In this document: one piece after another, positions 1 to 64,000 of the stretch
How the letters are laid out: every line of letters starts with the position of its first letter
How positions within the stretch are numbered: the stretch's first letter is position 1
Assembly: GCA_036925085.1 (NCBI GenBank)
Contig: JAUPFP010000030.1
Coordinates: 2,575,045 to 2,639,044, forward strand
Reading direction: 5' to 3'
DNA from: Brachycybe producta
Taxonomy: Eukaryota; Arthropoda; Diplopoda; Playtdesmida; Andrognathidae
DNA: 64,000 nucleotides
Notes under the pieces: generated by a model
What the model saw: only the letters and a program-made list of their open reading frames with translations
Databases searched by the model: none
What the model was told of the DNA's origin: nothing
Position numbers and translations under genes: made by a program

Positions 1-521
1 GAACGCACATAATATTGCTGTTTTTTTTTGCTTTATTATGAACAAGGTGCTCGATCCCACCCATGATTTTTTTTTAGCTGAAAAGCTGAAAATTAAGATA
101 TTAAGAAAGCTAAAAATAAAATTTAGAGCATTTTTTATGAGGACAAACTTAAAATAAATGCAATTCAAAATCACTTTCATCTGCTGGTTTGAATCTATAT
201 AACCATGAAATAAACATGAAAAGTGGTGAAATAAAAGACACGATAATTTGCATAAATAATGATATTAGTGAACATGTTAAATTTATATACATCAATATTA
301 ATTTATAGTCGTCTTTGACATCTATATGTAAAATTTTCTAGACACAAAAAGGGTAAGAAATACATGTAAGCCAAGTGTGTATGTTTTCACTTGTTTTTCG
401 GTAATTTTTCTCAGAAAACCTTGCTCTAATTGTCAGAATCAAAACACAAGAAAGCGTTTATGGCCGCCGTTGACCTCAATTGTCTACCACTGTTTTCCCT
501 CTCTATCTATCTGTCTTTCAT

Positions 522-555
<34 letters not shown>

Positions 556-2474
556 ATTCTCTCTTTCTTTCATAGTCTCTCTCTCTCTCTCATTCTTTCC
601 TGCTCTGGCTAACTATACCATGAATAAGAGAGAAAGCTGAGCAATCTGTGAACACTCCTTTTAGTTAATTTTTCATTCTCACCTAATTTAACCTAAACAG
701 GATATATAGTTAACCAGGTTTTTTTTATTTGAGTTTTAATTTTTGCCATTTTTCTTTTTTTTTTGGTCAAAATTTCAGTTAAAATTACACAAGAAATTCC
801 AGACATATTTTACATAAGACATAACATAATTTCTTTAATATAATTTAACATAACATTTTCATACTTTTTCCACTTAATTTTGAGAGATGCATAGAAATTA
901 GAACTAGTGAAACATGTTATTCAAAAGTTAGGCCACTTTAGGTGGTTCTATAAGTGTTAATGAGAATGCAACTTGGAAAAATCCATTGCACGTGACCAAA
1001 ACAGCAATAAAGTCTGTGATAAAGTCTGCAAGACAAGAATGTCTTCATTTCCGGTATGCATTGCACCGATGAAAACGTTAAGCCAATGCTCATGACAATG
1101 CAACTTCAAATGAATTTGAAATGTAATTAAATTACTTTGAGAAAACTGAGTGATTGTAATTAACTTCTTTATAAAAATTTGGTTAATTGTAATTGTCATT
1201 TTTTTATACTGAATATTAATTATTAATTGCAATTGATTACTTTTAAAAGTAATTTGTTCCAAAACTGGTAAAAATTAGATTACAGTGAAAAATTTTCCAT
1301 GTGGCCTTTCAGAATAGCATAAAAATCATTCTTTTAATGCGAAAAAAACAGTCTGATCCTTTCCAATTCGTGTTGATGGGTTTCTACTATATTTGAGTGT
1401 TGTGAGTGGCTTCCCCACCAATCAAATCAGACAAGACAGGTTAGAAAACAATCTATAATTTATATAATGTGCCCCACTTACAAGTGAAGTACGTAATTTA
1501 CAACTGTAAATACTCACTCAAAAGAGTCGACCTTTTCAACAAGTTCAATACTTAATTCTTCAATTATCATTTTTTTTTAAATATCAAAAGAGTAAAAACT
1601 TCAACAAAAATGTGTCATTGAAAAAGGAATTCAAATAAAAGACCTCCAATGTAATACAATTATTTCAAGAGTATTTTCTCTTGTAATAATATTAACAATA
1701 GCCTTTTTTAGATTTAATAATAAATAATAACATTCCCAATTTTGCCACTTTTTTATGGTCAGACTTCAACCACTGCTGGGGGTCTCACACTCTCTCTTTC
1801 TATCATTCTTTCTAATATATCTCTATCTCCCTCTCTTTGTCATTCTCTCCCTCCCCTAATATCCTACCTTTGCAATGTGTTTCAATGTTTGTTTCATCAA
1901 TGAAACAAGTCAAAACAACAACAAAAACTTCTTGGAAAAGTTTTTTTTAGTGAACTATATTGCAATTCTTTTATATTTTAAAAAGAGAACAATTGAAATT
2001 TTCTTGCGTTTGCTGCATCACGTAATTCACAATACTTAAAATTTCAAAACAGACAACAAAAAAAATTATTTCAATTGAAATATTGTATGTCAAAATTAAG
2101 TAATTCTTCTTTGTATGAAAAACAAACAAATGACATACAGAGAAGCAACCCTCTGTTGGTGGCCCTCTCCTCTTCGAATATTTTTTTTTACATTGTATTA
2201 TGAGAATACTAATTTAAATAAAGATTTATTTTGATGCTTTACAATAGATTTTTTTATATTAAAATATGAAATAATTCTGTGTAGCACAACATTGACACCA
2301 ACAAGCTTACTGTCAAAAGTGGAAAATCAGTTCTTTTTCACAAGTACTCTAGTCAAAACTGCAAAATCAACATTTTAATAATCAATATTCATATTTACAC
2401 GTTTTAAGTAACGTGAAAAATGCTTAAAACAACAAGCCAATCTACATAATGTGGCATTATCAGTTTAGTTATCA
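1..2474. other. No gene recognised
   Basis: AT-rich with poly-T tracts and CT-rich runs (523-591, 1790-1860). I looked for the missing Cda5 signal exon and found no candidate. Confidence 0.6.
523..591. repeat. (CT)n microsatellite
   Basis: Interrupted dinucleotide run; the two open frames through it are artefacts. Confidence 0.9.
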
Positions 2475-2720
2475 CTTACAACTGGCTGTAAAGCTGCAAT
2501 GGTGCAAAATCAGAAATTTGACAGTAAATGTGCACATTACCTAGTATTTCAGAGAAATTCAGGCAATTTATACAATGCATACCTTGACAAGGTATGCATT
2601 GTGTATCAATGTATGCATTGTGCTAATTACTAGAGTTTCCTTTAAACGCTAGGCAATATGCAGCTTTATTGCCGAATTGGTAATTTTGCACCATTGAAGC
2701 ACTGCAGCTAATTGTAAAAA
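2475..2720. mobile_element. Family E inverted repeat
   Basis: Ends CAATGGTGCAAAATCAG and AATTTTGCACCATTG are inverse. Near the centre CAATGCATACCTTGAC is followed by its own inverse (2573-2601), a 29-bp palindrome broken only at its middle base. Confidence 0.65.
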
Positions 2721-3149
2721 AATAACTCATTTTACACTTTGACGGTACCAGACAAACAATGTTTGCCAATGATATGAAGGTTCTGAAAGCTTATTGGCTG
2801 CATCTCCAAAAGTGGTCAATTAAGACACAGGACCTAGATATGTACCCGTATTATTTACTAAAATGTTACTCCGAAGAGTTTTTTTTTCTAAACGACTTTT
2901 CTAGTTTCTGCAGCTGACATAGAAGATTTAGTTATTCGGTTCACTTAATTTGTCCAAAATTTTCTAAAACATCACTATTTATATGCAAAAAATGATGCAT
3001 ACTAGTTAAGACGTCCAGTTTACTTTAAACTGATTACTTTACTGGTAAACAACGAAAAAAAAAATGAACAAAAAACATGTATTTGGTTTAGTTTTTGTTC
3101 TTAATCTACAAAAAAAATGTCCGTGCAATGCATTTTAAGAAGATTTATA

Positions 3150-3343
3150 AATTTAGGCCAAAATTCAAGAATGAAACTTAACACTTGAACTTCAACTTGA
3201 ACTGTCAAAACAGGATTACAACATAGCACAATCCCTGTTATATAGAGAGTACCCTAAAGCAGAGTTTTCCTATGTTAAAACCTTGCAAAGAGGGTTCAAA
3301 AGTTGAAGTTCAAGTGTCAAGTTTCCTTCATGAATTTAAACCA
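3150..3343. mobile_element. Family F inverted repeat
   Basis: AACTTAACACTTGAACTTC and GAAGTTCAAGTGTCAAGTT are inverse ends; GGCCAAAATTCAAGAATG begins the element. Confidence 0.75.
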
Positions 3344-3539
3344 ACAAAATTTTTTTTTACATTGAGAACAATAAATTATTTATCACAATTGACAACTCAA
3401 AATGAACTAAATTAAGAAAAAAAAGTCAATATTTCATACAAATATAGATGTTCCATTTAATAATGAACATAAACCAAATTGGGATTATAGTTAGCAATTT
3501 ATGACTACAATACTTTGACTAGTCCATATCAGTTTATAT

Positions 3540-4350
3540 ACCAGAAACCTCATTACAGAAACAGCAATACGAATATGACATTCAGATTTTATCATGTCAT
3601 TGCTTATGATTTATTATTTCATGACTACCATATTACTCGAAAGGTCATTAAAGGCAAAATCACTTGTCAAAACAAATTATAATAGAATAAATTGTCACAG
3701 CTAGCTCATAACATATTGTAACAATCACAAATAAAATCAGGTTACCAAAAAAAAATTCTAACAAATATTGTTATATAACTACTGGTGACTGTTGTACAAC
3801 ATAACATGATAGTCATAAAATAAAAGTGCATGAGTAGAAACTCACTGTGTGATTGTTACAATTTTATGACTTTTTTTTCTGTAATGAGACCCCTGGACTC
3901 CTGGAGATCTTTAAAGAAAGGCAAAAAGATTTGTCAAGTTGCAATAAAAATTGTCACATCTGGCTCATAACTTTGTAACAGTTGCAAAACATTATTATCA
4001 TAGATACTGTCATAAGTGTATCATATCTTTATGACTGGTCTATAGTATTCATATGACGATATTTTGCTCATTTAAACATGGCATTACATCAGTCACATTA
4101 GGAATTGACCTGTTAATCTAATTAGCATATGGTTACAATAATCATATGAAATCATTATGATTTGTTACATAATTTATTGAACATTTAAGAGTCACAGCAA
4201 GTAGAATACAATATCTGTCATAATGATATGACAGTACTGTTGCATGCTTCTGTTATGTGAATGATGTTAATCATAAAAAAAAACGTGTAACTACAAGGTT
4301 ATGGAGCTACTATAGATATGACAATTTGTTGTCACATGACAGTTTTATTA
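3540..4350. repeat. Inverted repeat (3540-3897) with a second, related direct segment
   Basis: CCTCATTACAGAAA at 3548 and TTTCTGTAATGAG at 3877 form ends. ATTGTCACAGCTAGCTCATA (3691) recurs as ATTGTCACATCTGGCTCATA (3949), so part of the unit repeats directly. Confidence 0.5.
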
Positions 4351-4899
4351 CCTTTATGTAATCATCTCTCTCTCTCTCTCTAATGATGTGTTTCATAAAT
4401 GATACATTTCAAATGAAATTTAAAAAAAATATTAGTAATCAATTATAACCATGACATAGATTACAAAACGAAGTTAATTCTCACAAAAAAGTGAAAACAA
4501 TAAACACATTTTTTCTTTATTTAATCGTTTTTAAACTTTTTTTTTTCAAAAATATTTAATTATAATTTCCACGCAATGAAAAAAGTTTTCATTGTGAAAA
4601 AAATATGTAATTTTTTTTTTTTTTTTTTTGGTATTCATTCAATCAAGAAAAAGTGTCTTCAGGGTTATTTTTTCGTTATTCATTAAGCTTTAATTCACTC
4701 CTTTTTTTCTCTCTCATTTAATTGTGAGTTTCAAACAGAATATTATATATTATTATAAAAGTTCAAATTCAAAACCAAAATTCAACAAATACCCTTGACT
4801 TCACTTCAGAGAAGAAAAAAAAAATACATATTTTTTAAGCCTATTTTTATATTATATACAATGAAAACCGATTAACTTTTTCGTGTTAAACGAATTTTG

Positions 4900-5390
4900 G
4901 GTTTATGAACAGCTGAGTTTCAAACTCTTGATTATTGCTGTTTTTTTTTTCTTCTTCAAATGCATAATTAAGAGAAACTTGAAAGTGTTTTAGAAACTAG
5001 AAGAGTAAATCACTTAAGGATAGTTTGATATTGATATAGTTTAAAATAAGCTTTTTATTTGAGTTTGAAAACGATCACATTTTAAGCAGATGCCATTTTT
5101 TATTTTTTAAAACATATGAACGTGAAAATACTCTTAAGTGATTGAGTTACCCTTCCAGTTTCTAAAACACTTTCAAGTTTCTCTTCATTTTGCTCCTGAT
5201 CTCTTTCAAAATGAACTTTCTATTGACAAAAATTTAAAAAAAAATATTGTCTGCTTAAAGTTTTGTAATTTTCAAACTTACAAAAAAAATCGTATTCTGA
5301 AAGATATCAAAATAAAAAATACCCTTAATTGATTGAGCTACCCTTCTAGTTTCTAAAACAAATTCGGGTTTCTCTTTTCATTTTGCATCA
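4900..5390. mobile_element. Family A long-inverted-repeat element (composite copy)
   Basis: The left arm starts TTTATGAACAGCTGA and runs to AAACTAGAAGAG. The right arm ends at CTTCCAGTTTCTAAAACAC. A second right half (5190-5390) follows directly, so this looks like two overlapping copies. Confidence 0.7.
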
Positions 5391-5402
5391 AAAAGAACAA
5401 AT

Positions 5403-5745
5403 TTTTATGTTATTCTAATACCTAATACACACCTGATATTTTAAATGCATTTAAATAATAAACGTGTTCTACAGAGCCCTGTGAAGGACAAACAAACAAT
5501 ATATCGAATTCAATTTATTCAGTTAATAATCTGAAAATATTGAGTTAATACTTAAATATAATTTATATAAACTATTGACAAAATATTGATTTATTATTTC
5601 AATTTAAAATATTAATAATAAAGTCAATTTTTATTTGGTGTTCATGTCCTTAATTGGATTCCGTATAACTCACCTAAACACATTTAATTTGAATTCATTT
5701 AACTCATGTGTGTGTACAAAGTATAAGGAACCGCACCAAGAAAAT
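5403..5745. mobile_element. Family G single arm
   Basis: It matches one arm of 54940-55522 from ACACACCTGATATTTTAAAT through the central AACTCATGTGTGTGTAC. Confidence 0.75.
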
Positions 5746-6199
5746 ATTTCGTGTTATCCGTTTTCGTACCTTTTTTATATAGAAAAAATAAATGTCATGA
5801 TATTATGTTCACACCCAAATTAGGTTTTTATTCATCAAATTACTCAAAAACGTTTTTTTATATAAAAAAAATGAAAACACGATTTTCATCATTTTTTTTT
5901 AAAAAAAATTATATTTGAGAAGAAAAAAAACAACTTTTAAGTTTTTAGTAAGTTAATTTACATGTAGGTCACAAAGGCCTACATTCTACATGTTATTTGT
6001 ATTGTTATTCAAAAGTGTTTACTACTCAAAAGTACTTATTTCAAAGTTATTTTTCTTCAATAAAAATAGAAATTATTGAACTAATTAGTGGCAGAAAAAT
6101 ACATAATAACAAGAAATCTCCCCCCTTCCCCCTCCCTCCTTTCATAATAACAAATATCTATCAAAAAAGAAGTAGGTTATAAGAAATTGTCCCTATATA

Positions 6200-6232
6200 A
6201 TGATGATGATGATCATCATCATCATGATGATG
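6200..6232. repeat. (ATG)n palindromic trinucleotide run
   Basis: TGATGATGATGATCATCATC switches strand twice, forming perfect hairpins. Confidence 0.85.
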
Positions 6233-6671
6233 AAAAAAATATACAACTTTCTTGAAAAATTTGACTAAAAAGAGAAATTGTGTCAGAAATTGGCCAAAAA
6301 AAATATATATATAATTAAAAAAACACACACAAGACACTGTAATAATAATAATAAAATAATAAACATAGAAATGTAACAACGACACCAAAAGGTAGAAGAT
6401 AGGCTAATGGCACTTGGTTTTATTTATTTTTTTTTTGTTGTCACATTTCATAAATGTGTCTCACAATTGTCACAAGTGTCCACTTGCCCTCCTCTCTTTC
6501 ACACACACAATGAATGAGTGACACACACTGGTCATCAAAAGAAGAAGGACGAGGACATTCACCACCACAAGATTTTGACACAAACACAATTTCACAAATA
6601 ATTGCCGCTTTTTTTAAAATTTAAATATAACTTGACATTAATTAGGGGCTCCAAATTTATTATTAATAATG

Positions 6672-7495
6672 TAGGCAAAAATTCAAGAGACAGAAACAAA
6701 AAAAAAATTCAGCACTTGGAACTTCAACTTGAACCCTCTCTGAGCAGGTGTCCAACAGAGACAAAAATTCTCTCAGGCTGTTCAGTGCAGAGATCTGTAC
6801 AGCGCTGTACATAACTGCAGTTAACCATGGTTTATAACCACTCCGTAAAAATATTTTTTGACGTCACTACAGCTGGATCACTGCAATAAGGACAATACTA
6901 ATGGGAAAAATATGAAACCAATTTGCCAGTTGTCGTTGCAATCAATGCTTTCTCATGTAGCACAACATGTTATTAGCCCAATGTTGGTAATGTTGGAAAC
7001 AATCTTTTGGTCCAACACTCGGCCTATTTAATGTTGGCCCAAAAAATAATAAAATCAGTCTTTGGATAACAGGTTCAGCTATCGTTGGGCCAACAATGGG
7101 AGGGAGTCAGGACCAATCACCAAACACAATGTTGGCCGGATCATTTGGCCAACATTTTGTACATAAACCCCAATGGTTAGCATTATGTTGGTGCATGGTG
7201 CTTAAGGTAAGCCTACATAAACATAACCATTTGAATAACCATTCTGCAGAATACCACAACCAACCGTTTTAACTTACAGCCACTCCTAACCTGTCTTAAT
7301 CAAAGAAAACATTCTTGGCAAATGCGTTTGCTCTTGGTCGAACCTGTCATGGTTAACCTGTTGGAAATTTTCATGAACATAAATAACCATGCAAATTTCT
7401 GGTTCAAAAAAGGTTGATTTTCTCTATGGTTGGAACCCAACTCAAGAGAGTTCAAGATGAAATTCAATTGTTCTTTCTTGAATTTGGACCTTAAG
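6672..7495. mobile_element. Family F element enlarged by family L sequence
   Basis: Left arm GGCAAAAATTCAAGAGAC...GAACTTCAACTTGAACC at 6672-6740; right end TTCTTGAATTTGGACCTTAA at 7477-7496. The interior 6955-7200 repeats TTGGCC and AACATTG units in both orientations (family L). Confidence 0.55.
6955..7200. repeat. Family L repeat rich in TTGGCCAACATT units
   Basis: CAATGTTGG and CCAACATTG motifs occur in both directions. A related short stretch is at 35818-35865 (GGCCAACAGTGT, GCCAACGTTGGC). Confidence 0.5.
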
Positions 7496-7499
7496 TACC

Positions 7500-9300
7500 A
7501 ATTAAAATCAGATATTAGAAATAATCTATGGCAGTTAACTAGTTTGATAATTTGTCTTAAATAAGAAAAATGTTCTCATTTCAATATTAAGATTGTAACT
7601 TTAGAAAATATAGGCCTATTTTGTATCAATCAACATTTTTTGAAAAACGAGTTGGAAAAAGAAAATCTGATAAGATATATTCATATCTAAAATTTGTAAT
7701 TAGCGCATTTTTAAGTGTAAATTTGTGCAATTTATGCAATCATCGTCATCATCCTAATTATAATCAATAGGCCAATTTACTTAAATGTTTTCTCAGTTAA
7801 CCCTTTTTTATCCTTTTATGATTGTTAAACTTGTTAAATATTCAAATCACGTACATTAAAGGTTAATTATGAGGCTAAGATGTTCTTGAAATTCAAATTT
7901 TGTTTAGTTGAAGTCTAATAAATTAACAATTGTACTGACAATATTTCTTTTAAAAAATAATTAAGTTTTTAATTTCTATTTTTTTTTTTAAAAAATTATT
8001 GGCAGTTTTTTTTTCTCTTCCTTATTTTACTAATAATCTCGTTGAACTTGTACAAATTTTTATTGTTCAACCTGTCCAAAATATACTTTTTTTTCACTTT
8101 ACTATATTTTCTGTAATTTTTTTTTAGAATTTTACTAAATTGTAGTTTTCATTTTAATTATGCAGTAAAAAAACGAAACACTTTTGAAGGCTTTAAATAT
8201 AAAATTTAAAAAAATATTAACTTTAAATTTTTTAAAAAATTGTATTCCAGTTTTTGGCTGAGTGTGGAATTAACAAACAAATAATTAATTAACATGTTTT
8301 ACGAATAGCTCATTTTTTGAAAACTTTGGTTATTTTACAACAACAATAAAGGAGAAGTTAAAAGTATGTTGGAAACTAGATTATCATTTGGATATCTTTC
8401 AAAATAAACTTTTTATAGACAAAAATTTTAAAAAAATATTATTTGCTTAAAGTTGGCTCATTTTTTCAAACCAACATGAAAAAAGCTTATTTTAAAACTT
8501 AAAAAGATAACATAAAACCACTCTTAAGTGTTTGAGTTACTCTTCTAGTTTCTTAAAGCACTTCCGAGTTTCTCTTAATGTTGTTGCTTCTGAAAATAGT
8601 TATTAATATTATCATAGTTTGCAAAGCGTTTACACTTAATAAAAACTAGAATAAGCAAGCGAAAAATCTTATCATAAAATTTACATTTTTAGTAAAAAGT
8701 TTAATTCCACTTTGCATATTTTTCTAACAAAAATTTGCATATGCAAATTTTCTGATGATGAAGAAGAAGAAGAAGAAAATTTCATATAAAATTGTTTGTT
8801 CTGTTTTTCATACATATTAATAAAAAAAACAAGTTACACATATAAAAAATGGAGGCAAAGACAAGGGGGGGGGGGAGGAGATAGATTGAAACAATTAATC
8901 TTATTTCCCACAAAAAAACAATGCAAGTTTTTTTGTGTGTGCATTGCATTGTAATTGAAACCGGAAGTAGAAGAAGAGCACCATCCAAACAAATAACACC
9001 AGTAGAAACATAAGAAAGAAAAAAAAAAAAAAAGATGGAGAGAAAAATGTAGGTCGAAGTCGAAAAAGATTGAGTTCAGTACCAAGTAGTTGAACTATAA
9101 CAAACATTATTTTTTGAGTTTCTTAGCTTGAGGTCATTACTTTTTCCTTTTTTTTTTGCAAGGAACAGGGAGGGAGGGGGGGGGGGCAAATTTGCTACCT
9201 TTCTTTCTTGCAAGAAATTGTATATCTCGAGAAACATACTAGTAACACGTAAACTTATACTGAAAGTTCTGCCAAACTTTCTGATGTTCTCTCGTTATCT
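7500..9300. other. No gene recognised
   Basis: AT-rich sequence, one family A element (8296-8582), GAA repeats at 8759-8778 and G-runs at 8865 and 9175. Confidence 0.6.
8296..8582. mobile_element. Family A element, diverged
   Basis: Both arms can be read (GGAAACTAGATTATC... and ...CTCTTCTAGTTTCTTAAAGC), with the GATATCTTTCAAAATAAAC core. Confidence 0.6.
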
Positions 9301-9302
9301 CC

Positions 9303-9494
9303 ATGCAGCTTAATATACGCTGCATACAGCATTACAGAGAGAGAAAAATGACATCACCAAAAAAAATTGTAACCGATGAACTAAGCACACTTATGGAAAA
9401 TGACTTCCAGTACTGCTACGATCAGTGGGGGAAAAAATGTTGGATTTGCTGTGTGACTTCCCAAGGGTCGTACTTTGAAGGAAATTACTTGTAA
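9303..9494 (+). pseudogene. Mariner-type transposase C-terminal remnant
   Basis: The frame ends ENDFQYCYDQWGKKCWICCVTSQGSYFEG, which resembles the C-terminal pattern (F..C...W..R...C....G.YFEG) of mariner/SETMAR-like transposases. No catalytic DDD/E region was found upstream, so this is a fragment. It is immediately followed by a family C repeat (9560-9850). The family assignment is from memory of the motif and uncertain. Confidence 0.45.
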
Positions 9495-9559
9495 TTTCAT
9501 TGAGTCTTATATACATTTAAATAAAAAACCAGTACACTTTTGGGACAAATGTTGTATTA

Positions 9560-9850
9560 CATGAGTTCAGATATTTGAATTGGAATAATTACTCTGCAAG
9601 CAAGTTTTGAAGGCCTGTGGCAGAATAATGACAATTTCATCCAAAAGTAGCATTGAAATTGCATTGTCAAAATAAACTTGTATCACTTACTATAACAATT
9701 CCCCATGCAAATATAATATTGAGTTGAATAGAAGCATTAGTATACTGTACTGTATATGCCTTGTTCAACATTCCCTAAATCAAAACATTCCCAATGCACA
9801 GCCTTCTCTGGAAGTACTGGAAGTTCTCGAATTGCACAGGTATATTGCGT
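9560..9850 (+). mobile_element. Family C repeat
   Basis: It matches 50330-50620 in reverse: TTGAATTGGAATAATTACTC, CCCCATGCAAATATAATATT and CATTCCCAATGCACA each have an inverse partner there. Confidence 0.6.
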
Positions 9851-12007
9851 GTGCAAATTGTACGGTGTAAATTGTACCAGCTTAAGTGGAAACGAACCTT
9901 TAAAAACAAACACACCTTTTTTCAACGCCATATTTTTTTTATTTATTTCATCACCTTATCAATCAAAACTCAAAAAGTGAAGTGAAAAATATATTTTTTT
10001 AAAAGCTTCTTTAATAAATACACTTGCAACTTTTTACATCTTGTTGTTGTTATTGTTGTTGTTAGATGGCTAATTAAGATTTCAGAAGAAAAAAGCAATT
10101 TTAATTTTAATGCACAAACTTAAGTTTAAAAATCCTTTATTATTATGAATTTTTTTGCAACTCAAAAATCACTTTTTTTCTTCTTTTCTCTAATGGTCAA
10201 TTCTTAGGCTTGGTCTAAATTGAGCTCTAAAACCACTTATTCAAAATTGTTGCAATGGTCATAAACCTCTTTTTTATTATGAAAATAACTGACCATTTTG
10301 ATATTTTTAATAGAGAGAGAAGAAGAAAAATCATTTCAGAAAAAACAAGAAACCTGTTCTTCTTAATTAATAAAAATGTTAATTTGAAATATTTCTTCAA
10401 AATATATTACTACATTCATTCATACTACTGAACGTGTGTGACATGATTTAAATTTTAAAGGAAACTACCCAAAAAAAAGGTGTTCTTAATTAAAAACTTA
10501 AGATGCATGCTGAGTAACGACATTTAACTTAATTGACTAAAAATAATTTACACCAAAACATGTGAAATTCTAAACAAAAAAAACAAACTAACGAAAAAAT
10601 TTACAACTTGTTTTAATTAAAAAAATCTCTAGTTTTTTTGTTTATTTCATTTAAAAGCATTTTATACTTTTGTTGTTTAATTAAAGAGATTAACCACCGA
10701 CCATTTATTCTAAAATGTTGCTTAAAATAAAGCTAAACTTAAAAGTAACGCTTTGCTTTGCTAACATTAACGCTTTGCTTTGGAAGGTTTTTTTTTTAAC
10801 TTTTATTATTCTGTCTTTTGGGGTGAAAATGAAGAGAAATTTGAATGTGTTTTAGAAACTAGAAGAGTAGCTCAATCACTTAAAGGGTATTTTTCATGTT
10901 TGATATATCTTTCAAAATAAACCTTTTCTAGGCACAATTTAAAAAATATTCTCTGCTAAACAAGGTTTGCTTAAATGTTCATTTTCAAACTTACATGAAA
11001 AAGTTTAATTTTGGAGGAGGATATATTCAACATGAAAATTGATTTGAGGATTTGAGCTACCTTTCTAGTCTCTAAAACACATTCAAGTTTTTCTTCATCT
11101 TCACAATTAGCATTATTTAAATAATGCTAACTGAAAACACAAATTTGACTAAAAAAATTTATAAGTGAGTCTTATGAATTTTTTTTTTAAGTGTTACTTT
11201 GTTTAAGCACTGCTTTGTCTTTAAGAAATGTTTTAAAATATGGCCGTTAGTTTATTAAAAGTTTTAAAAGTGTATTTTTTACGTTAATTTTCTTCTTCTC
11301 TATATTTCAATAAAAACGCAAAAAAAAAACAAAGTGAAACTGAAAAAAGGGTGAAAAATGGTTAAATCTGAGAATCAAGGAGAAAAAATGAATGACTTTA
11401 CAGAATTTTCAAGTAATTTTCATTTCTCTTTTGTCTTTTTTTTTTTTTGCTCCTTGTGTTTTTCTCCTTTTTCTGTCTGTGTTATTTTTCTTAACATGTT
11501 ATATGTGTGTTAAATTTGTTGCATGTGTTTTTTTTTGTTTCAAGATGAAGAAGAAGATATTTTACTTGACAGGTCACTTGGAAAACAATGCAATTTTTAT
11601 CATTATCATTATTATAATATACATACAAGAAGAAATTTTCAAACAATAATAATAATAATAATATGAAATAATGATTGCTTTATTTAGCGGCCTAAAAACA
11701 CATTTTATTTTTGACTGTGTGAAAAAAAAAAACAGTTCATTCAATAGAACCAATTTCTTCTCTTTTGAACAATTTCTGAAATATTTTAGAAAAATTCATG
11801 GAATTTTTATTTCGATAATTTTTTTTTTGGACAATTTTTTTTTAAAATTCATTGTGAACCACTCCACTCCTAAAACGTAATGTCACACATAATGGGCGTT
11901 TTCATACAGGACAAAGGGTCTCGAAAAAATTTCAGGACATCAAAAGCAAGCTTTCAGGTCATAATAAAAACCGTTTCAAGTACAATACGATTATCCGAAT
12001 TGTCCAC
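9850..12007. other. No gene recognised
   Basis: Poly-T/A tracts and AAT repeats; one family A element at 10826-11103. Short open frames at 11392-11880 are T-rich and non-coding in character. Confidence 0.6.
10826..11103. mobile_element. Family A element
   Basis: Arms TGTTTTAGAAACTAGAAGAG and CTTTCTAGTCTCTAAAACAC flank the ATCTTTCAAAATAAAC core. Outer ends are lost. Confidence 0.7.
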
Positions 12008-12655
12008 TTAAAATGGTTTATGAACACCTGATTTCCCAACTCTTGATTTCTCTGTCTTTCAGGAGTAAAATTAAGATAAACTAGTAAATGTTTTAGAAAC
12101 TAGAAGGGTAGCAAGCAGCTCAATCACTACTCCACACGAGCTGAGCCGGGCACCCTACCCCTCATCTTGTATGAATGTGCACTTCCACAGAAAGTGACGG
12201 TCGGTAAACGGGAGACTGGCATACGTGACAACAGCGAGTGGACACAAGTGGTCATTGGAGGCGGAGGAGGTCATTGAAGACAGCCGGTTAAGCTCCGAGT
12301 TGCAACGGTTTGCCTTGGCAGCTGTTATTTAAATACCTGAGCGACGAAACCGGGCCAACTGTGTACCCTGTATACTCTGAGAACGGAGAGAGCTGATGTA
12401 TAAACATGAAATAGCCTACAAAGTGATTGCGCTACCCTTCTAGTTTCTAAAACACTTCCTAGTTTTTCTTAAATTTTCCTCCTGAAAGACAGGAAGATTA
12501 TGTTGATAACTTTCTAAATAAGCCTTTTTTTAGAGGCAAAAACGAAAACTTAAAAAGTTGGACCAATCTTCAAACTGACATAAAAAACTTATTTTGGAAA
12601 AATATCAACATGAAATTACTTCTAAATGAATGAGCTACCATTCTAGTTTTTTTTT
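12008..12655. mobile_element. Family A element interrupted by a GC-rich insert, followed by a second partial copy
   Basis: The left arm (12008-12127) stops at CAATCACT. A 275 bp foreign block follows. The element resumes at AACATGAAA, ends at about 12480, and another right half runs to about 12655. Confidence 0.7.
12128..12403. other. GC-rich insert of unknown origin
   Basis: The composition changes sharply from the flanks. The minus strand has TATTTAAATA inside an otherwise GC-rich block, loosely LTR- or promoter-like. I see no ORF, target duplication or tRNA box. It could be a solo LTR, a SINE-like sequence or a 5' TE fragment. Confidence 0.35.
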
Positions 12656-13327
12656 TTTAAAAACACATTGATTTTGCACTTAAAAGAAAACCACCTTAAA
12701 TCAATTCCTCATCAATAATTTTACAATTTTTTATGTTGTTTTAGAAATTAAAAATTTCGCTATAATAATTCAATGTCTTTGATAGTCTAAAGACCCCCCC
12801 CCCTCTCTCTATGTTGTGTCAGTAAGAATTCGGATTAGGGGTCCCCCACCACCACCACCATTTTGGCCTAAATTATCACCCAATAGAAAAGAAATCTACT
12901 CCAGTTTCTAATAGGAGGTTGTTATATTCTCACGCTGACAATTACTTTCCATGTAATAATTTAAAAAAAAGAGGGGGGGGGAGAAAAGATGTTTCATTGT
13001 AATCGAGAACAAATTCAAAGACAAAAGAAAGTGATCGAGAAAAAAAAAGTGATGATATATATAATAAATAATATATTAAAAAAGAATAACTAACAACAAT
13101 GTTCTAGAAAATTACAATCTCAAAAAAATAAGAAGATGATGAGAAGGAGGAGGATTTGTTTTTTTCATTTTTTCTTTAATAGAACAACAAATGTTAAATT
13201 TGGGTTAACTTAGAAAGAAAAATATTCATCAATCATTCATTCATTCATCAATTGTTTTTTAGCTTTTTTTTTTGCTCATTAGAGTCATTAGTATTGGATG
13301 GATCAACAAAAACGAGGCGACTGAAAA

Positions 13328-14025
13328 AGCGCCAAACTGAATAAGTGAAAGATCACACATGCTGAAAAATCCTGCTCAATCCCACTTTGTAAGGCATTTT
13401 TTTTTTTACTAGAAGCGCTATAGAAGCGCTTTTTGTTTGGAAAGAAACATAGAAAGTTGATTTATATTTTCTGGTGGTTTTTTTTTTCAGCATGTGTGAT
13501 CTATTCCTAAGCGCAAAACTGAATTAACTGCCAAAATTTTGGCTTTTGTTTAATTTTTTTTTTGCAAGGAAATTCTAACATGATGCGCCTATTCCATTTG
13601 GTACTTAATTCAGTTTGGCATTCATTCCATTTGGCGCTTATTCAATGTGGTGCTCATTCAGTTTGGCTTCTTTTTTTTCAAGTTGGCACATATTCAGTTT
13701 GGTGGTTGTTCAAATTGGCGTTTGTTCAGTTTTGGGATTATCCAGTTTGACAGTTGTTCCATTTTGCACTTATTCAATTTGGCGCTCATTCAGTTTGGCG
13801 TTTGTTCAGTTTTGGGATTATTCATTTTGGCATTTGTTCCATTTGGCACTTATTCAGTTTGACAGTTGTTCCATTTGGCGCTTATTCAATATGGCGCTCA
13901 TTCAGTTTGGCGTTTTTTTCAAGTTGGCACTTATTCAGTTTGGTGGTTGTTTAATTTTGGCGTTTATTCAGTTTGGGCGCTTATTCATTTTGGCGTTTGT
14001 TCAATTTGGCGCTTATTCAGCACCA
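13328..14025. repeat. 16-bp minisatellite array with an inverted unit upstream
   Basis: About 27 diverged units of a 16-bp repeat (CAGTTTGGCGCTTATT type) occupy 13585-14022. One unit in inverse orientation (AGCGCCAAACTGAATAAG) sits at 13328, and a hairpin stem GATCACACATGCTGAAAAA / TTTTTCAGCATGTGTGATC spans 13351-13501. The open frame through it is a repeat artefact. Confidence 0.8.
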
Positions 14026-14606
14026 CCAAAAACCCCACCATCATTGTTACATATCATGGTAGCCTTTCACCTTACTCCTCCAGGGATCTCCTTCCCCTCG
14101 AATAGAACCAATCAATTGCCTGTGGTCAATACACACCTCAACTTAAATCATTCTGTCAATCAACTACTCAAAATACCTGTCAACATAAAGAGAAACAAAC
14201 ACGTGTTTTTTTTTTGTATTGTCTTAGCTGCTGAGTCAACAAAGTCTCGAGTCTTCCTTCCCCCTTTAGCCTTCCCCACCCTAACTATTTTTCTTCTCCC
14301 CCCTTCCTTTTTACCAAAATATATTCTAATTAGAATGTCTTGTCATCATCACCACACATCTTATTATATAATCAATTTCTATAGAAATAACGAAAAGTCA
14401 TCATTTTAAACATTTAACATTTATCAATTACAAAAACCTCAAGAAAGAAAAAAAAAATTCCAATTCATAATTGAAATTCTAAATTGAATAAATGCTAATT
14501 ATACAGTTCAATAACTTGCAATCGCAAGTTTAAAAGCCTCCAATCACACGCACGCATTCATTAAACTTACATAAGATAAAACTTGCAATGAGACATATAT
14601 GCCACT

Positions 14607-15215
14607 CAAACAGCTAGTGTTTCTAGTGTTTGATTTGACATTCAACTTGATGAAACTTTCTTTGAAACTTGTATGAGACGCAATCTCATAGAGTTGCACA
14701 AGTTCATCATCTTCGGAGAAACTTTTTTTATGAAACTTTTTTATGAAAAAAAGTTTAACAACTAATTTTCTAAATGAAAAAACAACCAATCAGGAATGGC
14801 AAAAAATACAGGCAGTTAGAAATAGGTGAAAACTCCAGTTGGTTCCGCCCTTGTTATGACGACTGGCAACTTCTAATTGGCTGGTTATGAAGTCTGACGT
14901 CACGTGCTCCACCCTTTTCAACGTCACATGCTACATAACCAGCCAATTAGAAGTTGCCAGTCGTCATAACAAGGGCGGAGCCAACTGAAGTTTTCACCTA
15001 TTTCTACTGTCACTTCCTGTAAAAAAAAAATTGACACGCAAATTTAAACTTTCCAATGTAATTTTTTTTAGTTCACCTCTGATTGGCTGCTTAATGGCGA
15101 GTATCATAAAAAAATCTCACACTAATTTGGAATATGTGCAACTCCAATGAGACTGGGTCTCACACAAGTTGAAAAGAAAGTTTCATCAAGTTAAATGTCA
15201 AATCAGACTACATGC
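14607..15215. mobile_element. Family O inverted repeat hosting a family B insert
   Basis: Arms 14607-14705 and 15140-15215 are inverse copies (GAAACTTTCTTTGAAACTTG against CAAGTTGAAAAGAAAGTTTC, and TTTGACATTCAACTTGATG against CATCAAGTTAAATGTCAAA). The family B MITE occupies the centre. Confidence 0.65.
14809..15008. mobile_element. Family B palindromic MITE
   Basis: It is almost fully palindromic: AGGCAGTTAGAAAT..., CCGCCCTTGTTATGACGAC, TAATTGGCTGGTTATG, then the inverse ending GGGCGGAGCCAACTG...ATTTCTACTGTC. It lies in the loop of another inverted repeat (14607-15215). Confidence 0.8.
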
Positions 15216-15224
15216 TAGCAAGGA

Positions 15225-16257
15225 CAAGTGAAATGTGGGCCCACCCTCACTGAATACAGTCAACAGTCACTTATTAGTACCTGAATCTTCTTACCCTGAA
15301 TCTCAAAACAACAATAACAACAAACAATAACAATCACAGTTCGTTACACCCTTGTGACAACAAAAAAATTCACTAATTTTTTTTTCTATGTAGAACTTTC
15401 AGTGGCCACTCACTCTCCCTCTCTCTGTAGGTGGTCAATTGATCAGTGGTCATTTTGTAGGCTAATATAATTGTTAAACTCTGATAAATTTCTTAAGAAA
15501 AAAAGCCAGTTAAGAAGATATTACCTGAAAATCCTCCAAACTGCTCCACCTGCTGTTTCCAGTTCAACATTCTTGTAAATTAAGAGCAGGAAACTTCACT
15601 GAAATGGAGGAGGGTCCTAAGCAGAGGAGAAGGAAGAGGGCCCTATAAGCAGTTCAGGAGGAGGAGGAGGGTCATAAGCAGGGGAGGAGGGGACCCCATC
15701 TCCTCAGTCATACACGTCATAATAATATTTATTATGTCTTTAGATCACGTTCGTCATATTATTAAAAAAATGAGCTTTTTTTAAAAAGTAAAACGGAAGA
15801 AAAACGTCCTTCAGCTTTCTAATCATTTTTGGGCGGAAATATTACAGTAATTTTTAAAATATTCAAGGTCAAAATAACATTCCTATTAAAGAACAGGAAG
15901 GAGAGAAAAAAAAACAACCATTGGAATTTCAAAGTTTATAAATAGAGTGAATAAAAACCGTTATTTTATATAAGGCCAAAGGGCTAAATTATTACAAACA
16001 TAACAATTTTGTTGTCCACTTTTTATCATAACTCAAATAATTTAATCGATAAATTATTCCATAATTCGCCGCCCCTCCCTTCCCCTCCCACCGGGCCACA
16101 CAGGGCTCCATCACAATTTATACTCACTTTTGCTTTTTATTTGTCCTCTAAAAGTTACAAACACAACTGAAAGTTATACCAAACACAGATTATTTTTCAT
16201 AAATTCTTCATTAAAAATGTATTTTTCATAAATTCTTCATTAAAAATGCATTGAAAA
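15225..16257. other. No gene recognised
   Basis: Contains a GGA-rich purine segment (15600-15690) and a short GC-rich block (16065-16115); otherwise AT-rich. Confidence 0.55.
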
Positions 16258-16466
16258 TACAGGCAGTTAGAAATCGGGGAGAACTTCAGTTGGCTCCGCC
16301 CTTTTTATGACGACCAGCAACTTCTAATTGGTTTGTTGTGTGGTTCGACGTTGAAAAGGGCGGAGTACGTGACGGCAGACTACACAACAAACGAATTAGA
16401 AGTTGCCGGTCGTCATAACAAGGGCGGAGCCAACTGAAGTTCTCCCCGATTTCTAACTGTCTGTTT
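16258..16466. mobile_element. Family B palindromic MITE
   Basis: It opens ACAGGCAGTTAGAAATCGGG and closes CCGATTTCTAACTGTCTGT; arms include GGCTCCGCCCTTTTTATG and its inverse. Confidence 0.8.
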
Positions 16467-16597
16467 GAAAATGACTTAAAAAACTTCATTTTGAGCACTT
16501 TTTTTTTCAATTTATAGTCATTTTTACCAGTCAGTCGGCTCGTGTGCAAAGGTCCGGCATCTTTCCATAGCAGTACAGTTGCAACTGACAGACCAGC

Positions 16598-16793
16598 ACA
16601 GGCATCTGTAGACAGCGTCAGAATTTCTTTGGATCCGCCCTTTTATGAGTGTCAAACCAAATATCAACCAATTAGAAATAAAAAGGGCGGGGTATGTGAC
16701 ATCAGAGTCAGTAACAAACCAATTAGAAATTGATGTTGCTCATAAAAGGGCGGAGCCAACAAAAATTCTGAAGCTGTCTACAGATGCCTGTCA
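16598..16793. mobile_element. Family B variant
   Basis: Different ends (GGCATCTGTAGACAGCGTCAG / CTGTCTACAGATGCC) but the same internal block GGGCGGAGCCAAC and CAATTAGAAAT. Confidence 0.7.
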
Positions 16794-16852
16794 GACCAGC
16801 CAGTACCTACGACATTTTGCAAACTTTGAGCTCGACCACTGAAAAGACAGGC

Positions 16853-17182
16853 AGTTGGGCGCAGCCAAAAAAAATCTGTTAGCCCCGCCCTTTTATGAGT
16901 ATCAGACCAATAACAAACCCATAACAAACAGAATCAAACACAGGAATTTAGAAATCAGGGAAAACACAACGACTGGCAACTTCTAATTGGTTGGTTATGT
17001 AGTCTGACGTCACATGCTCCGCCCTTTTTATGCAACGTCGAACAACACAACAAACCAATTAGAAGTTCCCGGTCGTCATAAAAAGGGCGGAGCCAACTTG
17101 TGTTTTCTCCGATTTCTAAATGCCTGTGAATTAAACACGTAACCGAATCAGAATAAATTTTTGTGGCTGCGCCCAACTGCTT
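16853..17182. mobile_element. Family B-related element with ends CAGGCAGTTGGGCGCAGCC
   Basis: The outer terminal inverted repeats CAGTTGGGCGCAGCC and GGCTGCGCCCAACTG bound it. A typical family B MITE (about 16941-17128) is inserted inside, so the outer element is older. Confidence 0.7.
16941..17128. mobile_element. Family B MITE nested in an older relative
   Basis: It starts CACAGGAATTTAGAAATCAG and ends CGATTTCTAAATGCCTGTG. Confidence 0.7.
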
Positions 17183-17680
17183 CTCTGAAAAGTGGTTCGT
17201 GTGCCAAAGGCCCTTATAGTTGAGCTGCTCTTTTTTTATCTTCTTCTGTTTTCTTGACACAAAAAAAAACTGTTTCATTATATAAAATGATGCACGTTTT
17301 TGTGATACATTTTTAAATTGTAATTGATTGATTGTTCGTCTTTCTAATGTTTTTTGTTCAACGTTGAACAAAAAAAAAACAATAGACATGCACGCACGCA
17401 CATTGACACGCACGCACTCACTCACGAAACGCACACGGAATATACAGGGTACAATATCATTCATTCGATTGTTGTTGTTTTTTCATTAGAAAAATGCAAT
17501 ATTAATCTATTAACCATTGCCACTTGTGCGCACTTCATCATATATTTTAATACGGATCTTCCGTAATCATCTTTTGTCCTAAATAATTAACAGTAACACA
17601 CTTCTTTTTGAAATGTTAAAATGGTAGATTTGTAACCCCAAAAAAAAAATTGAAAAACGCGTCAAATGCAAGCTTAATAT

Positions 17681-18205
17681 GGGTTTCCGAACAACTGATT
17701 TTCGAACTCTTGGATTATTCTGTCTTTCAGAAGAGCAAAATTATAAGGGTTCTGTGAAAACGCGCACACGAAAAAAAAAACCCACACGAAAAATTGCGCA
17801 CAGAAGCAGGACAAGCAAATGCGCACCGGAAAACTGCGCACACGGAAAACTGCGCACACGGAAAACTGCGCACACAGAAAAATGCGCACACGGACAAATA
17901 CGCTCTGTAGGCATATATTCAACCAACAAATTATAAACATCTATGGTACCCAGTACTTGAACTGTGCATATTTTCCATGTGCGCATTTTTCCTTGTGTGC
18001 TTTTTTCCTTGTGCGCTTTTTTCCTTGTGCGCTTTTTTGTGCGCGCATTTTTCTTGAGCACATATATGATAGTGGGTTTTTTTTTTCTGTGCGCAATTTT
18101 CATGTGGGTTTTTTCTGGTCACCAATTATGAGAAACTTAAGATATCAACATGAAAATCCTAATTTATAAGTGATTTGTCAGTCATTCTAGTTTCTAAATT
18201 CTAAC
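17681..18205. mobile_element. Family A element carrying a nested foldback element
   Basis: Left end AACTGATTTTCGAACTC...TTCAG and right end GATATCAACATGAAAATCC...CATTCTAGTTTCTAAA are family A. The middle is replaced by the hairpin element at 17743-18125. Confidence 0.75.
17743..18125. mobile_element. Foldback-type element with 16-bp repeat arms
   Basis: The left arm has GAAAAAACCCACACG then tandem 16-bp units of the form ACACGGAAAACTGCGC (17830-17900). The right arm is the inverse, with 16-bp units ACAAGGAAAAAAGCGC on the minus strand (17965-18060). A spacer of about 65 bp separates them. Flanking AATTAT on both sides looks like the target duplication inside family A. Drosophila FB elements have this architecture (subrepeated inverted arms), but relatedness is not shown. 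Confidence 0.7.
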
Positions 18206-18237
18206 AACATTTATTGGTGGCTTTGCAAATAGAAACA

Positions 18238-18545
18238 GTGTTTTTTTTCAAATAGAACAGTGATTTTGCAGAATATGACTGATTGTCTCCATTTTGGTGG
18301 TACTGTAGCACCACCGACATTTTAGACAATGTGCAAAAAAAAAATAACTAAAGCAATCTGGAATTCTAATAAGGAATAATTATAAGAAGGAAACTTGGCA
18401 CTTGAATTTCTAGATTGCCTTTAGTCATTTTGTGCAGGGAATATATTGCCTAAAATGCTAGTAATTCTGCAGAGTTATTATCAAACTGTTGGTTTCGCAA
18501 AATAGAACAGTAATTTTGCAGAATGACTGATTTTTTCCAACTTTG
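18238..18545. mobile_element. Family E inverted repeat with a nested fragment
   Basis: GAACAGTGATTTTGCAGAAT occurs near both ends (18257 and 18502). GACAATGTGCA and TTGTGCAGGG flank a nested piece of family F (about 18372-18420). Confidence 0.55.
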
Positions 18546-18755
18546 ACGCTAACAGCCAGCTAACCACCATCGCCCGTCGCTCCCCCCCCCCTCCCACTCG
18601 CCCATTTTCTAATTATTTTTAATAATAAACTATCAAAACGTGTTCACTACCTACATTTGAGCTAGAAAAAAAATGAAATGTCACTTTTATTGTACATTTT
18701 TTTTAGCTTCTTCTTCTACCTATTCAAGTTCTTCTTTGGCTTATTGACCTCATTT

Positions 18756-18756
<1 letters not shown>

Positions 18757-18809
<53 letters not shown>
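18757..18809. repeat. (ATT)n microsatellite
   Basis: About 17 uninterrupted trinucleotide units. Confidence 0.95.
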
Positions 18810-18811
<2 letters not shown>

Positions 18812-18981
18812 ATTACATGTCTTAAAATATATATCAAAAAAAGGTAATTATGATGAGACTTGAAATCACACAATTGATGACACGTTTCTTCATCTTATTT
18901 TGAAGGTTTTAATATTCACGCAAAAATAACTAAGAAACATGTTCAACCCTAGTTCTATAGAAAATATCAATTCAGGGGTTC

Positions 18982-19131
18982 AAAGCTCTAACTATAGCTA
19001 ATTTCGCACCCAAGGCAAGAATAAAACTGGCGCCCTCCCTTAGTTATTTTGCGCCTCTATTTCTGCGCCCTGCGCTTTGCGCCCTATGCAAGGTGCCATA
19101 TACTCACCTTGCCCTAGTTAGAGCTCTCTGA
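18982..19131. mobile_element. Family P MITE
   Basis: AGCTCTAACTATAGC and CCCTAGTTAGAGCTCT are inverse ends with AAAACTGGCGCC and TTTTGCGCC inside, as at 45813-45968. Confidence 0.6.
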
Positions 19132-19149
19132 TTGCGATTTAAGCCAAAA

Positions 19150-20211
19150 TTAAATATAAAAATCGAGAATTGGAACTCGGGGGGTTTTTTTGTGCGATAA
19201 TTTTATGTTTTGTTCAAAAGAATCGAATTTTGTTTTTGTTTAATTAAACCGGATTTAATTCTTCTTATTTTTCTCATCTTTCGTGACAAAGATTAAACAC
19301 ATCCCATTATGTCAAATATTACAACAAATAAAAGGATTTAAGTGAGAAAGTGTTACATTGAATTTTACATTATTATTATTATTATTATTAATCTTATAAA
19401 AGAGGTTAAAAACAGAAGAAAATTGAAATGAAAAGTACAATTTCACGCATTGTTTATATTATTTTTTTCTATTTACATGTCACATCTGAAGAAAAATTAA
19501 ATAGCAATTAGGTCAAAATGGTAACAAAAAAAAAATAATAATTTCAAGGTAAAAAGTCTCTTTAATATATTTTGCAACTATTTATTTATAGTGTATTATT
19601 AATAATTATTATTATTGTTTTGTTAAAAAAAAAAAGATTTATCCATAATTTACTATCTCATCAGTAATTAAATAACCTTTAATTAGCATGATAATCAATA
19701 TAAAAGGTAATGAGAATTACAAAATAATTGTCTATAACTTCAAATTTGACCCAAATTGTATTTTGAGTGTGTGTGTGTGTGTGTGTGTGTATGGAGGAGG
19801 TGCATCTTTTGATTTGAAAAGATAGTTAAAAGTCTAATTAATGAAAAATCTATTGTTAGTTGTATTAAGAAGAAGAAGAAGAAGAAGAAAAAGAAAAAAA
19901 TGGAAACAATCTTATTTTCTAATCTATTTATCTTAATTGTCTTTTGGTTGGTTTTTTTTTTTCTAATCTAAAATGAGCACAAACACATTTCCAATAATCT
20001 CTTTCTCATTGATAAGCAAACAAGGTTTTTGTAGCAAATTACTCATAATTATGTTTCATAAGTGTTTATCCATATAATCTACTTGTATACAGAGACACAA
20101 AAAAAAATAAGACAATCAACCCTTTCCCTTAAGTAGATTTCAACTTGAAAGCTAGGATTGAAACGAACAATTTTTGGCTTGTCAATCCAATGCAAAAATT
20201 GATTAGGTGTG
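19150..20211. other. No gene recognised; microsatellites only
   Basis: Holds (ATT), (GT) and (GAA) runs in AT-rich DNA upstream of the CBM14 exon. Confidence 0.6.
19766..19790. repeat. (GT)n microsatellite
   Basis: Twelve units. Confidence 0.9.
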
Positions 20212-20530
20212 TATGGTACATTTTGTTTTAAGGTGGTTTTAAAGTATGTGCTTCGTTTTCTGATAATTATATTCTTGTCTTTCAGGTGCAAAAATGACGA
20301 GAAATTAAAACGTGTCTTAAAAACTAGAAGGGTACTTCAATTACATAAGGATATTTTTTATGTAGATTTCTTTCAAACCAAAAACTTTTTATTTGAGTTT
20401 GAAAATGACTCCCAACTTTAAACAGATGATATCTTTTAATTTTTTGTCTACAAAATGTTTATTTTGAAAGATATCAACATGAAAATACAGTACTATATGA
20501 AATGACTCAGCTACCCTTCTAGTATGAAGA
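20212..20530. mobile_element. Family A element
   Basis: It opens TTAAGGTGGTTTTAAAG, the clearest left end in the window, contains AAAAACTAGAAGGGTA, and closes with CTCAGCTACCCTTCTAGT. Confidence 0.75.
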
Positions 20531-20990
20531 TGTTTGAAGAAAACAAAAAAACAAATTACAAATGTTTTGCAACAATAGAATGTTAATTGTCAAAAATGTA
20601 GGCCATATATTTTCCGTTCTATCATGCATATTTTATGAATTTAATGCCTATTTAAAAATGATTAGTGCATATAAATCCGATCTATATTCCAATACCTAAA
20701 ATGTAATAATAACTTTAATAAGGCAATCAATGTCTGTACATTTGAATGCATGATTGAATGACTTCAAAGGGATGTTTCAGGCATAAACAATGTTCATCCA
20801 TTAATCAACTTTTTTTTAATACAACTTAATTAAGAAAAAAAAAAAACAATGGCTGAATATTTTATTTAAAGCTTCAAGTGTTCCGGGATTGTTCTATTTT
20901 TTTACATTTATTATAAATTATAATGGAGTTTAATTACTAATTATAATTAACGGTATTTGTTTCTATATTTTTTTTCTTTCTTTCTTATAG

Positions 20991-21188
20991 TGTGTTCACG
21001 TTCTGAAAAAGCCGATTTCGAATGTCCAGAACAATTTGGTTATTATCCGGATGGAAACGAATGTAGCCGTTATTTCGTATGTGTCTTCGGAGGAGCTTTA
21101 CACGAGAGTTGCACTGGAGGACTCTTCTTTAGTGTGGACTTGCAAACCTGTGATTGGCCACGGAATGTCAAATGCAATGCCGCAAATG
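20991..21188 (+). CDS. Cda5: Cda5 exon: CBM14 (peritrophin-A) chitin-binding domain
   Basis: The exon follows a polypyrimidine tract and TATAG acceptor and ends before GTAGGG. It encodes a compact six-cysteine module, FECPEQFGYYPDGNEC to WPRNVKC, with the aromatic residues typical of CBM14. This domain binds chitin and would anchor the deacetylase to its substrate. The preceding in-frame stretch (20957-20990) is the pyrimidine tract of the intron, not a signal peptide. Confidence 0.93.
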
Positions 21189-24100
21189 GTAGGGACAATA
21201 GGGCCTAACTCACATCCATATACTTTGGGTTGAAACAAACACGGACCACTTTTGGTGGTCGATTTCGAACCGACCACTTCGATAAAATACATTTGCAACC
21301 ACGTTGTAACCACAACTCAACCACCTGCAACTTCATTTTACAGTCGAAAACGACCACCAAAAGTGGCCTGTGTGCCAAGGGCACAATTGGAACTTCTAGT
21401 TTCCAAGAGTCATGGTAAAAACTATATAAAAACCCCTGATTTTGGAACACTCTGGTTATATATTATACATTTTCAGAATTTCATCAATTATTGAAAGTGT
21501 GTTCGAAACTAGAAGAGTAGCTGAGAATCACTTAATAGTATTTTCAAGTTGGGTCACTAAAAACTGACATAAACAGCTTATTTTAAAAGATATCAAACTC
21601 TTAAGTGCTTGAGCTACCCTTCTAGTTTCTAAAAACATCTTCAAGTTTCTCCTGAAAAGTTTATGAACTGATGATTTTCGAACCATCTGTGGCTGAAATT
21701 AAAAGTGTGTTAGAAACTAGAATGCAAGCTAAATCACTTTAAAATAGTATTTTCAAGTTTTGATATCTTTCAAAATGAACTTTTTATAAATGAAGATTAA
21801 AAAAAAAATATCATCTGCTTAAAAGTTGTGTATATTTTTTCAAACGTGACATAAAAAGCTTATTTTAAAAGATAACGTGAAAATGTGATTGAGCTACTTT
21901 TTCTAGTTTCTAAAACATTTTTAATTTATTTATTTGTCTTCATTTTGTTTCTGAAAGACAGAATATTAGCTGTTCATAAACCATCTTAATGTTATTTCTG
22001 AGAAGACGAAGAAGAAAAAAAAGTGGTTTACATTCATTTTTCAAAAGTAGAAATTAGTATTTAAGTTGAGCCACGACCACCACCACCACAACACGACCAC
22101 CATCTAATTTACCTGTAACTATTCCAACTGTCACCAAAATAAAAGTAATCCAAATTCTATCAACTAATTCAACTGTAAATTAACTTCCTTGAGTATTTGA
22201 GATTTGATGTCAGATTGACTTCAAGAAATACCCTGAAAAATCTCTTTGTTTATTTTGTTGTTTTCAAAAGAAATTACCTTCAATAAAGATTCGTAACAAA
22301 CCGTGAAAGTTCAACCGGTTTTTTTTTATAAAAAAAAAACCTCAGGTGCCAACAAGGTAGAATATTCTTCACTTCCGTTGTCTAACAAACATACAACAGA
22401 AGGAGATTTTACCATTTATGATAATAATGATAATGATAATATCAAATGGAAAGAATAGCTAGGGGACATGCTTGGTGATGCACTCATCATTTTGCATTTT
22501 GGAAAATAATAATTGCCCATTTTCACTATTGCAACCATAAAGGACGTTGTTTGCATTGCAATTTGTACTATTTTTTCTTTTCTCTCCAATTCCACCCACT
22601 TCTTTGTTTTGTGTAAATTGAACGGAAAAAAAATGAAACCTTGACTGGAAAAAATGTTTCTTTGTGTGTGTGATAAGAATACGAGCATTCAAAATAATAA
22701 CAGAAATAACGTCATTTTACAGTTTTCTTTTCAAGTTAATTTCAAATTTTTTTTCCATTTAAATTAATAAATATTAATTATTAAGGTCGAAACTTTTATG
22801 CAAATAAAAATTCAGAAAATGTGAAAAATTGTTTTAAAAAAAAATGCAAAATGTGCAAGAAAATTGTTTGTTTTAGACAAAAAACAAATTATATATTTAT
22901 TAAGCCAGGTCTGTGTATGTGTGTGTGTGGTAACGCTGTACAAACCTTGAAGCACGTCGGAATTTATATAAATTTAAATGAATAAATGAACCGCTTTTTT
23001 TCTCAAGGTCAACTATATGTCGCACCCTTCCCATCCAAGAACCCCATTGATATTAAATTGGAAAGGGGGGGGGAAAGGTTGGAAAGTGTAGAAGGGGGGA
23101 GAGAGAGAAACGTGGAGGGGGTGACTGAAATTGAAATGAAAGGAGTAAAAAAGGAACAAAAGAAGCGCATGCGCACACCAGAGAAAATGAAAAACTCATT
23201 TTCTCTTTCAAATATAAAAAGGGGAGGGGATAATAGTAGCAAAATTAAACTACAGTTTATCACAGGCAATTATGCCCAGCATTAGAATTTCTTTTGCGCA
23301 GCCCTTTTATGAACGTCATCAATTTCTAATTGGATTTGTTACAAGGTCTGACGTCATAAAAGGGCGGAGGAAAAGAAATTTTAATGCTGGGCACAATTGC
23401 CTGCCAATTTTGCTCCCGTCATTTAAGACGGGTTACCCCACTAGTATATTATAATTTATAATAATGGAAAAACTACAATTGATTAAAATTCTGAAGTAGT
23501 TAATAGCTACAATAGTGAGAATGCAAAATCAAACCGATTTTGTGGTGGTTTTTAAGATGTAAACGCTCCTCGCACTCAGGTTATTCTTACCTTAATTCGG
23601 GTGCAAAACAAAGAGAAACCAGAAAGTGTTTTAGAAATTAGAAGGGTAACTCAATCACGTCAAATGAGTATTTTCACGTTAATTTCTTTCAAAATAAGCG
23701 TTTTATATGTCAGTTTAGAAATGACCCAACTTTTTACAGACGATATTTCTTTAATTTTTGTCTATGAAAAAATTATTTTTAAAAGGTACCAACATAAAAA
23801 TACCATAAAGTTATTGAGCTACCCTTCTAGTCTCTAAAACACTTTCTAGTTTTTTTTTAATTTTTGCTCTTCTAAAAGACAGAATAATCAGAGTTTAAAA
23901 ATCAGCTGTTTGTAAACCATTTTAAGAAGCCTTTTGTTACTTTGTAGAATTTCATTTCTAACCATAAAAGTGTGTTCATAAGAAATAAGTGAGATTATGC
24001 AAATTTATGCAAATTTTACAAAATATTATGCATATTTATTTTGAATTAAACTGATTACTATTGCACATACATGCATGACAATCATATTGTACCATAGTGT

Positions 24101-27100
24101 ACCCAAAACGGGTTGGATGAACTGTAATTAATAATTATACATTTTTCCCTAAACTTTTAGCCCTGCTAATAATTAATTTGTCATTGGGTCATTGATTTTT
24201 GCAAACTTTTGGCTTTACTAATTATTGTCATTGGACCTTTGTGTTTTTTTCTGTTATGTTTTTTTTGTGGACAATATTTTATTGTTACTCCTTCTAAACA
24301 TTTCAACACTTGTCCAAAAATATATATTTATAAACACAAATTTTGTGCCATATTTCAACTGGAACAAGAAAATAATAATAATAATAATTGACTAAAAATG
24401 AAGGTCTTAAAGCCGTTTTTAAAATTCCATTTTTTTTTTTGGAACAAAAACAAAAAACAAAATGTAGGTCTGTGCATTAACTAACTACCATCAGAATCTA
24501 AAAAACTTAAATGTCTTTTTTAAAGTTATTTGGTCGAAATTACTGAATTAAGATTTTTCTTCCCCCTCCTCAACGGTAATGAAGGGGTAACGCCTTTCAG
24601 AGTAGAGTGGGCCTTTTTCAAGGTTCCATTTTCCAGAGATAATCATTTTTCTACTTGTTTTTTAAATTACAAAATGTAATATATCGTATCTTAAGTTGTC
24701 CGAACTTTTGGTTAAACACGTATTTTAAACAAATAGTTATTCACTACTGTATTTAAATCGACGTGATTTGTGCCACAAACACTCATAAAAAAACAGTAAA
24801 TGCCAATATAAATACCCTGGTTCTACCAAACTCTGATCAATTTGCAATTAATTTCGAACTAATTACCTGTCATGTTGTTATTTTTAAAGGTGTTCGCTCC
24901 AATCAAACAGAAATCGTGGACAATCCTGGCACGGGTTCCGTATTGACCACAACTACATCAACGAGTAATTCCAGAATGGCCGTAGGAGCCAAGCCTCCTT
25001 CGGCTCTTTCGGGAAGTCCGACCGAAGTACCAGTGGCTCGGAAAGTGCCCAGTGAAGCCACTGCGGCACAATCCGGTTAGAATCTAATAAGAAATAAAAC
25101 ACTTGTTAATTTAAAATTCTGTTGACATTTTTAGAAAATATACATTGCCTTAGCTTAATTGTTGCGTTAACTTTTCTCAGTGGTTCGAGAGCAAGGTGTG
25201 GCCAATCCGAGTTCGAGTAGAAGTACGACAACTACGACAACCAGATCGAATCCTGGAACGAATTCGCAAAACAGGGAAGAATCGTCGGAAAGTCAATTAG
25301 CTGCAGAAGAAGAATTGCTCGTAAGTTGCTTCCGAAAACTACTTTTTTAATTTAAAATTATTGCGATATTTATGAACCAGCTGATTGTCGAACACCGGTT
25401 ATTCTGCTGTTTCAGAATAGCAACACTAAGTGAGAAATTAAAAATGTCTTAGAAACTAGAACGGGTACCTGAATCATGTGTATTGTCATGTTGATATCTT
25501 TCAAAATGAACTTTTTTTATAAACAAAAATTAAATAGTTGGGTCATGTTCAAACAGACATAAAAACACAGACATAAAACGCTTATTTTGAAAGATATCAA
25601 TATGAAAACACGAGCTACCTTTCTAGTTTCTAAAACACATTCAAGTTTCATTTCATTTGCACCTAAAAAAAACAACGGAATAACCAGAGTTTGAGAGGAA
25701 TTTGCACTTTTAAAACCAGTTTAATAATATTTTTATAGTTCGATCGAGACAATGTTTAACCACCTCCCTTTTTGTTTCAAATAGGTACCTATGAGATCCA
25801 GATCTTTTTAATAAAAATAACAATTAAACTATAAATATTGTATTTGATACAATGGATTTTACTAAAAGCAAACTCCTGGCACTTCCATGTATTAGTTTTT
25901 GATCGATCTCTTTCATTAGATTTTTATTATTGAAGGGTTTTTTTGTTCTTCAATGCAAATCAACGCTTCAATGCAAGTGTTAGTTCATATTTTATAAGTG
26001 GGCAAAGTTAAAATTTCACTTTTACTTTTGGTTATTGTAATGTGTGTATTCATAATTAGATGCAATTGTTATATAAATTTGGTTAATTGACTTGGGTGTG
26101 ACAAACAAAAGAACGAAAATTCTTTCTCTCTACAAGGCACCTTTCATTATTTCAAATCATTAATCACATACATTATATATTGTACACTGTCCACTTTTTA
26201 ATGGCTCAAGCATTTTAAAAGCTTAATTATAATAAGCAATCTTAATGTTGGTCTTGTTTTTAATCAAAGAATTAAAACCAATTTGAAGACATTTCGAAAA
26301 CTCTTTTCCGTGTTCTTATCACTACAAAATTTACATATGAAATACTTATGTAACTAGAAATTTGTATCAGCAACTTTTAAAGTGTCCTAAAAAACACCCT
26401 AATTCTTTTCACCTAATATTTTATATTTTATTCTCAATTAGTGATTTTTTTTTGTAACTAAGTGCTTAAACTTAGTTAACTAGAAAACCTCAATTGATTT
26501 CTTAAAGTGGTTTTTAGGTGTAAACTCATCTTGAACTGTGTTTCTTTTGGAAGCAAAATTAAGAGAAACCTGAAAGTGTTTATAGAAACCAAGAAGGGTA
26601 GCTCAATCACTGAAGGTTGAACTACCCTTCTAGTTTCTAAAACACTTTCAATTTTTATACTTAAGAAAGACAGAATGACCAGAGTTTCAAAATCAGCTCC
26701 AAAGTATGCAGATGAAGGAGGAATATAGGAAATCGTATTATAGAACTCTTTAATAATTCTGCATTTCAGAAATTAATTGATAAAAAAAGTGTTTTAAAAC
26801 TAGAAAAGTAATTGAATAATTTAAGGATATATTTTCATACTGTGAAATGTTTTAAAATAAACTTTTATAGCGATTTGAAAATGACACAACTTCAAGCAGA
26901 TAATTTTTGTTAATTTTAATTTGTAAAATGCAGAATAATCAGATTTCCAAAATCAGCTCTTCATGTATGGCAACGTTAAAATGTTTGAATATTTAGATTG
27001 CTCTAATTAGTACATTTTTTTCGCCATAAATCTAAACCTAGGCTGAGGGATTTACGGAGGTTTACGACGTGCCACGAACCATTGCCAAGGTAAAAGGAGC

Positions 27101-29984
27101 CAAATGTATCGGATGCCTGCCATCGAACCAACCAACGACACGAACACGTATCCAACTATCCGACGATCCTGGAAGTGATCCGGGTCCATTGGCAGTGGAC
27201 GCCAGTTCGCAATCGACAGAAAAACACCATGGAGCAGTGGCTCCGAATCCGACTTCGAGTGACTTCAAGAACACGAATCAGGAAATCACGAGCGGTGTCG
27301 GAAGTGGAGCCGAACCAATACAACCAACACAACAACCTTCCGTATCGGCAGTTACTTCGGAACAGGACGCCGGGGATGAGGGTGTCGGAGGTGGAGACCT
27401 GATGGGCACCGAAGTTGAAGAGGACCTGCAAACACAACAATCGCCGCATTACGAGTATTACGATCAAGACGAATTCGACATGAATAAAGACGGTGATCCA
27501 GTCGTTAATAATCCGACTTCCAGCACTGCAAAGACTTCGAGGTACGGCTCAAGACACAGATCGACATCAAGTCGAATCGGTCGATTAACATCTTTATTTA
27601 CGAACAGTGTGTCTCCTTCGTCAACTACGTCGACATCATCGACACGATCGCCGATTGCACCGCAGACGCCGCCACCGAATGCAGTTCGACGTCAGCATCA
27701 TCTACTCCACGGTTCCGACACTCCGGCCAAAAGATGTGATCCTACCGTTTGCAAACTACCGACATGTTTCTGTGGAGGAAATCAAATCATTCCCGGTATG
27801 AGTCATTTTGTATGGGTTGGAAAAAAACCACACACAGATCACTTTTTTTTGCTGATCGATTTCGACAGTAAAATGAAGTCGGGTTGTCGTCAAAATCGAC
27901 CCCTTCGAATATTTCCATAAAAATACATTCCAACCACATTGCAAACACTGCTCAGCCTCAAAGCACAATGCAACCACAAATCAACCACCTGCAACTTCAT
28001 TGTGTAGTCGAAGTCGATCACCAAAAGTGGTCTGTGTGCCAAGAGCGTTTTATACAGTCGAAAAAGTGTTTCATTTTTTTACATTTTCAGGAATTGTACT
28101 GAAATTTCAGAAGAAAGCTTATCATTTTCAATGATTTTGACACTAGAAGAGTAAAAGAAATTGAATAAATAATTTTCATGATGATATTTTTTTGAAAATT
28201 ATCTCTTTACTGCAGTTAGAAAAAGCCGAAATTTTATAAGTTTTCTGTAAATTGAAAAATTAAAATGAACAATTTTAAAATTACAATACACAGTTTATTT
28301 TTTTAAAAATAGCATCATGAAATTTATCTACACAATTTCGTTGACTCTTCTAGTGTCAAATAAATTCTGAATGACCCATGTCCATTACACAAACTAGAAT
28401 GGGTATTTTCATGTTTGATATCGTTTAAAATCAACATTTTATGTGAATTTGAAAATGACCAAATTTTAAATAGACGATATTTTAACATTTTTGAAAATAT
28501 AAAACATGAAAATATGACTAAGTGGTTCAAAGCTATTGTACCATTCTAGTTTCTAACACACGTTCAATTTCCACTTAGTGTTTCAATGGAATTTTTGTAC
28601 GTTTGTGTTTGGATGACAGGTGGACTTAAATTGGACGATATACCTCAGATGGTTTTGATTACTTTCGATGACGCCGTCAACGACATCAACTGGCCACTTT
28701 ACGAACAATTGTTTTACAAAGGCCGTAAAAATCCTCACGGATGTCCGATTGCGGCCACATTTTACGTCTCGCACGAGTGGACGGATTACGGCAAAGTTCA
28801 GACATTGTACTCGGATGGACACGAGATCGCCTCTCATTCCATAACGTAAGTGTCTCGATCTAGAAGACTAGAAAGTGCCTCAATCTAGAGAGTATAACTT
28901 CATAGGGGCAAAATTAAGAGAAACTAGAAAGTGTTTTAGAAACTAGAAGGGTAACTCAATCAATTATGGGTATTTTCATGTTGATATCTTTCAAAATAAG
29001 CTCTTCATGTCAGTTTGAAATTGACACAACTTTAAGCAGACATTTTTTTTTTCAGATTTTTGTCTATAAAAAGTTTATTTTGAAAGATATCAAACATTCA
29101 AAGCTACCATTCTAGTTTTTAACACACTTTCAAATAAAAAGAATGACTTATTATAACTTCACTCTATGATCTTTTCTCGTGTTCATTTTTCCAGACATAG
29201 TTTCGGCCAAGACTTTTCCAAAGTGAAATGGGAAGATGAAATCTATGGACAGAAAGAAATCCTGAGTACTTATGCCGGAATTAAGTACGACGACATTCAA
29301 GGAATGCGATCTCCATTCCTGCAAATAGGTGGTAACAAACAATACACAATGTTGTACGAGAACAATTTCACGTACGATTCGTCGATGCCAGTCTACGAAA
29401 ACAAACCTCCTTTCTGGCCATACACACTAGACAGTGCTCTTCCGCACGAGTGTATGATCCCTCCGTGTCCAACTCTATCTTTTCCCGGTGTCTGGGAAAT
29501 TCCGTTGGTCATGTGGGTTGATCTGAACGGTGGACGTTGTAGCATGGCCGATGCCTGTTCCAATCCACCTACGGCCGAAGGTGTCTACAAAATGCTCGTT
29601 AAAAACTTCGAACGCCACTATCTTACGAACCGTGCTCCTTTCGGACTCTTTTACCATTCGGCTTGGTTCGCAATTCCGCATCATCGTGAAGGTTTCGAAG
29701 CATTCCTCGATGCTCTCGTCACCATGGACGATGTTTTTCTCATCACATCCTCGCAACTCATCGAATGGATGAGAAATCCGACTCCGTTGGCTAAAGTCAA
29801 AGAGTTTCCTGCGTGGCAGTGCCATTCAAAGGACAGAGTTCCTCCTTGTAAGAAACCTAAAGTGTGTAACTTATGGTTTAAAGGAGGAGTTCGTTACATG
29901 AAAACGTGTCAACCGTGCCCATCTGTTTATCCTTGGGTGACAAATACGGGCTCGAAGAATCAGACTAGTTCGCAAACGACTTGA
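20991..29984 (+). CDS. Cda5: Chitin deacetylase, Cda5 type (CBM14 + long linker + NodB deacetylase); 5' signal-peptide exon not found
   Basis: Six coding exons join in frame: 20991-21188, 24890-25075, 25181-25320, 27042-27795, 28620-28845 and 29195-29984, stop TGA at 29982. All introns are GT-AG, with phases 1,1,0,1,2. The joined product is about 763 residues. It starts with a six-cysteine CBM14 chitin-binding domain, continues through about 360 residues of Ser/Thr/Pro/Gln-rich linker, and ends in a carbohydrate esterase 4 (NodB) domain. Visible motifs are TFDDA (catalytic Asp and metal Asp), SHSITH (metal His pair, formed only after splicing exons 5 and 6), RSPF, FTYDSSM and FYHSAWF, so it should be active. 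The family removes acetyl groups from chitin in the extracellular matrix or cuticle. CBM14 plus a long linker without an LDLa module matches the Cda5 group. The first exon here opens two bases into a codon, so a signal-peptide exon ending in phase 1 must lie upstream; I could not find it. Confidence 0.93.
21230..21400. mobile_element. Family H inverted repeat next to a Cda5 donor
   Basis: ACGGACCACTTTTGGTGGTCG and CGACCACCAAAAGTGGCCTG are inverse ends; GCAACCACGTTGTAACCAC lies in the middle. It begins about 40 bp past the CBM14 exon. Confidence 0.7.
21478..21988. mobile_element. Two adjacent family A elements in Cda5 intron
   Basis: Copy one is at 21478-21658 and copy two at 21659-21988. The second ends GAATATTAGCTGTTCATAAA then CCATCTTAA, close to the CCACCTTAA family end. 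Confidence 0.75.
22905..23441 (-). mobile_element. Element D, copy 1 (microsatellite-ended repeat)
   Basis: It matches 58358-58706 in the opposite orientation: CCAGGTCTGTG + (GT)n end, AATTTATATAAATTT, a GA-rich segment, GCGCATGCGC, and GGGAGCAAAATT...CGGGTTACC end. The GTCAT..ATGACGGG part can form a short hairpin. Enlarged by a nested family B variant. Confidence 0.7.
23261..23401. mobile_element. Short family B variant nested in element D
   Basis: Palindrome bounded by ACAGGCAATTATGCCCAGC and GCTGGGCACAATTGCCTG, with AATTTCTAATTGGATTTG inside. Confidence 0.7.
23538..23926. mobile_element. Family A element in Cda5 intron
   Basis: Full arms are present: GGTGGTTTTTAAGATGTAAAC at the left and ATCAGCTGTTTGTAAACCAT at the right, with GAAATTAGAAGGGTAACTC inside. 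Confidence 0.75.
24890..27795 (+). CDS. Cda5: Cda5 linker exons (Ser/Thr-rich, low complexity)
   Basis: Exons 24890-25075, 25181-25320 and 27042-27795 encode the linker. It is rich in Ser, Thr, Pro and Gln with short Thr runs (TTTTSTS, TTTTTTR), an acidic patch (YEYYDQDEFDMNKDGD) and a basic patch before the deacetylase domain. Such sequence is probably disordered and heavily O-glycosylated. The last exon ends with a Cys-containing segment (CDPTVCKLPTCFCGG) that leads into the catalytic domain, as in other Cda5-like proteins. Intron 24890-side donor is GTTAGA, an unusual but GT donor. Confidence 0.85.
25371..25730. mobile_element. Family A element in Cda5 intron
   Basis: Left TTATGAACCAGCTGATTGTCG, right TTTCTAGTTTCTAAAACAC then AACCAGAGTTTGAGAGG. 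Confidence 0.72.
26505..26975. mobile_element. Two family A elements in Cda5 intron
   Basis: 26505-26700 has arms meeting almost directly (AACCAAGAAGGGTAGCTC... / ...CTACCCTTCTAGTTTC), so it lacks most of the core. 26740-26975 is a diverged second copy. Confidence 0.68.
27813..28058. mobile_element. Family H inverted repeat next to a Cda5 donor
   Basis: ACACACAGATCACTTTTTTT and CGATCACCAAAAGTGGTCTG are the ends. It starts about 17 bp beyond the exon end at 27795. Confidence 0.7.
28115..28580. mobile_element. Family A-like palindrome plus family A element in Cda5 intron
   Basis: 28138-28361 is an inverted repeat bounded by GACACTAGAAGAGT and GACTCTTCTAGTGTC, a diverged relative. 28375-28575 keeps CAAACTAGAATGGGTATTTT and CATTCTAGTTTCTAACACAC. 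Confidence 0.6.
28620..29984 (+). CDS. Cda5: Cda5 catalytic exons (polysaccharide deacetylase, CE4)
   Basis: Exons 28620-28845 and 29195-29984. The first carries DDIPQMVLITFDDAVND (motif 1) and ends inside motif 2. Splicing AC|A restores the Thr codon and creates SHSITHSFG. The second carries MRSPF (motif 3), YDSSM (motif 4) and GLFYHSAWF (motif 5), then a cysteine-rich C-terminal segment. No key residue is missing. The 349 bp intron between them holds a family A repeat. Confidence 0.94.
28890..29142. mobile_element. Family A element in the last Cda5 intron
   Basis: It has TTTTAGAAACTAGAAGGGTA and the inverse CTACCATTCTAGTTTTTAAC, with the GATATCTTTCAAAATAAGC core. It makes up most of the 349 bp intron. 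Confidence 0.75.
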
Positions 29985-30591
29985 AACAGACTCATGCAAT
30001 GGACATATAAAACAATATACATGATGTATTATAAATTTGCAAACTGATTATGCAACATTCTTGCCACATTTGCATATAATTTGCATTTTTTTTTTTGGTC
30101 ACTTTTTTTCTCTCGTCCTCTTGTCCGCACACAAACACGGGTTGTAATTTGGTTTTTTTGTGTTTTTTTTACAATTTTATTGGACAAGAATGGGTATTTT
30201 GGGCCAATATAATATGGATTATGATACTGGAAGAGGAATAGCAGCTATAACTGTATCAGCATACGGAGCTATATAGGTTTTAGCAAGTGGTCAATTTTTT
30301 TTTTTACTTTCATTTTTGCATTTTTAATTTGCAGTTGGTTTACGATGTTTCTACTTTTCTGTTTTTATTCCATCATATCATTTAAATAATTATTCACTTG
30401 CAAGCCTATTTTTTTGTTGTTGTCATTTATTAAAGAGCAATTATATTTTTGATTGCTCAAAATCAATCAATTTCTTCTGTTTGTTTTTTTAAATTGTGGG
30501 CAGGACAGTGAGTCAGGGAATGACCATTGTGTGGGAGTGGAGGGGAGAGTGGTGGTCAGTTGGTCACTCTAGGATACAAATAAGTAGCCGA
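29985..30591. other. Cda5 3' flank
   Basis: It should contain the 3' UTR. No canonical AATAAA is seen close to the stop; a weak ATTAAA is at 30431. Confidence 0.4.
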
Positions 30592-31351
30592 TACAGGGTG
30601 CTCTAGAAAATATTCTAACAATTTCTGGCAGTTATACATATAAGACGAGATATGCGGACATGATGTTCCACAGACTCCAGACTCACTGAGACTCCAAATA
30701 TCGTTAGAACAGAGTTATCGGCCGAGTAATTTAGGTCCAAATTCGAGAAGGAAACTTAGCACTTGAACTTCAACTTGATTCTCTGAGCAGGGTTACAAGG
30801 TAGAAAAGCCCAGTTCAAATATGCACTCAATAAAACAGGGTTTTCTGTGTTGATACTTAGTTGAAACCGTGTTATTAGGTTTTAAGATGAAATTCACGTC
30901 TCAAGTTTCTTGTGTCCAATTTGAGCAATATTGTTACAAGAGGTGTTTTTTTTCTGCACATGTGGTCGAACCATTAGTGACCACTATGGAGGGTTTGTTC
31001 ATGGCGAAATTCCTAAATTTTGTCATTTCCACAATTCAGTTACGGTTATCTACAATTTAATTATGAATATCTATAATTAAATCGTGCATATATGTATTTA
31101 AATTGCGGATTACGGATATCCATAATTGGGACATTTTGACATGAACAGTCTTCCATTCTGGTTCGACCACATGTGCAGGAAAAAAAAACATGCCGAAGTA
31201 TTTTACAAAAATATGAGGCACGTGTGTCTGTAATGATTGCCTACTACGAGGGGCTAAGTAGCAATCCTCAATGGTGAAATATCATTTTTGAGCTTCTAAA
31301 ATTAATTCTAAATTATGTCTTGAATTAAGGACATTTTGGAGCACCCTGTAT
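30592..31351. mobile_element. Mariner-like MITE (family K)
   Basis: Inverse ends TACAGGGTGCTCTAGAAAAT and ACATTTTGGAGCACCCTGTA with TA at the flanks. The CAGGGTG... end style is common in Tc1/mariner relatives. No transposase ORF. A family F copy (30728-30915) and an inner inverted pair (GCACATGTGGTCGAACCA / TGGTTCGACCACATGTGC) lie inside. Confidence 0.7.
30728..30915. mobile_element. Family F element nested in family K
   Basis: It starts AGGTCCAAATTCGAGAAGG, has CACTTGAACTTCAACTTG, and ends near CACGTCTCAAGTTTCTTGTG. Confidence 0.6.
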
Positions 31352-31714
31352 AGGCTTGTCTTTATTTAGGAATATTTTTTTTGTATTGAATATTGGATTG
31401 TTGTTCTTTTTTTTAAGTTATTTTACATTTTATTTGTGAAAGAAATATTTGTGTGATTTCTTTTTCTTTTTTTCACAATTTATTTCCTTATTCCATTTTT
31501 TATTATATAATTCGACCTAATTATTTAAATTTATTATAAAGTAATTATCTGACATATCATTTTTTGGGCGATTTTTTTTAAAAATGTTTTATACATCATT
31601 TATGTGATGTCAGAAATAATAATAGGTCTAAAAAATCATTTTTTTTGGAGGAAAAAAAAATATTAAAATATGATTAATATAAACGTTTCATTATCATTTA
31701 TTTTCGTTATTTTA

Positions 31715-32035
31715 GTTTGTTAAGGTGTTTTGAAGGCGTAAATACCCTCTTACGAATTCTGATTATTCTGCCTTTCAGGTGCAAAATGAAGAGAAATTTG
31801 AAAGAGTCTTGAAAACTAGAAGAGTAAATCAAGATGATTTTAGTCTTTATGGTTTCTTATTAACTTCTTATTGCAATTTCGAATTATCGTGTTTTTTTTT
31901 CACTTCACATTGGGCCAAAAATAAAAAATAAAAATCTTAAATGTGAAAATTCGGCCATTTTCAAACTGTCATAAATTGTTTATTTTTTTTTTAAAGCGAG
32001 ATGAAAATCCTAAAACATTGTCTAGTTTTAATTAA
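31715..32035. mobile_element. Family A element, diverged right arm
   Basis: It opens TTAAGGTGTTTTGAAGGCG and contains GAAAACTAGAAGAGTAAATC. The right arm decays after ATGAAAATCC. Confidence 0.6.
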
Positions 32036-32504
32036 CTAATCAAGGAATAATAAATATGCCAAAGGCAGTTTTTAATTAATTATAAAAATGCCTTTTATTA
32101 TTACTGATGTAAATAAATTCAATGAATTTCATAATATAAACTAATTTAATGAAAATCTTAATTTAATTACAGATACTTCAGTTAATTTTAAATATTTTCA
32201 AAATTTCATTTCATTTTATTAAAAGTTTTCAGAAATGTTTGATAGTCACCTCTTATCGCCTCCTCCGAGGTGGTTAAGGTAAAACTTAGGAAATTCTTCC
32301 CTTGAATAAGTTTCTCGTCACTGAGCTCATTTGATATCGCAATTGGCCCGTTTTTAATTCTCAATCAACGGTTATTTTCGGCCTAGACGCGCGCCCAGAG
32401 CCCCAATTGTTTGAAGTCCCAAAAAGTTCAAAACTTTCGTCAAATATATACAGTATGCACATACACACAATTGTCAAACACCATGGACCATTAAATCCAC
32501 CAGC

Positions 32505-32700
32505 GTCCAAGAGGCTTAGCACACAAACCACATTTAATCACTTTTCAACTGCAAAATGAAGTCGCATGTGGTTGAGCTGTGGTTGCAATGTGATTTTTGT
32601 TTTAAAAACGCAAGGTGGTCGATTTTGGCGACATCCCGATTTCATTTTGCAATCAAAAAGTGGTCAAAAAGTGGTCTGTGTTCTAAAAGCCTTACAGCCT
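32505..32700. mobile_element. Family H inverted repeat
   Basis: TTAGCACACAAACCAC and AAGTGGTCTGTGTTCTAAAA are the ends; it lies within duplication unit 1 and has no clear counterpart in unit 2. Confidence 0.6.
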
Positions 32701-33017
32701 CAACAATTATAAAACGTGCCAGTGTTCTCAGTTTCTCATTGATATTCATAGGGTTCCTTAATTTAGTGTCATAAATTGCGCTCGTTTTTTTTAGATTCAG
32801 TTCGTACATTTGTCTAAAAAAACGCATGCACACAACGCACAAGTGACAGGCGCTAAAAATTTGCATATTATGTTAATTGCATTCTGAAAAGGAGAGGAGA
32901 TAAAAAGGGGAATAAAAAGCTGATGAGAAAAAGTGAAGCACAACGAAAATGAAACAAAACTGTTATCGATTTCCTGGAGAAAGTGTAAGGACTCATAATC
33001 ATAAGGGCTACTGACGT

Positions 33018-33543
33018 TCAACAACCATTATCAAATGAAACAATTGTGGAGTAAACAGAATTATCCGTTCCGACGTGACTTCGTTCAGAACAAACTTCGT
33101 TACTCATACTCGATGGCAATAAATCGGGTCTATCTGGCATAACGTACCCGCTGTTACATCCGTCCTGCTCCTGCCGTTCCTGTTGTTGTTGCTTCCTACC
33201 ATTCATAGTTTCCATAAACAACAACAGTCTCGGTAATGGTTGCGGTGCTTTTTGAAAACCGAAACGCATTGTTGCCGTTGCCGTTGCCGAATGAGCCGAT
33301 GCGAGTGTGTTGAAAGAACCTCCACATCCTGTAGTAGGCTTCAGTTTCGGTGGTCTCGGAGGCACCCGTTCCGATCGTGGTGATGACGGCACACTCGATG
33401 CGCCATACGAAAGATACATCAACGAAGTCGATCTCGGTGGAAGAGGAGGAAGTGGAATCAACGGAGGCGGTGGAAACTGAGTTTCTTGCAACTGTCTTCG
33501 AGAATCTTCTTCTTCTTCTTCTCCTCTTCCACCTCCTCCTCTT
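33018..33543 (-). CDS. Cytoplasmic-tail exon of Ig receptor copy 1
   Basis: The acceptor TAAAG is followed by one base completing a Val codon, then a Gly/Glu-rich stretch (RGGGGRGEEEEED), proline-rich segments (FPPPPLIPLPPLPPRSTS), PPRPPKLKP, a Gln-rich run, and two tyrosine motifs near the end: GYVMPDRPDLLP and DNSVYSTIVSF. SVYSTI fits the ITIM consensus S/I/V/L-x-Y-x-x-I/V/L. YVMP has Pro at +3, as in Crk-type SH2 ligands. Function is inferred from motifs only. Confidence 0.82.
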
Positions 33544-35535
33544 CTTTACAAACGAAAAGTCATCGTTATTTTATTGAAGTAGTTTTAGACATTAGGAGTT
33601 TTCAAACACTCACACGGTATCTGCGTACACTTCGCTGGAACTCCGTCGAAAGCCTCTTCTAAGTATAAGTATTCGTACAGAAAAAAAAGAAGCTACGATA
33701 ACCACAATTAGAACTGTTCCGATGATTCCGCTAACGATGATGATGATTTTTTCCGGCATATCTGAAATAAATCAATTCAAATTTTCAAACACTGATTAGT
33801 CTGTCTCTTAGGAGCAAATTTAAAAGTGACTTGAATGTGTTTTAGAAACTAGAATGAGACTGTAACCCAATCACTTAAGGGTATTTTTCATGTTGATATC
33901 GTTCAAAATAAACTATTTATGAAACAAAAAGTATCTAGCATCTAAACACTTTCAAGTTTCTCTTCATTTAGCACCTGAAAGACAAAAGAATTAGAGTTCG
34001 AGAGGCGCTTTTTCATTCACGTGTGATTTGACTTGAATCTAAGACGGAGATGATAATATCCGAAGTGACGTTGGTTTCGTTAAGACGGTCAAAAGCGACG
34101 CAACGATAAAGTCCCGCTTTTTTGGGTACGATCTTCTCTCGGTTCGAAAGGTCGCCTTCTAGATAAAGTGACCAGGAGTCGTTATTGTTTTCATGTTTGT
34201 GCATCCATTGATAGAACGGCTGCGGTTCGCCTTCGGACTCGCATTTTAGTTCGTTGCGTTCTTTAAGTTTGACTTTGACGTTTTTTGATTTGATTTGGCC
34301 GTTAACTGATATGTTCAGTTCTCTCTCTGTATCTAAATATAACATTACAAAATAAATTTTGATACAGTTAAGATCGAGTTAAATGAGTTTAACGAAAGAA
34401 AAATCATTACGTTGTAAAATTAACAACGTTTCATTGAGTGAATGCTGAAGAATCGTAGAATTCTCGGCTACACACTTGATTTCTGTCTGATTTCGTATGA
34501 GATTCATTTTGTTCCATCTCAGATCCGATGAACTTGTCCCATTTGGAGAAACCTGTCCGTCCACCACCCAAAATAGTTCCCTCATCATGTCACTTTCAAA
34601 AACGCATTTCAAGTTAACATTCATTTCATTATTCCACGGTCCATACAGTTTCGTAACTTTCGCTCCGTTCCATCGTATCTCTGGTTTCATAACAACTAAG
34701 GAAGAAAATAAAACTAGCAAAAGTTTATACTTATGTTTAAATTTTAATAAAACAATATTCTTACACGTGACGTTTATTTTTTCCGATATGACTCCATCGT
34801 GATTAGCATTTGCACAGGCAGTACACTGCCACTGAGCACCGTCCGTGTTGTTTTTGGCATTATTTATCGTGAACGTGCAATTGTTCGTATTCGTACCATT
34901 TCCAATCACGTACTGATATCTGTTTCGAATCGCAAGCGGAGATCCGTTTCGTGACCAACTGCAGTCGGTTACTGTAACGTTGTACTCGCAATAAAGAGTT
35001 AAACTGCTTCCTTCGCCTACGTACAACGTTTTATTACTAACTTTTATGATTTTTACACCTGTACTGCTACAACCTAGAAAGTTGCAAAGCAAAAAGACAA
35101 AATAGCCTTATAACTAACGTAAAGAGTAATAAGAATTATGGTGGGATTAAACTGTAAACGCCTTTTGAACTCTTAATTATTTTATCTTTCAGGTGCAAAA
35201 CCAAGAAAAAACTTGAAAGTGGTTTAGAAACTAGAAGTACAGCTTAATCACAAAATGGGATTTTCAATGTTGATTGATATTTTTCAAGATAACCATTTTA
35301 GGCGAGTTTGAAAAATGACTGAACTTTTAGTCAGGCCATATTTTTTTGTTTAAATCTGTGTCTATAAAAAAAAAGTTAGTTTTGAAAGATATGAACATGA
35401 AAATCCTCTTAAGTGATCGAACAACCCTTCAAGTTTCTAAAAAACACTTTCTCGTTCCTCCATCTTATATTCACTTCTTGCAAGCTGCAGATTCCTGAGA
35501 ATGACTACGAGTACGATACACCAAAACGGATTCAT
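33018..35535 (-). CDS. Immunoglobulin-superfamily membrane receptor, copy 1 (3 Ig + TM + ITIM-like tail)
   Basis: Six coding exons on the minus strand: 35535-35475 (signal peptide, MNPFWCIVLVV...), 35073-34765 (Ig1), 34695-34411 (Ig2), 34332-34021 (Ig3), 33761-33614 (transmembrane) and 33543-33018 (tail, stop TGA at 33020-33018). They sum to 1641 nt, 546 residues. Ig exons are all phase 1-1, the usual arrangement for shuffled Ig domains. Ig1 has four cysteines (LYC...WQC plus an extra DC/NC pair) and many N-glycosylation sequons. The membrane span IIIIVSGIIGTVLIVVIVASFF is at about residues 328-350, followed by basic residues. The tail of about 195 residues holds PPRPPKLKP (SH3-binding type), GYVMPDRPDLLP (Tyr 505) and SVYSTI near the C-terminus (Tyr 536). 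I read it as a cell-surface adhesion or signalling receptor; I cannot assign a named family. A paralogue lies 4.5-5.4 kb away. An acceptor at 35586-35587 suggests a spliced 5' UTR. Confidence 0.85.
33785..33980. mobile_element. Family A element in Ig3-TM intron of receptor copy 1
   Basis: It has GTTTTAGAAACTAGAATGAG and AACACTTTCAAGTTTCTCTT with a short middle. A copy sits in the equivalent intron of copy 2 (38282-38640), so insertion may predate the duplication. Confidence 0.7.
35142..35470. mobile_element. Family A element in signal-Ig1 intron of receptor copy 1
   Basis: It runs from GGTGGGATTAAACTGTAAACG to TCAAGTTTCTAAAAAACAC. The paralogous intron of copy 2 also carries one. Confidence 0.7.
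35475..35535 (-). CDS. Signal-peptide exon of Ig receptor copy 1
   Basis: ATG at 35535 opens a 20-codon hydrophobic leader (MNPFWC...LQLAR) followed by donor GTGAAT after one extra base. It was found by aligning it with the same exon in copy 2. The phase 1 end joins exactly to Ig1, giving SCSS at the junction. The leader is too short for a long ORF and would be missed by ORF length filters. Confidence 0.8.
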
Positions 35536-36974
35536 CTTGTTGTTGTCACTGGCTCGAACCTCTTTTTAATGTTGCTGATTGTGAACTACAGAAAATAAAG
35601 GAAGCAAAATAGTTTATTTTTGTACAAAGCAGCTTGACTATCACTTTCGATAAATAAGAAACAATTTCAACTTGTTTCATTTTTGAAATTAAAAGATAAA
35701 ATTTTACACATTCATTCATATCCATCGGAGATTTGTCCTTTTTTTTCCTTTTTCACTTTCACAAAATAAGGACGCCATCAATAAAAAAACCCACACCTAT
35801 TTCACCTTTTCCAACCAATGTATGGCCAACAGTGTAACAACAATTAGCCAACGTTGGCACAACTCATTCGTGCTACCTGGGTTCGCAGTAGTTGTTCATA
35901 TACTGCTATAAGTAAATTAAATTAATGTCAATTATTTTCTGTATAATTTAATTGAAATCATAAATTTTATTTATATTATATATATTTGAATTTTTAGAAA
36001 GTTTTCAGTCATTTTTAGAACCCTTAAAATACCTCACAGCTTCTCTAAAGACGCTTACCAACCCTGGATATAAGAAACCTTAACCACACTAGTTAATTAA
36101 CAAACCCTGGTGAGCTCATTTAATCCTTCAATTGGCCCATGGCCCATTTATAATTCTCTGTCGGGGGGGGGGGGGGCGATTTGCTGCCTAGGCGCGCGCC
36201 TAGGGCCACCAATGGTTAGAACTTAGAAACACCAAAAAAGTCAAACCTTTAATTTATGTATATAAAGCTATGTAAAAATTAATTGCAACCACGTCAGAGC
36301 TAATTAATTTCATCAATTTCTTCATTAAAAAATTTTATTGAAATAAAAAAAAAGTAGATGTATTTCAGAACAACTTTACGTAAAAAAAAATTTCTTAATT
36401 TTGTTATACATTTTATTTTAATTATTTTTAACAATAGTCCATTTAAAAGACCACAAAAATGATTTCTCTGTTAAAAAACAAAATGACTGAACTAAAAAGT
36501 TCAGTCATTTTTAGGATTTTATTTTTATTTTATAACAATCTTCGCATTCAATTTGAATTGATACAAAAATTAGATATTATTGGTTATAAATTTTAGCTAA
36601 TTAATAATTAAGACAAAATTGACAAATTGTTTTAGATGTTCAAAAATACGTGCACTTTTGTTTTATTTCAATAAAGATTTTCATGTAATATTGACTGAAA
36701 CTGACGAAATTTACACATGATGAAGTACACAAAAGTTTATAATTGCATTTTGGTTGCTATTTATTTTTTCCATAGCTGTAATGTACATACAACAAATTAT
36801 TAAGTACCAATGTACCAAGGGCCCCGAAACCCTACAGGGCCTAGAATGCCTTAACAGTTAAAAACGCACCAGTGTTCTCAGCTTCTCATTGATATTCATA
36901 CGGTACTTCAGTTTAGTGTCATAAATTGAGCTCTTTTTAGAAATTCAGTTCATACATTTATCTAAAATACGCAT

Positions 36975-37273
36975 TACAATTACAATTACAAAAAGTACTC
37001 TGCTAGCAGCCAAATAGGCCTACGGCAGAGGGACATAAAAGTCCAGATGCAGCATTAAGCATTGTCAAGCACATATACATGCACATATATTAAAAAAACA
37101 AAATAAATATACAATTGTCAATCACACAAAACAAAATTATCCCCAGTCACCACTGCCTCAGGAAGAGAGTTCCATTGTCTTATAACTCTAGGAAAAAAAA
37201 TACCAATAATATGAATCTGTCCTAGAAAAAATCTTCCTAATTTTCCTAGAGTGGTCAGCCCTGCACATGTATA
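36975..37273 (-). mobile_element. 5'-truncated LINE 3' end (RT C-terminus)
   Basis: On the minus strand the frame reads CRADHSRKIRKIFSRTDS, then FFPRVIRQWNSLPEAVV, the R-x-I-x-x-WN-x-LP signature seen at the end of LINE reverse-transcriptase ORFs (Jockey/CR1-like group). A short 3' UTR follows and then a tail of (TAATTG)-type repeats at 36975-36990. Copy 1 of the duplication has an uninterrupted sequence at this point (around 32825), so the insertion edges are clear and it postdates the duplication. Confidence 0.85.
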
Positions 37274-37504
37274 CATGCCATGCACACCTACAAGTGAGAG
37301 GCGCTAAAAATGTGCATATTATGTCAATTGCATTTTGAAAAGGGGAAATAAAAAGTTGATGAGAAAAAGTGAAGCACAACAGAAATGAAACAAAACTGTT
37401 ATCAATTTCCTGGAGAAAGTGAAAAACAATTCGCAATGATTAATGAGTCAAAAGGTCACTGAGTAAAGGGCCCCCTCATAGTCATAAGGAATATTGACGT
37501 ACGG

Positions 37505-38018
37505 TCAGCGACTATTATCAAATGCGACAATTGTGGAGTAAATGGAATTATCCGTTCCGACATGACATCGTTCGGAACTCGAACTCGAAGGCAATAAATC
37601 GGGTCTATCCGGCATAACGTACTCGCTGTTACAGCCGTTCTGCTGCTGACGTTCTTGTTGCTGTTGTTTCTTACCATACATAGTTTCCGTAAACAATAAC
37701 TGTCTCGGTAACGGTTGTGGTGCTTTTTGAAAACCGAAACGCATCGTTGCCGTTGCCGAATGAGACGATCCGAGTGTGTTGGAAAAACCTCCATATCCTG
37801 TTGTAGGCTTCAGTTTCGGTGGTCTCGGAAGCATCCGTTTCGATGGTGGTGATGACGGCAAACTCGATGCGCCGTCCGATAGAAACATCAATGAAGTCGA
37901 TCTCGGTGGAAGCAGAGGAAGTGGAATCGAGGGAGGCGGTGGAATTAGAGTTTCTTGCAATCGTCTCGGAGATTCTCCATCTTCTTCTTGTCCTCCTCTT
38001 CCGCCTCCTCCTCCTCCT
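37505..38018 (-). CDS. Cytoplasmic-tail exon of Ig receptor copy 2
   Basis: This tail has the same layout as copy 1: Gly-rich start (GGGGGGRGGQEEDGE), IPPPPSIPLPLLPPRSTS, PPRPPKLKP, a Gln run, EYVMPDRPDLLP and DNSIYSTIVAF. The tyrosine motifs and their surroundings are almost unchanged between the copies while linker residues differ, which suggests selection on the signalling motifs. Confidence 0.82.
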
Positions 38019-40889
38019 CTTTACAACGAAACGTCATCATTATTTTATTGAAGTAGTTTTAGACATTATTAGTTTTCAAACACTTACACGGCATCTGCGT
38101 ACATTTTGCTGGAACTTCGCCGAAAAACTCTACTACGTATAAGTAATCGTATCGTAAAAAAACAAGTTACGATAATCGCAGTTAGAACTGTCACGATGAT
38201 GCCGCTAATGACGATGAACACTTCTTGAGTCATTTCTACAATAAAGAAACTCAAATTATATAATAAAAAATATGAAATAATACGATCGATTTTCAAACTC
38301 TTGAATTATTTTGTGTGTCAGGAGCGAAATTAAGAGAAACTAGAAAGTGTTTTAGAAACTAGAAGGGTAGCGCAATCACTTAAGTGTATTTTCATGTTGA
38401 CATCTTTCAAAACAAGCTTTTTATCTTAGTTTGAAAATGACCCAACTTTAAGTAGACAATATTTTTTTAATTTGTGTCGATAAAAAGTTTATTTTGAACA
38501 ATATATATCAACATGAAAATACATTTAAGTGATTAATTTGTGCTACCATTCCAGCTAATTCTAAAACACTTTCAGGATTTTCTGTATTTTGTACCTGAAA
38601 ACAGAATAACCAGAGTTCGAAAGGGGCGTTTACACTTTAAACCCGCCTTAATTAACTCACGTGCGATGTGACTTGAATCTAAGACGGTGATGATGATATC
38701 CGAAGTGACGTTGGTTTCGTTAAGACGGTCAAAAGCGACGCAACGATAAAGACCCGCTTTTGTGGGTACGATCTTCTGTCGGTTCGAAAAGACGCCTTCT
38801 ACATAAAGTGCCCCGGAGCCATCCTTGTCTTCATTCATGTGCAGCCATCGATAGAACGGCTGCGGTTCGCCTTCGGACTCGCATTTTAGTTCGTTGCGTT
38901 CTTTAAATTTGACTTTGACGTTTCCCGATTTGATTTGGCCGTTAACTGATATGTTCAGTTTTCTCTCTGTATCTACATATAACATTACAAAATAAACTTT
39001 AATACAATTAAGATCGAGGTAAATGAGTTTAACGAAAGAAAAATCAATTACGTTGTAAAATGAGCAATGTGTCACTGATTAGTCTGATTCTATACACAAA
39101 ATTCATGTAATATTCGACTACACATTTGATTTCTTTCTGATTTTGCATAGATTTCCATTTTTTCCATGTCAGTTCCGATGAACTTGTTCCAAATTGGAAG
39201 TAAACCTTTCCGTCCAACTCCCAAAATAGATAATTGTCGATGCCACTGTCAGAAACACATTTTAAGTTAACATCCATTCCATCATTCCACGGAGCATACA
39301 GTTTCATAACTTTGGTTCCGTTCCATCGTATCTCTGGTTTCGATAAAACTAAAGATCAAAGCAAAACCAGTTTAGGTTTAATTTTTTTTTTAAAAAAACG
39401 TTCCTCTCTTCTTTTTTCCAAGTGTAATACGAAGAGAGTGTATTAGAAACACTTGAATGTGTATTAGAAACTAGAAGAGTACCTATAAATCAATTAAGGA
39501 CAATATGAAAATACCCTTAAGTAATTGAACGACCCTTCTAGCTTCTAAAACAATGTCTAGTTTCTCCTAATTTTGCCCCTGAAAGACAGAATAATCAAGA
39601 GTTCAAAAATCAGCCATTGAGCTATTCATTTCGAGGCTTTCTAAAACGATTACTTATTATTACAAGTGTATATTCAACTAAACAATATTCTTACATTTGA
39701 CATTTATCTTTTTCGATTCAACTCCATTGTGATCGGCAGTTGCGGAGGCAATGCACTGCCACTGAGCATCGTCCTTGTTCTTTTCGACATTCTTTATAGT
39801 GAACGTGCAATCGTTCGTATTCGTACCATTTAAACTCACGTACTGATATCTTTCTCGAATCGAAACCGAAGATCCGTTTCGTAACCACTCGCAGTTGGGT
39901 ACTTTAATGTTGTACTCGCAATAAAGCGTTAAATTGCTTCCTTCGCTTACGTACACCTTTTCCGGGCTAATTTTTCCGATTGTCAATTGTGTATTGCTCG
40001 AACCTAAGAAAATACAAAGCAAAAAGGTGAAGACCTACGCAAAGATTAATCAGAATTATGATGGTTTTTAAAGTATAAACGCTTTTCGAAGTGGTTTAGA
40101 AACTAGAAAGGCAGCTCAATCACTTCAACAGCATTTTCATCTGTTAAAATAAGCTTTTTTTGTCAGGTTGAAAATGACTTAACTTTAAGCAGATTATATT
40201 TTTAAGACTTTTGGTTAAATAGGATGTTGAATGAAAAGGGGAAAATGCTTGGGATTGATCTCGAAATCTTATGGATCGAATAACTCGAGAAAGGAATGTG
40301 ATTACGAGATGCGGATTTTTTTTTTGTTTATTTGACACGTTACATTGATTTCACGTTTCAGCAGCCACAGTAGTTATTTTTTATAATTTTTAGAAACAAA
40401 TTTTGAGTTTTTCAGTCATAATAAATAGTTTGTGGATCATATAACTAAAGAAGAGATTGAAGGAATCCTATAAGCTTTTGTTGCATTGATATGTTTCCGA
40501 CTTGCAGTAAGAAATAACAATTTCAATTTGCATTAAGTTTATTTTAAACTTCCTATGTTTGCAGATACAAAGCATGTAAACCCATACATACTACTGGACT
40601 AGGTATCCAAATGCTTGCAGAATAACAGAAATCTAAAAACATTGCCATTTACTAAAAATTTTTCTCTATAAAAAATGTATTTTCAAAAATATCAACATTA
40701 AAATACTCTTTATGTGATCGAGCTAATCGTCTAGTTTCTAAAATACTTCCTTAATTGTCCTAATTTTGCTTCTGAAAAACAGAATAATCAGATTCTCGAA
40801 AATCAGCTGTTCATAATAAACCACCTTAACTCACATCTTGCAAGCTGTATATTAATGAGGATGACCACGGTACACCAAAACGGATTCAT
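37505..40889 (-). CDS. Immunoglobulin-superfamily membrane receptor, copy 2 (tandem paralogue)
   Basis: Six coding exons on the minus strand: 40889-40835 (signal peptide MNPFWCTVVILINIQLAR), 40003-39695 (Ig1), 39348-39052 (Ig2), 38972-38661 (Ig3), 38235-38088 (transmembrane) and 38018-37505 (tail, stop TGA at 37507-37505). They sum to 1635 nt, 544 residues. Order, phases and most exon lengths equal copy 1 (Ig1 309, Ig3 312 and TM 148 nt in both). Ig2 is 12 nt longer and its C-terminal third is very different. The tail keeps PPRPPKLKP, EYVMPDRPDLLP (Tyr 507) and SIYSTI (Tyr 534). The membrane span is VFIVISGIIVTVLTAIIVTCFF, followed by RLLIRSRVFRR. No stop or frameshift is visible, so this is a functional paralogue by sequence. 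The gene is 0.9 kb longer than copy 1 because of extra repeats in introns. Confidence 0.85.
38282..38640. mobile_element. Family A element in Ig3-TM intron of receptor copy 2
   Basis: It starts ACGATCGATTTTCAAACTC, has AAACTAGAAGGGTAGCGC, and ends GGCGTTTACACTTTAAACCC. Confidence 0.75.
39447..39618. mobile_element. Short family A element in Ig1-Ig2 intron of receptor copy 2
   Basis: Only TATTAGAAACTAGAAGAGTA, a brief middle and CCCTTCTAGCTTCTAAAACA through AAAAATCAGCC remain. Copy 1 lacks it. Confidence 0.7.
40062..40829. mobile_element. Family A element split by an insertion, signal-Ig1 intron of receptor copy 2
   Basis: The left half is 40062-40215 and the right half 40640-40829, ending ATCAGCTGTTCATAATAAAC then CACCTTAA. 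About 425 bp of unrelated sequence sits between. Confidence 0.65.
40835..40889 (-). CDS. Signal-peptide exon of Ig receptor copy 2
   Basis: An ATG at 40889 preceded by a run of ACA/ACAACA repeats opens an 18-codon leader, then one base and donor GTGAGT. It joins T|GT to make the Cys codon at the start of Ig1. An acceptor (TTTTTTTAG) at 40978-40979 just upstream, conserved in copy 1, suggests the ATG exon begins at about 40977 with untranslated sequence and that an earlier non-coding exon exists. Confidence 0.8.
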
Positions 40890-41280
40890 CGTGTTGTTGT
40901 TGTTGTTGTTTTCACAGGGCCACAATCCAAGTGTAACAATGGCATCATACCTGTTTTTGAATGTTGTTGATTATAAACTAAAAAAATAAAGAAAGGAAAC
41001 AGAATAGTTTATTTTGTACAAAACAGTTTGATTTTCACTTTCGATAAATAAGAAACAATTTTACCTTGTTTCATTTTTTTGAATTAAAAAGATAAAACTT
41101 GACACAAATTGGTTCCATATTATTTGAAATTGGTTTTATTACTCATCGTCTGAATGAAGCACCAAATATTTCAGATCATTACAAAACATCATCAAACGGT
41201 GATTGACATTTTACCTGTTTTCCCCGCCTCCCACAAAATAAGGACTTCCATCAATAACTTAAAAACCCACATCCAAACAT

Positions 41281-42761
41281 AACAACATATCAATCGTACG
41301 CACACACAATTATTATACATATTATTATTATATATACAACAAGACAGACAGACAGACATATAGAGAGAAAAATGAAATTATTAACAACAAAAAACACACA
41401 CAAAAGACATTTTTTTTTACTCTTTGGTGAGGAACTTAAAAAAATCGTAACAGGTACAAGAATCCAAAAAACAGTTCGAGAAGTTTAAAAATTAAGAAAA
41501 AAACAACACGAAAAATTGGAAAATAAGAAGAAATAGTACAATTGTGGTTTGTGCTCATGTAACAATTTGAACTATATTTTTGAAATTTAATAATAATAAA
41601 TTTAACCATCCCTTTTCTCCTAACTCCCCCCACTTAACATACTCTCTAACCATTGAATATCAATTTAAAACAAAAGTTAAACAAAAATAAATTGATAAAC
41701 AAAATTAAGAATTTATCATATTATAAATTTATATAAAATGATAATTAAAAACAAGAATAAAAAAATATAATCCCAAATAAGAAAAGACCAAGTTTCTGTT
41801 TAAAAATGGTATTTTTAAAGTTGTGAGGGGGGAAAAGAGATGTCTTTTGAAGTGAAATTGTAAAAAAAAACCCTATTTGTTAACTCAAGTTTACTGGTTT
41901 GGTTAATTTAATGAGAAAGCTTTTTTTCTCTTTAATATTCAATGGAAAATAAAAAAGGGGCTAGGTAAAATGAAAGAATAGGATGAGTCTAAAGCTGGGC
42001 AAAAAACGGTCAATTTTGGCTTGTTCAATCCTAGCTGTGGGAACATTCGCATTTTTTCAAATCGTAACACTTTGTAATGATGGGAAAATGAGCAATTAGT
42101 TAAAAAGGAGAAAAAAATAGACGATTTGCACATAAAATTTCAAACAAAATCAAAGGATTGACATGCCAGAAATAATCCAAAGAGTAATCTTGAGTTAATA
42201 AATGAAACCAATAGTCTTTCTAATCAATCAAATCAAACAATCTTAAACAATCAGTCAACTTCACATCATTTATTTATTTAATATTCAATTAAAATTATCT
42301 TTCAGAAACAATGAGTGATTTTTTTTAACTTTATTTTGTGATTATCAAATATAATGTCTTCATTTTGCCATAAAAATATTCAAATACTAAAAGAAAAAAA
42401 AATATTAGATACAAATTGATCGCAGTTTAAATGCAACTGCTCCTAGAAAGGCACAATACAGTTTAGCACTTTAGGTGTCATTTACGGAAGACAGTAAATA
42501 CATTATGTAGGGAATTTGGCCCTAATTGGGTTCTCGGAAGACACTTTTGAGTTTGCCACAAACACACATATAAGGAATGGATGGATCTCTCTTTCGATCC
42601 TACTGGAAACAAGTCTAAAATAACGGAAGCAAAGGGAGGGGAAAAAGGGAGGAAACATCACCGGGTGTCACAGCCTGGATGGATGGATGTGTGACGTCAC
42701 TTCAAAATTAACGTGTGCGTCAAACTTAGTAATAATAATTAACATGTATACAAATTGGAAT

Positions 42762-42792
<31 letters not shown>

Positions 42793-42799
42793 AACCTCA
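41281..42799. other. No gene recognised
   Basis: Intergenic AT-rich sequence between the receptor pair and ovo, with a (CAA)n run at 42768-42792 and TGGA repeats near 42680. Confidence 0.55.
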
Positions 42800-43065
42800 A
42801 AAAGCGTCACACATGCTTACGACACAACGACAAGTGTCGTAAATTCCTGTTTTATCTTGTGGTCTTACCGCGGGGGAAATAATCTGAAAGTAATCTTGGA
42901 AGAAAGTCTCGACGACGATCGTAGTCTTAACCTCGAGAACTTTCTCACTTACAAACTTGTGGGTACAGACGGATTCCTTGCAAACTTTCAGATTTGACAC
43001 GAGTTTATACTTCCGAAAACACGAAACCTTGATCGATATTCGTAATGTCTTAGAAAACAGAAAAA
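42800..43065. other. Coding-like, CpG-rich island of unknown gene
   Basis: CpG-rich codon-like sequence resembles the real exons nearby. On the minus strand a 96 bp segment (about 43052-42957) lies between a CTAAG acceptor and a GTAAGT donor and is open in one frame (TLRISIKVSCFRKYKLV...). The plus strand is also open. It may be an isolated exon or UTR; no protein is recognised. Confidence 0.3.
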
Positions 43066-43149
43066 ATAATTGCTTAAAATAAACCAACGTTATTGCGATT
43101 AAATCAAATGGATAAGACTAATAAGATTGAATCTAATTTAATGATATAG

Positions 43150-43530
43150 ACTTGAGCTAAGTTTAAAAATTCCTGTCTTTTGTTCGAGTGGTAGGAGTAT
43201 TGAAGGAGAATGACAAGATCCCAAAAATGGCAGGCAGCACTTACAGAATGGACGCATTGAATAGCATTAACACGAGATTCGTTTAACACGAAAACGAATA
43301 TTCCAGTCACTTCCATTTCATGTTAAATGGTTTCCACTCTACTTATCAATTTACAGTGGGGGGGGGGGGGGGGGGGGGAACCGTTTAACACGGAAAAATC
43401 GGATAACACAAAATATTTTGTCTGTCTGGTCCCTCAGGAATAACTTTCTTTTAGCACGAAATTCGTTTAACATCCATGATGCATTTTGATACAATGTTTA
43501 AATTCCTATCACTCCTACCAATCATGTGTT
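43150..43530. mobile_element. Possible pogo/Tigger-like element remnant with a G21 run
   Basis: ATTTACAGTG + G21 + AACCGTTTAACACGG then ATCGGATAACACAAAAT resembles pogo/Tigger termini. GATTCGTTTAACACGAAAACG (43270) and GCACGAAATTCGTTTAACATC (43455) are related. No transposase ORF was seen. Confidence 0.35.
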
Positions 43531-44017
43531 GCTATTTTTTTCTAGCAAAACAAAGTAATTATTATAATTATTACAAGACTCCTAGACAATGCAAGACACA
43601 ACAGACAGGATTTTTTCAAACGAAGCCTCGTTGAAGTAGTTATATTGCATTAACTAATTAATTATATATCATCATTACTATTATTATTATTATTATGCAA
43701 ATGTTTTGTTTTTGAATGGAGGACCAAAAAAAAAATATTTCAAAAAGAAATATTATTGATTGTATATCGATTAAGAAAAGATAAAAATATGTAAAATTTC
43801 AAAATGTCAACATTTTGGAAAATTTTACGGTTCAAAATTTTTTTTTTCATATTTTAAAATAAAAGAAATAAATTTTAAAATCATACAAAATGACAACAAA
43901 AATGGCGTGTCATCAGTGTATTTATAAAAGAAGAAAATTAAATGTCGCCCAGCGACGAAATTATAAAATTATCGTTGAAAATTCAAAACACTTGCTTTTA
44001 AAACAATCATCATCAAT

Positions 44018-44395
44018 TGACCACTTTTAAGATGGTTTTTCTCTTTATGAATAGCTAATTTTCAAACTCTGATTATTCTGTTTTTCAGAAGAGCAAAATT
44101 AAAAAGAAACTAGAAAGTATTTTAGAAACTAGAATGGTCGTAGCTTATAATCACTTAAGAGAGCATTTCCAATGTTGATGACGTCTTTCAAAATAAACTT
44201 TATATTATATAGAGAAAAATTAAAAAGTTGGCTCAAATAAAACGCTTATTTTGAAAGATATCAACATGAAAATACCCCGAAGTGATTGAGGCTACCCTTC
44301 TAGTTTCTAAAACACATTCAAATTACTCTTCCTTTTGCACCTCAAAGTCAGAATAATCAAGAGTTCAAAAGAGGCGTTTGCACTTTAAAACCACC
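44018..44395. mobile_element. Family A element downstream of ovo
   Basis: Near-complete: TTAAGATGGTTTTTCTC left end, AAACTAGAATGGTCG inside, and CACTTTAAAACCACCTTTAA right end. Confidence 0.75.
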
Positions 44396-44571
44396 TTTAA
44401 AAAAATAGTGACAAAAGTTAGTATTAATAATTAAAAAAATAAACTTAATTAGTCATTAAACCAGCCTCCTTGTTAACATTAAAAAATAAAGAGTATAACA
44501 AGATAGGAATATAATATAATTATATATAATATTTTGGTGGGTTTTTCTCTTCAGTGTTCGATCCGTTCATT

Positions 44572-44841
44572 CTGGCTTACACACGAACCACTTTGTGGCA
44601 CCACAAAGTGGTTGACGCGGCTTGCTTTACACAACTGATAAACAATGGCCTGTTGTCAATACAGGCCCATAGTAGTTATGGTGATCACTAATCATCATTG
44701 ACAAACAGGCGGTGGTCGCCACTCGTGACAGAATTCAACCACTAATCGCCAAGTGAATATATGTAATTAATTATCAATGGCATGCTAAAAACTACCACTT
44801 TATGTGGCGCCACAAAGGGGGGTCCATGTGAAGCAATGCCT
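44572..44841. mobile_element. Family I inverted repeat
   Basis: GGCTTACACACGAACCACTT and GGGTCCATGTGAAGCAATGCC are imperfect inverse ends; CCACTTTGTGGCACCACAAA adds an inner palindrome. Confidence 0.55.
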
Positions 44842-45473
44842 TCGATTCCGATTGTTAATTCGATGTCGTACATTGTAGACACCAAAATCAACCTTCTCTC
44901 TGTCTCGCTCTCTCGACACATTTACAATTTCCGATCAACAGAAATTTGATTTTTTTTTTTTTTTTTTAAAAAAAAATGGAACATTCCTCATTTCAAACAA
45001 CAAAAATTTCCACTTGTTTCTTTGTACATCAAATTCTTAATTAATTTTTCTTATTTACAAACAAAGTTTTTTTTTAATAAAACACGACGTCAACATCATG
45101 TGAATCATCTCAAATGATAAACACTTCTTTGTGCTGATTTTTCTTTCTCATAAAATGAGACTTAAAAACTTAACATCCCTTCTCTATCTCTCTCTCTCTA
45201 TCTCTCTCTAAATAACCGCTTTAAGAATGTGGCAGGAAAATGGTAAAACGGGTTTCTTCGAGTCGTATCGTACCTGCGATCGATCGCTTAACAATATAAT
45301 GTTGCCACATCTTAAGTTTGCGTAAACCTATTTACAAGAATTTATCTCTTTCTCTTTCTAAAGGAATTATTTCGAATAGAATCATCAACATCTCTTTAAC
45401 ATTTTTGCGATGCCTACGTATACGTACGTAAGTTTCGTATATATATCGAGAGAAAAAAAACGAACGGTTCCGA

Positions 45474-61179
<15,706 letters not shown>

Positions 61180-61212
61180 CCTCGACACTTTGGCGGTTGA
61201 AAGTGAAACTCC

Positions 61213-61214
61213 AC
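61213..61214 (-). promoter_or_regulatory. ovo: Probable splice acceptor for an upstream ovo exon
   Basis: On the minus strand a T9 tract and TAG precede TGGAGTTTCAC, 35 bases before the Met codon. A 5' exon should therefore exist at higher coordinates; I could not place it with confidence. Confidence 0.5.
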
Positions 61215-62094
61215 TAAAAAAAAATGTTAACCTTAACTTTTAAGACGACGACGACGACACTCCTCTTTCACAGACACACAACAAATATATAGATACACAC
61301 ACGTGTGTGTTATGATTGTAGAAATGTGTATGTTTTTTTTAATTAAATAATTAATTAAAACTATTTTAAATATGTTGTTTGTGTACAAAAACACATTTGA
61401 CCTTTGACCCTCCGATTTTTTTTTTTTTTTTGGGTTGTTGGTCACTCAAATCAAATCAAATCAAAAAAGAGTTTTAAGTCCAAGGGTTTCTGACGTCTTC
61501 GTTCATAGAAGCAAACGGTGCTGAAGTCCTTTTGTCTATAATATCAATTTTTGAACGATTACTTGCATAAATTAATATAATTTATCAAAAAAAGGAGTTT
61601 AGATTTGAAATGATATCCCTCTTAAATGAAGTTCAATTGATAATAGTATTTGTTTCATAACCGCGAACCGCGTAAACAACACTTTTGCAAAACTTTTACA
61701 AAACTTTTGGCCAAAACTTTTTTTGTTTTGTAAAAAAAAATCAACTTCCTTATTAATGAATTAATAATAATAAAAAAGTAATTAATTAACCGATATTGAT
61801 TTTCTTTTATGTGCATTAATTATAACAAAAAAAAATGTTCCAAATGTTAAATGTGACACAAACACAATTTTTGATGCCACTTTCAAGTTCACCACTCTCT
61901 TCTATTGATTGAAAGTGAAGTTAACTTCAGACAGAGAGAAATATAGGAAGGATGTGTTGTTCTCTTTCGCCCCCTTTTCTTTTTTGCTCATAATAATATA
62001 ATAATAACACTGACACATTCCATGTATGTGTGCGCATGTGTGTTGTTGCTTATGCAGTAAACTTGCTTAAATGTCTGTCTTGCTTGCATGTTCA

Positions 62095-62240
62095 TCTCAC
62101 TCCAAAGCAGCAGCATCAGCCGCAGATTGCACACCAAATAAAGCAGCAGCAGCAGCAGCAGCCGCAGCACAGATTCAAAAGCAGAAGTGGACAAAACTAC
62201 ACTAAAGCACGCAAACCAACACATACACAACTGAGCTCAT
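62095..62240. other. CAG-rich segment upstream of ovo
   Basis: CAGCAGCATCAGCCGCAG and (CAG)7 occur about 1 kb upstream of the first ovo coding exon. It is open on both strands through the repeat. A 5' UTR exon of ovo is possible but no splice site is convincing. Confidence 0.3.
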
Positions 62241-62442
62241 AGCCTCTATTCTTCACTTGCACTTGCACTCTCTCTCCCTCTCTCTCTCATGGCCATTCAA
62301 AAAAAAAAAACCAGAAACAAGCCAATGTTGCATTCATTTTTTTGCAGTCACTGTGTCGAATACAACTTCAACTGGTTTATTTTCTAATAACATGAATTCA
62401 CGATAGAGGTCTAGGCCATAAGAAGAAAAAACCTCTCATGTA

Positions 62443-62476
62443 TCCTCCTCCTCCTCCTCCTCCTCCTCCTCCTCCT
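62443..62476. repeat. (CTC)n microsatellite
   Basis: Eleven trinucleotide units. Confidence 0.9.
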
Positions 62477-62732
62477 TATTTTTTTCTTTCCCTCTTCAGT
62501 TTAGAGCGTGCAATCAAACGTGCCCCTTTTTTTTAAACTTCAACCAGTAAAAGTTGAGAAACTAAATTTGAAACAGTTCCCTCCGCCCCAACCTTGGCAA
62601 TGACAATGAAGAGCGAGCGAAAAAGGCTCAAAGCCAAATAATTTCACCTTTTTTTTTTTAAATACCAAATTATTATAACAACGTTATTAAATACACACAA
62701 CTACATTTATTGCTTCTGGAAGTTTTAAAAGT

Positions 62733-63215
62733 GTATTAAAATGGCTTTCTCTCCAACTCTTGATTATTCTGTAGTTCAGGAATAAAATTATAAGAAACAC
62801 TGAAAGGGTTCTAAAAACTAGAAGGGTAGATCAATCACTTAAGACTGTTTTCTTGTTGATATCTTTCAAAATAAACTTTTTATTTCAATTTTGAAAATGA
62901 GTCAACTTTAAACAAGACTATAAAAAGTCCATTTTGAAAGATCTCAACTTTTTAAGTGATTGAGCTTACCCTTCTAGTTTCTAAAACACGCAGAAAACTA
63001 AAAACTAGAAGGGTAAATCAATCACTTAAGACTGTTTTCTTGTTGATATCTTTCAAAATAAACTTTTTATTTCAATTTTGAAAATGAGTCAACTTTAAAC
63101 AAGACTATAAAAAGTTCATTTTGAAAGATCTCAACTTTTTAAGTGATTGAGCTTACCCTTCTAGTTTTTTAACAACACGTTCAGGGTTTTTCATAATTTT
63201 GTTCCTGAAAGATAG
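62733..63215. mobile_element. Family A element with an internal tandem duplication
   Basis: A segment of about 185 bp at 62815-62995 is repeated almost identically at 63000-63180 (AAACTAGAAGGGTA, ATCAATCACTTAAGACTG, TTCTTGTTGATATC). The near identity makes this a very recent event. Confidence 0.8.
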
Positions 63216-63254
63216 AATAAGCCATCTTTAATACAATTTATCTACACTTGAGCT

Positions 63255-63500
63255 GAAATGCAGTTAAATGTATTAAATGCATTAAATGCAGTTAAATGTG
63301 TTTAGTTTAATTATACGGAGTTCAGTTAAGAATCTGAACAAATGGAAATGCTAAATCAATATTTTGTTGCAATAACCAATTATAATTGAAAAAACAAATT
63401 GAATATTAATTAAATATTGACTCATTATATGAATAACATATTGTTCGTTTGTCCTTAACAGGGCTCTGTAGAACATGTTTAATATTTAAATATATTTAAC
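63255..63500. mobile_element. Family G single arm, diverged
   Basis: Shared blocks are AAATGTGTTTAGTTTAATTA, ATACGGA and ACAGGGCTCTGTAGAACATG, in the right-arm orientation. Confidence 0.65.
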
Positions 63501-63507
63501 ATTTTTA

Positions 63508-64000
63508 GGTGTAAACACGCCTCTCAAACTCTGATTACTCGTGTTTTTCAGGAGCAAAATTTAAGAGAAACTTGAATGTGTTTGAAAGGGTAACTTTAAT
63601 CACTTAATAGTTATTTTTCATATTGATATCTTTCAAAATAAACTTTTTAAAGAAACAATTTTTTTTAAAAAAAAATATCGTCTGCTTAAAGTTGGATCAT
63701 TTTCAAACTTACCCAGGTACATAAAAAGCTTATTTTGAAAGATGTCAACATGGAAATAATACTCTTAAATAATTAATCTACCCTTCTAGTTTCTAAAACA
63801 CAGTCAAGTTTCTTTTAATTTTGATCTTGAACGACAGAATAATCAAGAGTTCGAAAATCAGCCGTTCCTAAACCCGTCTTAAGGAACTCTGATTAATTCT
63901 GTCTTTCAACTTTTTGAAACTTATGAATGTGCTTTAGAAACTAGAAGGGTAGTTCAACCATTTAAGAGGAATTTCAAGTTAATATTTTTGTTAAAATAAA
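63508..64000. mobile_element. Family A element plus the start of another at the window edge
   Basis: The first copy runs 63508-63880 (GGTGTAAACACGCCTCTC to CAGCCGTTCCTAAACCCGTC). A second begins at about 63881 and is cut by the window end. Confidence 0.72.

Follow-up and report, generated by a model that had tools for sequence, protein, structure and literature searches.

A tandem pair of Ig-domain receptor genes with tyrosine-bearing tails, probably part of a large arthropod family

Two neighbouring genes, here called A and B, lie in a window of 64,000 nucleotides (the whole stretch of Brachycybe producta DNA that was analysed) and raise the question of what kind of receptor they encode and what their tails do. 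Rebuilt from the minus strand, both have intact frames and splice sites, with GT..AG at 10/10 introns and intron phases of 1,1,1,1,2 in each (introns 1-4 phase 1, intron 5 phase 2), confirming the preliminary description of two intact six-exon genes alike in exon order and phase (Table 1). The structures are far above chance expectation. Each gene has three Ig domains, one membrane span and a tyrosine-bearing tail. By hydropathy, A and B each contain a single strongly hydrophobic span besides a hydrophobic N terminus, which we read as a putative signal peptide, and in neither gene does the core of the span hold a charged residue.

Table 1. Features of genes A and B, in window positions
Feature	Position	Strand	Details and basis
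Gene A	33018-35535	minus	six exons, 546 aa; open frame, GT..AG introns (predicted model)
Gene A exons 1-6	35475-35535, 34765-35073, 34411-34695, 34021-34332, 33614-33761, 33018-33543	minus	
Gene B	37505-40889	minus	six exons, 544 aa; structure and phases as A (predicted model)
Gene B exons 1-6	40835-40889, 39695-40003, 39052-39348, 38661-38972, 38088-38235, 37505-38018	minus	
First Ig domain, four-cysteine type, A exon 2	34765-35073	minus	Pfam, alignment
First Ig domain, four-cysteine type, B exon 2	39695-40003	minus	Pfam, genome matches, alignment
Second Ig domain (divergent), A exon 3	34411-34695	minus	resembles C7 domain 2
Second Ig domain (divergent), B exon 3	39052-39348	minus	resembles C7 domain 2
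Third Ig domain, A exon 4	34021-34332	minus	resembles C7 domain 3
Third Ig domain, B exon 4	38661-38972	minus	resembles C7 domain 3
Membrane span and juxtamembrane, A exon 5	33614-33761	minus	residues ~328-348; hydropathy
Membrane span and juxtamembrane, B exon 5	38088-38235	minus	residues ~330-350; hydropathy
PPRPPKLKP, possible SH3 ligand, A	33336-33362	minus	position derived from exon map
LPRPPKLKP (not PPRPPKLKP), B	37805-37831	minus	position derived from exon map
YVMPDRPDLLP, first tyrosine module Y-[LVI]-x-P, A	33114-33146	minus	
YVMPDRPDLLP, first tyrosine module Y-[LVI]-x-P, B	37589-37621	minus	
SVYSTI, C-terminal tyrosine module, A	33042-33059	minus	ITIM-like by consensus only
SIYSTI, C-terminal tyrosine module, B	37529-37546	minus	ITIM-like by consensus only

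A profile search for Ig families, which the preliminary description had proposed as a check, placed Ig_3 and I-set above the Pfam cut-off in both proteins, with Ig_3 scores of 67 and 62.6 bits (A/B) against a cut-off of 30. The proteins differ in their Ig_3 stretches, A having three and B two; domain 2 is divergent. A single-sequence structure model of the first domain of B was poor (mean pLDDT 49). Among 5.8 billion proteins there was no homologue of whole B at E <= 1 or of its ectodomain at E <= 10, an absence limited by the word filter of the search and its coverage of the right animal group; the neighbouring chitin deacetylase, used as control query, gave 173 matches at E <= 0.001, with many arthropods among the 120 matches listed. 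Short title lists from the open-access literature held no title describing the family of A and B or an arthropod Ig-MATH receptor.

The genome itself holds many relatives. With the first Ig domain of A and B as query we obtained 84 matches, of which 74 lie outside the two genes, on C25 (48), C47 (14), C7 (10), C48 (1) and C37 (1), such that 72/74 fall in three clusters. The best of these outside matches (E 4.5e-13 to 2e-12, 36-41% identity) and the shared pattern C..C.W....C...W.C mark the domain as homologous to members on C25, C7 and C47, and the four cysteines and two tryptophans are invariant across 10 aligned first domains from four loci. Profiles of the remaining domains matched their C7 counterparts (domain 2, E 2.2e-4, probability 45%; domain 3, E 3.9e-8, probability 95%), with crossed-domain controls negative at E 0.11 and 0.075. 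Domains 2 and 3 of A and B thus appear to match C7 genes position for position, strongly for domain 3 and moderately for domain 2. At the level of sequence, relatives in the other clusters are shown to share the first-domain type and those on C7 the three-domain order too. The notion of an arthropod receptor family is therefore borne out, by the arthropod host and the 74 further matches, while 'tandem pair' is true locally but describes one part of a far bigger family.

Two observations concern individual clusters. In C25, Ig domains of this kind appear to be joined with a MATH/TRAF domain. In C47, two adjacent copies of 3,006 bases show 118 differing columns, every one of them within the first 700 bases; a duplication edge explains this distribution, and we make no claim of a fast-evolving first domain there.

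Between A and B, the tail has a dN/dS of 0.40 (95% CI 0.24-0.68), or 0.45 (0.23-0.92) after removal of the low-complexity head and the Q run, against 1.07 (0.74-1.62) for the ectodomain, a difference with a permutation P of 0.0018. The tail reading frame is therefore under selection: the tail has been kept, whereas the ectodomain has diverged at about the silent-site rate.

The tails share short motifs. YVMPDRPDLLP and S-x-YSTI are found in both tails as first described; PPRPPKLKP, also attributed to both, is exact in A only. The coding pattern for YVMPDRPD occurs at 2 places in the 295 Mb searched, namely A and B. Single motifs are common and do not exceed chance, the probability per shuffled tail being 0.19 for the ITIM consensus, 0.45-0.46 for YxxP and 0.23-0.26 for an SH3 class I motif.

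Six other tails on C7 and C47 share a two-part plan of Y[LVI]x[P/R] followed by a YS/YT motif, with 34-45 residues between the two tyrosines (31 in A, 27 in B), and the second site lies 10-12 residues from the C-terminal end in 6/8 compared tails. Among ORFs of at least 40 aa the two-part pattern fits 9/2804, comprising A, B, three in C7 and four in C47 (two identical), and none of 1718 C25 ORFs or 601 other window ORFs (0/2319 together), a count which, like the position-based test, is the weaker because it was drawn up after the resemblance had been noticed. Moreover, the coding pattern YSEIxxYEN occurs at 9 places in the 295 Mb, all on C7 and C47, with 1 in the reversed control; A and B have FDN where those tails carry YEN. 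Similarity of the C-terminal end to the C7/C47 module exceeded shuffles (P 0.0017 for A and 0.00015 for B, which are not independent), and the stretch just before YSTI showed no significant similarity to C7/C47 tails (P 0.16-0.17). Searching 4962 ORFs with a five-tail C7/C47 profile did not recover the A or B tail at E <= 10, and a profile of the C-terminal module failed to do so at E <= 100; tail homology therefore rests on order, spacing and the short C-terminal match. In the stretches examined, no two-part tail was read downstream of 4/6 C7 first domains. A C7 tail that is unplaced is captured only when the pattern is widened, and the widened pattern also picks up one unrelated window ORF. 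The tail at L038 2230-2649 (YLNP, YAEV), present in an earlier alignment, was excluded from the eight-tail table because no ectodomain is assigned to it, and that at L040 8340-8669, identical to the tail at 5334-5663, was counted once.

We think it rather likely that A and B arose by tandem duplication and belong to a large Ig-receptor family whose tyrosine tail docks adaptors, in an arthropod probably outside Pancrustacea. The ectodomain would bind a changing or self ligand, whereupon a Src-family kinase would phosphorylate the tail. The Y-[LVI]-x-P site could then recruit a Crk/Nck-like SH2 adaptor and the C-terminal YS[T/E]I site a second SH2 protein, while proline-rich stretches would hold SH3 proteins; these SH2 specificities are general background. 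The added YEN of the C7/C47 tails may bind a Grb2/Drk-like adaptor, an output that A and B, with FDN in its place, would have lost.

An adhesive role of the Fasciclin III or nectin type, in which the ectodomain binds homophilically, YSTI is a YxxPhi sorting signal and the proline-rich stretches are cytoskeletal ligands, is unlikely. YSTI does fit YxxPhi, and SYG-2, nectins and CD276 are among the proteins that the profile of C7 domain 2 resembles. A provisional Drosophila Fas3 sequence matched the family domain-1 (14.3 bits) and C7 domain-2 (24.3 bits) profiles in order and above 200 shuffles, and joined C7 domains 1-2 gave a BLASTP E of 1.7e-5 against it for a 1e8-letter database. However, generic Ig entries in the PDB match at least as well, which leaves Fasciclin III unproven as an orthologue, and the profiles of A/B domain 2, A/B domain 3 and C7 domain 3 do not match the provisional sequence. 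Moreover, conserved adhesion proteins would not usually form large tandem clusters or have an ectodomain with dN/dS close to 1.

Less likely still is that these are ITIM-type inhibitory receptors, whose phosphorylated SxYSTI would bring in a phosphatase of the Corkscrew/SHP type and damp a partner receptor. The consensus [SIVL]xYxx[ILV] is present in both tails, and the mechanism has been reported in arthropods: a review describes, in the passage cited, Corkscrew binding to the ITIM of fly Draper-II (PMC9008705), and an ITIM is reported as included or excluded in Daphnia Dscam, although that study found none in shrimp Dscam and says that crab Dscam is without one (PMC6851185, passages cited). 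Against this, the consensus is at the chance level given above, its strict form occurs in 0/6 other family tails (position -2 is H where the consensus asks for I/L/V/S), and in one C7 tail YSxI is replaced by YSDP. The A and B tails hold just one ITIM-like site, and no activating partner is seen in either gene. SHP phosphatases usually need two ITIM sites. The inhibitory reading of A and B is thus weak, and a tail that docks adaptors appears to fit better. Of the combined inhibitory and docking function first proposed, docking remains reasonable since the two-part tail recurs in diverged relatives, and the ITIM label is not supported. The analogy to vertebrate paired receptors found no support either: the A and B tails are alike, the span core is uncharged and neither gene has an ITAM, so no opposite-sign partner is seen between them. 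Finally, that A and B are decaying duplicates with relic motifs would suit the ectodomain dN/dS near 1 but is highly improbable, given that both frames and every splice site are intact and that purifying selection acts on the tail.

Beyond the adaptor-docking family proposed for A and B, we raise tentatively that an arthropod outside Pancrustacea may possess a multi-cluster Ig system, with one four-cysteine domain type joined to differing signalling tails (tyrosine adaptor tails in the window, C7 and C47; a direct TRAF-type MATH tail in C25), comparable to the multigene receptors for immunity or self-recognition in vertebrates. If true, this would be a separately evolved parallel with interchangeable outputs. 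The expanded arthropod Ig receptors that we found in print are Dscam genes; with more than 70 Ig-domain stretches, selected tails, drifting or diversifying ectodomains and possibly two kinds of tail, the present family would be a concrete candidate for non-Dscam recognition. How such arthropods diversify recognition becomes a directly testable question through the A/B family.

Vertebrate paired receptors and those of SLAM/PECAM type are fast-evolving, clustered Ig receptors with YSEI/YSTI-like tail motifs. On that general background, the A/B family shares with them clusters, a fast ectodomain and YSEI/YSTI-like motifs; in A and B, unlike paired receptors, neither an activating partner nor a charge in the membrane span is seen. 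Fasciclin III likewise has three Ig domains and one membrane span, and the first domain of the provisional sequence has the four-cysteine pattern of the family; its tail shows no resemblance by eye to those of A and B. The Draper ectodomain is EGF-like, unlike the Ig ectodomain here. Draper-II nevertheless is an arthropod receptor whose tail carries an ITIM bound by an SH2 phosphatase (PMC9008705, passage cited), whereas A and B are ITIM-like by sequence only. Oyster CgIgIT2 is, in the passages cited, an Ig receptor of an invertebrate and bears an immunoreceptor tyrosine motif (PMC11999971); it belongs to a mollusc and has an ITAM and five Ig domains, against three Ig domains and no ITAM in A and B. 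Unlike Dscam, A and B carry three Ig domains each and gave no FNIII match with Pfam, and the one PDB Dscam chain compared was among many Ig matches to the family, never the best. Arthropod Dscam has, according to the passages cited, multiplied by tandem or whole-gene duplication, including in chelicerates and centipedes (PMC4835542, PMC4244043), and its tails hold SH2 and SH3 sites, with an ITAM or ITIM in some species (PMC6851185); it thus resembles the A/B family, a duplicated group of arthropod Ig receptors with putative SH2/SH3 sites in the tail.

The two tandem Ig receptor genes, A and B, were reconstructed exon by exon, and the coordinates in the preliminary description proved exact. Its six-exon plan, with equal order and phases in both genes, also held: a start exon, one exon per Ig domain (D1 to D3), one membrane-span exon and a last exon encoding most of the tail of ~190 residues, with intron phases 1,1,1,1,2 and GT..AG at every intron. 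The hydrophobic N terminus of both proteins is read as a signal peptide. Both are Ig superfamily receptors, the proposed HMM search returning Pfam Ig_3 at 67 bits for B and 62.6 bits for A (cut-off 30). The motif PPRPPKLKP, ascribed to both tails, is present in A, but B has LPRPPKLKP.

With B as query, the 295 Mb genome yielded at least 84 matches (E <= 10; the weakest at 8.8e-4), a minimum because 80 of 102 candidates were scored. Among the matches listed, 10 lie within A and B themselves, 48 on contig C25 (3.184-3.350 Mb), 10 on C7 (4.053-4.143 Mb), 14 on C47 (47-116 kb) and a single match on each of C48 and C37; those outside A and B all hit the first Ig domain. Across ten aligned examples of this domain from four loci, neither four of the cysteines nor two of the tryptophans vary, and the invariance of the cysteines suggests a second disulphide.

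Four stretches totalling 31 kb were read for C7 genes and two totalling 20 kb for C47 genes. Complete C7 genes run D1-D2-D3-membrane span-tail. Profile comparison of A/B with C7 gave E 2.2e-4 (probability 45%) for D2 with D2 and 3.9e-8 (95%) for D3 with D3, against 0.11 and 0.075 when the two domains were crossed. A and B therefore have the C7 layout. The C47 genes encode two four-cysteine domains (one recognised in a single case), then a membrane span and tail. Two adjoining C47 units of 3,006 bases, identical over ~2.3 kb, either were duplicated very recently or reflect a repeat in the assembly.

Within the 180 kb of C25 that were examined, Ig domains number 52 and MATH pieces 10; the MATH pieces fall at 8 places, all 8 on the same strand as an Ig group and within a few kilobases 3′ of it. 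Two scanned frames matched Pfam MATH_2 at 5.6e-15 and 2.3e-18; other C25 Ig groups gave no hit to MATH at the cut-off applied. All three units read have, 3′ of their Ig exons, a frame resembling a membrane span; it is followed by an intact MATH frame in two and by MATH-resembling fragments only in the third. This arrangement suggests candidate Ig-membrane-MATH receptors beside the related tyrosine-tail receptors.

Comparison of six C7/C47 tails with those of A and B revealed a two-part plan in all eight: Y[LVI]x[P/R], then Y[S/T][E/T/D][I/P] 27-45 residues on, the second tyrosine lying 10-12 residues from the C-terminal end in six. The first modules are YVMP (twice), YLVP (twice), YIIP, YLTP, YLSP and, in a single tail, YLSR. 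Of 2804 ORFs with a minimum length of 40 aa, 9 conform to the plan written as a pattern, namely A, B, three from C7 and four from C47 (two of them identical); none of 1718 C25 ORFs or 601 other window ORFs does. In the stretches examined, two of six C7 first domains are followed by a two-part tail; of the other four, one has a partial tail (VYLKN) and the rest none that is readable. The gene with the third C7 two-part tail has its first domain outside the stretch. A further, unplaced C7 tail (YLNP, YAEV) conforms solely to a wider pattern; one unrelated window ORF is caught by that pattern too. Genome-wide, Y[ST]E[IV]xxYEN occurs at 9 places (2 on C7, 7 on C47; reversed control 1); A and B have YSTIVxFDN there, with phenylalanine for the second tyrosine. 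Such tail tyrosines would be phosphorylated by Src-family kinases; YxxP would be bound by Crk/Nck-type SH2 domains and YEN by Grb2-type SH2 proteins.

A profile of five C7/C47 tails run against 4962 ORFs did not recover A or B at E <= 10, nor did the C-terminal module profile at E <= 100. When the last 25 residues were compared with C7/C47 position by position, shuffle P was 0.0017 for A and 0.00015 for B; the part after YSTI by itself gave 0.028 and 0.008, and the part before it 0.17 and 0.16. These comparisons were drawn up after the resemblance was seen, and A is nearly a copy of B. A common origin of the A/B and C7/C47 tails is judged likely, not proven.

The A and B tails had been described as ITIM-like. 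In 5000 shuffles per tail, one or more ITIM consensus sites arose in 18.6% for A and 18.9% for B, YxxP in 45-46% and class I SH3 ligands in 23-26%; class II ligands number two in A (2.5% of shuffles) and one in B (27%). Because shuffled tails yield such motifs so often, the motif list alone is no evidence. Moreover, only A and B among the eight tails match the strict ITIM consensus, the six C7/C47 tails all having H at -2; therefore, the family-wide feature is a pair of tyrosine sites rather than an ITIM. The tails may yet have an inhibitory role, given that Corkscrew reportedly binds the ITIM of Draper-II in flies (PMC9008705), and that Daphnia Dscam tails reportedly have an optional ITIM, shrimp and crab Dscam being without one (PMC6851185).

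The A-B comparison gives a dN/dS of 1.07 for the ectodomain (95% CI 0.74-1.62; 304 codons) and 0.40 for the tail (0.24-0.68; 164 codons; permutation P for the difference 0.0018); without the low-complexity head and glutamine run, the tail gives 0.45 (0.23-0.92). The ectodomain value, from one gene pair, is compatible either with relaxed constraint or with some positive selection mixed in. Because introns 3 and 5 share 93-94% identity (remaining introns 64-74%) and dS of domain 3 is low (0.088), gene conversion may have homogenised part of the locus. Most likely, a predicted docking tail is carried by a fast-evolving recognition or adhesion receptor.

The second piece of the flanking chitin deacetylase matches PDB entries 5z34 and 5zns, both insect enzymes, and its best named matches are arthropod (60-70% identity). 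In a tree of 37 rows, the window protein pairs with a metagenome protein (87% identity), and the two fall outside the insects and crustaceans sampled and apart from the mite Oppiella; the next join, with two long-branched proteins (support 89/86), is drawn open. On this gene, the animal would probably be a non-pancrustacean arthropod, either a chelicerate or a myriapod.

Features of the window and of related stretches on C7, C47 and C25
Feature	Position	Strand	Observation
Gene A	window 33018..35535	-	Ig receptor, 546 aa
Gene B	window 37505..40889	-	Ig receptor, 544 aa
Gene A intron 2	window 34696-34764		69 bases, multiple of three, stop-free; if retained, Ig domains 1 and 2 would be separated by 23 additional residues; gene B counterpart 346 bases
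Chitin deacetylase	window ~27-30 kb; ORF pieces 27042-27920, 29157-29984	+	database matches
C2H2 zinc-finger gene	window 45992-47481	-	zinc fingers; presumably ovo/shavenbaby-like
Dispersed element	window 31700-41000	both	~70-95 bases, containing TTTAGAAACTAGAA; repeated through A/B introns and flanks
Tandem unit	window 62811-63167		187 bases; by eye similar to the dispersed element
Tandem arrays	window 13585-14020, 17817-18053		16-base units giving long low-complexity reading frames; first array also has an 80-base unit
C7 gene	L036 7115-5110		D2 apparently straight to membrane span, without D3
C7 D1-D2 pair	L036 8160-7339		neither span nor tail between it and the start of the next gene
C7 tail	L038 2230-2649		tail (YLNP, YAEV) within the next entry; wider tail pattern only
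C7 span and tail	L038 2016-2649 (C7:4140016-4140649)		QYLNP and EYAEVHTYYEF; no ectodomain recognised; no second copy in genome at E <= 1 (tail as query)
C47 cluster	L039, L040 (C47:84001-94000, 100001-110000)		receptors, mostly two Ig domains; tails end GSPHxY[S/T]EIxIYENL
C25 units	L018-L028 (C25:3180001-3290000)		2-3 four-cysteine Ig exons, then MATH/TRAF-C frame, at 8 places

Lastly, known Ig families were compared. Dscam is ruled out by Pfam domain content, and short listings of open-access literature held no title on this receptor family. The layout of Fasciclin III is the same, and a provisional Fasciclin III sequence also shows the four-cysteine type of first domain. This sequence scores 14.3 bits with the family D1 profile and 24.3 bits with the C7 D2 profile, and matches a C7 D1-D2 piece at BLASTP E 1.7e-5. 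Titin, DCC, SYG-2, nectins and others match the D1 and C7 D2 profiles equally well or better, and Fasciclin III therefore stays a candidate relative.
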